The notes beneath the pieces are model-generated. The model saw only the letters and a list, made by a program, of their open reading frames with translations, was not told the origin of the DNA and did no database searches. A stretch of 64,000 nt of DNA from the NCBI GenBank assembly GCA_020724465.1, contig DYGX01000002.1:124001-188000 (forward strand), written 5' to 3'. Numbering within the stretch: position 1 is the stretch's first letter; each line of letters begins with the position of its first letter. A program made the translations under genes and the position numbers. This DNA comes from Thermoflexus sp. Lineage in GTDB: Bacteria; Chloroflexota; Anaerolineae; Aggregatilineales; Aggregatilineaceae. This document shows, in pieces, positions 1 through 64,000 of the stretch.

Positions 1-788
1 TGCTTTACTCCACGTGGGTGTTTGCGGCGAACGACGTGCTCGCGCAGTGGGCGGCTCAGAACCGGCTGCCCTCACCGCACCCGCTGCACTATGCGCTGGG
101 CTACGCTGGGCTGGCGATCCCGGCGGCGGCTGCGATCCCCTGGGCATGGCGGCGCGGCGCGCAGCACGCCGGGCATCTTCTTCTGGTGAGTTGGGTGGTC
201 GCGGCCCCCGTGCTGGTGTATATGCCGGTCAATGTCCAGCGGCGGCTGGCCGAGGGGATCATTGTGCCGCTTGGTATACTGGCTGCGATGGGGCTGCGAC
301 GGCTGGCCCCTCGCCGCCGCAAGCTCGCGCAAGCCGTCCTGTTAGCGTTGGTGCTGCCGACGTCGGGCCTGCTCTGGTTGGGCGGGCTGGTGAGCGGGCT
401 GGCGCCACAGCGCCCGATCTTCCGTCCGGCGGATGAGATCGCGGCGTTGCAGACCTTGAATGCCGTTGCTTTCAGAGGAGCAGTTGTCCTGAGCAGGCAC
501 GAAACTGGTAACCTCGTGCCGGTGCACACCGATCTGATCGCGTATGTCGGGCATGGCCCGGAAACGGTCGATGCGGAGACGAAGGAGCGCCGCGTGGCGG
601 CGTTTTTCCGTGACACCCTGTCTCCCGACGAGCGAGCGGCGCTGCTGGCCGAAGTCGATTATGTGCTGGCCGGCCCGCTGGAGCGCGCGGACGCGTCGGG
701 TGACGGGTGGCAGGCTGGCTTACGCGAAATCTCGGTTCATGGCAGCGGTCCCGATCGTTTCGTGGTCTACGAGGTGCAGCGTGACTAG
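1..788 (+). CDS. Membrane protein, GT39/mannosyltransferase-like C-terminal part (5' truncated by window edge)
   Basis: The reading frame is open from the first bases of the window, so the true start lies upstream; the GTG at 18 only looks like a start because of the cut. The visible part has about four hydrophobic segments (near residues 25-45, 50-70, 82-98 and 110-130 of the visible protein). A soluble tail of about 120 residues follows, with no catalytic motif I can name. This layout, and the next gene being YfhO-like, fits the C-terminal half of a lipid-linked-sugar glycosyltransferase of the GT39/GT87 type. That is inference, because the N-terminal catalytic Asp/Glu loops are missing. 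The last 8 bases overlap the next gene, so the two are probably translationally coupled in an exopolysaccharide operon. Confidence 0.6.
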   Translation, partial: LYSTWVFAANDVLAQWAAQNRLPSPHPLHYALGYAGLAIPAAAAIPWAWRRGAQHAGHLLLVSWVVAAPVLVYMPVNVQRRLAEGIIVPLGILAAMGLRRLAPRRRKLAQAVLLALVLPTSGLLWLGGLVSGLAPQRPIFRPADEIAALQTLNAVAFRGAVVLSRHETGNLVPVHTDLIAYVGHGPETVDAETKERRVAAFFRDTLSPDERAALLAEVDYVLAGPLERADASGDGWQAGLREISVHGSGPDRFVVYEVQRD

Positions 789-3138
789 GCGCGACGTTCC
801 ATCCTGGCTGCCGTTTATCCTGCTGGCGCTGGTGCTGCTCTCGCTCTTTCACCGGCTGTTGAGCGGGCAATCCTTGTTCTGGGGTTTGCCCGCGCTACAG
901 TTTTACCCGTGGCGCGATTTTGCCTTTGCGCAGGTCAAACTTGGACGCCTGCCGACCTGGAACCCGTATGTGGGCGCTGGCGCGCCGCTGCTGGCGAACT
1001 ATCAGACGGCTCTGTTCTATCCGCCGAACTGGTTGTGGCTGATCTTGCCCGGCGTGCAGGCGATGAGTCTGGCGGCGATGCTGCATGTCGTCTGGTCGGC
1101 GGCGGGGATGTGGCTGTTCACCGGTGCGTTGGGCGTGTCGCGCTTCGGCCGCAGCATGAGCGCGCTGGCTTATGCCCTGTCCGGCTATTTGATGGCGCGG
1201 ATTGGCTCGTTTCCGACAGTGAATGCGGCGGCGTGGATCCCCTGGATCTTCTGGCTGGTGCATCTAGTAGTGGTGAACCGGCGGGCGCGCGACGCCGGCT
1301 GGCTGGGTGTCGCGGCCGGGTTGCAGCTTCTGGCGGGGCACGCGCAGACGACGTGGTACGGCGCGCTGATGGTCGGATTCTACGCCGTGTGGGTGACCGC
1401 GTGGCTGCTGCGCGGCCAGCCCGCAGCCCGGCGCCTGGCAGGGCTTGGGCTGGCGGCAGCGGGCGCGGCGCTTGGCGTCCTGATCGCGTCCATCCAGCTT
1501 GTGCCCACGCTCGAATACTTCGCGCAGTCGCAGCGCTCGAACGGGCTGGCGTTCGATGTCGCGGCCAACCTGTCCTATCCCCCGCTGCAACTTCTAACTC
1601 TGCTGAACCCCAACTTCTTCGGCACACCCGCCGATGGCAGCTACCTGGCGGGGGGTATGTTCTTCGAAAACGCCGCGTACATCGGGTTCGTGCCGCTGCT
1701 GGCCGCCGGGGCTGCTGTGGCGGGCTGGCTGCGCCGCCGCCGCTTCCTGGTTTACTACCCTGCCTTTCGCACGGTTCCGTTCTGGTGCCTGCTGGTGTTG
1801 CTCACGCTGCCGCTGGCTGCCGGGCGCTATGGGCCGGTCTTTCGCCTGCTGTACGAACACGTGCCGACCTTCGACTTTTTCCGCGAGCCGGTTCGCTGGA
1901 TGATTGCCCCGGTGTTTGCGCTGGCCGTCCTGGCCGGGATCGGGACGGGCGCGTGGGGACAGGGGCGGTGGGCGGTGTTTTGGTCGCGTCTGGCGCTGGC
2001 CGGGGGCGCTGCGATGGTCGCGCTGGGGCTGGCCAGCCGCGAGCTGCTGGCGCTGAGCAAGGCGCTTGATGTGCTCACGCAGGCGTTGATCGGCCTGGGA
2101 AGCTGGATTGTGTGCGCCGCCGTGCTGACGCTGATGCAGCCGTCGAATGCTTCGTTTGCCTCGCCGCTGCTGTGGCGTGTCGTGGTGCTGGTTTGCGTCG
2201 CGGTCGATCTGGCCTGGGCGTCGAGCGGGCTGACCCCGATCGTCACGGCGGACTTCTACCGCTCGTTTGGGGTGACGCGCCCGCAGGGGCGTGTCTACTG
2301 GTTCGAAGACTATGAACATCGGGTCAAGTTCGAGCGCTTCTTTGTCCCATCCGACTACCTCCGCGCTCGCGACCAGTGGCCCGATGTCCGCGGCTCGCTG
2401 CTGCCCAATCTGAATATGCTGGATCGCGTGTCGGCGCTGAACAACTTCGATCCGCTGCTGCCACGCTATCACCGCGAGTACATTGAGCTAATCGAAGCCG
2501 CCGGCCCGGCTGCTGACGCACTGTTGCGCGCGGCAGGGGTCAGCCAGGTGTTCGGCGAGGTCAGGCCGCGTGGGTGGAAGGGCGAGGCCCCGCTGTTTGT
2601 CGCGCCGGAGCCGCCCCCGCTCATGTGGCTGGTTCCGGCAGCGGACTGGCCGGGCGACGATGCGGCGATCAAGGCCGCGCTGCTTGACCCGGCGTGGAAT
2701 CCCTTCGAGCGGGTGATCCTGGCGGGGGAACCCGCGCGGCTTGCTGCGCCGCAGACTGCGCGGCCGCTGGACGACGTGGAAATCACCGTGCTCGACAGCC
2801 GCCCCGATCGGGCAACCATCCGGATCCGCACCGAGACTCCGGCGTACCTGGTGATCGCGACGACGTGGTATCCGGGCTGGGAAGCGCGTCTGAACGGCGA
2901 GAGCGTCCCGCTGTACCGGGCCAACCTCGCGTTTCAGGCTGTGGCCCTGCCTGCCGGCGGGGGCGACGTGACGCTGCGCTACACGCTGACTCGCTGGCCG
3001 CTGGTGGTCGGATTAACGGCAGGCGGGGTCCTGGCGGCGCTGGTGGTGATCGGCGCCGGCAGCCTGGGATCGGCGCGGCGCGCGCCCCGTCCGCGCGCGC
3101 CGGGTTGGGGTCGACGCGGGCAGAAGCCGCCGCTATAA
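781..3138 (+). CDS. YfhO-like multi-TM membrane protein
   Basis: About 785 residues from a GTG at 781 that overlaps the preceding stop. The open frame extends further upstream, but that part runs through the preceding gene and is arginine-rich out-of-frame sequence, so I chose 781. The N-terminus has a signal-anchor, then a region typical of the YfhO family: a W-N-P-Y motif near residue 60 and a YPPNWLW motif near residue 80. Ten or more hydrophobic helices follow. The C-terminal quarter is an extracytoplasmic beta-rich domain with a WYPGWEA motif and one final TM helix. YfhO proteins are linked to glycosylation of teichoic-acid-like polymers and are thought to act as lipid-linked sugar transferases at the outer face of the membrane. 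The neighbouring GT2, WcaJ and polymerase genes suggest polysaccharide decoration here. The exact substrate is unknown. Confidence 0.75.
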   Translation: MTRRDVPSWLPFILLALVLLSLFHRLLSGQSLFWGLPALQFYPWRDFAFAQVKLGRLPTWNPYVGAGAPLLANYQTALFYPPNWLWLILPGVQAMSLAAMLHVVWSAAGMWLFTGALGVSRFGRSMSALAYALSGYLMARIGSFPTVNAAAWIPWIFWLVHLVVVNRRARDAGWLGVAAGLQLLAGHAQTTWYGALMVGFYAVWVTAWLLRGQPAARRLAGLGLAAAGAALGVLIASIQLVPTLEYFAQSQRSNGLAFDVAANLSYPPLQLLTLLNPNFFGTPADGSYLAGGMFFENAAYIGFVPLLAAGAAVAGWLRRRRFLVYYPAFRTVPFWCLLVLLTLPLAAGRYGPVFRLLYEHVPTFDFFREPVRWMIAPVFALAVLAGIGTGAWGQGRWAVFWSRLALAGGAAMVALGLASRELLALSKALDVLTQALIGLGSWIVCAAVLTLMQPSNASFASPLLWRVVVLVCVAVDLAWASSGLTPIVTADFYRSFGVTRPQGRVYWFEDYEHRVKFERFFVPSDYLRARDQWPDVRGSLLPNLNMLDRVSALNNFDPLLPRYHREYIELIEAAGPAADALLRAAGVSQVFGEVRPRGWKGEAPLFVAPEPPPLMWLVPAADWPGDDAAIKAALLDPAWNPFERVILAGEPARLAAPQTARPLDDVEITVLDSRPDRATIRIRTETPAYLVIATTWYPGWEARLNGESVPLYRANLAFQAVALPAGGGDVTLRYTLTRWPLVVGLTAGGVLAALVVIGAGSLGSARRAPRPRAPGWGRRGQKPPL

Positions 3139-3165
3139 TCGCGCCGCAAATCGGTTGCACGCGGG

Positions 3166-4185
3166 ATGCAAGGCACGATGACGGATGGGCAAGCCCTGCC
3201 GGCGGTGACGGTTGTCATGCCGGTCTACAACGAGGCGGCGTTCATCGAACGATCGCTCGGCGCGGTTCTGGCCCAAGATTATCCGGCAGACCGTCTTGAG
3301 GTGCTTGTGGTGGACGGCGGATCGACCGATGGGACGGTGGCTCTGGCCCAGGCTGCCGCTGCTGCAGATCCACGTGTGCGGTTGCTGGAAAACCCCGGAC
3401 GGATTCAGGCGCGCGCGCTAAATATCGCGCTTGATCACGCGCAGGGCGCGATCATCGTGCGCGTCGATGGGCACACCGTCATCGCGCCTGATTACGTCAG
3501 CCGCTGTGTCGATCACCTGCGGGCGACCGGCGCCGATAACGTGGGCGGACCGCTGCGCTTTGTGGGCACGACGCCGCTGGGCCGCGCCATCGCCGCCGCG
3601 TACCGCTCCCCGTTTAGCGTCCCCAGCCGCTTCACGATCAGCGAGCGCGCCGAATACGTGGATACCGTGTATCTGGGCGCGTGGCCGCGCGAGGTTTTTG
3701 CGCGCGTGGGGCGCTTCGACGAGACGCTGGCCGTCAACGAGGACTATGAGCTGAATTACCGCATCCGCCGCGCGGGCGGGCGCATCTACCTGACCCCGGA
3801 CATCCGCTCTGAGTATTACGGTCGCCAGACGTTGGGCGCGCTGTGGCGGCAGTTCTTCCGCTATGGGGCGTGGAAATGCCGCGTGCTGGCGAAGCATCCC
3901 CGCTCGGCGCGGTTGCGCCATCTGATCGCGCCGCTGTTCGTCGCGGCCCTGGCCGGGGGCGGGGTTCTCGGCGTGCTGAGCGGTTCGATCCGGCGGCTGT
4001 GGGCGCTGGTAATCGGGCTGTACGCACTGGCAAACGGGCTGGCGTCGCTGCGGCAGGCGGCGCGAGACGGTTGGGCGCTGCTGCCGCGCTTGCCGCTGGT
4101 CTTTGCGTGCATCCATCTGGCATGGGGCAGCGGCTTCTGGGCCGAGCTGCTGCGCCGCGTGCGCGCCCGGAGTGGCCCATCATGA
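3166..4185 (+). CDS. Glycosyltransferase family 2 (ExoA-like)
   Basis: 339 residues. The GT-A fold is clear: a VVMPVYNE opening strand near residue 17, VVDGGSTDGT near 48, a nucleotide-binding IIVRVDGHT motif near 100 and an NEDYELNYR motif near 190 that matches the ED acceptor-binding motif of GT2 enzymes. Two C-terminal hydrophobic helices (about 250-300) anchor it to the membrane, as in ExoA of succinoglycan synthesis, which extends a lipid-linked saccharide in the cytoplasm. The sugar is unknown. ATG 3178 is an alternative start with an AAGG just upstream. A TATAAT hexamer lies over the stop of the previous gene at 3132-3137 but has no good -35. The stop overlaps the next start in an ATGA. 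Confidence 0.88.
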   Translation: MQGTMTDGQALPAVTVVMPVYNEAAFIERSLGAVLAQDYPADRLEVLVVDGGSTDGTVALAQAAAAADPRVRLLENPGRIQARALNIALDHAQGAIIVRVDGHTVIAPDYVSRCVDHLRATGADNVGGPLRFVGTTPLGRAIAAAYRSPFSVPSRFTISERAEYVDTVYLGAWPREVFARVGRFDETLAVNEDYELNYRIRRAGGRIYLTPDIRSEYYGRQTLGALWRQFFRYGAWKCRVLAKHPRSARLRHLIAPLFVAALAGGGVLGVLSGSIRRLWALVIGLYALANGLASLRQAARDGWALLPRLPLVFACIHLAWGSGFWAELLRRVRARSGPS

Positions 4186-5606
4186 CACCCCAGCCTCTCC
4201 CCCCGCCGCGTCGCTGGCAGCTTCAGATTTCCGAGCGGCGGATTCTTCTGATGCTTGGCGACGCGCTGGCGGTTTTTGTCGCGGTCGTGCTGGCGCTGGG
4301 CATCTGGGTGATCGTGGACGGGCGCGGGCTTGGCCTGCGCTTTATCGCTGAGCACCTCTACTGGTTTCCGATCCTCGCGGTGCTGTGGCTGCTGCTGGCA
4401 AGCGCTAACGATTTTTACAACCTGCGCGTGTCCTCGCGGATCGACACCAGCCTGATGCGGCTGGTGCAGGTCACGCTGCAGATCGTGATCGTCTATCTGG
4501 TCATCTTCTTCTTCAGCCCGCGCGATGCACTGCCTCGCCTGTTTATCCTGTATTACGCGGTGCTCTCGTTCATCCTGATCTTGCTGTGGCGGCTGTGGCG
4601 CCCGTTTCTGCTGGGCTGGACCGGCACCCGCCGGCGCGCGCTGGTGATCGGCTCCGGATGGAGCGCGCGGACGATCATCGAGGCGCTGCGCGATGAAGCG
4701 CCGGACGATTACGAAGTGGTGGGGATGGTCACCGAGCCGGGTGACGAGCCGCCGGTGCCCGCGCCGGTTCCGCTGGCGGGAGACGGATCGAACCTGCTGC
4801 AGATTGCGCGCGATGCGCAGGTCTCCGAGCTGATCCTGGCGCACGGGCACGAGCTGTCGGGCGAGATGTTCCGGGCGATCATGGACTGCTACGAGCAGGG
4901 GCTAAGCATTATCCCCATGCCGCTGCTCTACGAGCAGGTTACGGGCCGCGTCCCCATCGAGCATATCGGCCAGCGCTTCTGGACGACGATCCTGCCCATT
5001 GAGGGTGCGTCGATTTTCGACCCATACCCGGTGGTCAAGCGCGCTGTCGATCTCGCGCTGGCTGTGGCGGGGCTGGGCGTGTTTGCCGTGCTGCTTCCCC
5101 TGATCGCGCTGGCGATGCAGCTTGACTCGCCGGGGCCGGTGTTCTTCCGCCAGCAGCGCGTAGGCAAGGGGGGGCGCGTGTTCCACATCTACAAGCTGCG
5201 CTCGATGATTCCGGACGCAGAGCGTGACACCGGTCCGCGCTGGGCGAGCGGCGACGACCCGCGCATCACCCGCGTCGGAAAGATCCTGCGCAAAACGCGC
5301 CTGGACGAGATGCCGCAGCTTTTCAACGTCCTGCGCGGCGAGATGAGCATCATCGGCCCTCGCCCGGAGCGGCCCGAGTTTGTCGAGGAACTGAGCCGGA
5401 CGATCCCCTTTTACCGCACGCGGCACGTGGTCAAACCGGGGATCACAGGCTGGGCGCAGGTGCGCTATCGCTACGGCAGCAGTGAAGAAGATGCCCTGAT
5501 CAAGCTCCAGTACGATCTATACTATATCCGCCACCAATCGATCGCGCTGGATGTGCTGATCATGCTGCGCACGGTCGGCAAGATGCTGTCGCTCCAGGGG
5601 ACATAA
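4182..5606 (+). CDS. Polyprenyl glycosylphosphotransferase (WcaJ-like sugar transferase)
   Basis: About 474 residues from the ATG in an ATGA overlap with the GT2 gene; the upstream open extension is out-of-frame coding of that gene. Four or five N-terminal TM helices (about 25-160) precede a Rossmann-like CoA_binding_3 region with a VIGSGWSAR motif near 155. A further TM/reentrant helix lies near 290. The C-terminal bacterial sugar transferase domain has KLRSM, the [11 protein letters not shown] block, [12 protein letters not shown] and [10 protein letters not shown]. These enzymes move a hexose-1-phosphate from a UDP-sugar to undecaprenyl phosphate and so start repeat-unit synthesis at the inner membrane. 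All catalytic motifs look intact. It is the probable priming enzyme of this locus. Confidence 0.93.
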
Positions 5607-5611
5607 AGGCG

Positions 5612-8047
5612 ATGGGTTCGCGCAGACGTGCCGGGTTGGTGGTTGGGCTGGTGCTGGTGGTCATGTTCGTGACCGGAACGGCATACGCACATGCCGGAGC
5701 CATGCCGGACACGCTGCGTTGGGCGCCGGTGGCGGCGCCTCTGGCTCTGTGGCTGATCGCGGTCGGGCGCCGCCGTGCTGCGCTGCCTCGCACGGCCCTC
5801 GATCTGCCACTGGCGGCGTCCCTTGTCTGGTTGGGCGTCACCGTGGTGTTTGCCACCGAGCGACGCCTGGCCTTCGAGTTCGCCTGGCCCTTTGTGGTCC
5901 ATATCGGCCTGCTGTATCTGCTGGTAGACCGGATGCGGCGCGGCTGGGCCAATGGGTTCTGGCTGGCGCTGCTGGTGGCCGCCGGTGTGATCGCCGCGAT
6001 CAGCGCGTTTGAGCTGGCGGCCTGGTACTTCGGCTGGCTTGGCGAGCCGGGGTGGTTCCCGGTGGCGCGCACCGGTGGTGGTATCGTTCCCCCGCTGCTG
6101 CCCACACTCGACCTCGCCTTGAACATCTCGACCATTCAGGGCAATACCGTGGCTGTGCTGCTGCCTCTGGCCGCGACGGGCGCGCTGGCGGCGTCCCGGC
6201 GGGGCGCGCGGCTGAGTCTGATGCTGCTGGCGGGCGCGCTGCTGATCATCGAGTTTCTCACTTTCTCACGCGGCGGGTTGCTCGGCGCTTTCGCGGCATT
6301 AGGGGTTCTGTTCGTCTTTGCCGTGCTGCGCTGGAGCGGCAAGACGGGGCACCTGCGCGGGCTGCTTCAACCTCGCCTTGTGCTGGGCGCGATGCTGATC
6401 GGAGCGCTTGGATTGGGTCTGCTGATGGTGGTGTGGAGCGCACGCCAGCGCAGCGCCAGCGATCAGGGACGGCTCGACACCTGGCGCAGCGCCGTTGAAA
6501 TGGCGCGCGATCACCCGGTGACTGGAGTCGGGCCGGGCCTGTTCGGGCGCACTCTGCGCGCCTACCGCGATCCTGAACTGGCGCAAGACAAACTTGTGTC
6601 TGCCCACAATCTGCCGCTCAATGTGCTTGCCGAAACAGGTGTGCCCGGCTTGCTGCTTTTGGCGTGGATCGCGGCGTTGTTTCTGCGGGCGTGGTGGCGT
6701 GCCTGGCGCCAGGCAGATCTCCGGCGCCGGCGCTGGCTGGAAGGCGCGCTTGCCGCGCTGGTGGCGTACGGGGTGCATAGCCTCGTCGACACCTTCCCGC
6801 TGACTTCGTCGCTTGTGCCGGTGCTGATTGTGGTTGCCTACACGCTGGCCGAGCCTCATCCCGCGCGCGTGCTGGGGCCGTTGTGGCAAGGCGGGATCGC
6901 GTGGGGCGCAGTTGGTGTGATGGCAGTGTATGGCGCGGCGTTTGCGGCGTTTGACATCGCGCAGGGGTGGATGCTCGCCAGCCGCCACGCGGTTGAGCGG
7001 GGCGATCTGGACACGGCCCTGGCTCGCGCGCGCCGCGCGCAGACGTGGGATTCGTCGCTTTCGCTCTACGACTGGCAGGAAGCCTACGTTCTGGGATTGC
7101 TGGCTGCCGAGCGACCCTCGCAGTATCTCGGCGCGGCTATCAACGCCCACCGCCGCGCGCTGGCGCACGAGCCGACGTTTGACCGGGGCTGGGCCAACCT
7201 GGCCGGGCTGTATGCGCAGGGTGGGGGGCAGCTTCCTGCGCTGGAAGCAATGCGCCGGGCTGCTGCTATCAATCCACGGGTGGCGATCTACTGGTGGTGG
7301 CTGGGCGACGGTGTGCGCGCTCTCAGCGAGAATCCGGACCTGGCCGAATACGTGCGCGAGCGCGATCCGGCGGGACTGCGCGACTTTCTGGCAGACGTCG
7401 AAACTCTTGCCGGCCTGCGCCTCTACGTGGCGCTTCTGGCCGGGCAGACGGGCACGGCGGCTGATCTGGTTCCCGCTGCCGAGCGCGAGGCAAGCTGGAT
7501 GTCGCAACTGGCGCTGGGCATGTACGCGCAGCGCGTGCTGCACGACTCTAACCGGGCGCTGGCGTGGCTGGATCGCGCTGTGGCCGCCCGTCCGCAGGAC
7601 GAGCGCCCGGCGCTGGCGCGAGCGGAGCTGGCGCTTGGCGCGGGGAATCTGGACGCGGCTGAGGCAGATGCCCGCCGCGCCCTGTTCGCCGACCGTTACG
7701 GTGGCGCCAAGGGGTATGCCATCCTGGCCGAGGTCGAGCGGGCGCGCGGCGCCGGAGACGAGCGCATGAGCGCGTTGCTGCGCGCGAGCGTGGCGCCGCG
7801 CCCTGAGCCGGACTACTTCGTAGGAACCGTTTACGCCCGCCCTGCCGCCTTTGACCTGCTCCCTCAGCTGGCGATGCCGGGGATGGCCTCGGAGTTCTAC
7901 GCGGGATGGTTTGCGCTGGCAGAGCTATACGCCGCGCGGGGAGACAGCGCGCAGGCGCGCGCCGTCTACCGCGAGCTGCTGGAACTCAATCCACACCTCG
8001 CCCCGGCCGCAGAGGCTCTCTCGGCGCTATCCCAGGACAGCGATTGA
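5612..8047 (+). CDS. O-antigen ligase/polymerase family protein with C-terminal TPRs
   Basis: 811 residues, starting 5 nt after the WcaJ-like gene. About 12 TM helices fill residues 10-440. The Wzy_C/O-antigen ligase block contains the FSRGGLLG motif near 215 and a long outer loop with GVGPGLF near 305 and the conserved SAHNLPLNVLAETG near 330. The remainder (about 450-811) is a string of TPR-like helical hairpins rich in Ala, Arg and Leu, a common fusion in Chloroflexota and cyanobacteria. It probably polymerises or ligates the undecaprenyl-linked repeat unit made by the upstream enzymes on the outer face of the membrane. The TPRs may recruit partners. Whether it acts as polymerase or ligase cannot be decided from sequence. 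Confidence 0.87.
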   Translation: MGSRRRAGLVVGLVLVVMFVTGTAYAHAGAMPDTLRWAPVAAPLALWLIAVGRRRAALPRTALDLPLAASLVWLGVTVVFATERRLAFEFAWPFVVHIGLLYLLVDRMRRGWANGFWLALLVAAGVIAAISAFELAAWYFGWLGEPGWFPVARTGGGIVPPLLPTLDLALNISTIQGNTVAVLLPLAATGALAASRRGARLSLMLLAGALLIIEFLTFSRGGLLGAFAALGVLFVFAVLRWSGKTGHLRGLLQPRLVLGAMLIGALGLGLLMVVWSARQRSASDQGRLDTWRSAVEMARDHPVTGVGPGLFGRTLRAYRDPELAQDKLVSAHNLPLNVLAETGVPGLLLLAWIAALFLRAWWRAWRQADLRRRRWLEGALAALVAYGVHSLVDTFPLTSSLVPVLIVVAYTLAEPHPARVLGPLWQGGIAWGAVGVMAVYGAAFAAFDIAQGWMLASRHAVERGDLDTALARARRAQTWDSSLSLYDWQEAYVLGLLAAERPSQYLGAAINAHRRALAHEPTFDRGWANLAGLYAQGGGQLPALEAMRRAAAINPRVAIYWWWLGDGVRALSENPDLAEYVRERDPAGLRDFLADVETLAGLRLYVALLAGQTGTAADLVPAAEREASWMSQLALGMYAQRVLHDSNRALAWLDRAVAARPQDERPALARAELALGAGNLDAAEADARRALFADRYGGAKGYAILAEVERARGAGDERMSALLRASVAPRPEPDYFVGTVYARPAAFDLLPQLAMPGMASEFYAGWFALAELYAARGDSAQARAVYRELLELNPHLAPAAEALSALSQDSD

Positions 8048-8111
8048 GCGCAGCGCGATATAATTGATCTGGTTGCAGGGCTGCCCGTCATCGCGCGGAA
8101 AAGGGTGACAC

Positions 8112-8492
8112 ATGTCCGTCTCATTCAACGAACTGGTTTACACGCTGGTACGGGCAATTCCCTATGGCAGGGTCTTGAGCTACGGGCGCGTGGCCGATCT
8201 TCTCGGCGTGCCGCATGGCGCGCGCGCAGTGGGATGGGCGCTGCACAACCTCGGCAGCGCGGAGCCGACCGTCCCCTGGCACCGCGTGGTGAATGTGCGC
8301 GGGCGGGTGAGCATCAAGGGATCGCCCGAAGCGGCCATCGAGCAGCGCCTGCGGCTGGAAAGCGAGAGGGTGGAGTTCGGCGAAGACGACACGCTCGACA
8401 TGCGCCGCTATCTGTGGACTCCCACCCTGGCCGAGGTCGAAGAGATTCTGCGCGCCGCGCACGGATCGCCTGATGGCGGCGAGGCTGCGTGA
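8112..8492 (+). CDS. Alkyltransferase-like protein (ATL, MGMT-fold DNA-damage sensor)
   Basis: 126 residues. The fold matches the C-terminal DNA-binding domain of O6-alkylguanine-DNA alkyltransferase: IPYGRVLSYG near residue 16, a helix-turn-helix with RAVGWALHNL near 38, and the active-site segment PWHRVVN at 55-61. True MGMT has PCHRV there; the acceptor Cys is replaced by Trp. Such proteins (ATL) bind O6-alkylguanine, flip it out and pass the lesion to nucleotide excision repair instead of removing the alkyl group. The gene stands alone. A TATAAT lies at 8059-8064 without a convincing -35. Confidence 0.88.
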   Translation: MSVSFNELVYTLVRAIPYGRVLSYGRVADLLGVPHGARAVGWALHNLGSAEPTVPWHRVVNVRGRVSIKGSPEAAIEQRLRLESERVEFGEDDTLDMRRYLWTPTLAEVEEILRAAHGSPDGGEAA

Positions 8493-8551
8493 CAGAGCGA
8501 ACGCAGAAACCGCCGGATAGCGCCGGATTCGCGTTCATTCCGCCAGAAAAC

Positions 8552-8577
8552 ACAGCGCCCGCGTTCGCGGGCGCTGT
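8552..8577 (-). terminator. Rho-independent terminator of tRNA-Lys
   Basis: A 12-bp GC-rich perfect inverted repeat (8552-8563 with 8566-8577; with a 4-nt loop, 11 bp). On the minus strand it is followed by TGTTTT, directly downstream of tRNA-Lys. On the plus strand the following bases are TGTG, so it is a weaker terminator for the ATL gene. Confidence 0.75.
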
Positions 8578-8585
8578 TGTGTGGC

Positions 8586-8662
8586 TGGTGACCCCGAGAG
8601 GACTCGAACCTCTAACCAATTGATTAAGAGTCAACTGCTCTGCCGAATTGAGCTACGGGGCC
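8586..8662 (-). tRNA. tRNA-Lys (anticodon CTT), CCA encoded
   Basis: The complete cloverleaf reads on the minus strand from 8662. The acceptor stem GGCCCCG pairs with CGGGGTC (one G-T). The D stem is GCTC/GAGC, the anticodon arm is GTTGA-CTCTTAA-TCAAT with CTT in the loop, and the T arm is AGAGG-TTCGAGT-CCTCT. The discriminator is A and CCA is encoded at 8586-8588. It decodes AAG (Lys). Confidence 0.97.
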
Positions 8663-8678
8663 ACATTTTGCGGGGAAA

Positions 8679-8707
8679 AATGTACCACATTTTGGGCGTT
8701 CGGTCAA
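8679..8707 (-). promoter_or_regulatory. Sigma-70 type promoter of tRNA-Lys
   Basis: On the minus strand, -35 TTGACC (8702-8707), a 17-nt spacer and -10 TACATT (8679-8684). Transcription would start about 10 nt before the mature tRNA 5' end. Both boxes are one base from consensus or close to it, and the spacing is ideal. Confidence 0.75.
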
Positions 8708-8786
8708 CGGTGAGACGCCGCCAGTTTTGAGTGAGGCGGCGGCAAAGCGTCTCTCCGCTGGCCCGCCGCGACGGAGAAAGCTCTCT

Positions 8787-8803
8787 CGTTAAAAAACGTT
8801 AAA
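8787..8803 (+). promoter_or_regulatory. Tandem CGTTAAA direct repeats upstream of the response regulator gene
   Basis: Two copies of CGTTAAA (8787-8793 and 8797-8803) repeat exactly one helical turn (10 bp) apart. They lie just before a TAAGAT -10-like hexamer (8837-8842) that has no good -35. A third related GGTTAAG overlaps that hexamer's left edge (8835-8841). TTAA-type direct repeats with 10-11 bp periodicity are how PhoB/PhoP regulators bind, so this is probably an autoregulatory operator. That role is inferred. Confidence 0.5.
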
Positions 8804-8879
8804 GCGCCGCATCTCCCGAACCGGTCTATTTCGGGTTAAGATTGTAGAGGGTGCACTGCGAGATCCGGATGAGGCTGCT

Positions 8880-9557
8880 ATGAAGACGATTCTCCTTGTC
8901 GAGGATGATGATACCCTGCGCAAGACGCTGGCCTACAATCTCTCCAAGGAAGACTACAAGGTTATCCAGACGGGGGATGGGGCCGAGGCGCTGACGCTCG
9001 CCCGCGAGAAGTCACCCGATCTGATCGTGCTTGACGTGATGCTGCCCTCGCTCGACGGGTTGACCGTCTGCCGGATTCTTCGCAACGAGTCGGACGTTCC
9101 GATCATCATGCTGACCGCGCGCGGCAGCGAGGTCGACCGCATTGTCGGCTTCGAGATCGGTGCTGACGACTATATCGTCAAGCCCTTCAGCCTGGGCGAA
9201 TTTCTGGCCCGCGTGCGCGCCATGTTCCGCCGCACGCCTGCCTCGCGCGCGGTCGTCGACAAGCTGGAAGCCGGCAATCTGACGCTTGATCTCATCGCGC
9301 GGCGCGCAACGCACAACGGGGTCGAGCTGAAGATGACGCACAAAGAGTTCGACCTGCTGGCAACCCTGATGCGCAACAAGGGAGCGGTTCTCTCGCGCGA
9401 TCTGCTGCTGGAGCGCGTGTGGGGGTACGACTACAGCGGCCAGACGAAAACGGTCGATGTCCATGTGCGCTGGTTGCGGGAAAAAATCGAGGAAGATCCA
9501 TCCAACCCGCAGCGCATCGTGACGGTGCGCGGCGTCGGCTACCGGTTTGAAGGGTGA
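8880..9557 (+). CDS. OmpR/PhoB-family response regulator
   Basis: 225 residues. The receiver domain (1-120) has the acidic pair at 9-10, the phospho-acceptor Asp52 in IVLDVMLP, a Thr in IIMLTARG and the Lys of DDYIVKPF. The winged-helix domain (about 130-225) ends with the typical VDVHVRWLREKIE and TVRGVGYRFEG blocks. It is phosphorylated by the adjacent histidine kinase, dimerises and binds direct repeats; candidate repeats lie in its own upstream region. The close pairing with a PAS-containing, single-TM kinase resembles PhoBR, but no phosphate transport genes are nearby, so the signal is uncertain. Confidence 0.95.
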   Translation: MKTILLVEDDDTLRKTLAYNLSKEDYKVIQTGDGAEALTLAREKSPDLIVLDVMLPSLDGLTVCRILRNESDVPIIMLTARGSEVDRIVGFEIGADDYIVKPFSLGEFLARVRAMFRRTPASRAVVDKLEAGNLTLDLIARRATHNGVELKMTHKEFDLLATLMRNKGAVLSRDLLLERVWGYDYSGQTKTVDVHVRWLREKIEEDPSNPQRIVTVRGVGYRFEG

Positions 9558-9566
9558 CAGGGCAGG

Positions 9567-10742
9567 ATGAGCACCGAAGCCGCGCTGCTGGTCTTTGCCG
9601 TGGTGCTGGTAATAGCACTGGTGCTGGTCTACGGGCGGATGCGACGTCTGGAACGCCAGCTTTCCAGCGGGGACCAGCGTCTGCGCGCCGAGCTGGGCCG
9701 GGCGTACTGGCAGCGTGACGGCGTCCTCAAAGCCATCGACGATGCCCTGTTGGTGCTGGATGCGGACCGGCGCGTGCTCGTCGCCAACCCGGCTGCGCAG
9801 GCGCTATTGGGAACGAACGCTGAGGGGCAACCGCTGATCCAGGCGGTGAACAACCCCAAGATCGAGGAACTGGTCGAGGCAGCCCAGCTTGTGCGAGGCG
9901 AAGGGGTGGAGCGGCGCATCGAGTTTGGCCAGCGGATATTGAACGCCCGCGCGGTGGCGCTGCAGAACGGCGCGAACCAGCTTGAAGTGCTGTTCCTGCG
10001 CGATGTGACCGAGATCCAGCGCCTTGAGCGCGCCCGCCGCGAAATGGTCGCGAATATCTCGCACGAGCTGAGCACCCCCATCACCGCCATGGGGTTGCTG
10101 GCAGACACTCTGCTTGAGATCGCCGGACGCGAAAAACCCAAGCGTCTGCGCAAGATGGCCGCCGACATCAAGCGCGAAGTCGATACGATGGCGCAACTGG
10201 TCCAGGAGATGCGCGATCTGGCTCTGATCGAGTCCGGCCAGATGCCGATCCGCCTGACCGCCACACCCCTTGCCGAGGCGGTGCAAGCCAGCGTCGAGCC
10301 GCTCCGGACGCTGGCTGAAAGTAAGGAACAGACCATCACCATTTCGGTGCCGGGTGAAATATCTGTGCTTGCCGATGCCTTTCAGATCGAGCGCGCGCTG
10401 AGGAACATCATCCACAACGCGGTCAAATACACGCCGGAACGCGGCTTGATCGAGATTTCGGCGGAGACAACAGACGACGAGGCCATCATCGCCGTGCGCG
10501 ACAACGGCCCTGGTATCGCCCCGGAAGACCTGCCGCGCGTGTTCGAGCGCTTCTACCAGGCCGATCGGGCGCGCCGCTCCGGGACCGGGCTTGGGCTGGC
10601 GATCGTGCGCCATATCGTCCTGGCACACGGGGGGCGGGTGTGGGCAGAGAGTGTCGAGGGGCAGGGCGCAACCTTCTACGTGGCGCTCGCTCTGGCAGAC
10701 AGCCCGAACGCGCACAAGACGGAAGCCGGACGAGCAGAATGA
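9567..10742 (+). CDS. PAS-containing sensor histidine kinase (PhoR-like)
   Basis: 391 residues, starting 9 nt after the response regulator gene. A single N-terminal TM helix (about 5-24) is followed by a cytoplasmic linker and a PAS domain (about 50-150). HisKA has the phospho-acceptor His166 in NISHELSTPI (Ser replaces the usual Arg of HELRTP). HATPase_c has NIIHNAVKY (N box), DNGPGIAPED (G1), FERFYQAD (F box) and GTGLGLAIV (G2). With no extracytoplasmic sensor domain, it probably senses through the membrane helix, the PAS domain or a partner protein, as PhoR does. The stop is 6 nt from the stop of the convergent aminotransferase gene. Confidence 0.94.
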   Translation: MSTEAALLVFAVVLVIALVLVYGRMRRLERQLSSGDQRLRAELGRAYWQRDGVLKAIDDALLVLDADRRVLVANPAAQALLGTNAEGQPLIQAVNNPKIEELVEAAQLVRGEGVERRIEFGQRILNARAVALQNGANQLEVLFLRDVTEIQRLERARREMVANISHELSTPITAMGLLADTLLEIAGREKPKRLRKMAADIKREVDTMAQLVQEMRDLALIESGQMPIRLTATPLAEAVQASVEPLRTLAESKEQTITISVPGEISVLADAFQIERALRNIIHNAVKYTPERGLIEISAETTDDEAIIAVRDNGPGIAPEDLPRVFERFYQADRARRSGTGLGLAIVRHIVLAHGGRVWAESVEGQGATFYVALALADSPNAHKTEAGRAE

Positions 10743-10748
10743 GCGCGT

Positions 10749-11597
10749 CTAGATCGGCTCGCTGTGCGCCTCCGTCCACTCGTCGTAACGCGCGCGCAGA
10801 GTCTTCGTGATCGGGCCAACCTGGCCGCTGGCGACCGGCTGACCGTCGATGTAGGTGATCGGGACGACGCCGCGCCCGCTGCTGGTCAGGAAGGCTTCCG
10901 CAAAGCGCGGGATGTCTCGCCGGTGCGGCGCTTCGAGGCGGACCGGCAGCAGCTCCCGCGCGATCTCCAGCACCGCCCGGCGCGTGATTCCGGCCAGCAC
11001 GCCTTCGCCCGCCGTCATCAGCACGCCATCTACCACGGCGTAGAAATTGCTCGACATTCCCTCCAGCAGACGGCCGCTCTCGCTGACCAGAATTCCCTCA
11101 TACACGTCGGGCGGCAGCGCCTCGTAGGACGGCTTGCGCACCGTCATCCATTCCGTTGTTTTGACCGCCGGATTGGCGCGGACCAGCGGCAGGGTGACCA
11201 CGCGCGCGCCGTCCCGCTGGATGTGCTCCGGCACAGGCTGGAACGGTTCCAGCGCCAGATAGATGTGCGATGGATTGTCGCGCGGGACGGTGATGCGGAA
11301 CTTCGTTTCGGGATATCCGGCCATCTCCAGCGCCTCGCGCAGCCCCGCCCGCAGCCGGTCCCGATCCAGCGCCAGGGGAATCCCGCTCAGGCGGGCCGAT
11401 TCTTCCAGGCGATCCAGGTGAGCGTCGAGCAGCAGCGCGCGGTTGCCGTGAAAGGTCCGCGCGACGGTGTAGACGCCGCCGGGTTCAAGGCCGATCGCGT
11501 CGGCCAATGTGCGCGCCCGGTAGGGGGTTGGCGTCAACCCGTCTGGCGTCAGAATCAGCGTCAAGATGGACGTGGTTGCTTCGGTTGGTTCGGACAT
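10749..11597 (-). CDS. Class IV PLP-dependent aminotransferase
   Basis: 282 residues. This is the fold-type IV family of branched-chain aminotransferase, D-amino-acid aminotransferase and aminodeoxychorismate lyase. The probable Schiff-base Lys is Lys146 in NPAVKTTEW. The ESGRLLEGMSSNFY block near 178 carries the cofactor-binding Glu and the Ser/Asn residues, and LDAHLDRLEESARL near 57 is typical of the family. The sequence alone does not separate ilvE from pabC or dat. It stands as a single gene next to, but not overlapping, the large envelope locus. Confidence 0.85.
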   Translation of the reverse strand: MSEPTEATTSILTLILTPDGLTPTPYRARTLADAIGLEPGGVYTVARTFHGNRALLLDAHLDRLEESARLSGIPLALDRDRLRAGLREALEMAGYPETKFRITVPRDNPSHIYLALEPFQPVPEHIQRDGARVVTLPLVRANPAVKTTEWMTVRKPSYEALPPDVYEGILVSESGRLLEGMSSNFYAVVDGVLMTAGEGVLAGITRRAVLEIARELLPVRLEAPHRRDIPRFAEAFLTSSGRGVVPITYIDGQPVASGQVGPITKTLRARYDEWTEAHSEPI

Positions 11598-11651
11598 ATC
11601 GGCGGCGACCTGATCGGGCAGTCAGAGGATCCCAGAGCCGTGTATTGTAGC

Positions 11652-12494
11652 TCATCGTGGGAAAACTGCGATGACGCTCGGCAGACGGTCAAATGCGGGA
11701 TAGGTTTCGTCTGGACCGTCGGGATGGTCGATAAACAGGCCCGACGACCGGCCCCCGTCCAGAGCGAACGCGATGCGCACGTCCAGATCGCTGTTGAGCA
11801 GCCAGCGCTGCGCCGCGCTGAAGGTCGTTTCGCTGAGCGGCGTGATTGCCAGCAGAAGCCGCCCCATGCCGTCCTGCGCGATGATCGTCCGCCGGGCGGC
11901 GACGTTGAAGCCGTCGCCTTGAGGCGCCAGCACGCCGTTGGTTTCGATCAGCATCGGAAATGACTGAACGGCGTGCCAGAGCGGCTCGCCGGCGTACGGC
12001 TCGCTGACGAGCGAGCGCACGCGCGGCCCGCTCTCATCAACCTGGAACATCCCGCCGAAGCTGCGGAACGACTGCCCGAAGACCTGCCCGTCGCTGACAA
12101 CCAGGCCAAGCGCGCGGTTCTGCTCGTCGAAGAAGCCGCCGTTCACGATCACGGCGGCGCCGGGCAGCGACGCGCGCCAGTCATTCAGCGAGCGCGGCTC
12201 GCCGGGGCTGTAGGCGACCCGGAAGCTGACCAGCGCTGGATCCAGGCGCACGACCACCGCCTGCGCGTTGAGCAGCCCCTCGCCCCGGATTGAGTATGTG
12301 CGTCGCTCGACGCCCGGCCGGATCGTCTCCCAACCGTCCACGCTGGCGGCTGGTTGTGGGCTGGGTGTCGGCGTGGCAGTAGGCGGGACGATGGGCGCGC
12401 GCGTCAGGGTGCAGCCGGTCAGGCTGAGCACCAGCGCGAGCAGCAGGCTGGCGCCGAGCGTCAGCGCGGGGGTTCGGAGTTGGATCCACGGCAT
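11652..12494 (-). CDS. Lipoprotein with phosphodiester glycosidase (NAGPA-like) domain
   Basis: About 280 residues from the ATG at 12494, 4 nt after the stop of the vWA gene; the longer open frame upstream is arginine-rich and lacks a signal. The signal peptide ends in a lipobox (LTGC), followed by a Thr/Pro-rich linker of about 25 residues, so it is probably a surface lipoprotein. The NAGPA domain (PF09992) shows the two family hallmarks: VIVNGGFFDEQ and, near the C-terminus, ALDGGRSSGLFI. Relatives cleave sugar-phosphate diesters (human NAGPA uncovers GlcNAc-phosphate-mannose; bacterial members act on wall polymers). It is last in a minus-strand operon that includes a GT39 protein, so it may trim a surface glycan. 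Confidence 0.82.
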   Translation of the reverse strand: MPWIQLRTPALTLGASLLLALVLSLTGCTLTRAPIVPPTATPTPSPQPAASVDGWETIRPGVERRTYSIRGEGLLNAQAVVVRLDPALVSFRVAYSPGEPRSLNDWRASLPGAAVIVNGGFFDEQNRALGLVVSDGQVFGQSFRSFGGMFQVDESGPRVRSLVSEPYAGEPLWHAVQSFPMLIETNGVLAPQGDGFNVAARRTIIAQDGMGRLLLAITPLSETTFSAAQRWLLNSDLDVRIAFALDGGRSSGLFIDHPDGPDETYPAFDRLPSVIAVFPR

Positions 12495-12498
12495 CGGG

Positions 12499-15435
12499 CT
12501 AGCTCTCGTCGTCCTGGCTGGAGTCTGCCTCGCGGCGGCGTTCCAGCAAGCGCGAGGCAAGCGTCCCACCTGTCTCGGCAGGCTGCGATTTTTCGGGACG
12601 TTTGGGAGCTGCCGGTGGCAGCGTGCTCTTTGGCCGCAGCGACTGGCGCCGGGCGCTTGCCGCCGGCGTTGTGGCGACTGGCTGTGTAGCGGCTGGTGCC
12701 TCGCCGGTGGCGCGCGCGCGTCCTTTGGCGTCCAGCAGGCGCCCTAGCCGCGCCGATGGACCTGCCATTTCTGGCGCTTCGCGTGCGCCGAACAGGCGGC
12801 TGCGTGCCGCGGCCAGATCGCGGCGCGTGATCACCAGGCGCCGCACCGCCACATCGACTGGCAGCAGCAGCGCCGCCGCCAACAGCAGATAGGGCCACAG
12901 CGGTTCGGCTGCCTGCTGCTGGTCGAGGTTGTGCGCGAAACTGGCCGCGGGTTCCGTTGCCAGCGACGCCCCGCCGGTCAGCCCGGCGAGCGTTTCCAGC
13001 AGTGCCTGCGGATCGCCGCTGGCGTCCTCATAGGGATCGATCCGGTACTCGGGCGAATAACTCAACACCCATCCGGTCGTCTGGCGGATCTGCTCTTCGG
13101 GCAACGCGCCGTCGCCCGGCGCAGCCTGGCCGGACACCGTGATGAAGTACGAGCCTTCGCGGCGAGGTGTAAAGGTGGCTTCGTAGCGGCCAGGCGCGGT
13201 CTGCTCCAGGCGGACCGTCTGCGACTCAAGCTGCGTGTTCGTCACCGAGGCCTGCAGCGACAGGCCGTTGAGGAAATCGCCCTGGGCGGTGCGCGCGTCG
13301 ACGACCAGCACCGCGTCCTCGCCCCGTTGGAGTACCTGCGCCTCGATGTTGCTGGTGCTGCCTTCGATGATGGACCACTGGGTGGCCTGCGTCCAGAAGT
13401 TCGCATAGCCATCCCAGCCGACCCAGTCGACTGCCCAACGCGAGGTGGCGTCGGATGTGAACGCGACCGCACGCCCCAGGCCATACTGCCACGCTGCCAG
13501 GATCGGGTCGTCATCCGGGCCGCGCAGAATCACGGTCCCGGTTTCCTTGGGGCTGGTGGCGATATAACCTTGCAGGGACGGCAGGCTGTCGATGCCGTCG
13601 ATGATCGGATGGCGCGCGGTGATCGCGGGGCGGAACTCTTGCTCGACGATGTAGGCGCGGGTTGCCAGCAGGGTTTCGGCGGTAAAAATGGCCGGGATGG
13701 TCGAGACATCCAGAACCAGATGGAACTTGCCGCGTCCGGCCACCGCCACTTCTTGCAGCCACTGAGCATAATCCCGACCCACAGCGACGACCGAGGTCGT
13801 GATCCCGTAATTCTGGTACATCCGGTCCACTGCCGCAACGACGCCGCTGGGGTCCGAGCCGCCATCGGTCAGCAAGATGATGTGCTTGAGCTGCGAGGTT
13901 TCGTCGCGCAGGACCCGGTCGGCAGACAGCACGCCCTGGCGGATGTTCGTGCCGCCGCCGGGACGCAAGGCGCCGATCTGAGCGCGCAGTTCTTCCCGGT
14001 TGCCGTCGTCGCCAACATCCTGCAGCTCAATGACGTAATAGGCGCTGACGTCGAACGACAGCACGCCGATCCGGTCGGTGTCTTGCAGCAGGTCGAGCGA
14101 CCGGATCACAGCCTCTTTGGCCAGCTCCAGGTTCGATATGCCGCTGGCCGAGGAAATCTCCATGCTGCCCGAGCGGTCGATCACGAACAACATGGTCAGA
14201 TGGGGGATGCGCTCGGTGTCGCGCAGCCGCATCTCTACCGGCAGCGTCTCTTCGAGCGGGGTTTCGAAATAGCCGCCAACCCCGTAGCTCGCCGGCCCGC
14301 CGATGACCACCAGCCCGCCGCCCAGATCGCGCACGTAGGCCTGCAGGTATCGCATCCGGTCGTCGGTCAGTTCGGCGCCGGACACGTTGGCGAGGATGAT
14401 GCTGTCATAACTGGTCAGCGGCGCCAGGCCCAACGGCAGGTCGTGCGGCCCTTGTTGCTCAACCTCAAGCCCTGCCTCTTCGAGCGCGGCGCGCAGCGAG
14501 ACGATCTCGCGCTCGTCGCTGGTGACCAACAGCACGCGGGGCGGCCCTGTCACCTCGGTGAAGGCCGAAAGCTCGTTGTTTTGATAGAACGTATCGGCGC
14601 CCAGCGGCTCGACGACGACGCGGAAATCCGCAAAGCCGGGCGTGGGAACGGTCAGATTTGGCAAGACATAGTTGTTTGTACCCTGGCGCAGTTCCACGGT
14701 TTCGCGGTAGATGACGGCGCCCGACGACAGCACGCGGACCTCGGCCAGGCTGCTTGGCAGGTTGCTGGTGATCGTCACAGTCAGGTCAAAGGCTTCGTCT
14801 ACGTTGACCGTGGCAGGCAGGCGGACGTCTGTGATCAGCACTTCCGGGCCGGTGGCTTGCTGCCCGGCGTCCGGCGCCAGATAGACGTAATCGATCTGGA
14901 CGCCGGTCGCGGCGGCGAGCCGCGCCACCTGTGCCGCGTCGCCCACCGTTTCGCGTCCGTCGCTGAGGATCACCATCCGCTTGGCGGTATCGGCGGGGAA
15001 CAGCGCCAGCCCCAGGCGCATCGCCTCGGCCAGGTTGGTGTTCAGGCGAATCGGGTCGGACCCCATTTGAACCAGCTCAAGCTGGTTGGTCATCGGGATC
15101 TCGACCAGCGCATTTGCGCCGAAGACAACGACCGCCGCCTGATCGTTGCGCCCCATCGCTTCGGACGCGCGCCGGACATAATCCAGGGCGGCGCTTTGCA
15201 GTGCTGGTGGGACGCTATCCGAAACGTCTACCAGGAACACCACCGCGAGCTTGTCGGCGGCGCGCTGAACTTGCAGCCCGGCCAGCCCCAGGATCAGCAG
15301 AATCACCAGGATCAGCCGGATGAGCAGGCTGGCCGTATCGCGGGCGCGGCGATAGGCCAGGCGCGGCCAGCCGATGGCGATGAACACCGGGAGCAAGAGA
15401 AGCAGCCACAGGGCGTTGGGCGTGGTGACGGTCAT
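12499..15435 (-). CDS. Membrane protein with vWA, GATase-like and second vWA domains
   Basis: 978 residues from the ATG at 15435, which overlaps the upstream gene by 4 nt. Two N-terminal TM helices (about 8-24, 36-55) are followed by a vWA domain with MIDAS DVSDS at 70-74. A beta-sandwich region (200-290) leads to a class I glutamine-amidotransferase-like segment at 300-400 (VLLVTSDE, then GGGLVVIGGPASYG) that lacks a convincing catalytic Cys-His pair. A second vWA starts with DRSGS at 420-424 and LLTDGGSDP. A C-terminal TM near 860 is followed by a charged cytoplasmic tail. Such proteins accompany MoxR ATPases and BatA-like proteins. They are thought to be metal-dependent adhesion/assembly factors, function undefined. 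Two MIDAS motifs in one chain are notable. Confidence 0.85.
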   Translation of the reverse strand: MTVTTPNALWLLLLLPVFIAIGWPRLAYRRARDTASLLIRLILVILLILGLAGLQVQRAADKLAVVFLVDVSDSVPPALQSAALDYVRRASEAMGRNDQAAVVVFGANALVEIPMTNQLELVQMGSDPIRLNTNLAEAMRLGLALFPADTAKRMVILSDGRETVGDAAQVARLAAATGVQIDYVYLAPDAGQQATGPEVLITDVRLPATVNVDEAFDLTVTITSNLPSSLAEVRVLSSGAVIYRETVELRQGTNNYVLPNLTVPTPGFADFRVVVEPLGADTFYQNNELSAFTEVTGPPRVLLVTSDEREIVSLRAALEEAGLEVEQQGPHDLPLGLAPLTSYDSIILANVSGAELTDDRMRYLQAYVRDLGGGLVVIGGPASYGVGGYFETPLEETLPVEMRLRDTERIPHLTMLFVIDRSGSMEISSASGISNLELAKEAVIRSLDLLQDTDRIGVLSFDVSAYYVIELQDVGDDGNREELRAQIGALRPGGGTNIRQGVLSADRVLRDETSQLKHIILLTDGGSDPSGVVAAVDRMYQNYGITTSVVAVGRDYAQWLQEVAVAGRGKFHLVLDVSTIPAIFTAETLLATRAYIVEQEFRPAITARHPIIDGIDSLPSLQGYIATSPKETGTVILRGPDDDPILAAWQYGLGRAVAFTSDATSRWAVDWVGWDGYANFWTQATQWSIIEGSTSNIEAQVLQRGEDAVLVVDARTAQGDFLNGLSLQASVTNTQLESQTVRLEQTAPGRYEATFTPRREGSYFITVSGQAAPGDGALPEEQIRQTTGWVLSYSPEYRIDPYEDASGDPQALLETLAGLTGGASLATEPAASFAHNLDQQQAAEPLWPYLLLAAALLLPVDVAVRRLVITRRDLAAARSRLFGAREAPEMAGPSARLGRLLDAKGRARATGEAPAATQPVATTPAASARRQSLRPKSTLPPAAPKRPEKSQPAETGGTLASRLLERRREADSSQDDES

Positions 15436-17465
15436 GGGCCGCGCCCTCCCTGGCTTCGCGCGCGCAGCGGCGTGCTCATCCGGGCGCGCCTGGCGGAGCG
15501 CGCCGGGCGCCGCCACAGCGACGCGATGCGCCGCCGCCATGGCGTCCGGCCGCCGCCGAGCGTGACGCGCGGCATGCGGCGTAGCGATCGCTGGTAGGCG
15601 ATCCACTCCAGCAGCAGGAAGGCCAGGGCCAGCGCGGCGATCCACAGCCAGAACTCGCGCCGGGCGGTTTCTTCACGCGCGCCGCGCTCGACCGTGGTCG
15701 TGCCGATTGTGACCCGATCCTGCGGCTCGATCGCGCTCTCGGCGGGGTCGAACAGGTTGACCACAAACTGCTCGGTGTGGATCGTCTCGCCGGCCCGGCG
15801 CAACTCGATCGTATACAGCCCGGGCGTCAGCGTTTCGGCGAAAACGGCTTGGCTGCCCTGGATCTGTAATGGGGTGCGCGTGCCGTCTGGATGGACCACA
15901 ACCGCTGCGTCCGCGTCCTCGATCAGCCGGACGGTGACCGGTGTGCCGGGCGGGAGCGAGCCGCTGATATCCAGCGCGCGCGGCGGCGAGAACCACGCGG
16001 CCAGTTCGGCAATCAGGATCGGCCAGGCCGGCTGCAACACCAGATCGGTGTTGGGATAGCGCGCGTCGAAGGCCAGGATCGCCACCTGACGCTGATCGAC
16101 TTCTCCGGCGACGACCAGCGGCGCGGTGCCGGTCCGCACCAGGGGAACGGCCCAGGTGCCAACCGTCAGCGGGCGGTACTGCTGCAGGTTCGTGGCGTTG
16201 AGGAACGCCCCCAGGTTGCGCGCGCGCGGGTCCGACGTTGCTACCAGCGGCTGCAGCGTGTCGACCAGCTCGCCAACCTCGAAGAACTCGGTCCCGGCCG
16301 GCGGGTTAACCAGCAGCAGATCGCCATCCGGCAGCGGGTTGGGGAGCCAGCCATCGAACGCATACAGATCGAATGGTTCCTGGGGGAGCGCGCCGCCCGG
16401 CTCGATCTCGTATAGCTCCACGCCGCGCAAGCTGCGGAAGATCTGGCGCAGAAAGAGGTTGTCGGTGGCGGCCAGCAGAACGCGTCCCACCCCCGAACGA
16501 TCGCGCACGGTGTGGGCGACGTTGTCGAGCGCCAGATGGTCGGCCCCGGCAAATCCGCTGGGCAGCGTCAGCGTCGTGGTCAGGGTGTCGAAGTCCGGCG
16601 GCAGTTCGATGTCGAAGATATCCACGTGTCCGCGGGCCGGGATGGTGTAGCGGTATGCCCATTCGATGATGCTGCTGCCGTTCAGCCGCCCGTCGAGGAT
16701 GACCTGCGTGTCCTCGTCCCCGTAATTACTCAGCCGGGCGAACAACTGCGGCGGCTGGTCCGGCAGAGAGCTTGTCGCCAGGGCCGAAATCGCCACATTG
16801 CGGCCGGACTCGCCCACCGGCACAAAGCGCACATTGCCCGGCACAGGGGGCAGATTATCCGGCAGCCCGCCGTCACTCAGAATCACAACACTCAGCGTCT
16901 CGGCGCCGATCGCGCCTGCCGCGGCCAGGGTCAGCGCGGCGGGCCAATCCGCTGCGGCGGCGGATGGCTGCGCGGACTCAATCGCCTGGCGCAAAACGAG
17001 CGGATCGCGCGAGGCAGAAGCCAACACTTCGGGGACGGCAGCCACACGGATGACCGTCATGGTGTCATCCGCATCCAGCAGATCGACCATCTCAAGCGCG
17101 ATGGACCTGGCTGCTTCAAACCGGCTCGGCGCCACGTCGGACGCCATCATGCTGGCGGACGCGTCCAGCAGCAGAATCGTGCGCCCGCTGCTGATAGTCT
17201 TCACCTCGACGAAGGGGCGCGCCAGGGCAACCACCAGCGCGGCCAGGATCAGCAACTGCAAGAACAGCAACCAGTTCGGGCGCAGGCGCTGCCAGGGCGC
17301 ATTGGCTTCGCGGTCGCGCACCAGCTCGCGCCAGAGGAACGTGCTGGAGATCGGCGTTTCCGTCCGGCGCAGGCGCAGCATGTAAAGCAGCACGATCGGA
17401 ACGGCCAGCCCTGCCAGCGCCAGTGCAACCGGTGTGAGAAACGACAGCGACGAGAATGCACCCAT
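15432..17465 (-). CDS. BatA-like membrane protein with vWA domain
   Basis: About 677 residues from the ATG at 17465, 1 nt after the stop of the GT39 gene. The N-terminal BatA module (PF07584) is clear: TM 11-30, the RRTETPISSTFLWREL motif at 33-48, then TM 64-83. The vWA domain has MIDAS DASAS at 101-105. The following 400 residues are extracytoplasmic beta-rich sequence, with a last TM near 600 and a basic tail. In the Bat (aerotolerance) and MoxR systems these proteins sit in the membrane with the vWA outside and depend on a MoxR ATPase. It forms a coupled pair with the downstream vWA-GATase-vWA protein. Confidence 0.88.
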   Translation of the reverse strand: MGAFSSLSFLTPVALALAGLAVPIVLLYMLRLRRTETPISSTFLWRELVRDREANAPWQRLRPNWLLFLQLLILAALVVALARPFVEVKTISSGRTILLLDASASMMASDVAPSRFEAARSIALEMVDLLDADDTMTVIRVAAVPEVLASASRDPLVLRQAIESAQPSAAAADWPAALTLAAAGAIGAETLSVVILSDGGLPDNLPPVPGNVRFVPVGESGRNVAISALATSSLPDQPPQLFARLSNYGDEDTQVILDGRLNGSSIIEWAYRYTIPARGHVDIFDIELPPDFDTLTTTLTLPSGFAGADHLALDNVAHTVRDRSGVGRVLLAATDNLFLRQIFRSLRGVELYEIEPGGALPQEPFDLYAFDGWLPNPLPDGDLLLVNPPAGTEFFEVGELVDTLQPLVATSDPRARNLGAFLNATNLQQYRPLTVGTWAVPLVRTGTAPLVVAGEVDQRQVAILAFDARYPNTDLVLQPAWPILIAELAAWFSPPRALDISGSLPPGTPVTVRLIEDADAAVVVHPDGTRTPLQIQGSQAVFAETLTPGLYTIELRRAGETIHTEQFVVNLFDPAESAIEPQDRVTIGTTTVERGAREETARREFWLWIAALALAFLLLEWIAYQRSLRRMPRVTLGGGRTPWRRRIASLWRRPARSARRARMSTPLRARSQGGRGP

Positions 17466-17466
17466 G

Positions 17467-20139
17467 TCAGCGCACCATGATCTCACCGGGCAGGACGAGA
17501 TGATCGGCTCCACCGGACAGCAGCACGCGCTGCCCGGTGTCCGGATCGTAGAGACCGATCTCGATCCGCGCCGGGCCGCGGTAGGTGGCGTCTTCCAGAG
17601 TCAGGGCGTGCTCGTCCACGATGTATTCCCCTGCAAGCCAGCTTGTGGTGGGGCGGCTGCCGCCGGCGGGTGGGCTATCGTGACCGCCGATGTAGCGCCC
17701 AGAGCCATCCAGCAGATGGGTAAAAACGGTCAGGGCGTCCGGCGACGTCTCCGCAGCGCGCCAGACCAGGACAAGTCGCAGCGGCTCGCCGGCGCGGAGC
17801 GTCTGCCGCTCCAGCGTGAACCCTTCCAGCGTTCCCACGCCTTCGAACCGTGCCCCGACCGGTTGCTCGAACGGCGGCGGCGCAAACAGTCGACCGGTTT
17901 CGAGCAACGTATAGGTCGCCAGATGGATCGGCTCTGTGTCACCGACTTCGAGCCATAACCGCGCCTGCCCGGTCGCATCTGCCGGGATGCTGAACGCGTG
18001 CCAGTCCAGGCTGTAGCGCGGGTAGGCGCTGACGGGGCGTGCCTGCTCCCACCCCTCGCCGCGCAGAACCAGCGCGCCGCCGTGCCAGGGCCCGTCCGAG
18101 CAGCAATCCGGTGACGTGGCCCACTGCAAGGTGATACGCAGTTCCTGGCCTGGGCTGATCGGTGCATCGACGGCATCGGTCCCGGCCAGCCGCACGCCGT
18201 CGTCCAGTTCGGGCGCGGCATCAACCGTGACGGGGGCCTCGTCCGTTGTCCCGGCAGGGGACACGGTGGTCAGTGTCACGGTCCGGCCCGCGGGCACGCC
18301 GTCCTGCAGGCGGTCCAGCCCGTTCGGCGCGCTGCGGCTGTAGACGGTCAGTTGAAGGGCGTAGTCGCCGGGCGGGGCGCCCGCCGGGAATGGCAGCAGG
18401 CTAAATGCCTCGCCACGCTCGCCCGCATCCCAGGCTGAGGTCGGCGCCTGATCGTCGCGCCGGATGTCCGTGTCGCTACGCGCGATGGTCCAGCCCGGCG
18501 GGCGGGTGGTCACCAAGCGCGCCGCCACGCGCCAGTCGCTCGCCGTGGGCGCGGGCAGCATCCACGCCGTGTTCAGGCACACCGAGCGCGCGCTGGCAGC
18601 GGCGGCGCTCTCAAGCCGCAGCAGGCCGAAGTCGGCCTCGCTCTCGACTGTGTCCAGCGCCAGCGGCCGCTCAATCTGATACGAGGTGGTCGTCAGCCCC
18701 TGCACGGTGAGCGCGTGCCCGGTTGGGCGCCCGGCGGCGCTCAGCAGGCAGGGGAACATGCCCCGTTCGTCCGCCGGTAGCTGGTACCAGGTCAGCAGTT
18801 CGACATGCGCCGGAGTGGTTCGCTCCGCCAGGGCAGCATTGATCCGCGCAATAGCCTCGCGCGCCGGGCTGTGCAGCGGCACGCCCACCACCGCCGCCTG
18901 CACGCCGAGCTTGTCGATGTAGTATTCTTCCAGCGCCGGCTCCCAGCCGTACGGGATGACGATCAGCGCGTCCGGCGGCAGGCCGGCGTAATACCTGGCG
19001 ATAGCGCGAAAATCATCGTGCTGATAGCGCGGCTGGCTGAGGGTGGTGGTCAGGCTGGCAGCGGCGGCTGCGGCGGCGACGGCAACGCCGCCCACCAGCG
19101 CGCTGCGCCGCAGGCCAAACTCGTCCGGCAGACTGTCCAGGCCCAGCGCAACCGTGAGCAGGGCGGCGGGAACTCCCGCGAGGTAATAGCGCGGGTGGAA
19201 GTCAATGTGCGCCGCCCACAATTCGATGGTCGCCAGGGGGGGCAGCAGCAGCGCCTGGGACAGAACCAGCAGGCTTCGCTGCGTGCGGCGCCGGATCAGC
19301 AGCGCCACGCCAGCGGCCAGCGCCACCAGCCCGAACAGCGCGCTGGCGATGTCCAGTTCCAGCTTCGCGCCGACCAACGCCGGAACCGGGGCGAAATACG
19401 CCCGCCAGATGTCCCACGCCAGATTCATGCTCAAGCGCGGCGGTGTGTTGAGCGGCGTGCCGCTGGGGGATTGGCCCAAAACCCAGGGCAGATAGGCGAC
19501 CAGCGCCACGACCTGACTCGCCAGCCAGACGGACAGCATTTTCCACTGCCGCCGCAACGCCCACACCCCAATCAGAACGAGGTTTAGCCACGCCACCACC
19601 GGCACGCTCAGGTTGTGCGTGTAGAGCAGGGCGATCTCGGCCGCCAGCAGGGCCGCGCCGCTCTTCCAGGCGATGCCGTCTCGCCGCTTGAGTAGCCGGT
19701 CCGCCAGGCCAAGCAGGATCAGCGTCAGCAGCGGGACCAGCACGTAGGCGCGGATCTCGCGCGCGTACGCCCACAGCAGGGGCGACGCCGCGAACAGGAT
19801 CCCTGCCAGGATCGCCGCCTCGCGCCCTGACCAGGCGCGCGCCAGGTGAATCGCCAGCGCCACGGTCACCAGGTCGATCAGCAGCGAGCCGTAGCGCAGC
19901 GCAAAGGCGGAGTCGCCCGCGCCGAGATAGAGCAGGTGCATCAGGCTGTAATAGACCGGCGGGGTGTTGTCGTCGGGTGTGCCGATCGGGTCGCGGATGG
20001 CTCGGATCGACCAGGCTTCGTCGTGCCAGACACTCGGACCGCCCAGGTCCCACAGCCGCAGCCCAAACGCCGCGATCAGAATGGCGATGGCGACGCCGAG
20101 GATAGCGCGTGACGGGAACGAAGCGAGCATGCCGGCCAT
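17467..20139 (-). CDS. GT39-family glycosyltransferase with large C-terminal extracytoplasmic domain
   Basis: About 890 residues from the ATG at 20139, which overlaps the DUF58 stop in a TGATG; the open frame further upstream is shadow sequence. TM1 is followed by the VWHDEAWS motif near residue 38, the catalytic-acid loop of PMT/ArnT-type transferases that use polyprenyl-phosphate sugars. About 11-12 TM helices extend to residue 400. The last 480 residues are outside the membrane and contain beta-sandwich-like repeats. It lies between DUF58 and BatA-like genes inside the MoxR cluster, an unusual position that suggests the complex deals with a glycosylated surface component. Acceptor and donor are unknown. 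Confidence 0.8.
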   Translation of the reverse strand: MAGMLASFPSRAILGVAIAILIAAFGLRLWDLGGPSVWHDEAWSIRAIRDPIGTPDDNTPPVYYSLMHLLYLGAGDSAFALRYGSLLIDLVTVALAIHLARAWSGREAAILAGILFAASPLLWAYAREIRAYVLVPLLTLILLGLADRLLKRRDGIAWKSGAALLAAEIALLYTHNLSVPVVAWLNLVLIGVWALRRQWKMLSVWLASQVVALVAYLPWVLGQSPSGTPLNTPPRLSMNLAWDIWRAYFAPVPALVGAKLELDIASALFGLVALAAGVALLIRRRTQRSLLVLSQALLLPPLATIELWAAHIDFHPRYYLAGVPAALLTVALGLDSLPDEFGLRRSALVGGVAVAAAAAAASLTTTLSQPRYQHDDFRAIARYYAGLPPDALIVIPYGWEPALEEYYIDKLGVQAAVVGVPLHSPAREAIARINAALAERTTPAHVELLTWYQLPADERGMFPCLLSAAGRPTGHALTVQGLTTTSYQIERPLALDTVESEADFGLLRLESAAAASARSVCLNTAWMLPAPTASDWRVAARLVTTRPPGWTIARSDTDIRRDDQAPTSAWDAGERGEAFSLLPFPAGAPPGDYALQLTVYSRSAPNGLDRLQDGVPAGRTVTLTTVSPAGTTDEAPVTVDAAPELDDGVRLAGTDAVDAPISPGQELRITLQWATSPDCCSDGPWHGGALVLRGEGWEQARPVSAYPRYSLDWHAFSIPADATGQARLWLEVGDTEPIHLATYTLLETGRLFAPPPFEQPVGARFEGVGTLEGFTLERQTLRAGEPLRLVLVWRAAETSPDALTVFTHLLDGSGRYIGGHDSPPAGGSRPTTSWLAGEYIVDEHALTLEDATYRGPARIEIGLYDPDTGQRVLLSGGADHLVLPGEIMVR

Positions 20140-21035
20140 CAGCGAACCACACCCAGCCGCCGCAGCTCCATGAGCAGAAGCTGCTCCCAGGGCATGCTGG
20201 TCTCGACCATGACGAAATGGATGCCGCGTCGCACGCAGAAAGCCGCGATCTGGTTCTGCCACGCTTCAAACCGCTGGCGGTATAGTTCCAGGATACTCGG
20301 ATCGATCGAGACCTCTTGCGGCGCGCCTGTTTCCACGTCGATGAGCTTCAGGTCGCCGCTGATCTGCGGTTCGACCTCGTCGGGCGACAGCACCTGGATC
20401 ACCGCAATCTCGTGTCCGCGTCCCTGGAGCGTGCGCAGGCCGTCTTCGAGGCCGTCCGGCACCATCAGATCGCTAAGCAGGATGACCAGGCCCGGCCGGG
20501 TTGTGCGCAGCGCCACTTCGCGCAGGGCTGCGTTCAGGTCAAGCTCGCCGCGCGTGTACCCGTCTTCCAACCAGGCCAGCAGCTTGAGAGTCTGCCCGCG
20601 CCCGCGCAGCGGCCCCAGATGAGCGACTCCGTCCCGCCGCAGCAGTTGGACCGCCACCCGATCGCCTGTGCCCAGCGCGATATAGGCCAGGCCCGCCAGC
20701 ACGCGCCGCGCGTAGAGAAACTTGTGCTGATCCCGGTTTCCGCTGCGCGGCCAGTCCATGCTGGCCGATGCGTCGAGCAGCAGATATACGGCCAGGTCTT
20801 CTTCGTCTTCCAGCAGTTTGATGAAGGGGCGATCCAGGCGCGCGTAGATGTTCCAGTCGATGCGCCGCAGGTCGTCGCCGCGCACGTAGTTGCGATAGTC
20901 GGCAAACTCGATGCTGGTTCCGCGCCGCGACGATCGGCGCTCGCCTTTGATCGCGCCAGCGCGAATCTTCTGGGCGATCAGCATCAGGCTGTCGAGCTTG
21001 CGCAGCGTGGTTTCGTCAAAGAGTCGCTCGGCCAT
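20139..21035 (-). CDS. DUF58 domain protein
   Basis: 298 residues, soluble. The DUF58 signature is intact: RRSSRRGTSIEFADYRNYV at about 33-51, GDDLRRIDWNIYAR at 53-66 and a MIDAS-like DASAS at 88-92, followed by a vWA-like fold with LVILLSDLMVPDG near 185. DUF58 proteins almost always pair with a MoxR ATPase and a BatA-type protein, and that is the case here: MoxR is three genes upstream (with two ABC genes and a helical protein between) and the BatA-like protein is two genes downstream. It is likely a cytoplasmic client or adaptor of the MoxR chaperone. Its stop overlaps the GT39 start. Confidence 0.93.
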   Translation of the reverse strand: MAERLFDETTLRKLDSLMLIAQKIRAGAIKGERRSSRRGTSIEFADYRNYVRGDDLRRIDWNIYARLDRPFIKLLEDEEDLAVYLLLDASASMDWPRSGNRDQHKFLYARRVLAGLAYIALGTGDRVAVQLLRRDGVAHLGPLRGRGQTLKLLAWLEDGYTRGELDLNAALREVALRTTRPGLVILLSDLMVPDGLEDGLRTLQGRGHEIAVIQVLSPDEVEPQISGDLKLIDVETGAPQEVSIDPSILELYRQRFEAWQNQIAAFCVRRGIHFVMVETSMPWEQLLLMELRRLGVVR

Positions 21036-21048
21036 GCTTTGCCGCCCT

Positions 21049-21930
21049 TCAGGACGTAATGTCCTGACGCCTGAACAGCGCCGTCGTCAGCCCGATCAGC
21101 CCGATGACCCATGCCGCGATGACCACTGCCGAGAAGCCGAAGCTGTCCGCAAGCTCCACGCGGTTTGCGCCGTAGTCCAAGACGATCGGGTTTCCCGCTC
21201 CGGTACGGATCCACGCATCCAGATTCAGCAAATTGTAACCGGGCGTGAAGCGGTAAAGCTGCAGGATGCCGGGGAGGTCCAGGAAGTAGGCGATCAGAAT
21301 CAGGCCGACCGCCGACAGGTTTTCTGCAAAGGTCACGGCGTAGGCCACCAGCACGCCGCCCAGGATCGAGCGCGTCAGCATGGCGGCCAGCGCGGCGTAA
21401 CCGGCGGCGATGAGCGTCGAGATGAAGCCCAAAACTGCCGAGCGCGTGTAGTCGCTCACCGTGGTCCGGATCACGCTCGCGCTCAACTCGGGCGGGTAAG
21501 GCGCGTCGGCGATGGCGCGCAGCAGCCCCATGCCCAAGGTCAGCAGCACAGACATGAGCGCGAATGCGACAACGACAAACACACCCAGCGTGACGAACTT
21601 GTTTAGGATCAGCGGCACGCGCCGGTTGCGCGGGATGATGCTTTTCCAGGTCTGCCACTGGTATTCGCCGGCGAACATCACGGCGGTGAACCCGATCAGC
21701 AGCAGGCGTCCCAACGGGTTGTTGAGAAAGCCCCACGTACCGACAAGTTGCTCGGTCCACTGCACGGTATCGCTGCGGAAGGCCAGGCGCGCCGATTCCG
21801 AGAGCGATAGAATCAACGCCATGACGAGCGTGAAGGCCACAGCGCCGACCGGGAAGATCCAGATCAGGCAACTGGTCAGCCAGCGGTGCCCGGCGATCTT
21901 GTTCCATTCGGCGCGGAAAAGGTTAAGCAT
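21049..21930 (-). CDS. ABC-2 type transporter permease
   Basis: About 293 residues from the ATG at 21930, which overlaps the ATPase gene by 8 nt. Six predicted TM helices: one near residue 20-40, then a large extracytoplasmic loop, then helices around 90-110, 128-150, 165-190, 200-230 and 265-285. The MLNLFRAEWNKIAGHRW opening is typical of ABC-2 permeases of the GldF/NatB class, in which an amphipathic helix precedes TM1. It works with the adjacent ATPase. The substrate is unknown, and the position inside the MoxR/DUF58 operon suggests a role in envelope assembly rather than simple drug efflux. Confidence 0.85.
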   Translation of the reverse strand: MLNLFRAEWNKIAGHRWLTSCLIWIFPVGAVAFTLVMALILSLSESARLAFRSDTVQWTEQLVGTWGFLNNPLGRLLLIGFTAVMFAGEYQWQTWKSIIPRNRRVPLILNKFVTLGVFVVVAFALMSVLLTLGMGLLRAIADAPYPPELSASVIRTTVSDYTRSAVLGFISTLIAAGYAALAAMLTRSILGGVLVAYAVTFAENLSAVGLILIAYFLDLPGILQLYRFTPGYNLLNLDAWIRTGAGNPIVLDYGANRVELADSFGFSAVVIAAWVIGLIGLTTALFRRQDITS

Positions 21931-22846
21931 GGGGCGTCTCCGCTTCCACAACCGACAGGAAATACTCTTCCAGCGACTGCCGCTGGCTGGTCACCTGATA
22001 CACATCGACGTTGTGCTGCACCAGCCGGCGAACGATGGCCGGGATCTCGTCACGAGTCGCTTCGACGCTCAGCCAGGTGGTGTTGGTCGTCACGTGCCAC
22101 CGATCGCCCAGGGCGGCGCGGGCCGCGTCCAGCGGGCTGGCTTCAACGCGCAGCGTGGTCTTCGCGTCGAGCAGATCGCCCACTGCACCCTCGCGCACGA
22201 TCGCGCCGCGCTGGATGATCGCCACGCGGTCGCAGATCTGTTCCACTTCGCTCAGCAGATGGCTGGACAGGAAGATCGTCTTGCCCTGCTCGGTTGCCAG
22301 CCGGCGGATGAACTCGCGGATCTCGTGCATCCCGCTCGGGTCCAGCCCATTAGTCGGCTCGTCGAAGATGAGCAGATCGGGATCGCTCAGCAAGGCCGCG
22401 GCCAGCCCCAGCCGCTGCTTCATGCCGGTCGAGTAGCCCTTCACACGCTGGTTGGCACGCTCCGCCAGCCCGACCTGCTCAAGCAGCGCGTCGATGCGCG
22501 CCGGGTCATAGCGGTTCGCCGTGCGCGCGAACACTTCCAGGTTGCGCCGTGCCGTCAGAAAGTTGTAGAAGCTGGCCCCCTCGACAATCGCGCCGACCCG
22601 CCGCAGCACTTCGGGGTGCCGCTGAACGTCCTTGCCGTAAACATAGGCGTGCCCGCTGGTCGGATGGAGCAGGCCGAGCAGCAAGCGGATGGTGGTCGTC
22701 TTGCCCGCGCCGTTGGGACCAAGGAAGCCGTACACCTGGCCCGGCAGCAGCACCAGATTGAGGGCTTTCACGGCTTCGATTCGCTTGTGGCCGCGCCCGA
22801 AATGTTTAGTCAGGTTTTCGGTGACAATGGGATTGCCGGTGCTCAT
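21923..22846 (-). CDS. ABC transporter ATP-binding protein (ABC-2 class)
   Basis: 307 residues. Walker A GPNGAGKTT near 43, Q-loop IVEGASFYN near 89, signature YSTGMKQRLGLA near 138, Walker B LLIFDEPTNGLD near 158 and H-loop FLSSHLL near 191. The C-terminal 90 residues match the regulatory tail of natA/bcrA-type ATPases. It is the motor of the permease encoded immediately downstream (8-nt overlap). Its own start overlaps the stop of the 208-aa helical protein by 4 nt. Confidence 0.95.
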   Translation of the reverse strand: MSTGNPIVTENLTKHFGRGHKRIEAVKALNLVLLPGQVYGFLGPNGAGKTTTIRLLLGLLHPTSGHAYVYGKDVQRHPEVLRRVGAIVEGASFYNFLTARRNLEVFARTANRYDPARIDALLEQVGLAERANQRVKGYSTGMKQRLGLAAALLSDPDLLIFDEPTNGLDPSGMHEIREFIRRLATEQGKTIFLSSHLLSEVEQICDRVAIIQRGAIVREGAVGDLLDAKTTLRVEASPLDAARAALGDRWHVTTNTTWLSVEATRDEIPAIVRRLVQHNVDVYQVTSQRQSLEEYFLSVVEAETPHA

Positions 22847-23469
22847 GCGGTTTCGCCTTCAGAGGCTACGACATCGCGACGAGGCGCGAGCAGCGGCTGC
22901 GCCAGGAGAACCAACACAATCTGGAAGATACGAATGAGGTAAGCCATCCGCACCAGGCCATCCAGCTCGGGCACCCGCGCCGGCGCGAGAAGCTGCTCAA
23001 TCAGCGCGTGGCGCGTTTCGACCGGCTGATCGGGTCGGCGGTCGGCGGCCAGATCCCACAGCAGGCCGTAAAGCTCCCAGAGCGCTTCTTCGTGCACCGA
23101 GGCGAACTCGGTTTCCCAGGCGCGAACGTGCTGCAGCGTGGCCAGCCCTTCGGCGCTCCCGGCCAGGCCGCCTGCCAGCATATGCTGGAGCAGATGCTCC
23201 GGGTCGTTGGCGGCGGAGTCGAGCAGGTCGCGCGCGCTGATGACCCCGATCGAGGTCGCGGCCAGCACCGCTCCCAACACGCTGTGCTGCTTCGAGGTGA
23301 GCTTGCTGCGCACGTTGACCAGGTAGCAATAGAACTGCCGCGCAGCATCCTGCACGCGCTGCGCTGCCGGCGAAGCCTGCCCGCGCAGGACGGGTTGCAG
23401 CATCCACAGGTCTTCGGGGGTAGGCTCGGTCAGGATGCGCTGCAGACACTCTTCTAGCAGCATGCTCAC
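22843..23469 (-). CDS. Unrecognised 208-aa helical protein in the MoxR operon
   Basis: 208 residues with 4-nt overlaps on both sides (MoxR upstream, ABC ATPase downstream), so it is certainly a co-translated gene. Predicted to be almost wholly alpha-helical: about nine amphipathic helices and one C-terminal hydrophobic helix (near 178-195) that could anchor it to the membrane. I recognise no family. Because it sits directly after the MoxR ATPase, it may be an adaptor for that AAA+ protein or for the ABC transporter. Confidence 0.75.
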   Translation of the reverse strand: MSMLLEECLQRILTEPTPEDLWMLQPVLRGQASPAAQRVQDAARQFYCYLVNVRSKLTSKQHSVLGAVLAATSIGVISARDLLDSAANDPEHLLQHMLAGGLAGSAEGLATLQHVRAWETEFASVHEEALWELYGLLWDLAADRRPDQPVETRHALIEQLLAPARVPELDGLVRMAYLIRIFQIVLVLLAQPLLAPRRDVVASEGETA

Positions 23470-24464
23470 TCTCCCGTGGGGACGTGTGCCAGCAGATCCT
23501 CGATGATGGCGTCGGGGGGGACCCCTTCGGCCTGGCCCTCGAAATTCAGAATGATGCGGTGGCGCAGCGCTGCCGGAGCCACCGCCGCGACGTCGTCGTA
23601 GGCGACGTTATAGCGCCCGTCGAGCAGCGCGTTGACCTTGGCACCGAGCACCATCGCCTGACCGCCGCGCGGGCTGGAGCCATAGCGCACGAACTGGCGC
23701 ACGGACTCCGGGGCGGTGGGTGAGTCGGGGTGGGTGGCGATCACCAGCCGCGCGATGTACTCGCTCAGATGGGTCGCGATGGGGACCTGCCGCACCAGCC
23801 CGCCCATCGCGTTGATCTGCGCACCGCTGGCGACTTTGTCGGCGCGGGGCACTTCGGCGCCCGTCGTGCGCCCCATGATCTCGACCAGCTCGGCCGGGGA
23901 CGGGAACAGCACATCGACCTTGAACAGGAAGCGGTCGAGCTGAGCTTCGGGCAGTGGGTAGGTTCCTTCCATTTCGAGCGGGTTCTGCGTTGCCAGGACG
24001 AAGAACGGCGGCGTAAGGATGTAGCGCTGGTTGGCGACGGTGACCGCTTTTTCCTGCATGGCCTCTAACAGTGCAGACTGGGTCTTGGGCGTCGCCCGGT
24101 TGATTTCGTCGGCCAAAACCAGGTTGGCGAAGACAGGGCCGGCCTCGAACCGGAACGTGCGGCGCCCGTCTTCGGCTTCTTCCATGATGTTGGTGCCGAC
24201 GATGTCCGCCGGCATCAGGTCCGGCGTGAACTGGATGCGCGAAAACTTGAGGTCAAGCACATCCGCCAGGGTGCGGATCAACATCGTCTTGCCCAGGCCC
24301 GGCACGCCTTCGAGCAGCGCGTGGCCCCCGGCGATGATGCAGATCAAAACCTGGCGCACCACCATGTCCTGCCCGACGATCACTTTGCTGACTTCGCGCA
24401 AGATCGCGCTCGTGGTGGCGTGGAATTCCTCAACGCTGATTTCGGTGGCGATGGCATCTGTCAT
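23466..24464 (-). CDS. MoxR-family AAA+ ATPase
   Basis: 332 residues. Walker A GVPGLGKT at 53-60, Walker B NLVLADE at 114-120 followed by [18 protein letters not shown], the sensor 1 block [18 protein letters not shown], and the arginine-finger/lid region near 250-300. MoxR ATPases act as chaperones that mature or insert cofactors into vWA-containing partners. Two vWA proteins and a DUF58 protein lie downstream in the same run. The start (ATG 24464) has an AAGGA Shine-Dalgarno sequence. It is probably the energy source of the whole locus. Confidence 0.95.
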
Positions 24465-24500
24465 GGCTGTTGTTCCTTGTCCTGGTGTGGGCGCGGCGCG

Positions 24501-25169
24501 CTAGCGAACTGCGGACTGCGGGACGTTGGGGATCACGGTGTTGCCCGCCGGATCGACGCCGATGATGGCGGACACTTCCGCGATTCCGGGGGTCACAAGC
24601 ACGTACCCACCCTGCACTGGTGGCGCGTTGGCGCTCGACCCGTCGGTATAAATCACGGTAATAGCGGACACGGTGGGATCAAACACCTGCCCGAAGACGA
24701 TCGAGTAGGGCTGGCCGTCGGAAGTCAGAAAGAGCGTGATGCCCGCAAATGCCCCGGCGGCGAGGTCTTCGGCGCAGGCCACGGCCCCGTTGTCCGACGG
24801 GGCGCCCGGTACCGCACTGAGCAGGAAGCCCGCGCACGGCTCGCCCGCAGCGCCGCTATAGGTGAACGCCTGGAGCTGGTCGGGTTCCAGCCGCTGATCC
24901 GTCCAGATCGTAATGTTGGACGGCACATCGCCCCGCCGCTGGATAAACTCGGCGATCAGGGTGATCGGATCGGCGGCCAGCGGCGGGCTGACCGGCTCGC
25001 CCGACGACAGCGTGGGAACCGGCGCCTCAAGCGGCTCGCCTGCCGGCATGGAGGGCAAAGTCGGCGTCGCGACAGGCTGCTCGACCTCGTCCGGCTTAAT
25101 GCAGCCGGCCAGCAGACCGCCGATCATGATTACCAGGCACAAACTGACACGGGGATGATTGACATTCAC
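24501..25169 (-). CDS. Putative lipoprotein of unknown function
   Basis: 222 residues. A short signal peptide ends in LLAGC with the lipidated Cys at 23, then a Pro/Thr/Ala-rich linker of about 45 residues. The folded part (about 70-222) has no motif I recognise. Two Cys (in EPCAGF and ACAEDL) could form a disulfide outside the cell. It lies between the DUF4175-like gene and MoxR with short gaps, so it is probably part of the envelope complex. Confidence 0.72.
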
Positions 25170-25202
25170 CGGTCATCAGGTCCTTGTCGTAAGCTGGAGT
25201 CC

Positions 25203-27140
25203 TTACGGCTCCAGCGACGAGAAGTAGTCATGAATAATGTCGCGCTGGACGAGCGGAATGCGGCCGCTTTCGAGCGCCTGCCCGACGAAATCCCGGTAGT
25301 TGCCGAACACGTTCTGATAAAGCAGCGTAGACTGCCCGGCCGGGTTCCGCGTGAACTCGCCCTGTTGCCCAGGAATAGACTCTTCGCCCGTGATCTGCCC
25401 GCCGACATCGAGCGCGGTGTTGCTCTCGCCGCCAATCCATGATGGCGCGTAGACGGCCTCGAACCGCCGCAGAGCCGAATCTCCCTCGCCCGGGCTGTTG
25501 CCGACCGAAATCTCACCCGGCGGCGCGGTCGGACCCTGCGTTGTGTCGGTTCCGGCCCCGCCTTCGCCTTCGCCTGCGGCCAGGGCCGCCCGCTGCTCGC
25601 CTTCCTGGCCTTGCAGGCTTTGGGTGGAGTCGCCTGGCGCCATCTGCTCGCCGCCAAGCTGCGCGCTCAGCTCGCCGCTCATCGCAGCTTCGTCGCCCAG
25701 GGCCTCGCCGTCTCCCTGCTGGCCCGTGCGTGACGATTCCGTTTCGCCCTCGCCGCCCTGGTCCGACGGCTGGCCCTCGCCCGAGCGCAAGCTCTGACCG
25801 GGTTCGCCGGACTGCACGCCGAGATCGCTGGTCTGGTCGGAGTCACCCGAAGCCGGCTGCGACCCGCTGTCGGGCTGCTGTTGCTGGCCGCTCTGGAATT
25901 GCTGGCTGCCCATGCCCGGCTGTTGCCCGGCGCTCGCCTGCTGCTGCGAGGCTTGCTGGCCCGCCCGCGCGATCTGCTGCTGGCCGGAGCGCATCTGTTG
26001 GGCGGCGGCCTGCGCCTGTTGCGCCAGCGGCGACTGCTGAAGCTGCTGTTGCTGGTCGCGGGCGGCCTGCGCCGCCTGCCGCATGGCTTCCTGGGCCGCT
26101 TCCATGTCCCCCTGGCGCAGAGCTTCGGCAGCGTTCCGGAGCTGCTCGGACAGGGCCGGGTTGGTTTCTTGAAGCGCGTCAGCCGCCTGTTCGAGGCGCT
26201 CGGCGAGATCCTGGCGCTCCGCGAACGACAGCTCGCGCCCCATCTCTCGCGCCGCCTGCTCGGCTGCCTCAGCAGCAGCGGCCAGGTCGGGCCGCCGGAG
26301 CGCACGCGCCAGCTCCGAGGTCGCATTCGCCCCCGCCAGCGCGCCCGCGGCTTGCTGGTACGCCTCGCGCTCTTCGCCGAGCAGCCCTTCGCTCAGGTCG
26401 CGCATCGCCTGCTGGGCCTCGGCCATTGCGGCAACAGCTTCCTGCTGGCTGATGTCCTGCTGTCGCAGGATCTCAAGCGCCTCTTCCAGCGGCTGGCGCA
26501 GCGCCGCTTTCTCTTCTTCGGTCAGGCTGTTATTGCGGTCAATCTCCTCGATCTGCCGCTCCAAGCTGGCGATCTGCTCGGCAATTGCCTGATCAAGCTC
26601 GCGCTCGGCCAGCAGGCGGGTCGTGTGGGGGTTGTGCGTCAGCAGCAAGACGGCCAGCAAAGCGGCCAGCGCCGCCATGACGCCCAGCTCCAGCCACCGG
26701 AACCGGATGGGCAGCCGCGCCGCCAGATTGACCGACTCGGCGCTGCGCAGCGCGTCGGACAACTGCCGCTCGACAAGAGCGGGGGGCGCCGGAATTGTTC
26801 CCGCCGTCAGCTCAAGCGCGGTGCTGGTGCGTTCCTTGAGCGCGAAGCGCCGGTCAAACCAGCGCGCCGCGCGCAGGACCGGCCGCGGACGCAGCCAGAT
26901 CCAGCCGAGCGCGGCGATCAGCAACCCGGCAGCCAGCGCGCCGGTAATCTGGGCGATCTCGGCGGGCAGCAGCCAGGGGCGCAACCGAGAGACGAGAGCG
27001 AGCGCCACCCCCACGAGCAGCCCGGCGATCACACTGCGCGGCCCCCACACCACGCTGCGCGTGGCGTGCAGGTGCCGGTTCCAGCGCCGGACCGCGTGAA
27101 CAAGGGTGCGTTCGGTGTGTTGGAGCGTGATTGTGTTCAT
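25203..27140 (-). CDS. DUF4175-like membrane protein with coiled coil and low-complexity Gln/Gly/Ser region
   Basis: 645 residues. A basic N-terminus and two TM helices (about 34-50, 62-82) are followed by a cytoplasmic segment and a third TM (about 148-166). Residues 175-420 form a long Glu/Ala/Gln coiled coil with an [18 protein letters not shown]-type heptad pattern. Residues 390-600 are an extreme low-complexity stretch of Gln, Gly, Ser and Glu. A C-terminal 50 residues is ordered again ([20 protein letters not shown]). The TM-coiled-coil-disordered layout resembles DUF4175 proteins found with MoxR, BatA and DUF58 genes in other phyla; that match is by architecture. It may be a structural or scaffold subunit. 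Confidence 0.78.
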
Positions 27141-27207
27141 GGCGCGCTCAATACCGCTCTATTTCGCCTCTCAATTGTACCCCGCCCTGAGCGAAATTGC
27201 CCGAACA

Positions 27208-28146
27208 TCAGTTCTCAATCTGCCGGACGCGGTGCACAGCCAGCGCGAAGACAATGGCGGTCAGGGTCAAGTAGATGACGCTGAACGGAATCCAGGGCGA
27301 GATCAGCGTGATCGTCTCGCCACCTGATAAGGTATACGTGAACGTGCCAATAGTTTGTTGGTTGAGGAGCACATACTGGGTGAGCAGGGCGGTTGCCGCC
27401 GGGTTGGTCGAGAGGACGCCACCCAGAATATAGAGCAGGGCAAGCTGCGTGGTGGTGGACTGGATGTTGTTGGGCGAAAACCCGAAGAGCACCAGGATGC
27501 CGCCGATCATGACCGGAAGTCCGAAGGTGAAGAACGTTGCAGTGACATACGTCAGCACGCTGGCTGACAGGGTGCGGTGCGAGCGCGCGGAGAAGTAGAT
27601 GCCGATGGTGCTGAACAGCAGCGCGGTGCAGATCAGGATGACAAACGACAGGATGACTTCGGTCTCGGCCACGCCGCCGAAGAAAAACGCGATGCTTTGC
27701 AGCGGCACGGCCGCCAGCAGCAGAAGCAGCACGTACAGCATCGACGAGGTCAGCTTTCCCAGCACCAGCGCCACCGGCGAGAGCAGGGTGGTGCGCAGCA
27801 GGTCGAACGTCTGATGCTCGCGCTCGCCGCTGATCGCGCCCGCGGTAAAGGCCGGGGCGATGAAGGCGACCAGCAGCATCTCGATCGCCACGATGCTGAC
27901 GAACAACGTCCGCCCGATCTCGCCGACGTTGCTTTGCCCGCTGACGCTCATTGACGATTCGGCCACGGCGAGATACATCAGCCCGGTGAACGCGCCCAGC
28001 ACCACCAGATAGAACGTCAGGACGGCGAACGCTCGCGAGCCGCGCATCCGCCCGCGGATTTCTTTCGTGAACACCGGGTTGTCGACCAGATAACCCCATC
28101 GACGGCGCAGGCCGTTCTGCGGGGCGTGCCCGAGTTGTGTAGTCAT
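27208..28146 (-). CDS. ABC-2 type transporter permease
   Basis: 312 residues with six TM helices (about 45-65, 90-115, 145-170, 178-200, 215-240, 285-305). The N-terminal NPVFTKEIRGRMRGSRAF block is typical of the cytoplasmic helix of GldF/NosY-class permeases. GAISGEREHQTFDLLRTTLLSP near 105-126 is the conserved loop that contacts the ATPase. Coupled with the ATPase gene 22 nt upstream. This is the second ABC-2 system of the locus. Confidence 0.88.
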   Translation of the reverse strand: MTTQLGHAPQNGLRRRWGYLVDNPVFTKEIRGRMRGSRAFAVLTFYLVVLGAFTGLMYLAVAESSMSVSGQSNVGEIGRTLFVSIVAIEMLLVAFIAPAFTAGAISGEREHQTFDLLRTTLLSPVALVLGKLTSSMLYVLLLLLAAVPLQSIAFFFGGVAETEVILSFVILICTALLFSTIGIYFSARSHRTLSASVLTYVTATFFTFGLPVMIGGILVLFGFSPNNIQSTTTQLALLYILGGVLSTNPAATALLTQYVLLNQQTIGTFTYTLSGGETITLISPWIPFSVIYLTLTAIVFALAVHRVRQIEN

Positions 28147-28168
28147 CCCTGCCTCGATGTCGCCCGAC

Positions 28169-29125
28169 TCATGACACGATGCCCTTGGTCGCCCGCATGA
28201 AGACGGTTTCGAGATCGTGCGTTTCTTCCGCGAAGTTCACCACCGGAATCCCCCGCGACGACAGCGCGAACAGCAGCTGGCTGACTCCCTCGTCGTCTCC
28301 GGTGAAATCGACGCGAATCCGGCGGCGCCCGTGATCGTCCGGCATGTCGTTGATGCCGGTTACTCCCTCGACGTGCAGCAGAGTCTCTTTGGCCTGTTCA
28401 ACCTGGCCGAGCAGCGTGATCTGGATCTCGCGCGTGGGCATCAACTGGCGGCGAATGTCCGCGACGGTTCCCTGGGCGACCATCTCGCCGCTCTCGATGA
28501 TGCCGAGATGCGTGCAGATCTCCGCCACATCCGCCAGGATGTGAGACGAGAAGAAGATGGTCTTGCCCATGCGCGACATCTCGACCAGCAACTCCCGAAT
28601 CTCGATGCGGGCGCGTGGGTCCAGCCCGGATGCCGGCTCGTCGAGGATCAGCACTTCTGGATCGTGCGCCAGCGTGCGCGCCAGACTGAGACGCTGTTTC
28701 ATGCCGCGGCTCAGCTTCTCGACCATGTCATCGCGACGGTGCGACAGATCCACCAGCGCCAGCAGGTCGTTGATCAGACCGGGGCGGTCGCGCTCGGGGA
28801 TTTCGTAGCAGGCGGCGAAGAAATCGAGGTATTCCCAGACCTTCATGTCGTCGTAGACGCCGAAGAAGTCGGGCATATAGCCGATGGCGCGCCGCACCTC
28901 GCGCGGGTAATCGACCACCGAATAACCAGCGGCGTATGCATCCCCGGCCGTCGGTGTGATCAGCGTCGTGAGAATCCGCATGGTAGTCGTTTTACCGGCG
29001 CCGTTTGGGCCAACAAAGCCGTAGATTGCCCCGCGCGGCACCTGCAATGAGAGATTGTTGACGGCAACCAGCTTGCCATACCGCTTGACCAATCCATGCG
29101 TCTCGATAATCAGTTCTTCAGCCAT
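28169..29125 (-). CDS. ABC transporter ATP-binding protein (ABC-2 class)
   Basis: 318 residues. Walker A GPNGAGKTT near 39, Q-loop, signature LSRGMKQRLSLA near 138, Walker B VLILDEPASGLDPRARIEI near 156 and H-loop FFSSHILAD near 192. The tail (230-318) fits the natA-type extension. It shares its operon with the permease downstream and with the 835-aa exported membrane protein upstream, an arrangement like the GldA-GldF-GldG gliding/auxiliary ABC systems. Confidence 0.95.
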   Translation of the reverse strand: MAEELIIETHGLVKRYGKLVAVNNLSLQVPRGAIYGFVGPNGAGKTTTMRILTTLITPTAGDAYAAGYSVVDYPREVRRAIGYMPDFFGVYDDMKVWEYLDFFAACYEIPERDRPGLINDLLALVDLSHRRDDMVEKLSRGMKQRLSLARTLAHDPEVLILDEPASGLDPRARIEIRELLVEMSRMGKTIFFSSHILADVAEICTHLGIIESGEMVAQGTVADIRRQLMPTREIQITLLGQVEQAKETLLHVEGVTGINDMPDDHGRRRIRVDFTGDDEGVSQLLFALSSRGIPVVNFAEETHDLETVFMRATKGIVS

Positions 29126-29139
29126 CTCATCTGCTCAAT

Positions 29140-31647
29140 CTAGCCCGGTGTCGTTTGCGCTTGAGGGGACGGCCCGACGGTGCCCACCAGCCGGCCCCGG
29201 TACCCGATTTTCACATAGTCAATCACATGAAAAGCAACCGCGTCGGCGGAGCTGATGCGCACGTTGACGGCATTCTCCGGGCCGGTATAGCGTGTGGCGC
29301 TGCCGATCGTCGTGACCGGATCATTCGGATCCAGCGCCACGCGCCGCCACGTGTTGGCGCGCCAATCCCAGATCTCGACGTTCAGCAGGCCCCGCGCGCG
29401 GAAGTGCACGTCGATCTGCGCGACGTGGCCCAGCCGGAACTGCGGCAGCGGCATGAACTGAAACTCCGCGACGTCGCTCCCGCTAAGCTGAAACTGGACA
29501 GGAGTCAGGTTGGCGATGCCGCCGGGCAGGGTGGTCCAGGTTGTCAGCCCAGGCGGGATCTCGACGATTTCTTCATCGACGTGGGTGGAGACCGGGATCT
29601 CGACGATGTAGAGCGTGGTGTCCTCAACCCGCTGTGTCTTGCCGATCAGCTCAATGCCAACACCCGGTTGCTCGCTCCAGGCGAACAGGTACGCGCCGGC
29701 TCCGCGCCCGCCGCTCTCATCGCGATCCACAATCAGCGCCCCCAGCAGCCGGAAGCGCCGCCGGATCTCCTGGTCGCGCGGGCTGACTCCTGCCGACGCG
29801 CACGAGAACGTCTCCTGGCCCATCACATCGGGCAGGGTAAGATACAACCCTTCCGGGTTGAAACACCAACCCAGGCGGCTGTATCCGTATTGCCACGACG
29901 GCATCCGATACGGCGTATACTGGCTGAGCGGGCTGCCGAGCGTCAGCGGCGCGGGATCCTGTGGGTTAACCGAAATGCTGAACGTACGCCGCTCGCCCGG
30001 CGCCACTGCTCCCAGAGACCGGCTGGCACCCTTCACCAGAATCACGGCATCCTGCAGCGGGACATCGCCGTTGTTGATCACTGTTCCGCGCAGCCGGGCC
30101 GACTGCCCCGGACCCAGCTCCCATTCAGCGAACGCCTCGATAGGGGGCGCGGCAGTGAAGCCGCTGGCGGCGAAACTGGACACCGTCCCTGCGTCGATCG
30201 GGACTCCCTCGGCGATATAACGCACAGACTCGTTGATATGCGCCGGGACGTTCAAACCGCTGCCCAGGCCGGGGAGCGTGCGGAGTAGGTGCCCGCGTTC
30301 CGCGGCGATGTTATAGACGCTGCGGCGCGGCGAGTGGATCCCGATCAGGCTGTGCACTTCGGCCTCGTCGCTATCCGGCCACATGCGCACCACGGTCAGG
30401 CGGTTGACGGTCGCCGTGTTGCCGCGCAGATTGAAACCGACCGTATAGGCCAGCACGCTGAAGATCAGAATGATCGCCGGGATGGTGATCCAGGCCAGTT
30501 CGCGCCGGTTGAGCTGCCGAAGGATCAGATAGTTTAGCGGGCCGACCAGCGCGATGTATAGCCCGAGAAAGCCGCACAACTGGATCAGCGTCGGCAGAAC
30601 GGTGCTGGACGTGGTCAGGGTGGCCTCGCGCGCGATCTGCCAGCTTGAGAACCCGCTGGCCCAGCTTGGCTGCTGCCCTGTGCTGGTGATCAGCGCAGTC
30701 CACAGCCGCGCCTTTTCGCCCCAAGAGCGAAGCGGCTCGGTATTGGGATCCATCGCAATGAAATCAACCGTGCCGGAGCCGTATGCGCCGCGCACGATCA
30801 GCGGGAGATCTGCGCCGGAAACGATTATGCGCGTGCCTTCGTGCGGCAGCGCGCGGGTCACTGTCGCTTCGACGGCGAGGGGCTCGGGGCTGGCGCCGAT
30901 GTATTCCGCCAGAGCCGTGACTGGAGCAGCAGCCGTCCCTTGCAACGAGGCCGGCAGGATATCCTGAAAAGCGGCGGTGGTGCGCTGCCAGGCGTCTCCG
31001 CCCGCCACGATCAGATGCCCGCCGGTCAGCACCCAGCGTTTGATGGCCGTTGTCTGCTCGGTGGATAGGGCGCCGGTGTCCACATCGTGGAACAGTATGA
31101 CGTCCAGCCCGGCGAGAGCCTCGGCAGCCGGGGGGATATCGTTGACCTGCCACGTCACCTGGCGCGCGACGGCGATACCCGGCGATGCGGCGGTCAGGTC
31201 AACGGCGCCCAGCGGCGAGGCGGTGATCACGGCGTACAACACATCGCCAAGCTCCGCCAACCGCGCGCGTGTGCTGGCGCGTCGCGCGACGTTCCCGTCC
31301 TGATCGATGAGCTCGACTTGCAAGTCCTGGCTGAAGCTGCCGAGGGACACGTACAGAAAGACTTGCTTGCGCGCGCCGCGCGGTAGATCGAGCGGCGTGC
31401 TGTAGATCGTCTCAGCGATTCCGCTCAAGCCACCGGTACGCACGCGCACCTCGCCTGCGATGTCTTCGCCGAGGTTGCTGGCGATGATGCGAACGGGAGT
31501 CCACTGCCCGCTCCGGAAATATCCGTTATAGCCGGCGGCAATGGACAGCTCAACGTCCGGACGCCCCTGAGGCGCCGGCCCCATCGCCAGAATCCCCGGC
31601 AGGGCCAGTATCAGGATTGCGGTGAAAACAACGAGTGGGCGTGTCAC
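29140..31647 (-). CDS. Large exported membrane protein, GldG-like association with an ABC-2 transporter
   Basis: 835 residues. A signal peptide (1-20) is followed by a large extracytoplasmic region with beta-sandwich features (about 30-130). Residues 130-330 look like a flavodoxin/GATase-like sensor fold (DVILFHDVDTGALS, then GGHLIVAGG). Two or three TM helices lie near 355-420, after which about 400 residues are again outside and beta-rich. I cannot assign a named family with confidence. The layout of a GATase-like domain plus TM helices next to an ABC-2 pair recalls GldG-type auxiliary proteins. It starts 123 bp before the FHA gene's stop and probably shares its transcript. Confidence 0.72.
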   Translation of the reverse strand: MTRPLVVFTAILILALPGILAMGPAPQGRPDVELSIAAGYNGYFRSGQWTPVRIIASNLGEDIAGEVRVRTGGLSGIAETIYSTPLDLPRGARKQVFLYVSLGSFSQDLQVELIDQDGNVARRASTRARLAELGDVLYAVITASPLGAVDLTAASPGIAVARQVTWQVNDIPPAAEALAGLDVILFHDVDTGALSTEQTTAIKRWVLTGGHLIVAGGDAWQRTTAAFQDILPASLQGTAAAPVTALAEYIGASPEPLAVEATVTRALPHEGTRIIVSGADLPLIVRGAYGSGTVDFIAMDPNTEPLRSWGEKARLWTALITSTGQQPSWASGFSSWQIAREATLTTSSTVLPTLIQLCGFLGLYIALVGPLNYLILRQLNRRELAWITIPAIILIFSVLAYTVGFNLRGNTATVNRLTVVRMWPDSDEAEVHSLIGIHSPRRSVYNIAAERGHLLRTLPGLGSGLNVPAHINESVRYIAEGVPIDAGTVSSFAASGFTAAPPIEAFAEWELGPGQSARLRGTVINNGDVPLQDAVILVKGASRSLGAVAPGERRTFSISVNPQDPAPLTLGSPLSQYTPYRMPSWQYGYSRLGWCFNPEGLYLTLPDVMGQETFSCASAGVSPRDQEIRRRFRLLGALIVDRDESGGRGAGAYLFAWSEQPGVGIELIGKTQRVEDTTLYIVEIPVSTHVDEEIVEIPPGLTTWTTLPGGIANLTPVQFQLSGSDVAEFQFMPLPQFRLGHVAQIDVHFRARGLLNVEIWDWRANTWRRVALDPNDPVTTIGSATRYTGPENAVNVRISSADAVAFHVIDYVKIGYRGRLVGTVGPSPQAQTTPG

Positions 31648-31770
31648 AATTCTGGTTTCCGCTTGCTCATACCGCGTAAGGCTGCACCACCGATGCGCAT
31701 GGATCGCGACGTTCCCGGCCGCCTGATGTGTTCCCCCTTTCTAATTGTACGAGATCGCAGCGCGGATTAC

Positions 31771-33810
31771 TCATTGAGCGCCGGACAGAGGTGTTTGCGT
31801 AACTGCCGGAGAGGGTACAGCCGGGGTCATACCGGGCGATGGTGTGGCCGTGGGAACGGTCTGGACCGGCGGCGGGGGGAAGTCCGTGGTTACCATCAGG
31901 TGCGCCGGATCGAAGTTGGTGCAGCGCAGATCGGCCAGCGCGACCCAGCCGGTGCGGGCCGTATCCCCGACGCCGAGCACGATCTTGAGCCAGTCTCCCT
32001 GCGGCGTGCGCGCGACCGGGCGCAGCAGCAGCGTGCTGCCGCCAGATGTCTCAAGCGGGGGCACGACGGCTGAATACAGTTCCCCAGGCCCGCTGCGGAC
32101 GACCGTCCGTGTCGCGCTGAGCTGGCACGACGGCTCCGTGATGCGCAGGCTCTGCGTAACACTCGCCATCACGTTGTCTTCGCCCTGGGCCGAGAGCGTG
32201 ACCAGCCACTCGGCTTCGCTGCTGCTAGGCGCTACTGTGACGATCTCCGACCCGCTGGCCGGCAGAGGTGCCGCAAAGAGCGGGGCGGTCTGGTCCGAGC
32301 TGACAATGGTGATCGCGTAGCCGCCGTCCATCGCCCGCGCGCCGTTGACCTGCCACGTCAGGCGCACGTCGCGCTCGACGTGCCGGACCAGCTCGCTCGC
32401 GTCAACCACCTCGACGCTCAGCATCACCTCGGGCAGCACTTCGATCGTGGTGGTGGCAGATGCGGCGGCCTCGCCTCGCAGCGCCGTGAGTGTGATCGTA
32501 TACAGGCCGCTACGGTCGAACGCCAGCGCATAGGGCGACTCGTTCGGCTGAGCGGTGATCTGCTGCTGGGTGTCCCCCTGGGCGATCACCAGCGTCACGC
32601 GCTCGGTATCGACAACTTGCCAGCTCACCTGGGCGATATCGCCCAGCATAATCGAGGGGCTGGCAGTCGTAAACGAGAGGATCGACGGGGCGGGCGATGT
32701 TGGCGGCGGCTCGTCGCCGTTGCCGTTCAAGACGAGCAGGACAACCCCAACGGCGACCAGCGCGATCAGGCCGAGCAGCGGCACAAGCAGCGCCGGTGCC
32801 CAGGCGGGCAGCAGCCCTCTCACGCGGACCCGGCCGGGAACGGCAGCAAAGAAGCGGGATGCGTCCTGCGCTTCGGCGGCAATGGCGAACTCGATCTCGT
32901 GCTCGTTCCCGATCCAGTGGCGGCGGCGTGGACGTGCCGCCCCGGTGATTGTCTGGCGCTCTCCGGGCGCGAGCACGATGCTGTTCGCCGGCAGCCGGAA
33001 CATCAGGCGCCGGGATGGATCGATGCCGCGCAGCGACAACGGAAGCGGCGCGTTGCCCTGATTGTGCAGATACAGCTTAAACAGCCCGTCTGCCGAGTCG
33101 AGCGGCGCGAGCGCCATCCCAAACCCGCTGTAGGGCAGCACGCGCAGCGTGGCAGGCGCGTCAATGGTCTGCGCCGGGCTGGATCTGGAGCGCACGCGCA
33201 CCACAAACGGATAATCGCCGGGGGCACTTTCGCTGCGCCGCAGCGGTTTGAAGCTGATGATCACCTGCGCCGTGTCGCCGGGGTCTACTTCCAACTCCAG
33301 CCGGTCGATGCGGACCCAGGTCGTCGGCAGCCCTTCCAGCTCGACGAAATAACGGTCGGGGGTGTCCCCCAGGTTCTCAATTTTGAGGACGGCCTGGCAG
33401 TGTGCTCCGGGCGCGACGCTCATCTCCGGCCCTTCCATCTCGACGCGGTACGTGAGCTGGGAGAGCACGATGCGCTGCGTCGTCTCGCCGCCTTCCAGGA
33501 GCGGCTCCGCCGCGGGATGATAGATCAGGCGAATATCGCCGATCTGGATCTCTTCGCCGCCGCGCAACAGATACGGCTCGTTGGCAGCGATGCGCACCCC
33601 GTCGACATACGTCCCGTTTACCGACTGGAGATCTTCAATATAGACTTGCTGGTTCTTGACGGTAAAGGTGACGTGATAGCGCGAGATCGCCGTTGTATCG
33701 AGGACTATGTCATTTCCGGTCGAGCGGCCGACCGCGGTGGCCGTTTTCTCGAGCCGGTAGCTCTCGATCGGCCCGTCGGGCCAGTAGACGTCTATTCGAC
33801 CGTAGATCAT
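31771..33810 (-). CDS. FHA-domain membrane protein with extracytoplasmic SH3b domain
   Basis: 679 residues from the ATG at 33810; the upstream open 20 codons are outside the fold. The cytoplasmic FHA domain (about 20-95) keeps all phosphothreonine-binding residues: GR at 28-29, SRYH at 43-46 and VNGT at 64-67. Then come Ig-like beta modules (100-350) and one TM (about 360-385). The far side carries two more Ig-like modules and an SH3b domain near 570-640 (VRSGPGELY, GDWLKIVLG, GWVALADL). The tail is Thr/Pro-rich. The topology of the region between FHA and TM is uncertain. It could link Ser/Thr kinase signalling to the envelope machine encoded downstream; no kinase gene is in the window. Confidence 0.85.
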   Translation of the reverse strand: MIYGRIDVYWPDGPIESYRLEKTATAVGRSTGNDIVLDTTAISRYHVTFTVKNQQVYIEDLQSVNGTYVDGVRIAANEPYLLRGGEEIQIGDIRLIYHPAAEPLLEGGETTQRIVLSQLTYRVEMEGPEMSVAPGAHCQAVLKIENLGDTPDRYFVELEGLPTTWVRIDRLELEVDPGDTAQVIISFKPLRRSESAPGDYPFVVRVRSRSSPAQTIDAPATLRVLPYSGFGMALAPLDSADGLFKLYLHNQGNAPLPLSLRGIDPSRRLMFRLPANSIVLAPGERQTITGAARPRRRHWIGNEHEIEFAIAAEAQDASRFFAAVPGRVRVRGLLPAWAPALLVPLLGLIALVAVGVVLLVLNGNGDEPPPTSPAPSILSFTTASPSIMLGDIAQVSWQVVDTERVTLVIAQGDTQQQITAQPNESPYALAFDRSGLYTITLTALRGEAAASATTTIEVLPEVMLSVEVVDASELVRHVERDVRLTWQVNGARAMDGGYAITIVSSDQTAPLFAAPLPASGSEIVTVAPSSSEAEWLVTLSAQGEDNVMASVTQSLRITEPSCQLSATRTVVRSGPGELYSAVVPPLETSGGSTLLLRPVARTPQGDWLKIVLGVGDTARTGWVALADLRCTNFDPAHLMVTTDFPPPPVQTVPTATPSPGMTPAVPSPAVTQTPLSGAQ

Positions 33811-33890
33811 CCGGTTTCGTTCCCTGCGGCCGGCAATCTCACCGGCCGGTTGTGAATTGCGCCGCGCCATGGGTAGGTGATGGGGATAGG

Positions 33891-33924
33891 GGCAGGCGCC
33901 TGCCTGCCAGGCTGTTGGGCAGGC
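33891..33924 (-). promoter_or_regulatory. Mutually exclusive hairpins in the FHA-gene leader
   Basis: GGCAGGC at 33891-33897 can pair with the adjoining GCCTGCC (33898-33904, a perfect 14-nt palindrome) or with the overlapping GCCTGCC at 33902-33908. The latter can instead pair with GGCAGGC at 33918-33924. The element lies between the predicted start site and the FHA start codon, so alternative folds could modulate expression. Function is inferred. Confidence 0.4.
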
Positions 33925-33939
33925 TTTCTCGTCCGGTTA

Positions 33940-33967
33940 ATTGTATCGATCCGGCCCGAAACGACAA
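33940..33967 (-). promoter_or_regulatory. Candidate promoter of the envelope locus (FHA gene)
   Basis: On the minus strand, -35 TTGTCG (33962-33967), a 16-nt spacer and -10 TACAAT (33940-33945). Transcription would begin near 33933 and leave a leader of about 120 nt before the FHA start. Confidence 0.5.
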
Positions 33968-33997
33968 CCTGTTCGCCCCGACCGTCTCAGCAGAATG

Positions 33998-34027
33998 AAA
34001 AGAGGGCGCGTCATGCCGGGCGCCCTC
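33998..34027 (-). terminator. Rho-independent terminator of the opp operon
   Basis: Perfect 8-bp stem GAGGGCGC/GCGCCCTC (34020-34027 with 34002-34009 read on the minus strand), followed by TTTT, 24 nt after the oppB stop. Confidence 0.85.
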
Positions 34028-34051
34028 GTGTATTCGGATGGCAAAGTGTGC

Positions 34052-35260
34052 TCAATCGAACCGGATGCGCGGGTCCAGCCAGGTGTAGATGACGTCGACC
34101 AGGATGTTGCCGATGATCAGAAAGACCGAATACAGCAGCGAAACGCCCATGATCATCGTGTAGTCGCGCGCCGCGACGCTGTCCACGAAGACCTTGCCCA
34201 GACCCGGGATCGTATAGATCAGCTCGACGACAAAGGTGCCCGTCAGCACGCCGGCCAGCAGCGGGCCGATGATGGTCGCCACCGGAATGAGCGCGTTTTT
34301 CAGCGCGTGCACATAGATGACGGCCCGCTCTCGAAGGCCCTTTGCACGCGCCGTGCGCACGTAATCCTCGTGCAGAACCTGGAGCAGACTCGCCCGCGTC
34401 AGGCGCGCGATGCTGGCGCTCATCCCGGTTGCCAGCGTAATGACCGGTAGCGCCAGGATCTGCAGGTAATAGAGCGAGAACTCCGGTCCGGCACGCCATT
34501 GGTTGCGCTGATCGATGACCGGCACCCACTGCAGTTCGACGGCGAAAATAATGATCAGCACAGGCGCCAGGACGATTGCCGGGGTTGCCTGGCCGAGAAC
34601 CGCGAAAAACATCGCGAAATAGTCGACCAGGGTGTTGTGGTAGACGGCGGCCAGCACGCCCAGGGGGATCCCCAACGCAAAGCCAAGAATCACGGCGAAA
34701 ATGCCAACTTGCATCGACACCGGCAGGCGACGGGCGATCTCGTCGCCGACCTGAACGTTCTGATCGCGCAGGGCTACATTGAGCGACGGGCCGAAATCAA
34801 GCCGCAGCGCGCCCCACAGATAGTTGAAGAACTGCGAGTCGAACAGGTCGACGCGCAGCACCCGGCGCACTTCGGTGCGCACGCCGCCGGTCTGCCCGCC
34901 GCCTGTGGTGACCTGCTCATTGCGATAGCCGATGATCTTCCAGTCGCTGCCATCGGGGAAATAGCCGTCACTGGGCGTGTTGAAGAACAGCGGTTTGTTC
35001 AGTCCGAACTTCTCTTTGAGCTGCTCCACCATATAATCCGGCATGCGCCGCTGGCCAACGGCGTTGAACGGCCCGCCCGGCAGGGCGTGGATCAGCGCGA
35101 AAGTCACCAACAAGATCGCCAGCAGCACCGGGATCGCAGCCAGCAGGCGCCGGACCAGGAACTTGATCATGCTTGTCCCGCCCAGCATCCGCACAATCGT
35201 GTTGAGTGTGTTCTTAAGAATCCCCTGATCGGCAGGCAGTCGTTTTGTTGTTGCGGTCAT
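34052..35260 (-). CDS. Oligopeptide/dipeptide ABC permease, OppB/DppB type
   Basis: 402 residues from ATG 35260, preceded by AGGGA at good spacing; ATG 35170 (MIKFLVRRLL) is the usual family start, so the first 30 residues are an extra cytoplasmic extension. TM1 is followed by the family motif ALPGGPF. An extracytoplasmic loop of about 120 residues is longer than normal, as OppB is usually 310-330 residues. Five more TM helices follow, with the ATPase-contacting EDYVRTARAKGLRERAVIYVH motif (EAA loop) near 300 and a YTIPGLGKVFVDS block. It forms the heterodimeric membrane channel with OppC. It is last in the operon, after the inserted lipoprotein gene and before a strong terminator. Confidence 0.93.
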   Translation of the reverse strand: MTATTKRLPADQGILKNTLNTIVRMLGGTSMIKFLVRRLLAAIPVLLAILLVTFALIHALPGGPFNAVGQRRMPDYMVEQLKEKFGLNKPLFFNTPSDGYFPDGSDWKIIGYRNEQVTTGGGQTGGVRTEVRRVLRVDLFDSQFFNYLWGALRLDFGPSLNVALRDQNVQVGDEIARRLPVSMQVGIFAVILGFALGIPLGVLAAVYHNTLVDYFAMFFAVLGQATPAIVLAPVLIIIFAVELQWVPVIDQRNQWRAGPEFSLYYLQILALPVITLATGMSASIARLTRASLLQVLHEDYVRTARAKGLRERAVIYVHALKNALIPVATIIGPLLAGVLTGTFVVELIYTIPGLGKVFVDSVAARDYTMIMGVSLLYSVFLIIGNILVDVIYTWLDPRIRFD

Positions 35261-35330
35261 GGTTTGCGTCCCTACCTGTTTGCCTCAGACGGGCCTGCAT
35301 GCGGCCCTGCTGTCCGGTTACTACCTGGGG

Positions 35331-37037
35331 CTACGATCCGGCAAGCTCCAGATCGCGCGCCAGCACCCAGCCAGTGATCGTTTCGCTGGCCGTTTCATCA
35401 TAGCGGACTGTCGCCGTGCTCGTCCGGCCACCCTGATCGGTGCGGGTGTACGACGCGGGCTGGCCGGTGCACTCCAGCTTGAAGTAAAAGTTGAGGCCGG
35501 TGCCGGTGCGCGCCTGCTCGATAGCGAAGTCGGTGATCACAAATTCAGCATCGACCGGGCAGCGCCCCGCAAACTCGACGTGCTGGCTGGTCGGCGTGAG
35601 CGCGAAAGCGCCGCTTGTTGTGGTCGGCAAGCGCACAAAGGTCTGTCCTTCTTCGGTTGTTTCCAGTGTGTAGCTGCTGTCTTTGATGCGCACGCTGTCG
35701 CCCGGCACAAAGGGCAGCGGCCCACGCAGCGTCTCCTGATCGACCCACCCGGTGAGTTCCTGCGTTTGCGGGCAGATCGAGACGATGCCGGTGCTGGTGG
35801 CGTTGCCCACGCTGATCGTCTGCTGCTCGGTTTGCACCTCGTCGGCCATGCATCCCTGGCAGGTCACCTGATAGTAGATGACGCCGTCGAAGCCGGCGTA
35901 CTGGCTGATGGTCGCAACCGAGCGCGTCGGGCAGACGCCGACCACGTTCGACTCCGTTTCTTCTGTCTCGAAGACGGCCGGACCGGGGCCGGTGGTCAGG
36001 AAGGCGGGGGGCACCGTGTAAATCACTTCCGGCTCCCTGGCCGCCGGGGCCGGGGCGCCTTCTTCGAACTCGTCTTCGGATGGCTCTGGTTCGGTGTTGA
36101 AGGTGGCGATTGGCTGTACAGAGATCAGCACTCTCTGGCCGGTATCGTAGCGGAAGGGGCCGATAAAGCGATCGCTGCTGGCCCAGCCCGAAATGTCCCC
36201 GCATGTCAGGCGGTAGTACACTTCGCCATCCACCACGCGGGCCTCTTCGGCGACCAGGATTGCCCCTTCGATGCAGTTTCCTTCGACAGCCGTCTCCGGG
36301 GTAATCGGGCCTGGCTCGCTGGCGAGCCGGTACACCTCGTCGTCGTCTGTCGCGCCGATCACGGCCAGCGCGCGGTCACCGACATTGATTTCCAGCGGGC
36401 CGAGCAGTTGGGCTTCGTCAAGATAGCCGCGTGTGCCACGCGGACACTCAACCTGATAGTACAGCTCTTTGACGCCGTCCCCGTCCTGGTCGGCGACCTT
36501 GATGTCGAGAATACTGACGATGGTTCCGGCCATGCACTGCTGCATGAAGATCGGCGCGGGCTGCAACGTGAACTCGTCAAGCATGGTCACGCGCTGCTCG
36601 CCGGGGGGCGCAATGGTCAGCCCCAGGTCGTTGCGCTCGAATCTGAGCGGACCCGCCAGACGATTTTCTGCAGCCCACCCCACCGAGCCGACGCAGTTAA
36701 TCAGGTAATAAACGTTTGAATCCTCGCCCTGAGCCGCATACAGGACACGCGCGGTCGAGCCGCCGTCGCACAGGGCTTTGGAGTTCAGCAGGTTGCTGGC
36801 GAGCGGCTCAGGATAAACAGTCAGGCTGAAGAAGGCACGGCCAAGCTCCTGCGGCACCAGCGCATAGTCCCCAACCGACAGGCGCGACTGGGCAGGCGTC
36901 GGCATCGGCGTCGGCGTGTAATAGGGCGTCAACTCAAACAGGCCGGGAATCTGATCGGAATAGCAGGCCATGGCCGCCAGGACCAGGCTGGCTACCACGA
37001 TGAACAGCGCGCCGGAAATTCGTGTCGATGGTTTCAC
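35331..37037 (-). CDS. Lipoprotein with repeated SH3b-like modules, inserted in the opp operon
   Basis: 568 residues from a GTG at 37037 with a GAGGAG Shine-Dalgarno 9 nt upstream. The signal peptide ends in LAAMAC, the lipidated Cys near 25, then a Thr/Pro spacer. The mature part looks like four or five repeats of about 100 residues, each with a C-x-G or C-P-x-x strand, a YYxxxC strand and a GW-[AV] turn (for example YYLINCVGSVGWAAENRLAGP and YYRLTCGDISGWASSDRFIGP), which resembles SH3b modules. Paired Cys suggest disulfides. It lies between oppC and oppB where a substrate-binding protein is not expected, but it has no SBP_bac_5 features. It may be an accessory surface protein of the transporter or an unrelated passenger. 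Confidence 0.75.
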   Translation of the reverse strand: MKPSTRISGALFIVVASLVLAAMACYSDQIPGLFELTPYYTPTPMPTPAQSRLSVGDYALVPQELGRAFFSLTVYPEPLASNLLNSKALCDGGSTARVLYAAQGEDSNVYYLINCVGSVGWAAENRLAGPLRFERNDLGLTIAPPGEQRVTMLDEFTLQPAPIFMQQCMAGTIVSILDIKVADQDGDGVKELYYQVECPRGTRGYLDEAQLLGPLEINVGDRALAVIGATDDDEVYRLASEPGPITPETAVEGNCIEGAILVAEEARVVDGEVYYRLTCGDISGWASSDRFIGPFRYDTGQRVLISVQPIATFNTEPEPSEDEFEEGAPAPAAREPEVIYTVPPAFLTTGPGPAVFETEETESNVVGVCPTRSVATISQYAGFDGVIYYQVTCQGCMADEVQTEQQTISVGNATSTGIVSICPQTQELTGWVDQETLRGPLPFVPGDSVRIKDSSYTLETTEEGQTFVRLPTTTSGAFALTPTSQHVEFAGRCPVDAEFVITDFAIEQARTGTGLNFYFKLECTGQPASYTRTDQGGRTSTATVRYDETASETITGWVLARDLELAGS

Positions 37038-37088
37038 AACGGGTATCTCCTCGTGCCAGCGTTGACGGCAACTGAGTTGCGCGCAGGG

Positions 37089-38234
37089 CTATGTGCCGCG
37101 CAGCCGGGGATCCAGCGCATCTCGCAGACCATCGCCCAGGAAGTTGAACGACAGCGTCGTAATCACGAGCGCGATGCTTGGCACGATCAGAATGAAGCGG
37201 TTCGAGAAGAACCCGCCGCGCGTGCGCACTTCGCTGATCATCGCGCCCCAGCTCGGCGTGCCGGGCTGGACGCCGAGGCCGATGAAACTGAGAAACGCTT
37301 CGGTGAAGATATAGCCGGGGATGGCCAGCGTCTCGGCGACGATCAGCGGTCCGATCACGTTAGGCAGCAGGTGAACGAAGATGATTCGCCGGTTGCTGGC
37401 GCCGACTGCGCGCGCTGCCTCGACGAACTCTTTCTCCCGATAGGACAGCACCTGACCGCGCGCCAGGCGCGCCATGCCGATCCAGCTCAGCGAGCCGAGC
37501 GCGATGAACAGGAACAGCAGGCCGCCCATGTCCGAATTCAGATCGAGGACAAAGCCCACCAGGCCGCCGCGCTCGGTGCCCTGGTAGGTGCGTGCCACTT
37601 CGGTGAAAAAGACCTGCAGGAGGATGACGAGCACCAGGTAGGGGATGCCGTACATGAAATCGACGATGCGCATCATGATGTTGTCGACCCGGCCCCCGTA
37701 GAAGCCGGCGATGACGCCGTAGATCAACCCTAGCACCAGGCTCATTGTGGCGCCCAGGACGCCCACTGCCAGCGACACTTGCGCGCCATAGACTGTCTGG
37801 GTCAGCCAGTCCTTGCCGCTGCTGTCTCCACCCAGCAGATAGCACCACTGCCGCTGGTTGGGGTCGGGCGCGGGCCGGAAGCAATATTTGTTCTGGACTT
37901 CGAGCAGCGCCTCTTCGCTCAGCCAGCTGCACCAGTACGGGTTCTGATCTTGCCCGTCGCGCGCGCACGTCAGTGGGTCCGGATATGAGTCGACCTGAGG
38001 CAGATTGACCGGGTTGATGGTGTGACGGGCCGCCTCACCGGTGCGGGCATCGAGAATTTCGAGGCGAGTCAGCAGCGGAGCCGAGATCGCAATAAGAAAG
38101 ATGACGATGATGACGTTCAGTGCAACCACCGCCGCCTTGTTCCGACGGAACAGGCGCCAGGCGTCCAGCCAGGGATTCGACGGTTTTTCCTCGCCGGCGA
38201 GCGTAAGCGGCTCTGCACCTTCCGCGACTGCCAT
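37089..38234 (-). CDS. Oligopeptide/dipeptide ABC permease, OppC/DppC type
   Basis: 381 residues. Cytoplasmic N-terminus, TM1 near 33-53, then an extracytoplasmic insert of about 100 residues with four Cys before the family motif GGDSSGKDWLTQTVYGAQVSL near 140 (normal OppC reads GTDxxGRD there). Five further TM helices follow, with the EAA loop KEFVEAARAVGASNRRIIFVHLLPN near 290 and a C-terminal DGLRDALDPRLRGT motif typical of the family. Forms a pair with OppB. It is separated from oppF by a hairpin, so it may also have its own promoter. Confidence 0.93.
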   Translation of the reverse strand: MAVAEGAEPLTLAGEEKPSNPWLDAWRLFRRNKAAVVALNVIIVIFLIAISAPLLTRLEILDARTGEAARHTINPVNLPQVDSYPDPLTCARDGQDQNPYWCSWLSEEALLEVQNKYCFRPAPDPNQRQWCYLLGGDSSGKDWLTQTVYGAQVSLAVGVLGATMSLVLGLIYGVIAGFYGGRVDNIMMRIVDFMYGIPYLVLVILLQVFFTEVARTYQGTERGGLVGFVLDLNSDMGGLLFLFIALGSLSWIGMARLARGQVLSYREKEFVEAARAVGASNRRIIFVHLLPNVIGPLIVAETLAIPGYIFTEAFLSFIGLGVQPGTPSWGAMISEVRTRGGFFSNRFILIVPSIALVITTLSFNFLGDGLRDALDPRLRGT

Positions 38235-38372
38235 GGTGTCTCATCTCCTTCGCGAACCATCCGGTGATGGTGCGTGAGTGGCGCGGCCCTTGGATGCGTT
38301 ATGTGTGGGTCTATATGATCACGCGGCAAACGTGGATTTGGTTCACTCCCTGGTTGCTTCCCCTGGATAGAA

Positions 38373-38405
38373 CCGCCCGGCATCGCGGTGCGCGGCGCCG
38401 GGCGG
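38373..38405 (-). terminator. Hairpin after oppF, weak terminator or attenuator
   Basis: 9-bp perfect stem CCGCCCGGC/GCCGGGCGG (38373-38381 with 38397-38405), followed on the minus strand by TTCTAT. It lies in the 192-bp gap between oppF and oppC and may reduce read-through or protect the 5' half of the message. Confidence 0.55.
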
Positions 38406-38426
38406 TGGCAACGCGTGCGGATTAAG

Positions 38427-39467
38427 CTAGATCACGCGGTGGCAGGCAACCCAGTGGCCCGGCAGAACTTCGACCAGCTCGGGCTCGGTTTCGAAGCACA
38501 CATCGATCGACACCGGGCAACGGGTGTTGAAGTTGCAGCCCTTGGGTGGGTTGATCGGGCTGGGCACATCACCCTTCAGAATAATGCGCTGGCGTTTCTC
38601 TTCTACCGCCGGATCGGGCACGGGAACCGCCGACAGCAACGCCTGGGTATAGGGGTGGAGCGGGTTGGTATACAGTTCCTCGCTTTCGGCAATCTCAACG
38701 ATCTTGCCGAGGTACATGACTGCGACACGGTCGCACAGGTGGCGCACCATGCTCAGGTCGTGCGCGATGAACAGATACGTCAGGCCAAGCTCCTCTTGCA
38801 GGCGCTGGAGCAGGTTGACGACCTGCGCCTGAATGGAGACGTCCAGCGCGGAAATCGGCTCGTCGGCCACGATGAACGACGGGTTGAGCGCCAGCGAGCG
38901 CGCCAGGCCGATGCGCTGGCGCTGGCCGCCGGAGAATTCGTGCGGATAGCGGCGGACGAAATACGGGTTCAGCCCGACCATTTCGAGCAGTTCCGCCACG
39001 CGCTCTTCGCGTTCCTTTTTGGTGCCGATGTTGTGGACGACCAGCGGTTCGGCGACGATACGCCCGACCGACATACGCGGGTTGAGCGATGCGTAGGGGT
39101 CCTGGAAGATCATCTGCATTTCGCGGCGCATCCGGCGCAGCGATTCGCCCTTCAGGTTGGTGATTTCCTGCCCGCGGTACTTCACGCTGCCCGACGTTGG
39201 GCGGTAGAGCTGGAGAATCGTGCGGCCGGTGGTCGATTTCCCGCAGCCGCTTTCGCCGACCAGCCCGAGCGTCTCGCCTTTGTAGACTTTGAAGCTGACA
39301 CCGTCAACAGCTTTGACGGCGGCGACTTCGCGCTGGAACAGGATGCCGGACTTGATCGGGAAGTACTTCTTGAGATCGGTGACCTCGACCAGGACTTCTT
39401 TGCCGTCGGCGTATGCGGCGGTGGCGCCCACTGACGAGGTGCGCGGCTCACTGACTGCTTGGCTCAT
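38427..39467 (-). CDS. Oligopeptide ABC transporter ATP-binding protein OppF/DppF
   Basis: 346 residues. Walker [10 protein letters not shown] near 69, signature [12 protein letters not shown] near 165, Walker [13 protein letters not shown] near 184, H-loop IAHDLS. The C-terminal oligo_HPY region contains four Cys typical of the [4Fe-4S] motif ([14 protein letters not shown], then C near the end). It overlaps oppD by 20 nt. It forms the ATPase heterodimer with OppD at the cytoplasmic face. Confidence 0.95.
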
Positions 39468-40455
39468 GTGCGAATTCCTTTTTACGAACGTCTACCCAGC
39501 AGGCGACGATATGGTCTGGCGAGCCATCGGCGGCCGGGACCAGAGGCGGGTTCTCTTCACACTTGTCAATCCGGTAAATGCAGCGCGGCGCGAAGGGGCA
39601 TCCCTTCGGCAGGTAGCGCATATCCGGCGGGGATCCCTCGATGGAGAAAAGCCGCTCGTTCTTCTGGTCGAGGCGCGGCAGCGAGCCGAGCAAGCCCAGT
39701 GTATACGGATGGCGCGGGTCGTGATAGACATCCTTGACTCTGCCGCGCTCGATAATATAGCCGGCATACATCACATTCACCGTGTCGGCCAGACCCGCCA
39801 CAATGCCCAGGTCGTGCGTGATCCAGATCATCGCCATGCCGATCTTGTCGCGCAGGCGGCGCACCAGATCGAGGATCTGCGCCTGGATCGTCACGTCGAG
39901 CGCGGTGGTCGGCTCGTCGGCGATCAGAAGCTGTGGATTGCACGACAGCGCCATCGCGATCATCACGCGCTGGCGCATGCCACCCGAAAACTGGTGCGGG
40001 TAATCGTCAAGACGATCGGCGGCAGATGGGATGCCCACCATCGTGAGCAGCTCTGCGGCTCGCGCCCGAGCCTGCGCGTTGTCCATGCCCAGATGGAGCT
40101 TGAGGGCCTCGGTGATCTGGCGTCCCACCGTGAGCACAGGGTTGAGCGAGGTCATCGGGTCCTGGAAGACCATCGCGATCTCGGCCCCGCGCACCAGGCG
40201 CATCTTGTTCTTGGACAGCTTCAGCAGATCCCGCCCGCGGAAAATAACCTCGCCATCGGTGATCTTGCCGGGCGGCTGAGGAATAAGACCCATGATCGAG
40301 AGTGCGTGCACACTCTTGCCGCACCCGCTCTCTCCTACCACGCCCAGGGTCTCGCCCTCGTTCAGGGAGTAGGAGATCCCGTTGACGGCGTAGACGGTCC
40401 CCTCCTCCGTATGAAATTCTGTTTTGAGGTTTCTCACCTCCATTAGCACGGCCAA
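39448..40455 (-). CDS. Oligopeptide ABC transporter ATP-binding protein OppD/DppD
   Basis: About 335 residues. I chose TTG 40455 because AAGGAG lies 9 nt upstream of it; ATG 40443 is the alternative but is 21 nt from that site. Walker [10 protein letters not shown], signature [12 protein letters not shown], Walker [14 protein letters not shown]-loop ITHDLG, and the C-terminal oligo_HPY segment with its Cys cluster ([14 protein letters not shown]). First gene of the operon. No periplasmic binding protein gene lies upstream or downstream, which is unusual for an opp operon. Confidence 0.93.
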
Positions 40456-40752
40456 AAGCGCTCTCTCCTTTGCCACTCTCAGGCGCAAACACAGAGTGGC
40501 AGAATCACCCAGTGGTGTGCTGCCCCAAATTGAGCGGGATTGTAAGCGACTTGGGGGTCACGCGCAAGCCCTTCGTCAACCCGTTCCACGCTCAGGTATG
40601 GGTGCCCGCCGGAACCACAGCGGTTCCCGTGCGCGCCGAGGCGCAAGCGTTTTGGGGACCCCCTACCGATTATTAATATCCACTTGGCAGCCGGTTGGTT
40701 CAAAAGCAACGGGAAATTCCCCTCCGGTGGTGGGGTCGCGGGGGAAGCCGCC
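40456..40752. other. Divergent intergenic region between oppD and the serS leader
   Basis: No gene is supported here. On the minus strand a promoter for the opp operon is visible: TTGCGC (40562-40567), a 17-nt spacer and TACAAT (40539-40544), leaving a leader of about 80 nt. The remaining bases up to 40752 hold no further element I can support. Confidence 0.6.
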
Positions 40753-40781
40753 TTGACAGCGCCAGACGCCTTTGTTACACT
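40753..40781 (+). promoter_or_regulatory. Strong sigma-70 type promoter of the T-box/serS transcript
   Basis: -35 TTGACA (40753-40758, perfect), a 17-nt spacer and -10 TACACT (40776-40781). Start site near 40788. Confidence 0.85.
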
Positions 40782-40787
40782 GCTCGT

Positions 40788-41066
40788 CAACTCAGGCATC
40801 CAAACAATGCAATGACTTTGACGGGGCCAAGTACGCTGCCCCTCGCGTCCAGAGAGCCGCCGGCTGGTGCAAGGCGGCTGCGAGCCAGCGGAACATCCAC
40901 CCCCGAACAGTCGCCTGTCGAACCTGCCGCGCTAAGACAGGCCGGGCGCGCCCGTTATCGCGCCGGAGTGTTCGCACTCCCCGAGGCTCGTGCCGCAAGG
41001 TACGGGCGAAACCAGGTGGCACCACGGGTCCCCTCGTCCTGGCAGCATTGCAGGCGAGGGGTTTTC
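40788..41066 (+). promoter_or_regulatory. T-box riboswitch upstream of serS
   Basis: Conserved T-box parts in order: AGAGAGCC with the GGTGCAAGGC distal stem I (about 40851-40880), a GGAAC block beside the specifier loop (40890s) with TCC (Ser) as candidate specifier just after it, stem III CGCGCCCGTTATCGCG (about 40947-40962), and the T-box AGGTGGCACCACGGGT (41014-41029). A terminator stem CCCCTCG/CGAGGGG (41030-41036 with 41055-41061) is followed by TTTTC. The UGGC of the antiterminator bulge would pair with the 3' end GCCA; bacterial tRNA-Ser has G73, which fits serine. Uncharged tRNA-Ser would promote read-through into the small ORF and serS. Confidence 0.92.
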
Positions 41067-41082
41067 TATTACTGAGGAGCGA

Positions 41083-41265
41083 ATGATGCCGTTGGAATTC
41101 ATGACCCCTGAGGTGTGGAATGGCCTTGTGTTGGGCGTCGTGATCATCGGGCTGGCGCTGGCCGCGCTGCGTCTATACCGGGATCTGTCCGGGCCACCCC
41201 GGCGCGGGCCTGACTCCAGCCACAAGGCGACTGCACGCCGTTCCGGGCGCGCCCGGCGGCGCTGA
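41083..41265 (+). CDS. Small membrane protein (60 aa) between T-box and serS
   Basis: 60 residues from the first of two tandem ATGs at 41083/41086, with GAGGAG about 5 nt upstream. One TM helix (about 13-31) and a basic Arg/Lys/Ser-rich C-terminus (13 Arg/Lys in the last 31 residues), so N-out/C-in is expected. It is the first gene after the T-box terminator, so it is under tRNA-Ser control with serS. No family recognised. Another small ORF holds the same position after the leuS T-box. Confidence 0.7.
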   Translation: MMPLEFMTPEVWNGLVLGVVIIGLALAALRLYRDLSGPPRRGPDSSHKATARRSGRARRR

Positions 41266-41328
41266 GCCGCGAAGAACTGAACGTTCGTATCAGGCAAGCA
41301 CTGTTCGCAGACAGGGAGTGAGGCACGC

Positions 41329-42753
41329 ATGATCGACATCAATCTCATTCGCGAAAAGCCGGACTGGGTCAAAGAGCAGCTTGTCAAGCTCAACGACCTC
41401 GCGGCAGTCGAGCGCATCGATCAGATCGTCGCGCTGGACCGGCGTCGTCGCGAGCTTCTGGCGCGCGTTGAGGCGCTCAAAGCGGACCGCAACCGGATCA
41501 ACAAGCAGATGGGCCGCTTCCGCGGCGCGAAGCATCTCAGCCCGGCGCAGATCGTCGGCGGGGCGCGCGCCGCCATCGCCGCCATTCAGGCCGATCAGAC
41601 CGACGCGGCGCTTGACGCTCTTGCTCATCCGCCGGCTGCTGATGGGGACATCGATCCTGACGCGCCAGCCGAGGCGCTCGACGCGCTGCTGGAAGCCCTG
41701 CGCGTGCAGGGGGATCGGGTGGGCGCGCTGGATGCCGAGATCCGGGCTATCGAACAGGCGCTGGACGAGCACCTGCTGTGGATCCCGAATATGCCGGACC
41801 CCACCACGCCGGTTGGCGCAAGCGAAGAGCAGAACGTCATCCACCCGGTTCAGGGCACGCTGCGGGAGTTTGATTTCGAGCCACTTCCACACTGGGAGCT
41901 GGGGCCCGCGCTGGGGATCATCGATTTTGAGCGAGGCGTCAAGCTTTCCGGCACGCGCTTCTACATCCTGAAAGGTCTTGGTTCGCGTCTGTACCGGGCG
42001 CTGGGCACGTGGATGCTCGATGTCCAGGTTGCGCGCGGTTTCACCGAAATCTACCCGCCCTTTATGGTGCACGAAGACGCCATGTTCGGCTCGGCCCAGT
42101 TTCCGAAGTTTCGCGACGTGGTCTATTTCGACGCCGAGTCGGGGCTGTACATGCTGCCGACGGCGGAAGTGGCGCTGACGAATATGCATCGCGACGAGAT
42201 CTTCGAGGAAGCCGATCTGCCGCTGTACTATGTGGCACACACGCCGTGCTTCCGGCGCGAGAAGATGAGCGCAGGTCGCGATGTGCGCGGGCTGAAGCGC
42301 GTGCACCAGTTCGAGAAGGTGGAACTGTACAAGTTCACCACGCCCGAGACCAGCAACGACGAGCTAATGTCCCTGGTCGAGGCGGCTGAGGCGATCTGTG
42401 CGGCGCTTGAAATCCCGTACCGGCGGGTGGAGATGGTTACCGGCGATCTCGGCTTTGCCGCTTCCAAGAAGTTCGATATCGAGATGTGGGCACCTGGCAG
42501 CGGGGAATGGCTGGAAGTCAGCTCGTGCAGCAACACGCGCGATTTTCAGGCACGCCGCGCCAACATCCGCTATCGCCCGGCGGATGGGGGCCGCCCGCGC
42601 TTTGTCCACACCCTCAACGGCTCCGGGCTGGCCGTCATCCGCCCGTTTATCGCCGTGCTCGAAAACTACCAGCAGCGCGACGGCAGCGTTGTCGTGCCGC
42701 CGGTGCTGCGTCCCTACATGGGCGGCGTCGAAGTGATCGAGCCGGTGAGGTAG
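41329..42753 (+). CDS. serS: Seryl-tRNA synthetase
   Basis: 474 residues, a class II synthetase. The N-terminal MIDINLIREKPDWV block begins the coiled-coil tRNA-binding arm (about 1-150, slightly longer than usual by a Pro/Asp-rich insert near 100-115). The catalytic core has motif 2 CFRREKMSAGRDVRGLKRVHQF near 306 and motif 3 VPPVLRPYMGG near the C-terminus, with LPTAEVALTN and SCSNTRDFQARR typical of SerRS. Start ATG 41329 is preceded by GGGAGTGAGG. It charges tRNA-Ser (and tRNA-Sec if present) and is regulated by the upstream T-box. Confidence 0.98.
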   Translation: MIDINLIREKPDWVKEQLVKLNDLAAVERIDQIVALDRRRRELLARVEALKADRNRINKQMGRFRGAKHLSPAQIVGGARAAIAAIQADQTDAALDALAHPPAADGDIDPDAPAEALDALLEALRVQGDRVGALDAEIRAIEQALDEHLLWIPNMPDPTTPVGASEEQNVIHPVQGTLREFDFEPLPHWELGPALGIIDFERGVKLSGTRFYILKGLGSRLYRALGTWMLDVQVARGFTEIYPPFMVHEDAMFGSAQFPKFRDVVYFDAESGLYMLPTAEVALTNMHRDEIFEEADLPLYYVAHTPCFRREKMSAGRDVRGLKRVHQFEKVELYKFTTPETSNDELMSLVEAAEAICAALEIPYRRVEMVTGDLGFAASKKFDIEMWAPGSGEWLEVSSCSNTRDFQARRANIRYRPADGGRPRFVHTLNGSGLAVIRPFIAVLENYQQRDGSVVVPPVLRPYMGGVEVIEPVR

Positions 42754-42757
42754 GGCG

Positions 42758-43255
42758 ATGCCGGTCTTGCCGGATGTACTTGAGCCGGGGCTGGCGGTTG
42801 TCTTCGTTGGCACTGCCGCCAGCCGGCGCTCGGCTGAGGTGGGCGCACCCTATGCGGGTCCCGGCAATCGTTTCTGGGATGCGCTCTATGCGGCCGGGTT
42901 CACGCCGCGCCGCCTTGATGCGCGGGAGTTTCGCGAACTGCCGCGCTATGGGATCGGCTTGACCGGCATGGCACCCGAGAAGATCGGCAACGATGACATC
43001 CTGACCCGCAGCGATTTCGACGCGGCAGGCGTGCGGGCCAAGATCGCGCACTACGCGCCGCGCGTGGTGGCGTTTGTGGGCAAGCGCGCTGCGCAGGAAT
43101 TCTTCGGGAAACCCCGCGTCGAGTACGGGCTTCAGGCTGAGCGCCTGGGCGAGACAGTGTTCTATGTGCTCCCGTCGCCGTCTGGCGCGGCACGGCGCTA
43201 TTGGGATGAGGCTCCCTGGCGCGCCCTGCGCGCTTATGTGGATCAAATGGAATGA
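42758..43255 (+). CDS. Mismatch-specific uracil/thymine DNA glycosylase (Mug/TDG family)
   Basis: 165 residues, 4 nt after serS. Motif 1 reads VGTAASRRS near 19-27 (the GINPG of E. coli Mug is replaced by GTAAS, as in many bacterial relatives). GAPYAGPGNRFWDALYAAG near 31-49 and motif 2 LPSPSGAARR near 140 (the wedge that pushes into the helix) are intact. It excises U or T mispaired with G and begins base-excision repair. Cotranscription with serS is likely from the spacing. Confidence 0.9.
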   Translation: MPVLPDVLEPGLAVVFVGTAASRRSAEVGAPYAGPGNRFWDALYAAGFTPRRLDAREFRELPRYGIGLTGMAPEKIGNDDILTRSDFDAAGVRAKIAHYAPRVVAFVGKRAAQEFFGKPRVEYGLQAERLGETVFYVLPSPSGAARRYWDEAPWRALRAYVDQME

Positions 43256-43275
43256 GCGGGGCGGGGTGGTATAAT
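43248..43275 (+). promoter_or_regulatory. Promoter of the RNase P RNA gene
   Basis: Perfect -10 TATAAT (43270-43275), 7 nt before the RNA 5' end. The -35 is weak: TGGAAT at 43248-43253, 16-nt spacer, overlapping the end of the glycosylase gene. Confidence 0.7.
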
Positions 43276-43281
43276 AGCAGT

Positions 43282-43653
<372 letters not shown>

Positions 43654-43694
43654 GCGTTTTTCAGCGCATGACGCCTCCAGCGAAAGGCAGTTGG

Positions 43695-44384
43695 ATGAAG
43701 GGATATCTGGTGTTGAGCGGCGGCCAGGCGTTCACCCCGCCAGCCCGGACTCTGGATAGCCGCTGGCTCAACCGGATTCGCCGGAGCCACGCCCGGCCCA
43801 GGGTGGTTGTGATTCCCGCTGCTGATATATCTGGCACCCGGCGCGAGCCAGACCGCATCACTCGCTACTTCAACAACCTGGGGACTTTTGCCGAATATGT
43901 CATGATCACGTCGCCGCTGGCCGCGAACACCGCCAGCGAGTATGAGATTCTCGACAAGGTCGAAGGGCTGGTGCTGCCCGATGGAAGCGCGCTCGACCTG
44001 GTGGAGCGCCTGACAGGCACCAAGACCGAGGCCGCGCTGCGGCGCGCTCTTCAGCGTGTGGCGGTCGTTGTTGCGACGGGCGCAAGCGCGATGGCCCTCG
44101 GCGGCGCGTACTGGCTGGGCGGCGCGTGGGAACGCGGACTGGGCCTGGCGCCTCATCTGGCCATCGTGCCGCATCATGCATTCGTGCAGATGCGCCTGCC
44201 AGCCGACCGGCTGCTGGATGGGATCCCCGAAGGTGTAACCGCCATTGGGATCGACGATTTGACCTATATCACGTGGACGCCCGAAAACACCTACGAAGTG
44301 ATGGGGCACGGCGAGGTGACGGTGTATCGCAGCGCGGAACAGCAGGACGTCTACCGCGACGGGGCGACGTTTTCGTTAAGCTAA
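43695..44384 (+). CDS. Cyanophycinase-like (peptidase S51/GATase fold) protein
   Basis: About 229 residues from ATG 43695, which has AAAGG upstream; ATG 43668 would add 9 residues without a Shine-Dalgarno. The YLVLSGGQAF opening, RVVVIPAADIS and the nucleophile-elbow-like VVATGASAMALGG near 125 (usual GTSAGA) follow the S51 layout. FVQMRLPADRLLDGIPEGVTAIGIDD matches the segment after the catalytic His. The usual GGG(D/N)Q motif is replaced by LPDGSALDL, and HHAFVQ substitutes for the typical DQHF block, so the catalytic triad is doubtful. It may be an inactive or divergent member. It is convergent with leuS. Confidence 0.68.
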   Translation: MKGYLVLSGGQAFTPPARTLDSRWLNRIRRSHARPRVVVIPAADISGTRREPDRITRYFNNLGTFAEYVMITSPLAANTASEYEILDKVEGLVLPDGSALDLVERLTGTKTEAALRRALQRVAVVVATGASAMALGGAYWLGGAWERGLGLAPHLAIVPHHAFVQMRLPADRLLDGIPEGVTAIGIDDLTYITWTPENTYEVMGHGEVTVYRSAEQQDVYRDGATFSLS

Positions 44385-44438
44385 AAGCAGCTAAAGACAG
44401 CAACATACAGCAACATACAGCTAAGTACAGCAAAAAGC
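44379..44438 (+). repeat. Six tandem 10-bp repeats
   Basis: Units AGCTAAAAGC, AGCTAAAGAC, AGCAACATAC, AGCAACATAC, AGCTAAGTAC and AGCAAAAAGC, each exactly 10 nt and beginning AGC. The array starts inside the stop codon region of the S51-like gene and runs into the terminator stem. It is AT-rich against the background. Confidence 0.85.
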
Positions 44439-44470
44439 AGCGAGGAACGGGAAGAACCGAACTCGCTGCT
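44436..44470. terminator. Bidirectional terminator between convergent genes
   Basis: Perfect 9-bp stem AGCAGCGAG/CTCGCTGCT (44436-44444 with 44462-44470), followed by TCTTTT on the plus strand and, on the minus strand, by TTTTTG (the complement of CAAAAA at 44431-44436). It serves the S51-like gene and leuS, which face each other here. Confidence 0.8.
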
Positions 44471-44515
44471 TCTTTTGCTGCTCTATGGCAGTTTGTAGCT
44501 GCTGCTGGCTGCCCT

Positions 44516-47638
<3,123 letters not shown>

Positions 47639-48009
47639 TGCCGTCTTTTTGCTCCATCGCTGTGTGATGTGTCAGCGTGCGTGATGCTCAGACTAATCCC
47701 TCAAACTGCCGGGGCACTGTCGGCCGATCCGGTGCGGCGCGGCGCCGGCGGACCGCGAGAAGGCAGGGCAACACCTGGTCCGGTCTGGGTGTGGCTGCTG
47801 TGCTTTTCATCGCCTGTGCTCCGATCGCCCGTGCCAATCGATCGAGTTGATGCAAACGGCCCAGCCTGCCCGGCGGTTCGCCGGGTGCAAGCTGGGCCGA
47901 ACTCTTACACCCTTGCGCGGTGATGCGCGGCGAACAGCCAGCTCGTGCTCCGCGATGGCCTGTCCGCGCGCAACCGGTCTGACGTGTTGCGAGCGCCCTG
48001 GTGGGCCGG
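47639..48009 (-). other. Region between the 43-aa ORF and leuS
   Basis: 371 bases. No coding frame I can support: the minus-strand open frame here is Arg/Ala-rich, has no Shine-Dalgarno and clashes with the 43-aa ORF. The one clear structure is the hairpin at 47857-47899. I see no convincing -10/-35 pair for leuS. Confidence 0.5.
47857..47899 (-). terminator. Strong hairpin in the leuS leader (terminator-like)
   Basis: Outer stem CGGCCCAGC/GCTGGGCCG (47857-47865 with 47891-47899) and inner stem CCCGGCG/CGCCGGG (47869-47875 with 47879-47885). On the minus strand TTTGCATC follows, so termination would be modest. It sits after the 43-aa ORF and about 220 nt before leuS. Confidence 0.6.
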
Positions 48010-48141
48010 TTACCGCCGGCGCACGATGTCGCGCGTCGGAATCGGCAGCCGGGCGGGCTGGCGCGGTTGCAGCGTCTCGCGGAGCAAATCGAGCAGCTCG
48101 CGAAGTCGTTCAACAAGCGGGCGACGATTGGTCTGGGCCAT
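48010..48141 (-). CDS. Small ORF (43 aa) between the leuS T-box and leuS
   Basis: Begins MAQTNRRPLVERLRELLDLL and ends with RDIVRRR. GAGGA lies 7 nt before the ATG. The first half is a strong amphipathic leucine-zipper-like helix (Leu every 3-4 residues), the second is Pro/Arg-rich. Charge is very positive. Its place, directly after the T-box terminator, copies the small ORF before serS, although the two proteins are not similar. Could be a regulatory or nucleic-acid-binding peptide. Not recognised. Confidence 0.6.
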   Translation of the reverse strand: MAQTNRRPLVERLRELLDLLRETLQPRQPARLPIPTRDIVRRR

Positions 48142-48240
48142 CAGCGTATCCTCGATCTACCTCTACATCTAACGACTCAAGCTTGCTCTACCGATATCAG
48201 ATTGTACACATACTCGTGGGTGCAGCCGCAACCACAGAAC

Positions 48241-48624
48241 AAAAAAGCCCTCTTCGCAATTCCCTGCTGCCAGGGACGAAGAGGACTCCGCGGTACCACC
48301 CTGATTGATGGCCGTTGAGACTGTCAGTGGACCTGAAGGGGCTCGAACCCTTGACCTCCACAATGCCATTGTGGCGCTCTCCCAAGCTGAGCTACAGGCC
48401 CATGTGTTGCGTGGCGTGCCATCCACTCATTGCGCGTAACGGGCGCACCCGGCGTCGCTTAAGGCAGGCGATCCTGTGGTCGGCGGCGCAGCTCCCGGAC
48501 GAGTTCAGCCTGACGCGCTCGTCGGCGGCGCGCTGCCGGGTTTGCACCGTCCCCGGCTCACTGCGACGATGGCCTACTACTTCCGTTCGACGCTGTTGGC
48601 ACAAGCATTCGTATTGTTAAGGTG
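48241..48624 (-). promoter_or_regulatory. T-box riboswitch of the leuS transcript, interrupted by tRNA-Ala
   Basis: Read on the minus strand from about 48624: GGAAGTAGTAGG (AGTA-type S-turn), then CAGTGAGCCGG with CGGTGCAAACCCGGC (distal stem I), GCTGAACTCG with CTC (Leu) as candidate specifier, and TTAAG...CCGGGTGCGCCCGTTACGCG and GAGTG, which align well with stem II/III of the serS leader. Next comes tRNA-Ala (48401-48328). Then the T-box AGGGTGGTACCGCGGAG (48302-48286) and a terminator stem CCTCTTCG/CGAAGAGG (48277-48284 with 48249-48256) with TTTTTT. The bulge UGGU pairs with ACCA, fitting tRNA-Leu A73. The tRNA thus separates sensor and switch. Confidence 0.88.
48328..48401 (-). tRNA. 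tRNA-Ala (anticodon GGC), CCA not encoded
   Basis: Complete cloverleaf on the minus strand: acceptor GGGCCTG/CAGGTCC with the alanine identity pair G3-U70, D stem GCTC/GAGC, anticodon arm CCACA-ATGGCAT-TGTGG, T arm AAGGG-TTCGAGC-CCCTT, discriminator A. The bases after it are CTG, so CCA must be added. It decodes GCC/GCU. It lies inside the leuS T-box leader. Confidence 0.97.
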
Positions 48625-48630
48625 CCTCAC

Positions 48631-48659
48631 ATTCTAGCGGTGTGCCGGGGCGTTGTCAA
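48631..48659 (-). promoter_or_regulatory. Strong promoter of the T-box/tRNA-Ala/leuS transcript
   Basis: On the minus strand, -35 TTGACA (48654-48659, perfect), a 17-nt spacer and -10 TAGAAT (48631-48636). The start site would be near 48624, just before stem I of the T-box. Confidence 0.87.
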
Positions 48660-48820
48660 GGCTGTTTTCGGGCGAGAGCGTGATGGCGATTGAACTGCGA
48701 TTTAATAGGTCTTCAGCGCGATTTTCATGCCTTTTGTTTTCAAGTTATGATGTTCTCGAAGCGCTCCACATATCGGTTGTCCGTTTGACAAAGGACTTGT
48801 CGGGCAAGGAGTGAGTAGCA

Positions 48821-50365
48821 GTGGATCGAGCGAAGCGCGGCGCTGTCGTCATGGGCTTGGTGCTCTTCGTTATTTCGTTCATCCCGCGATTGTACATCGC
48901 GCTACAACCGATCCCAATTCAGTTGCAGAGAAATCTTCCCGACGATGCTTTTTACTATTACCTAACAGCTCAAAATCTCCTGGATGGGCACGGTCCATCT
49001 GTGGATGGCAGGAATGCGAGCAATGGCTGGCATCCATTATGGCTAGCTGTTAACCTCCTCATCTTCACACTACCGTTCGAGAATGTCGATTCACCTGTCC
49101 AACTGAGTTTATTGATAGGTGCGATGGCTGATAGTCTCGTGGCGGTCATGCTGTTCTTGCTGATGTCTGCGCACCTAAGTCATGCAGCATCGTTCGTTGG
49201 CGCCTGTGTGTATGCTGTGAACAGCATGCCGCTTGTGCAATCGGTGAATGGCCTGGAGACAGGCTTGACGGCACTTTTTATCTCCATCTCATTTTATATG
49301 TCATTGCGCCTTGTGGCTCACCCATCCCATAGACTGACTATTGTGTGGGGGCTGTCGTTTGGTCTGTGTTTTTTGGCAAGGACAGATACAGCTCTATTAT
49401 TGGTGCCTCTCGGCGTTTTTGTGTTACTCAATCTGGTGCCTCGCCAACGGTGGTCACTGATTCTGCTAGGAGCTTCCTGTGCATTGTTGGTTAGCATGCC
49501 ATGGTTTTTGTGGAATTTTATCCAGTTTGGAAATCCACTTAGCCAGAGTAGTGGCATTGCAGTTCCAACCGCGATTCGTATGAGACACGAATTGTCGGCA
49601 CCCGGGACGTCTGTATGGCACTTGTCATTGAAGAGCTTTCTGGATCCGATTCCTTGGATCCGGGGTGATTACGCAGGCACGCCAGTCTTTCTGGGACCCA
49701 TTCTGTGGTGCCTGGGTGCGATAGGATTAATCAGCGGACATCGGAACGGCGCCGGCCTTTCCCTGCTGTGGGCATGTGTTGCGTTGATCATTGGTGGATT
49801 TGCGTTGATCGCTGTCCATACTCTAGGCCGGTGGTATCCGCGCCCCTGGTATTTTGTTGTCAATGCCCAGGCACTTTCTATCGGTCTAGCGTTCTTCTGG
49901 ACTGCCCTACGACAGCCAAAGGTGCGGCTGGTACTTGTCGCTGGGGGCGTGCCACTGATGATCATTTTGGGTATTCATCAATGGCGGGCGGGATACTATC
50001 CATGGCAGAATCGGCAATACAATGCGTCTATGTGGTTGCAGGCACATACACCATCCAACTCAGTGATTGCGAGTATGAACTCCGGGATTATGGGATATTA
50101 TAGCGGGCGAACTGTGATTAACCTAGATGGAGTTGTCAATCCGCGAGCATTCAACGCGATAATGAACAAGGAACTATTCAGCTATATTCAGGATGAAGGT
50201 GTCGATTATTTCGTAGATTTCGACTACGCACTGCACAGTGAATATGGGCAATTCATGGGGGTCGATTTTGCGAATCGTCTTAATGAGATCGCCCAAATCG
50301 ATGCGGCATATGATGGTCTAGGCATCTTGCGGATCTATCGCGTGAGGGCTGGAGAGGCAGACTGA
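48821..50365 (+). CDS. Multi-TM GT39-like membrane protein in an AT-richer segment
   Basis: 514 residues from GTG 48821 with AAGGAG 9 nt upstream. About 10-12 TM helices. The first outer loop has the PDDAFYYYLTAQNLLDGHGPSVDGRNASNGWHPLW segment near 40-75 (acidic DD pair), typical of PMT/GT39-like transferases using lipid-linked sugars. The C-terminal about 110 residues form an extracytoplasmic domain. Base composition is clearly lower in G+C than its neighbours, and codon third positions are often A/T, which indicates recent acquisition. It stands alone beside a tRNA gene. The function as a glycosyltransferase is inferred from topology and the acidic loop. Confidence 0.72.
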   Translation: MDRAKRGAVVMGLVLFVISFIPRLYIALQPIPIQLQRNLPDDAFYYYLTAQNLLDGHGPSVDGRNASNGWHPLWLAVNLLIFTLPFENVDSPVQLSLLIGAMADSLVAVMLFLLMSAHLSHAASFVGACVYAVNSMPLVQSVNGLETGLTALFISISFYMSLRLVAHPSHRLTIVWGLSFGLCFLARTDTALLLVPLGVFVLLNLVPRQRWSLILLGASCALLVSMPWFLWNFIQFGNPLSQSSGIAVPTAIRMRHELSAPGTSVWHLSLKSFLDPIPWIRGDYAGTPVFLGPILWCLGAIGLISGHRNGAGLSLLWACVALIIGGFALIAVHTLGRWYPRPWYFVVNAQALSIGLAFFWTALRQPKVRLVLVAGGVPLMIILGIHQWRAGYYPWQNRQYNASMWLQAHTPSNSVIASMNSGIMGYYSGRTVINLDGVVNPRAFNAIMNKELFSYIQDEGVDYFVDFDYALHSEYGQFMGVDFANRLNEIAQIDAAYDGLGILRIYRVRAGEAD

Positions 50366-50416
50366 ATCGAGCGCTTATTCTGTTAGAAAGGTGATGGTCT
50401 TCTGGGTTTACTCGCC

Positions 50417-50444
50417 TTGCGTTGATACACGGTTCCGATAAAAT
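50417..50444 (+). promoter_or_regulatory. Candidate promoter of the sugar ABC permease genes
   Basis: -35 TTGCGT (50417-50422), a 16-nt spacer and -10 TAAAAT (50439-50444), leaving a leader of about 95 nt. The leader contains a small CCAAC/GTTGG hairpin. Confidence 0.5.
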
Positions 50445-50545
50445 TCGGCCACGGCCAACCCTATGCCCAGCGCGTTCACATAAAAACCAACAGGCTGGGC
50501 GGTTGGCTCCTCACCCGGGCAACATGCGCGTCAAGGATACACACA

Positions 50546-53047
50546 ATGACACTGACAGCATCGCCTTCTCAAATGGAGCGCCGCTCTGACGAGCAGCACC
50601 TGATCGCCGGGAAGCGCCGCCGCCGGATTCAAGACGCGCTGACCGGCTATTTGTTTGTGCTCCCCGCGCTGATTGCCACCTTCCTGTTCGGCCTGTGGCC
50701 CGTCATCTCCGGATTCTACGAGAGCCTGAAATCCGGTTCGCCCATCACCAATCGCTTTGTCGGGCTGGATAATTACGTCCGCTCGCTGGGCAGCCTGACA
50801 TATGTGTTTCTGTTTGGCCTGTCCTTGATCTTCATCCTGCTCGGCTACCAGGCGTGGCGGTCGGCCTGGACAGCGCAACGCGCGCAGGGCGGCACGCTGT
50901 GGCATTTCGTCATTCCGGGGTTGATTGGCGGGATGGGGCTAATCGTGTTGACGTTCAACCTGGTGACCGGCTCGCGAGATTTCGACTGGCTGCCGCTGGC
51001 GCTGCTGCTCGTGTCGTTGGCGGGCTATTTTATCGCCGAGACGCTCCAGCGCGAACGGACACCGGCGCTCTGGCGGGAACTGGCCGAGTCCCTGGCGCTG
51101 ATCGCGCTGGGTGGCCTGGTGTGGATTGTGGGGCGCCGCATCGAGGTGAGCGGCCTGCTGGCCGTCGCGCGCTGGATCGTGCTTCTCGCTGTTGTCGGCT
51201 GGGCGTTGAGCCGTGTACTGCCACGGATGGGGCGGTTCGAGTACTTGCGCTACGCCACCGCCAGCCTGATGATGGGCCTGTTCATGCTGCTCGGGATTCT
51301 GCTCGCCTACTACAGCGCCGCCGAGCTCGAGGGGGATGTGGAGCAGGCGCAGGAAATCGCCGCGCGCATCTTCAACCCGACGGTTGCGAACGCGCGTGTG
51401 CAGGTTCCCGCCGACCCGGCAGTGATCGCGGGGTTGAACCCGCCGGACGATCTGATTGTCCAGGTCGAGATTGGTGGCGAGACCATCGAGGCGCCGCTGG
51501 CCCCTGAAGCGTACCGGAGCCTGCCCCCTGATCGTCTGGCCGGTCTGATCGCGGCGTTTGTCAACAACCAGCGCGTGCAGGTGCTGTTGCCCGATGGCAG
51601 CGTGGGCGAGGGGCTTATTACCGGCCTGCCGATGGGCGAGCGTCTCCATGTGGAAATCCCCGCCGAAGACGCGCAGATTCTGCGCGAGACCGAAATCTAC
51701 TCGGCGATGAATGTCGGCGAGACGGTGATCCGCGTGGGGGGGCGGACGGAGCCGCTGCGCAAGCAGTTTCTGGCAGCGCTGGGGGCGAGTCTTAGCCTGG
51801 CAGCCATCTACACCATCAACCACACGCGCCGCCAGCTTGACGAAGAAGAACGCCCGCGTCTGGTGCGCCGGCTTGGACGCCTGCGGCTCTTGCTTGGGGT
51901 CGCGATCGCGGTCTTGTTCCTGTATCTGGTTGGCTCGGTTCAGCTCAGCCGGCAGGCAGCCCACGGAATGCAGGCGCTTTCGCTGGATCAGTTTCGGCTG
52001 GCGTACCGCTATGTCTACGACACCGCGCCGCCGGCCATCTTGCGCCCCGAGATCCTGGCAGCGCGGCTGCTGTTCTGGCCTCAACTGTTTTTGATCGGCC
52101 TGGGGGCGCTGCTGATCGGCGCAGCCTACCGCGTGTGGCAGAGCGCGCAACAGCGCGAGACGAAGCTGGGCTTCGGCCTGACGATTCTGCTGGCCGTGAT
52201 GATGATGGTCGGCGGGTGGCTCACTATCAGCGAGCTACCGCGCACGATCGTGCTGGGGGGCCGCGAGGCGAACGACACGTTCAACGCCCTGATGCGCACC
52301 GCGATGTACTCGCTGGGGACGGTTCCCGTTCAGCTTGCGCTGGGCCTGTTCCTGGCCTATTTCCTGTTCTCAGAGATCACCTGGGGCAAGGCGCTTTACC
52401 GGGTGATTTACTTTATGCCGTACATCGCGCCCAGCGTGGCAACCGCAACGGTCTTTCTGGTGATCTTCAAGCTGGATGATACAAGCCTCGCCAACCAGGT
52501 GCTGCGCTTCTTCGGGCTGCAGCCGGTGACGTGGCTGAAGGAGCCGACCGGCATCGTGCGGCTCTTTTACGCAAACATCCTGGGCGGCGATCCGCTGAAC
52601 ATTCCGGCAGCGCTCCAGGGGCCGAGCCTGGCGCTGACCACCGTGATTCTGTACAACATCTGGGTTTTTGCCGGCTATAACGCGGTTGTCTTCCTCGCCG
52701 GGCTGGGTGCCATCCCCAGTGAACTATATGAAGCGGCCGAGGTGGATGGCGCGGGGCGCTGGTCGCGCTTCCGCAATATCACGCTGCCGCTGCTCTCGCC
52801 CACGACCTTCTTCCTGTCTATGCTGTCGATCATCGGGACCTTCAAAGCCTTCACGCATATTTACGTGCTGCGCGATCAGGCGACGGGGAAGGAGATCGAC
52901 ACCATGAGTGTGCACATCTTCCAGCAGCTTTACGCCGCCAACGATCCGGGCTATGCCGCTGCGTTGGCGTTTGTCCTGTTTGCGGTCATTCTGGTCTTGA
53001 CGTTGGTGCAGAACCGGCTGGCGAGGGAGCAGGTTTTCTATGGCTAG
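50546..53047 (+). CDS. Sugar ABC transporter permease, MalF-like, with a large insertion
   Basis: 833 residues; MalF-type permeases are usually about 290-515. Residues 30-75 (TM1 and [12 protein letters not shown]) and 570-833 ([19 protein letters not shown]-type TM, then the EAA loop [24 protein letters not shown] near 735) form a normal permease. Between them lies an insertion of about 490 residues: six TM helices (about 85-265), a soluble segment of about 130 residues (280-400) and three more TM helices. The N-terminus is cytoplasmic. It overlaps MalG by 8 nt. No substrate-binding protein or ATPase gene is adjacent, so the rest of the transporter is encoded elsewhere. Confidence 0.88.
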
Positions 53048-54362
53048 CACGACGACCCCCACGACGCGCGCGCAGTCGGGCAGTGCGCCGGTCGCCCGCG
53101 CGCAGACTCTGATCCCGCGGCGACGGCCCATCGTCATCAAGCCGTTCCGCATTGTCGTGTATGTGGTGATGACCCTGGGCGCCATCGTGTTTGTGTTGCC
53201 GTTCTTCTGGATGGTAACCACATCCCTTCAGAGCCAGGGCGACATCACGCGGGGGCGGATGTTCCCTTCCAACCGGATCCTCACTGTCACCGAGGTGACC
53301 GAAACCGAGCTACAGCGGACGCTGCAAGACCTGCTGGATTCGGGCGAGTTTCCAGGCTACCTTTCGGCGGTGCGCGGCCAGATCGAGAGCAGCAACCGGC
53401 AGCGCGCGTTGACGGTCGACGCGTATCTGCGCACGCAGCGCTACGGCTATGCCGAAGTGCGCATCCGGAACGACATTCCGGGGCTGAAGAACGTCTGGCC
53501 CTTCGACAAGCGGTACGTCGTCGTGGGCGGTCTGGCGCATTATGTCGAAGCGTGGGATGAGTCCAATTTCTCGCGCTATTTCTTCAACAGCGTGCAGATC
53601 GCAGCGTTGACGATCATCGGGCAGACGGCCACATCCGTACTGGCCGCCTACGCGTTCGCGCGGATCGAGTTCCCGGGTCGCAACTTTCTGTTCAGCCTGT
53701 TCCTGGCGACGATCTTCATCCCCACCATGGTGGTTCTGATTCCCAACCGGAAGATGGTGACGCAGTTTCACAACTTCTTCACGGCCGATTTCCCGGCCAA
53801 GCAGGACGCGTGGGGGATTACCGACGCTCGCCGGGCGATTGCCGAACCGATTTACCGGCTGATCGATGCCGCCGGGCTTGAGAACTTCCTGGGGTTGGGA
53901 GACGCGTTTACCGTCGATGGCCCAATTGTCTGGCCCTGGATGGACAACTGGCCCGCGCTGGTGGTGCCCTTCCTCGCCAGCACCTTCAGCATCTTCTTGC
54001 TGCGCCAGTTCTTCATGCAGATTCCCGAAGATCTGTGGGATGCAGCTCGCATCGACGGGGCCGGACACCTGCGCTATCTGTTCATGATCGTGCTGCCGAT
54101 CTCGCGGGCGGCGGTCGTGACGACCATCCTGTTCACATTCATCGGAACGTGGAACGCGCTCGAGTGGCCGATCCTGGTGACGTTTACCGATCGGTGGCGT
54201 CCGATCTCGTACGGTCTGTATGCCTTCAAGACAGAGGCCGGGTCCGATCTGAACCTGCTCATGGCCGGGTCGGTCATCACGCTCGTGCCGGTGCTGGTTG
54301 TGTATCTGTTTGCCCAGCGGCAATTCACCGAGGGGATCGCCACCACCGGCTTGAAGGGCTAG
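53040..54362 (+). CDS. Sugar ABC transporter permease, MalG-like, with two inserts
   Basis: 440 residues; the usual MalG is about 280-300. TM1 near 37-60 is followed by an extra extracytoplasmic domain of about 120 residues (60-180). The core resumes at [19 protein letters not shown] second insert of about 60 residues lies near 245-300. The EAA loop [29 protein letters not shown] near 330 and the [12 protein letters not shown]-like C-terminal block ([19 protein letters not shown]) are family hallmarks. Partner of the MalF-like protein; both are enlarged on the outer side, perhaps to grip a bulky binding protein. Confidence 0.92.
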
Positions 54363-54387
54363 CGGGTTGTGCGGCTGGCGGCGTGAA

Positions 54388-54435
54388 ATCCCGGCGCGGC
54401 GTGCCAGCCTCTAACTGGCGCAGCCGCGCCGGGAT
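54388..54435 (+). terminator. Large hairpin after malG
   Basis: Perfect 13-bp stem ATCCCGGCGCGGC/GCCGCGCCGGGAT (54388-54400 with 54423-54435) capped by a second GCCAG/CTGGC stem. No T-run follows, so it is either a Rho-assisted terminator or an mRNA-stabilising structure between malG and the M23 gene. Confidence 0.55.
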
Positions 54436-54475
54436 CAGTACAATCCGTGCTCTGCGAGCCGTCGTGTGACATGGG

Positions 54476-56116
54476 TTGTATTGGCACGTGGCTGTGAGAC
54501 GGTTACTTGAAGCGTTTGCTCTGCTGCTTGTCCCATTCGCCATCCTGACTCTTCCCCGCTTGTTCGAGTCCACAGTCCGCGCGTCGGAACCCCAACAGGC
54601 GAACCTTGCCCCGTGCGGCGTGGTGGACGGGTTCGACTTTCCCGTTCCCGATATCGATGTATCGCGCACCGATTTCGGGATCTACCGCGCGCGGTGGGGC
54701 GGGTTGCACGTCGGGATTGACGTGGCGTTTTACCGGCATGGCGAGCCGGTCCGGGCGGCCGCGCGCGGACGCGTGACGTACAGCGATGTCGAGGGTTGGG
54801 ATACCGAAAAGGGCGTGGTAGTGCTTCAGCACACCTTCCCTGATGGTACGCTGATCAACACACTCTATGGGCACATGGAGGAACTGAACGGCTACGCTTT
54901 CCCGCCGATGGGGGCGTGTGTTGAGCGCGGGGACATCATTGGTGCGGTCGGCGATCCCGAGCGCAGCGCCCCGCATTTGCACTACGAAGTGCGCACGCGC
55001 TACCGGCACGAGGGCGGGCCGGGTTACACAACCACCAACCCGCTGACGCTGGGCTGGCTGCACCCTGTCGACTTCACCTATCTGGCGCGGGTGTGGATTG
55101 ACCCGGCCTATCGCGGGCATGTTTCGCTGGCCGATAAGATGATTGTGCCGCCCGTCGTGCTGCCTGGGGGCGGATTGGTGGTCGCGCACAGCCGCTACCT
55201 GGAAGGGATCAGCCCGCTGGGAGAGTCGCTGTGGCGCTTCGACACGGCAGGGAGTGTGCTGGACCTGATCGCTCTGCCGGATGGCCGCATCCTGGCGGTC
55301 ACTTCGGATAACCAGGTGCTGATCTTGCAGCATGGTGCGGTGAGCCGGCTATGGCTGGTGCCGGGCAGGGTCAGCGCGGGGGCGTTTGTGGACCGCGATC
55401 GCCTGGTGGTGGTGTTGGAGCGGGAAATGGTTGCGGCGTATTCGCTAGATGGCGTGCCGCTCTGGGCAGCCGGGCCGTTTGCCGGCGGACTGGCGCACTG
55501 GGCGCACAGCGGCGATCGCTATGCCTTCGCGGGAACCGATGGCGTGCTGCAGATCTTTACCCGCACTGGAGAGCGCGTCCTTGAGGCCCGGTTCGACTTC
55601 GCACCGGTGCTGTTTCCGGCCCCTGAAGGCGCGTTCGTTGTTCTGAGCGGCGACAGGCTGCTGCGGCTGGATCCGGCGCTGTCGCTCGCACCGATCGCGA
55701 CACTGCCGCGCCAGGCGACGGCGGATGCCCAGGTGGTGACGTCGGCGGACGGCCAGATCTATCTTTATCCTGGCGAGGGGCGCTCGTTGTATGCGTATGA
55801 TCTGGCAGGCGAGCTGCTGTGGATCGGGTATCTGCCGGGGATGCACCTGCGGCCGCCGCGCCTGGCGGCGAGCGGCGGTCTGGTTCATGCGCTGACGACG
55901 GATGGTCTGTTGCTCAGTTTTGATGCCAGCGACGGGCGTCTGCTGACGGAGCATCAGCTTTACACAGGCGGGAGCGACGGAGCGGGATCGGCGCGCTGGC
56001 TATACGTGGACGCCGATGGAGTTGTACGCTTCAGCACCGGCTATCTGACAATCGCGGCGCTCGATGGGCAGGTGCTGCTGGCCAGCCGCCCCGCCGATGA
56101 ACGGGCTGCGGGCTAG
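54476..56116 (+). CDS. M23 metallopeptidase fused to a PQQ-like beta-propeller
   Basis: 546 residues from TTG 54476; GTG 54488 or 54494 are equally possible, since no Shine-Dalgarno decides. An N-terminal signal/TM (about 10-27) is followed by a peptidase M23 domain (60-190) with the zinc ligands H-x3-D in GLHVGIDVAF, the YGHME motif and HLH in SAPHLHYEV. The C-terminal 330 residues contain repeated D-G-x-L-x-A/V blades (LPDGRILAVTSDNQVL and similar), probably a seven-bladed propeller. M23 enzymes cut peptidoglycan cross-links; the propeller could guide binding. This domain pairing is not common. Convergent with the Nif3-like gene, stops overlap by 4 nt. Confidence 0.85.
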   Translation: MYWHVAVRRLLEAFALLLVPFAILTLPRLFESTVRASEPQQANLAPCGVVDGFDFPVPDIDVSRTDFGIYRARWGGLHVGIDVAFYRHGEPVRAAARGRVTYSDVEGWDTEKGVVVLQHTFPDGTLINTLYGHMEELNGYAFPPMGACVERGDIIGAVGDPERSAPHLHYEVRTRYRHEGGPGYTTTNPLTLGWLHPVDFTYLARVWIDPAYRGHVSLADKMIVPPVVLPGGGLVVAHSRYLEGISPLGESLWRFDTAGSVLDLIALPDGRILAVTSDNQVLILQHGAVSRLWLVPGRVSAGAFVDRDRLVVVLEREMVAAYSLDGVPLWAAGPFAGGLAHWAHSGDRYAFAGTDGVLQIFTRTGERVLEARFDFAPVLFPAPEGAFVVLSGDRLLRLDPALSLAPIATLPRQATADAQVVTSADGQIYLYPGEGRSLYAYDLAGELLWIGYLPGMHLRPPRLAASGGLVHALTTDGLLLSFDASDGRLLTEHQLYTGGSDGAGSARWLYVDADGVVRFSTGYLTIAALDGQVLLASRPADERAAG

Positions 56117-57015
56117 CGCCAGGGATCGGGTTGCTTGATGAAGCGTGCATCGATCCCCGCGTTGCGGAACCAGACGGGCATCTGGTCGCGCATGACGACC
56201 ATCTCACTGGCGTAGTGAGACGTGCCGAGCAGGTTCATCGGCAGCGTGGGCACCAGTTCGCGCATGCGCCCCCGGTGCTCGGCCGCATAAGCGTAATCGC
56301 CCGCCAGCCACCAGTGCCCGGTGACGAATGTGTCGCAGCCGAGATCGCGCGCCCGCAGAAGCTGCTCGGGCCGATTGCCGCCGCCGGGGATCAGCGCAAT
56401 ATGCTCGACCGGCTGCCCGTTGAAGCGAACCTGCTGGTAGCGCAGGTAGGGCAGGTCGGTTACTTCAGCCAGCGTCTCTGCAAAGCGCCCAAAGGTCATA
56501 TCAGCGACGCGCCCGTGCACGCCTTCGGGCCGACCGTTCGCGTCGTGAAAGATCTCCGCGTCGCGCAGCTTGAGTGCCTTGGCGAGCGCGCTGATGGTGC
56601 TCGTCTCCGGATGGCAGTCCAGCGGCGCGTGGCAGATGTAGAAGCTGATGTGATGCTCGCGCAGTTCTTCCATCTGCGCTTCGGAGATACCCACAAACCC
56701 CCGGCCGCTCTCCTCAAAGTCGGCGGGGTGGTGGGCGAAGATCAGCGCGCCAGGGGCCGAACGCTCCAGTTCCAGCGCGAGGATGGTATCCAGCACCGCC
56801 TGGCCGGGAAAGACAACCAGATAAACCCGATCGACTTCTTCCGCGTGGTCGAGCATCAGCCCGTTCCAGGAGCCTTCGAGGAATTCGGGCAGGGCGTAGC
56901 GCTGGTAGACTACCCGATCGTCCGCCGGGATAATCCCCTGCCACCGCCCGCGCTCATCGAAGCGGGCGACCTCGAAGTACTCGTCCAGCTTGCGGACCAG
57001 TTCAATCTGGTTCAT
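56113..57015 (-). CDS. Nif3-like dinuclear metal centre protein
   Basis: 300 residues. Metal-binding residues of the NIF3/DUF34 family are visible: H95-H96 in FAHHPADF, H129 and D133 in CHAPLD, and near the C-terminus GTSHYASE with His and Glu. NGLMLDHAEEVDRVYLVVFP near 51-70 replaces the usual NxGLQ region. Family members are toroid hexamers with two metals, and some have cyclohydrolase-like roles (GTP cyclohydrolase I type 2). Function in the cell is unsettled. Its start overlaps the stop of the upstream gene by 4 nt. Confidence 0.88.
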   Translation of the reverse strand: MNQIELVRKLDEYFEVARFDERGRWQGIIPADDRVVYQRYALPEFLEGSWNGLMLDHAEEVDRVYLVVFPGQAVLDTILALELERSAPGALIFAHHPADFEESGRGFVGISEAQMEELREHHISFYICHAPLDCHPETSTISALAKALKLRDAEIFHDANGRPEGVHGRVADMTFGRFAETLAEVTDLPYLRYQQVRFNGQPVEHIALIPGGGNRPEQLLRARDLGCDTFVTGHWWLAGDYAYAAEHRGRMRELVPTLPMNLLGTSHYASEMVVMRDQMPVWFRNAGIDARFIKQPDPWR

Positions 57016-57650
57016 ACGGTTCCCCCTTGCTGCTGCGCATAGGTGTGCGCTTCATCGGTGACGAGTTCCAGCACCGCGGCGATGGTTGGCTCGGATGGCT
57101 CGGCCGGATCGAGCGCGATCAGGTGCGCGTCTACAAGCGTCCAGTCGGGCAGTTCGATGGTGATCTGGGCCACGTGACCATGCGGTACATCACCCAGGAT
57201 GATTGTACGCCCTTCTGCTACGGCGGGCGCTGGCTGCTGCCGGTTGATGTGGAAGCCGGGTGAACCGGCGGGCAGTGCTGCCCGCCCAGCGGCGAAAGCA
57301 AACACGTGCCCGCGCTTCGTGAGTTCCGAGACGCGGTGCCACAGAAACAACGGCATCACGATCCGGTCGCGCAGGCGGCGGAATGCATCCGGCGGCAGGG
57401 GCACATCTTCACCGCCGATAAACGCGGCATCGTATCCGATCGCGTCCAACAACAGGAACGGGGCGCGCCCTTGCGTGGCCCGGCAGAGCCAGGCGTCTGG
57501 CGAGCAGGTATCTCCCAGGTCGAGCAGCAGGGTGATACCCCTGGCGGCGCGGCGCTCGCGCAGGATCAGACTGGCGAGGCGCGGCAACAGGTCCATGGCG
57601 CCGCGCAGGTTTGCCGTCGTGAATATCGTTGCCGTCTGCGTGTTGCTCAC
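57012..57650 (-). CDS. Degenerate metallophosphatase/5'-nucleotidase-like protein
   Basis: 212 residues. TTANLRGAMDLLPRL near 11 and LLLDLGDTCSPDAWL near 41 match the first two strands of UshA-type calcineurin-like phosphatases (usually TxDxHG and DaGDtf), and IGYDAAFIGGEDVPLP near 70 matches NxLGYDAxxxGNHEF, but the Asn-His-Glu of the metal site is replaced by Gly-Gly-Glu. Later metal ligands are not visible. It is probably a non-catalytic or altered member, or works with the adjoining Nif3-like protein (4-nt overlap). Confidence 0.6.
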   Translation of the reverse strand: MSNTQTATIFTTANLRGAMDLLPRLASLILRERRAARGITLLLDLGDTCSPDAWLCRATQGRAPFLLLDAIGYDAAFIGGEDVPLPPDAFRRLRDRIVMPLFLWHRVSELTKRGHVFAFAAGRAALPAGSPGFHINRQQPAPAVAEGRTIILGDVPHGHVAQITIELPDWTLVDAHLIALDPAEPSEPTIAAVLELVTDEAHTYAQQQGGTV

Positions 57651-57664
57651 CCGCTGCGCTGCTC

Positions 57665-58450
57665 CTAGCGCCCGCTCCAGGCCGGCTTGCGCTTTTCAAG
57701 GAAGGCGGCCATGCCTTCTTTCTGGTCGGCTGTCGCAAACAGCGCGTAAAACCGCTCCCGCTCGTAAGCCAGCCCGGCGGCCAGCGACGTTTCGAACGCC
57801 ATATTGACCGCGGCTTTGGCCGACCGCACGGCGACCGGTGCCCGCACCGCGATTGAAGCCGCCAGCTCAATCGCCTGGTTCAGGTAGTCCTCGACACTGG
57901 CGACCCGGTTGACCAGCCCGAATTGAGCCGCCTCAGCCGCGCTCAGACGGCGGTCGTTCAGGACCATCTCCATCGTCAGCGCTTTGCCGATGGTGCGGGC
58001 CAGCCGCTGCGTGCCGCCCGCGCCAGGAATGACGCCCAGGTTAATCTCCGGCTGGCCGAAGACAGCGGTTTCGGATGCTACAATCATATCGCAGGCCAGC
58101 GCCAGCTCGCAGCCGCCGCCAAGCGCATACCCGCTGACTGCGGCGATGACGGGCTTGCGAATCGCGCGCAGGCGTTCCCAACGCCCGATGAAGTCCATGC
58201 CCTCCATCTCGACCGGGGTCGCCTGCGCCATCTCGCTGATATCGGCACCGGCGGCGAAGGCTTTCTCATTGCCGGTGATGACCATGCAGCCGATGGCGTC
58301 GTCCCGGTCCATTGCTGCGAGCGCATCCATCAGTTCGTCCATCAGCGGGCCGTTGAGGGCGTTGAACGCACGCGGGCGGTTGAGCCGCACCAGCCCGACA
58401 CCCTCTGCCGGAACCTCTACCAGAATGTGCTCATAGTCTGAAGCTGGCAT
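57665..58450 (-). CDS. Enoyl-CoA hydratase/isomerase family protein
   Basis: 261 residues, crotonase fold. Oxyanion-hole residues in KAFAAGADIS near 63-72 and YALGGGCELALACD near 108-121; catalytic Glu115 and Glu135 (in FGQPEINLGVIPGAGGTQRL) are both present, so hydratase activity is expected. It acts on 2-enoyl-CoA in beta-oxidation or in amino-acid breakdown. It ends 14 nt before the metallophosphatase-like gene. Confidence 0.95.
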   Translation of the reverse strand: MPASDYEHILVEVPAEGVGLVRLNRPRAFNALNGPLMDELMDALAAMDRDDAIGCMVITGNEKAFAAGADISEMAQATPVEMEGMDFIGRWERLRAIRKPVIAAVSGYALGGGCELALACDMIVASETAVFGQPEINLGVIPGAGGTQRLARTIGKALTMEMVLNDRRLSAAEAAQFGLVNRVASVEDYLNQAIELAASIAVRAPVAVRSAKAAVNMAFETSLAAGLAYERERFYALFATADQKEGMAAFLEKRKPAWSGR

Positions 58451-58495
58451 GTGTCCTCCGTTGCCGATGGCCCAGAGCGGACTGCCCGGCTCTGG

Positions 58496-59452
58496 TCAGG
58501 TGTGCGAGAAGCGTTCCTGCCCGGCGCGAACGTGGGCGGCAAAGACGGGCAGATAGGGCGCGAAATGTGGGTACTGTCCGGCGGCGTGCGCGGCAAGATA
58601 ATCCTTGAGCGCCTCGACCACACGCGGTAGAACGCGCGCGCCGTTCGTCCGGGATTCGACCAGCAGGTAAGCGCGCGCCTCGGCCGCGCCGAGTATCTGC
58701 TCCAGCTCCAGCGCCACCGCTCCGCTGAGGAACGCCTCTATCGGCGGGGCAGCCGGCCCATCACCGGTGCTTTCGGCCCCGTTCGATCGATGTCCGGCCA
58801 GATGTGACTCCAGCAGCACCTGCCCGAACGCAGTCACGGCGGCGCGGAGCAGGTAGGCGCGGTCCTCGTGGAACGGCCACGGCTCGCCGTCGCCCCAGGC
58901 GATGCGCGGCGGCACAAGCGCGATCGCGGCGTGAGCGGCAGAGATGCCGAGCGGAATGAGGCAGGGATAGCAGATGTTGGGCATCAGCGCGAGGGAGGGG
59001 ATGGATGGCCCGAAAAATGGTTCGAAGAACGTCGCGAGGTGGATGCCGTCCAGGGCCTGAGCGGCCTGCTCACAGGCCAGCGCCCAGGCGGGGTGGTGCT
59101 CGTCCCACCATGCGTGCAGCGCGGCTGCTTCTTGCAGATCGCGCAGATCATCCAGCCAGCCGGGCGGGAGCCACCCCGGCCCAGCGCTGTCAGAGGGATC
59201 GGAGTCTGCCAGGGCAAAAGCGAGCGTGTAGATGTCGCGGAGCAGCACGCCCTGGCTCAGCAACGCGTCCAGAGTCCGCACTGCCGGATGGTCGCGCCAG
59301 GGGGCCATCTGGCGCGCGGTTGCCCGCGCGTGCGCATGCGCCCGGAAACGCTGAGCAGTCTGCTCGCGCTCCGGCCACGATGTCGCCGCCAGGGCTGCGG
59401 AGATTAATCGCACGCGGTCATCGACTGTGATGAGAATCGCCTGGGCTGCCAT
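58496..59452 (-). CDS. Unrecognised soluble 318-aa protein
   Basis: About 318 residues from ATG 59452; the open extension upstream is Arg/Gly-rich. Mostly helical with no TM or signal peptide. A WWDEHHPAWALACEQAAQ stretch and a GIHLATFFEPFFGPSIPSLALMPNICYPCLIPLG segment (about 135-190) are conserved-looking, but I cannot place them. A peptidase-like role (a DUF4932-type fold, for example) is possible but lacks a HExxH. It lies between the crotonase and SDR genes, separated by about 45 and 95 nt. Confidence 0.65.
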   Translation of the reverse strand: MAAQAILITVDDRVRLISAALAATSWPEREQTAQRFRAHAHARATARQMAPWRDHPAVRTLDALLSQGVLLRDIYTLAFALADSDPSDSAGPGWLPPGWLDDLRDLQEAAALHAWWDEHHPAWALACEQAAQALDGIHLATFFEPFFGPSIPSLALMPNICYPCLIPLGISAAHAAIALVPPRIAWGDGEPWPFHEDRAYLLRAAVTAFGQVLLESHLAGHRSNGAESTGDGPAAPPIEAFLSGAVALELEQILGAAEARAYLLVESRTNGARVLPRVVEALKDYLAAHAAGQYPHFAPYLPVFAAHVRAGQERFSHT

Positions 59453-59547
59453 GCCAAAACACTTTTCGTCCAGTGTGTCTGTGCTTCGGCCCCGCGGCCT
59501 AGCCCCCCAGACACAGCCGGTAATTCTACAGTACCTGGCGGCAGGAT

Positions 59548-60297
59548 TCAACTTGGCGGCCAGGTCATCGTCGCGCCGCCATCCACGATCAGCGCCTGGC
59601 CGGTGATGAACGACGCGGCGTCCGAACAGAGGAACAGCACCGCTGCCGCCGCTTCTTCGGGCTGGCCAAGCCGCCCCTGAGGAACATCTTCAAGGGTGAG
59701 CGGCTCAGACTCACCGGCGATGTTCGCCGGGCAGACCGCGTTCACGCGGATGCCGCGTGGAGCCAGGTCGCGGGCGGCTTCGCGCGTCATGGCGAGCAGC
59801 CCGGCCTTGCTGGCCGCGTAGACGGCGCGGCCAGGGTGGGCGGGCGTCTGCCCAGGCGGGCTGCCAAGATTGACGATCACCCCGCCGCCTTCGTCCGCCA
59901 TGACGCGCGCGACAAGCTGCGTGCAGAAGAACGCGCCGGTCAGGTTGATCTCCAGTACGCGCCGCCAGTCGTATTCATCGACCAGCAAAAACGGCGCTGG
60001 CCGGTCGGTTCCCGCCCCATTGACCAGAACGTGGATCCCACCATATACATCGCGCACTTTCTCGATCATCGCGGCGGCCTGGAAGCGGTTCGATACGTCC
60101 GCCACCCAGGCGAAGGCGCGGCCACCGGCGGCCTCGATTGTCTCCACGACGGAGTCGGCACGGTCCGGATTCAGGTCGTTGACGCACACAGCTGCGCCCG
60201 CCCCGGCCAGCGCGATGGCCGTGGCGCGGGCGACACCCTCTCCGGCGCCGGTCACCAGCGCCACCTTGCCGGAGAAGTCAACGGAAAATGTGCTCAT
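59548..60297 (-). CDS. Short-chain dehydrogenase/reductase
   Basis: 249 residues from ATG 60297. NAD(P)-binding TGAGEGVA near 16-23 (TGxxxGxG with Ala for the last Gly), NGAG near 91, and the catalytic set Ser (in VIVNLGSPPGQ), Tyr and Lys (YAASK near 155), followed by IRVNAVCPANI. The acidic residue after strand 2 (NDLNPDRAD) favours NAD. The C-terminal FITGQALIVDGGATMTWPPS is typical of FabG-like SDRs. Substrate unknown. Confidence 0.93.
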   Translation of the reverse strand: MSTFSVDFSGKVALVTGAGEGVARATAIALAGAGAAVCVNDLNPDRADSVVETIEAAGGRAFAWVADVSNRFQAAAMIEKVRDVYGGIHVLVNGAGTDRPAPFLLVDEYDWRRVLEINLTGAFFCTQLVARVMADEGGGVIVNLGSPPGQTPAHPGRAVYAASKAGLLAMTREAARDLAPRGIRVNAVCPANIAGESEPLTLEDVPQGRLGQPEEAAAAVLFLCSDAASFITGQALIVDGGATMTWPPS

Positions 60298-60381
60298 GCT
60301 GCTCCCCCTTGGGCAAACCGGAAACAATCAGGGGCAGCGCGGTGATGGCTGCCCCTGGCTGCAACACACTCCGGGTGGGCG

Positions 60382-61446
60382 TCAGGCGATGGTGACCTCT
60401 TTGCAGAGATAGACGTCCTGGATGGCGTGCAGGATCTCGACGCCGTCCTTCATCGGACGCTGGAACGCCTTGCGCCCGCTGATCAGGCCCATGCCACCGG
60501 CGCGCTTGTTGATCACGGCGGTGCGGATCGCCTCGCCCAGGTCGCTGGCGCCGCTGGACGCGCCCCCGCTGTTGATCAGGCCGATGCGGCCCATGTAGCC
60601 GTTGGCGACCTGATAGCGGGTGAGGTCGATGGGGTGGTCGGTGCTCAGTTCGGTGTACATCCTCTCGTCGTATTTGCCGAACTTCAGCGCCTTGAACCCG
60701 CCGTTCGTGTCGGGCAGCTTCTGCTTCAAAATGTCCGCCTCAATGGTGGCGCCCAGGTGATTTGCCTGGCCGGTCAGGTCGGCGGCGGTGTGATAATCGA
60801 CCCCTTCGTGCTTGAAGGCGTTGTTGCGGGTGTAGCACCACAGGACGGTTGCCATACCCAGCTCATGCGCCCGCGCGAACGCCTCGCTGACCTCGACGAT
60901 CTGGCGGGTGGACTCCGGCGAGCCGAAGTAGATTGTCGCGCCGACCGCCACGCACCCCATATCCCACGCCTGCTCGATCTGCGCGAAGATGACCTGATCG
61001 TACTTGTTCGGGTAGGTCAGCAATTCGTTGTGGTTGAACTTGAGCAGGAACGGGATCTTGTGGGCATATTTGCGCGCCACCGCGCCGAGCACACCGTAGG
61101 TGGACGCAACCGCGTTGCAGCCGCCCTCGATCGCCAGCTCCACGATCTTCTCCGGATCAAAGTAGATCGGGTTGGGCGCGAACGATGCACCTGCGCTATG
61201 CTCAATCCCCTGGTCAACCGGCAAGATCGAGAGGTAGCCGGTGTTGGCCAGGCGCCCGTGCCCGAACATTGCCTGCAGGCTGCGCAAGACCGGCGTCGGG
61301 CGGTCGGACTGGGCGAAGATGCGGTCGACCCAGTCGGGGCCGGGCAGGTGGAGCAAATCCTTCGAAATCGTCTTGCACTCGTGTGTCAGCAGGGACTCTG
61401 CTTCATCCCCGAGGTACTCCTGGATTTTGGCGAAATCGTACAACAT
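60382..61446 (-). CDS. Class I fructose-bisphosphate aldolase (FbaB/DhnA type)
   Basis: 354 residues from ATG 61446, preceded by AGGAAAGAGAG; the longer frame upstream lacks a Shine-Dalgarno. The DhnA-type TIM barrel motifs are [12 protein letters not shown] near 74, [14 protein letters not shown] near 139 and [23 protein letters not shown] near 300 (phosphate-binding loop), with [17 protein letters not shown] near 255. The Schiff-base Lys is one of those in the barrel. It splits fructose-1,6-bisphosphate to DHAP and GAP in glycolysis and runs the reverse in gluconeogenesis. Confidence 0.92.
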
Positions 61447-61644
61447 TGCTTGACTCTCTTTCCTACTGGTCGCGCGACGGATCAGGTGATCGGGACTATG
61501 ATCGCGCGTGGACACTAGATTCGACAATGGTCGTTCGTCACCGACAGCGGGGCCAAGTTACACGAAAGAAGCGACCGTGTGAATAATAGCACGCGCGACG
61601 GAAGCTGCAACCGACCGCCCAGGACAAACGAGGGATTGGTGGTG

Positions 61645-62112
61645 ATGGAACGACCACTGCGAACTGACCTGCTGCCTATTGAAGCCGGGACCTATTGCCT
61701 GTGGCTGACTCTCACCCATCCGCTCAGCCTGCGTGTCGGGCGGCTGGGCGAGCGAACCGTTCCCCCGGGGCTGTATGCCTACACCGGCAGCGCGCGGGGA
61801 TCGGGCGGGCTGCGTGCCCGGGTCGGACGGCATCTGCGGACCGGTAAGCCGCTGCGCTGGCACATCGACTATTTGACGGCACGCGTCTGGCCGTGCGCGG
61901 TCTGGTACCGCACCGGGGCCGATCGGCTGGAGTGCGCCTGGTCGGCAGCGCTGCGCAGCATCCCCGGCGCGCAGGTTCTCCTGCCGGGCTTCGGCTCGTC
62001 GGATTGCGCGTGCCCCGCGCACCTGATCGCCGTACCGCGGCAGGCGCTCGGCCACGCCTGGCACGCGCTTGATCCTGAGTCGGCGCTTGGCGCTTTGGAG
62101 ACCGGGCGCTAG
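61645..62112 (+). CDS. DUF123 GIY-YIG-like protein
   Basis: About 155 residues from ATG 61645, with AGGG about 10 nt upstream; longer frames lack support. Motifs: AGTYCLWLTL near 15-24, PPGLYAYTGSARG near 42-54 (the GIY-YIG core is reduced to LYAYTGSA), RVGRHLRTGKPLRWHIDYL near 63-81 and the C-terminal LPGFGSSDCACPAHL. DUF123 proteins are of the GIY-YIG endonuclease fold and are sometimes fused to endonuclease III. Biological role uncertain. Convergent with asd, sharing 4 nt. Confidence 0.85.
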   Translation: MERPLRTDLLPIEAGTYCLWLTLTHPLSLRVGRLGERTVPPGLYAYTGSARGSGGLRARVGRHLRTGKPLRWHIDYLTARVWPCAVWYRTGADRLECAWSAALRSIPGAQVLLPGFGSSDCACPAHLIAVPRQALGHAWHALDPESALGALETGR

Positions 62113-63158
62113 AGATAGCCGCAGGCGACGAGCAGCTCGGCGTTGAGAATCGAGCACCCGGCCGCGCCGCGCACGGTGTTGTGCGCCAGGGCGAGATATT
62201 TCCAGCCGCCGATCACCGGGTCGGGGCGCAGCCGCCCCACGACTGCGGACATCCCACCGCCCGCGTCCCGATCGCGGCGGGGCTGCGGGCGATCCGGCTC
62301 GGTGCGAACCACGACCGGCTGATCCGGAGCACTCGGCAGATCGGGCACCGGGTCCGGGCCGCGGAAAGACGCCCAGGCTTCGAGCAGCGCCGCTTCGCTA
62401 ACCGCTTCGGCAAAGCGCACGCTAACGCTGACCAGATGGCCGTCCAGCACAGGGACGCGCGTGCAGGTCGCGCTGATCACGCAGTCGAGCGGGTCAACCG
62501 TGCTTTCGTGCAGCGTGCCGAGCATCTTGCGCGGCTCGGTTTCCAGCTTCGGTTCCTCGCCGTTGATGTACGGGATGACGTTCTCCGTGATGTCGAGCGC
62601 GGGCACGCCGGGATAGCCCGCGCCGCTGATGGCCTGCATGCTGACCGCCATGACGGCTTCGATTCCGAACTGGCGCAGCGGCGCGAGGGACATCGCAACC
62701 GGCGCGCTGGTGCAATTCGAGTTGGTCGCCAGCCCGCCGCTCCAGCCATAGACGCGGCGCTGAACTTCGATCAGCCTGGCGTGATCGGCGTTGATCTCGG
62801 GCAGCAGCAGCGGAACATGCTCGTGCATGCGGTAGGCGCTGGCGTTGGAGCAGACGACGTGCCCGGCGTCGGCCAGCCGCCACTCCACGGACTCGGCAAT
62901 GTCGCCCGGCAGGGCCGAGAAAACCAGGGGCGACCCGAGCGCGGCATCCATCGGCAGAACCGGCAGGTCCGCCACGGCATCCGGGGGATTGCCCGGCAGA
63001 ACCCAGCGAGCCGCTTCTCTGTAACGCTGCCCTGCGCTGCGATCGCTGGCGACGACCTCGCGCACGCGGAACCAGGGGTGTCCGTCCAGAAGCTGGATGA
63101 AACGCTGACCGACCGCGCCGGTGGCGCCCAGAATGGCGACGTCGAGAGGCTGGTTCAT
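62109..63158 (-). CDS. asd: Aspartate-semialdehyde dehydrogenase (archaeal/fungal-like type)
   Basis: 349 residues. NADP-binding GATGAVGQRF at 11-20, active-site Cys149 in ATNSNCTSA (nucleophile) and the acid/base His in the C-terminal half. A Ser/Pro/Arg-rich insert of about 40 residues lies near 285-320. It reduces aspartyl-4-phosphate to aspartate semialdehyde, the branch-point of Lys, Met and Thr synthesis. It overlaps the aspartate kinase gene by 4 nt. Confidence 0.93.
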   Translation of the reverse strand: MNQPLDVAILGATGAVGQRFIQLLDGHPWFRVREVVASDRSAGQRYREAARWVLPGNPPDAVADLPVLPMDAALGSPLVFSALPGDIAESVEWRLADAGHVVCSNASAYRMHEHVPLLLPEINADHARLIEVQRRVYGWSGGLATNSNCTSAPVAMSLAPLRQFGIEAVMAVSMQAISGAGYPGVPALDITENVIPYINGEEPKLETEPRKMLGTLHESTVDPLDCVISATCTRVPVLDGHLVSVSVRFAEAVSEAALLEAWASFRGPDPVPDLPSAPDQPVVVRTEPDRPQPRRDRDAGGGMSAVVGRLRPDPVIGGWKYLALAHNTVRGAAGCSILNAELLVACGYL

Positions 63159-64000
63159 GGTGTTGGCTTCCTTTCTTCAGCGGGTTGCGAGTCGGGTTGG
63201 TCGAGGGTCTGCGAAGGCTGATCGCGCCCGTTGAGCACAACCAGCTTGTGAATCTGGCGCACGGCCGTCTCGGTGTCGCTGGCGCGCACGACCATCGACA
63301 GGCAGTAGTCGCTGGTCCCCTGCGCGATGGCGATGATGTTGACGCCGTGCTCGCCCAGCGCGCCAAACACGCGTGCCGCGACGCCGGGCTGCCGGCGCAT
63401 CCCGGCTCCCACGACCGTGATGATCTCCACGTCATTGTCCGCCCAGGCGCTGTCGATGTCCTGCCGGCCAAACTCATAGGCCAGCTCGGCCTGGATGGCC
63501 GCCACCACGGCCTGGCTTTTGGCTTCGGGAACAACAAAGCAAATGCTTTGCTCGCTGGACGACTGCGTAATCATGAGAACGTTGGCCTGCTGTTTGGCGA
63601 CGGCCATGAACGTGCGGGCGGCGATTCCGGGGACGCCAATCATGCCACGCCCGGCAACTGTGATCAGGCTGACATCGCGGATGGCGGTGACAGCCTTGAC
63701 CGTGCCGGGCGTGGTGCTGGCCTCATTTGTGATCAGTGTTCCGGGATACGAGGGGTTAAACGAATTCTTGACGCGCAGCGGGATATTCCGCTCGACGAGC
63801 GGCTGTACCGTCTTGGCATGCAGCACTTTGGCGCCGTAGTAGGCCATCTCGCCCACCTCGGCGTACGAGATCACGGGGATGACACGCGCGTCGGGAACCA
63901 TGCGCGGATCGGCGGTCATCACCCCGTCCACATCGGTCCAGATCCACACCTCGTCGCACTCTAGAAAGGCGCCGATAAGCGTGGCGGTGTAGTCGCTGCC
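63155..64000 (-). CDS. Aspartate kinase, C-terminal part (5' truncated by window edge)
   Basis: The frame is open to the window end, so the N-terminal catalytic portion is missing; only the C-terminal region is seen. It begins with GSDYTATLIGAFLECDEVWI, the typical aspartokinase (GRGGSDYTA...WTDVDG) block, then VDGVMTADPRMVP. Two ACT domains follow (about 140-215 and 220-265 of the visible part), which bind Lys or Thr for feedback control. The last about 25 residues are Gln/Pro/Asp-rich. It makes aspartyl-phosphate for Asd, encoded next. Confidence 0.95.
   Translation of the reverse strand, partial: GSDYTATLIGAFLECDEVWIWTDVDGVMTADPRMVPDARVIPVISYAEVGEMAYYGAKVLHAKTVQPLVERNIPLRVKNSFNPSYPGTLITNEASTTPGTVKAVTAIRDVSLITVAGRGMIGVPGIAARTFMAVAKQQANVLMITQSSSEQSICFVVPEAKSQAVVAAIQAELAYEFGRQDIDSAWADNDVEIITVVGAGMRRQPGVAARVFGALGEHGVNIIAIAQGTSDYCLSMVVRASDTETAVRQIHKLVVLNGRDQPSQTLDQPDSQPAEERKPTP

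Follow-up and report, generated by a model that had tools for sequence, protein, structure and literature searches.

T-boxes are textbook riboswitches that bind tRNA, and the thrS and thrZ leaders of Bacillus subtilis are among them. Genes for tRNAs can also lie within an mRNA leader, as in Escherichia coli thrU-tyrU-glyT-thrT-tufB. According to the accessible part of PMC7583486, the T-box element 5'-RRRxG-Stem III-AA-3' and the antiterminator together form a discriminator that senses aminoacylation. The thrS and thrZ leaders are cut by RNases J1/J2, and perhaps also by RNase Y, upstream of the leader terminator (PMC3997798, accessible part), and the title of a 1996 paper cited there describes processing of the thrS leader as major in induction. 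These cuts are a precedent for cleavage between the sensor and the terminator of a T-box.

The DNA analysed here (the window) is a stretch of 64,000 nucleotides from Thermoflexus sp. (Chloroflexota; Anaerolineae; Aggregatilineaceae; contig DYGX01000002.1, positions 124,001 to 188,000). In the leader of its leucyl-tRNA synthetase gene, leuS, a complete gene for tRNA-Ala(GGC) is placed by sequence within the Stem III loop, the helix being flanked by GAGTG and AA. The leader shares with the leuS T-box riboswitch (RF00230, transcriptional type) a stem I with a Leu specifier, the stem II/IIAB region, RRRxG-Stem III-AA, a UGGU antiterminator, a terminator and a downstream leuS. It differs in that Stem III of an ordinary leuS T-box carries a hairpin loop, usually short, while here the loop holds a whole tRNA gene. 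The parts, in the order of transcription, are as follows.

48631 to 48659, minus strand: promoter-like TTGACA-17-TAGAAT (11/12 consensus matches)
48269 to 48599, minus strand: leuS T-box riboswitch with nested tRNA (RF00230 1-219)
48501 to 48503, minus strand: specifier codon CUC (Leu), in GAA-CUC-G of stem I (read from the RF00230 alignment, letters checked)
48424 to 48428, minus strand: GAGUG, the RRRxG purine motif 5' of Stem III (sequence)
48418 to 48423, minus strand: 5' arm of Stem III, GAUGGC, pairing with 48312-48307 in the Rfam alignment and the minimum free energy (MFE) fold
48328 to 48401, minus strand: tRNA-Ala(GGC) in the loop of Stem III (Rfam tRNA, ARAGORN)
48307 to 48312, minus strand: 3' arm of Stem III, GCCAUC (Rfam alignment, MFE fold)
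48305 to 48306, minus strand: AA, the conserved 3' flank of Stem III (sequence)
48272 to 48302, minus strand: antiterminator AGGG-UGGUACCGCG-...-CCCU (Rfam alignment, MFE fold, sequence)
48298 to 48295, minus strand: UGGU bulge of the antiterminator (sequence)
48241 to 48286, minus strand: intrinsic terminator with an outer helix of 11 pairs, an inner helix of 4 pairs, then 6 U (sequence)
48010 to 48141, minus strand: 43-codon open reading frame (MAQTNRRPLVERLRELLDLLRETLQPRQPARLPIPTRDIVRRR) between terminator and leuS (homologues in relatives)
44516 to 47638, minus strand: leuS, leucyl-tRNA synthetase, 1040 amino acids (open reading frame; Pfam leucyl editing domain and class I synthetase)

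Three other arrangements resemble this one in part. Cleavage between sensor and terminator, predicted here, is shared with the B. subtilis thrS and thrZ leaders, but there RNases J and Y cut at a single-stranded site and no tRNA is released (PMC3997798, accessible part). E. coli thrU-tyrU-glyT-thrT-tufB likewise combines cotranscription of tRNAs and a translation gene with release by processing; unlike the nested leader, it has no riboswitch, and its tRNAs break no regulatory fold. Closest are six of the 29 loci compared in the same class, which run tRNA-Ala(CGC)-tRNA-Ala(GGC)-T-box-leuS. The tRNAs, their order and the downstream gene are identical, but the tRNAs of this tandem arrangement lie 5' of a complete T-box rather than within Stem III. 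A literature search of titles and abstract openings returned no tRNA gene inside a T-box, which is weak evidence of novelty given that most subscription T-box papers lay outside its reach. Nor is one mentioned in the accessible parts of two T-box collection papers (PMC2494555, PMC7778990).

The Rfam T-box model RF00230 aligns to leader positions 48599-48269 (minus strand) over its full length, 1-219 of 219, with a score of 62.7 bits (E 4.6e-13) against a curated cut-off of 93 bits. The alignment accommodates 105 inserted positions at the model's last variable hairpin, and tRNA-Ala(GGC) falls within this insertion. The earlier note, made from the letters of this DNA, had placed this tRNA between the sensor and the antiterminator of the leuS leader, and the alignment bears that out. 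Since the leader scores below 93, a default Rfam scan lists the tRNA alone; indeed, the gathering-threshold scan of the window did not list the leader. Seven other T-boxes were found in the same genome, none of which holds a tRNA. Four of these seven ordinary T-boxes also score under 93 bits, so the cut-off alone is insufficient to define membership. The serS leader (window 40809-41044, contig 164809-165044), which the earlier note had used for comparison as a T-box, is recognised as one with 78.1 bits. Judged by structure, the leuS leader is a member of the T-box family.

The individual elements fit a leucine switch. The CUC specifier matches the downstream gene, and the UGGU bulge is complementary to the A73-CCA 3' end of tRNA-Leu(GAG). 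A tRNA-Leu(GAG) with A73 and CCA, matching both specifier and bulge, was found in the genome, in agreement with the expectation that the bulge would suit A73 of tRNA-Leu. The exact antiterminator motif occurs once in the window; with up to two mismatches it occurs three times against 2.89 in shuffles, that is, without enrichment. The terminator (48286-48241) overlaps the antiterminator (48302-48272), and its 5' side is common to both. A terminator scanner gave no entry for it because the outer helix encloses 18 nt, while the scanner's loop limit is 8. The T-box stem elements first noticed in the leader are present, but the block CCGGGTGCGCCCGTTA had been assigned to 'stem II/III'. This block precedes RRRxG, and the true Stem III is formed by the two arms on either side of the tRNA.

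From GAGUG onwards, the window reads GAUGGC, 16 nt, the tRNA, 15 nt, GCCAUC and AA, so that the RRRxG-Stem III-AA discriminator is present in full. Because the tRNA sits within the Stem III loop, the charging-sensing discriminator is retained. The MFE fold of 48428-48268 forms both the Stem III helix and the bulged antiterminator; this fold carries little weight, as shuffled sequences fold about as stably (z 0.19) and the interior of the tRNA is mispaired. Comparison across genomes is more informative. The comparison set comprises at least 139 distinct nested leaders, drawn in part from the GTDB matches listed. Leaving out L087, L137 and L143, which have less than 60 nt upstream and their sensors outside the available DNA, 136 leaders were searched for a strict Stem III, defined as contiguous pairs scoring at least 4, directly after RRRxG and directly before AA. 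The helix was found in 100 of them. When 3' flanks were reassigned to other leaders, the count averaged 19.9 over 200 such shuffles and never exceeded 32. At a score of 6 or more, the count was 75 leaders against a shuffle mean of 4.7 and a maximum of 11. Many of the 36 leaders that fail the strict test have, by eye, a bulged or offset helix. Among the 100 strict leaders, which had already been selected for pairing, each of the first eight pairs is seen as GC, CG, AT and TA (save TA at pair 2), and there are 51 different six-base 5' arms.

The remaining parts of the switch recur alongside Stem III. AACTCR, which contains the specifier, lies in the sensor region of 125 of the 133 nested leaders with enough upstream DNA and is absent in eight. 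UGGU is present in 134 of 139 leaders, and a T run follows within 80 nt in 123 of 139. In ordinary leuS T-boxes of Bacillota, the position that holds the tRNA in nested ones is taken by a hairpin that is usually short. One reads GAGTG-GGCATGGG-GAAT-CCCATGTC-AA (L255), and another has a longer hairpin at Stem III (L259). The position of the tRNA in the loop, the intact discriminator and a Stem III that covaries across 136 leaders together argue that the switch has been kept by selection. The suggestion that nesting might have abolished attenuation finds no support in these leaders.

Nor does the tRNA appear to have a promoter of its own. The near-consensus promoter proposed for the leader in the window was recovered with its 11 of 12 matches. 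Across 129 loci, promoter-like sites (at least 10 of 12 matches) cluster upstream of the sensor: two 40-nt bins spanning -240 to -160 relative to the tRNA contain sites in 31 and 34 loci, while sites ending in the last 40 nt before the tRNA were found in two. A separate promoter directly before the nested tRNA is therefore unlikely, and an independent tRNA promoter was rejected on this positional evidence. Sensor and tRNA apparently form one transcription unit, as had been proposed. The idea that the T-box is dead and the tRNA is expressed by itself could appeal to the scores of the window and its family, which are under the curated cut-off. It is nevertheless highly improbable, given the two sites among 129 loci, the covarying Stem III and conserved specifier, bulge and terminator of relatives, and the nested T-boxes of relatives that exceed the cut-off.

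The nested gene itself has the features of a tRNA-Ala(GGC). The Rfam tRNA model scores it at 60.6 bits at 48401-48328 (minus strand), while ARAGORN places it at 48401-48327. It has a cloverleaf, a GGC anticodon, G3:U70 and A73, and its CCA is not encoded in the window. Among the 139 nested leaders, the tRNA is Ala(GGC) with G3:U70 and A73 in every case. The full 7-bp acceptor is present in 136, U stands at position -1 in 95, and CCA is encoded in 88. The assembly contains 45 tRNA matches, and ARAGORN gives an anticodon for 44, as well as for the nested gene. No other tRNA-Ala(GGC) was found there. One further tRNA-Ala has a CGC anticodon, and no tRNA-Ala(UGC) is among the 45, which may reflect an assembly gap.

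The constancy of the tRNA raises the idea that the switch senses tRNA-Ala in cis and also reads alanine. In its favour, the identity Ala(GGC) never varies, and pairing of A73 with UGGU is conceivable. Against it, the GGC anticodon cannot read the CUC specifier, the 3' end of the tRNA is not free while it is nested, and the window's copy lacks an encoded CCA. Alanine sensing in cis was rejected on the specifier and is given a very small probability.

Nested leaders are widespread. Within the window's family, leuS loci were obtained from 16 of 18 genomes, including its own. A tRNA-Ala(GGC) lies inside the T-box match in 14 of these 16 loci, which are all 14 whose contigs reach the leader; in the other two, the contig breaks off 113 and 74 nt short of leuS. 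The 14 family leaders score between 62.7 and 92.8 bits, all below 93. In the window's class, LeuS was matched in 34 of 41 genomes, and 29 loci were compared besides the window's own. Eleven are nested (58.3-91.9 bits, again all under 93), and six have tRNA-Ala(CGC) and tRNA-Ala(GGC) just 5' of a complete T-box. One (L216) has a T-box and no tRNA in view, another (L228) has tRNAs and no T-box match, and ten have neither T-box nor tRNA-Ala, including L241, which has just 188 nt upstream. RF00230 at E 0.01 found nothing in these ten class loci.

In ten of the 11 nested class loci, a tRNA-Ala(CGC) gene lies 5' of the sensor, which thus stands between two tRNA genes. This order of CGC, sensor and GGC is seen in L218, L221, L222, L229, L230, L232-L234, L238 and L243, and also in L059 and L076. 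Processing of both tRNAs at such loci would release the sensor domain as a separate RNA.

Beyond the class, a strict pattern (T-arm, 30-60 nt, antiterminator) was matched in 34 of 301 Chloroflexota genomes, and a variant with 20-50 nt in 65 of 299 genomes from the Desulfotruncus phylum, where tRNA ends were assessed visually and an additional row from a matching genome was plainly a T-box stem II. Reversed patterns gave no match in either set (0/301 and 0/299). These zero matches and the recurrence of the arrangement in 139 distinct leaders argue against chance as the source of nesting. Mobile insertion was set aside as an explanation because all family members within reach, and distant lineages too, have the arrangement. 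A GTDB scan for a tRNA 30-60 nt before the antiterminator, with the sensor checked by AACTCR and, in a few cases, by the T-box model, returned at least 120 stretches. Among the matches listed, 106 hold tRNA-Ala(GGC), three hold other tRNAs and 11 hold none, the last group including L039, whose locus ends within the tRNA. The three with other tRNAs, from Slackia, Frankia and Blastococcus (L061, L109, L142), have no T-box context by eye and no leuS, and were excluded. Two matches on viral contigs contain no tRNA. Among the matches listed, leuS lies downstream in the same orientation in 100 of the 106 nested loci; of the other six, five have less than 400 nt left and one (L031) has another open reading frame first. 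Among the carriers with a genus name are Syntrophomonas and Desulfotruncus (Bacillota), Symbiobacterium, Ktedonobacter, Dictyobacter, Sphaerobacter and Thermaerobacter, the DNA compared for the last covering the tRNA and antiterminator only. The expectation that related genomes would show the same nesting has thus been confirmed, in 14 of 14 family loci, 11 of 29 class loci and, as described below, seven of 19 Bacillota leaders.

A LeuS-based sample was taken from the phylum of a Bacillota metagenome-assembled genome with a nested leader (L029, 125.2 bits). It matched 31 of 32 genomes, and 30 loci were compared. Without the seed, 19 of 29 loci have a T-box leader (15 found by regular expression; L253, L256, L269 and L270 by the T-box model), nine have none, and one reaches a contig end. 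Seven of the 19 T-box leuS leaders are nested (L253, L254, L258, L260-L263) and 12 are ordinary. With the tRNA in place, five of the seven score above 93 bits (106.4-124.8), the others being L261 (91.1) and L254 (81.2). Among the nested leaders scored with the model, L029, L086, L253, L258, L260, L262 and L263 therefore reach at least 93 bits, and L026, L077, L082, L091, L254 and L261 do not. An ordinary leuS T-box, L247, scores 138.8 bits; it is the single one scored of nine ordinary leaders found by the expression.

Related genomes can carry either type of leuS leader, nested or ordinary. In a FastTree sketch of LeuS proteins, a branch with support 88 has 38 of the 39 Bacillota rows on the same side, and the tandem-upstream type is scattered among nested ones, in both cases among the rows listed. 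Because the Bacillota rows were chosen for nesting, this tree is silent on whether nesting is ancestral.

Several features of the neighbourhood accompany the leader. In the window, leuS starts about 600 nt past the T-box terminator. The intervening 43-codon open reading frame has homologues at nine further family loci (E 2.1e-5 or better, 48.8-65.1% identity), and apparently encodes a small protein that is governed by the leuS switch too. The LeuS open frame spans 1051 residues in the window and 1053 in G006, whereas most family members have about 940, a difference of roughly 100. The RNase P RNA gene (class A; 43287-43652, plus strand) lies about 0.9 kb beyond the 3' end of leuS on the opposite strand, 4.7 kb from the nested tRNA. 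At three other loci (L073, L111, L228), a class IV aminotransferase gene stands between the tRNA-Ala gene or genes and leuS; Pfam identifies it in L073 and L111, and it is of the branched-chain type by eye. At L228 a terminator-like remnant accompanies two tRNA-Ala genes. An AMP-binding gene resembling those for acyl-CoA synthetases lies directly 3' of the nested T-box in five Bacillota loci, L055, L078, L118, L132 and L031 (called by Pfam in L055 and L031, by eye in the others). In the first four, leuS follows some 1.8-2.0 kb further on, and the L031 locus ends before it.

Taken together, the leader is probably a working, transcription-attenuating leucine T-box in which the Stem III loop has been replaced by a tRNA-Ala(GGC) gene, so that one transcript would have two outputs. 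A single promoter would serve sensor, tRNA, antiterminator, terminator and leuS. The sensor would be transcribed first and could hold tRNA-Leu(GAG) through the CUC specifier. The tRNA-Ala would follow, folding atop Stem III as a bulky loop, while Stem III would join sensor and discriminator as in other T-boxes. The discriminator would come last, and uncharged tRNA-Leu pairing with UGGU would prevent termination. As the tRNA lies 5' of the terminator and decision point, tRNA-Ala would be part of every full leader in any leucine state. When leucine is sufficient, the terminator would end a tRNA transcript; when it is insufficient, readthrough would add leuS. RNase P and 3' processing would then release the tRNA, most likely after the decision. 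Excision would cut the loop and not the stem, and Stem III would hold both halves together for a time. Several points count against this reading. If RNase P or Z cut before the polymerase had cleared the terminator, the two halves would come apart. The window's own leader and the other family leaders score under the Rfam cut-off, the fold of 48428-48268 does not exceed shuffles in stability, and 36 of 136 leaders lack the strict Stem III and eight of 133 lack AACTCR.

The same anatomy is compatible with passive co-location, in which the tRNA entered a tolerant Stem III loop and has stayed as the usually sole, unlosable tRNA-Ala(GGC), its pairing with leuS having no regulatory meaning. This has somewhat less than an even chance of being correct. 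It is consistent with the single tRNA-Ala(GGC) of the assembly and with copy numbers elsewhere. Exactly one match to a tRNA-Ala pattern was found in 29 of 32 named nested genomes, and in 33 of the 38 matched genomes among a further count of 48 nested ones; the pattern yields chance matches (one to its reverse) and missed ten of the 48 altogether. Among five genomes with more than one match, a second tRNA-like match is seen, by eye, only in G141. However, the gene moves, since six class members have it, together with tRNA-Ala(CGC), 5' of an entire T-box, and 11 of 29 class loci show no tRNA-Ala in the DNA compared (for L241, within its short upstream DNA). Distant lineages, moreover, keep the nesting.

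Excision could also be regulatory, a proposal that extends the working-switch reading and is compatible with it; the earlier note had likewise raised a tie between attenuation and tRNA-Ala processing. Removal of the tRNA would close the sensing window and leave leuS mRNA with a processed 5' end just before the antiterminator, altering its stability, so that the rate of tRNA-Ala processing would tune leuS. Support comes from the B. subtilis thrS and thrZ leaders, in which the cleavage site is 5' of the leader terminator (PMC3997798, accessible part), from the nested tRNA, which provides a processing site at a comparable place, and from retention of the arrangement in distant leuS genes. The six class members with tRNAs upstream of an ordinary T-box imply that internal excision is unnecessary for the operon to persist, and regulatory excision is at present a tentative proposal that we consider rather unlikely. 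A still more speculative idea is that of a split riboswitch. After tRNA release, sensor and discriminator would be two RNAs joined by Stem III alone, and maturation of the tRNA might time the leucine decision, whether by fixing, resetting or prolonging it, and would couple tRNA-Ala supply to leucyl-tRNA synthetase supply.

If the leader works as a leucine switch, a T-box would also make a tRNA, and would do so from within its charging-sensing domain. This raises a testable question, namely how a switch stays whole long enough to decide while RNase P can act on its middle. Such nesting would be hidden by annotation in which the tRNA is called and the T-box missed, as it was in the gathering-threshold scan here. 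The coexistence of both types of leuS leader in related genomes offers ready comparisons. The presence of the nested arrangement in many Chloroflexota and Bacillota suggests that both the switch and the tRNA work.
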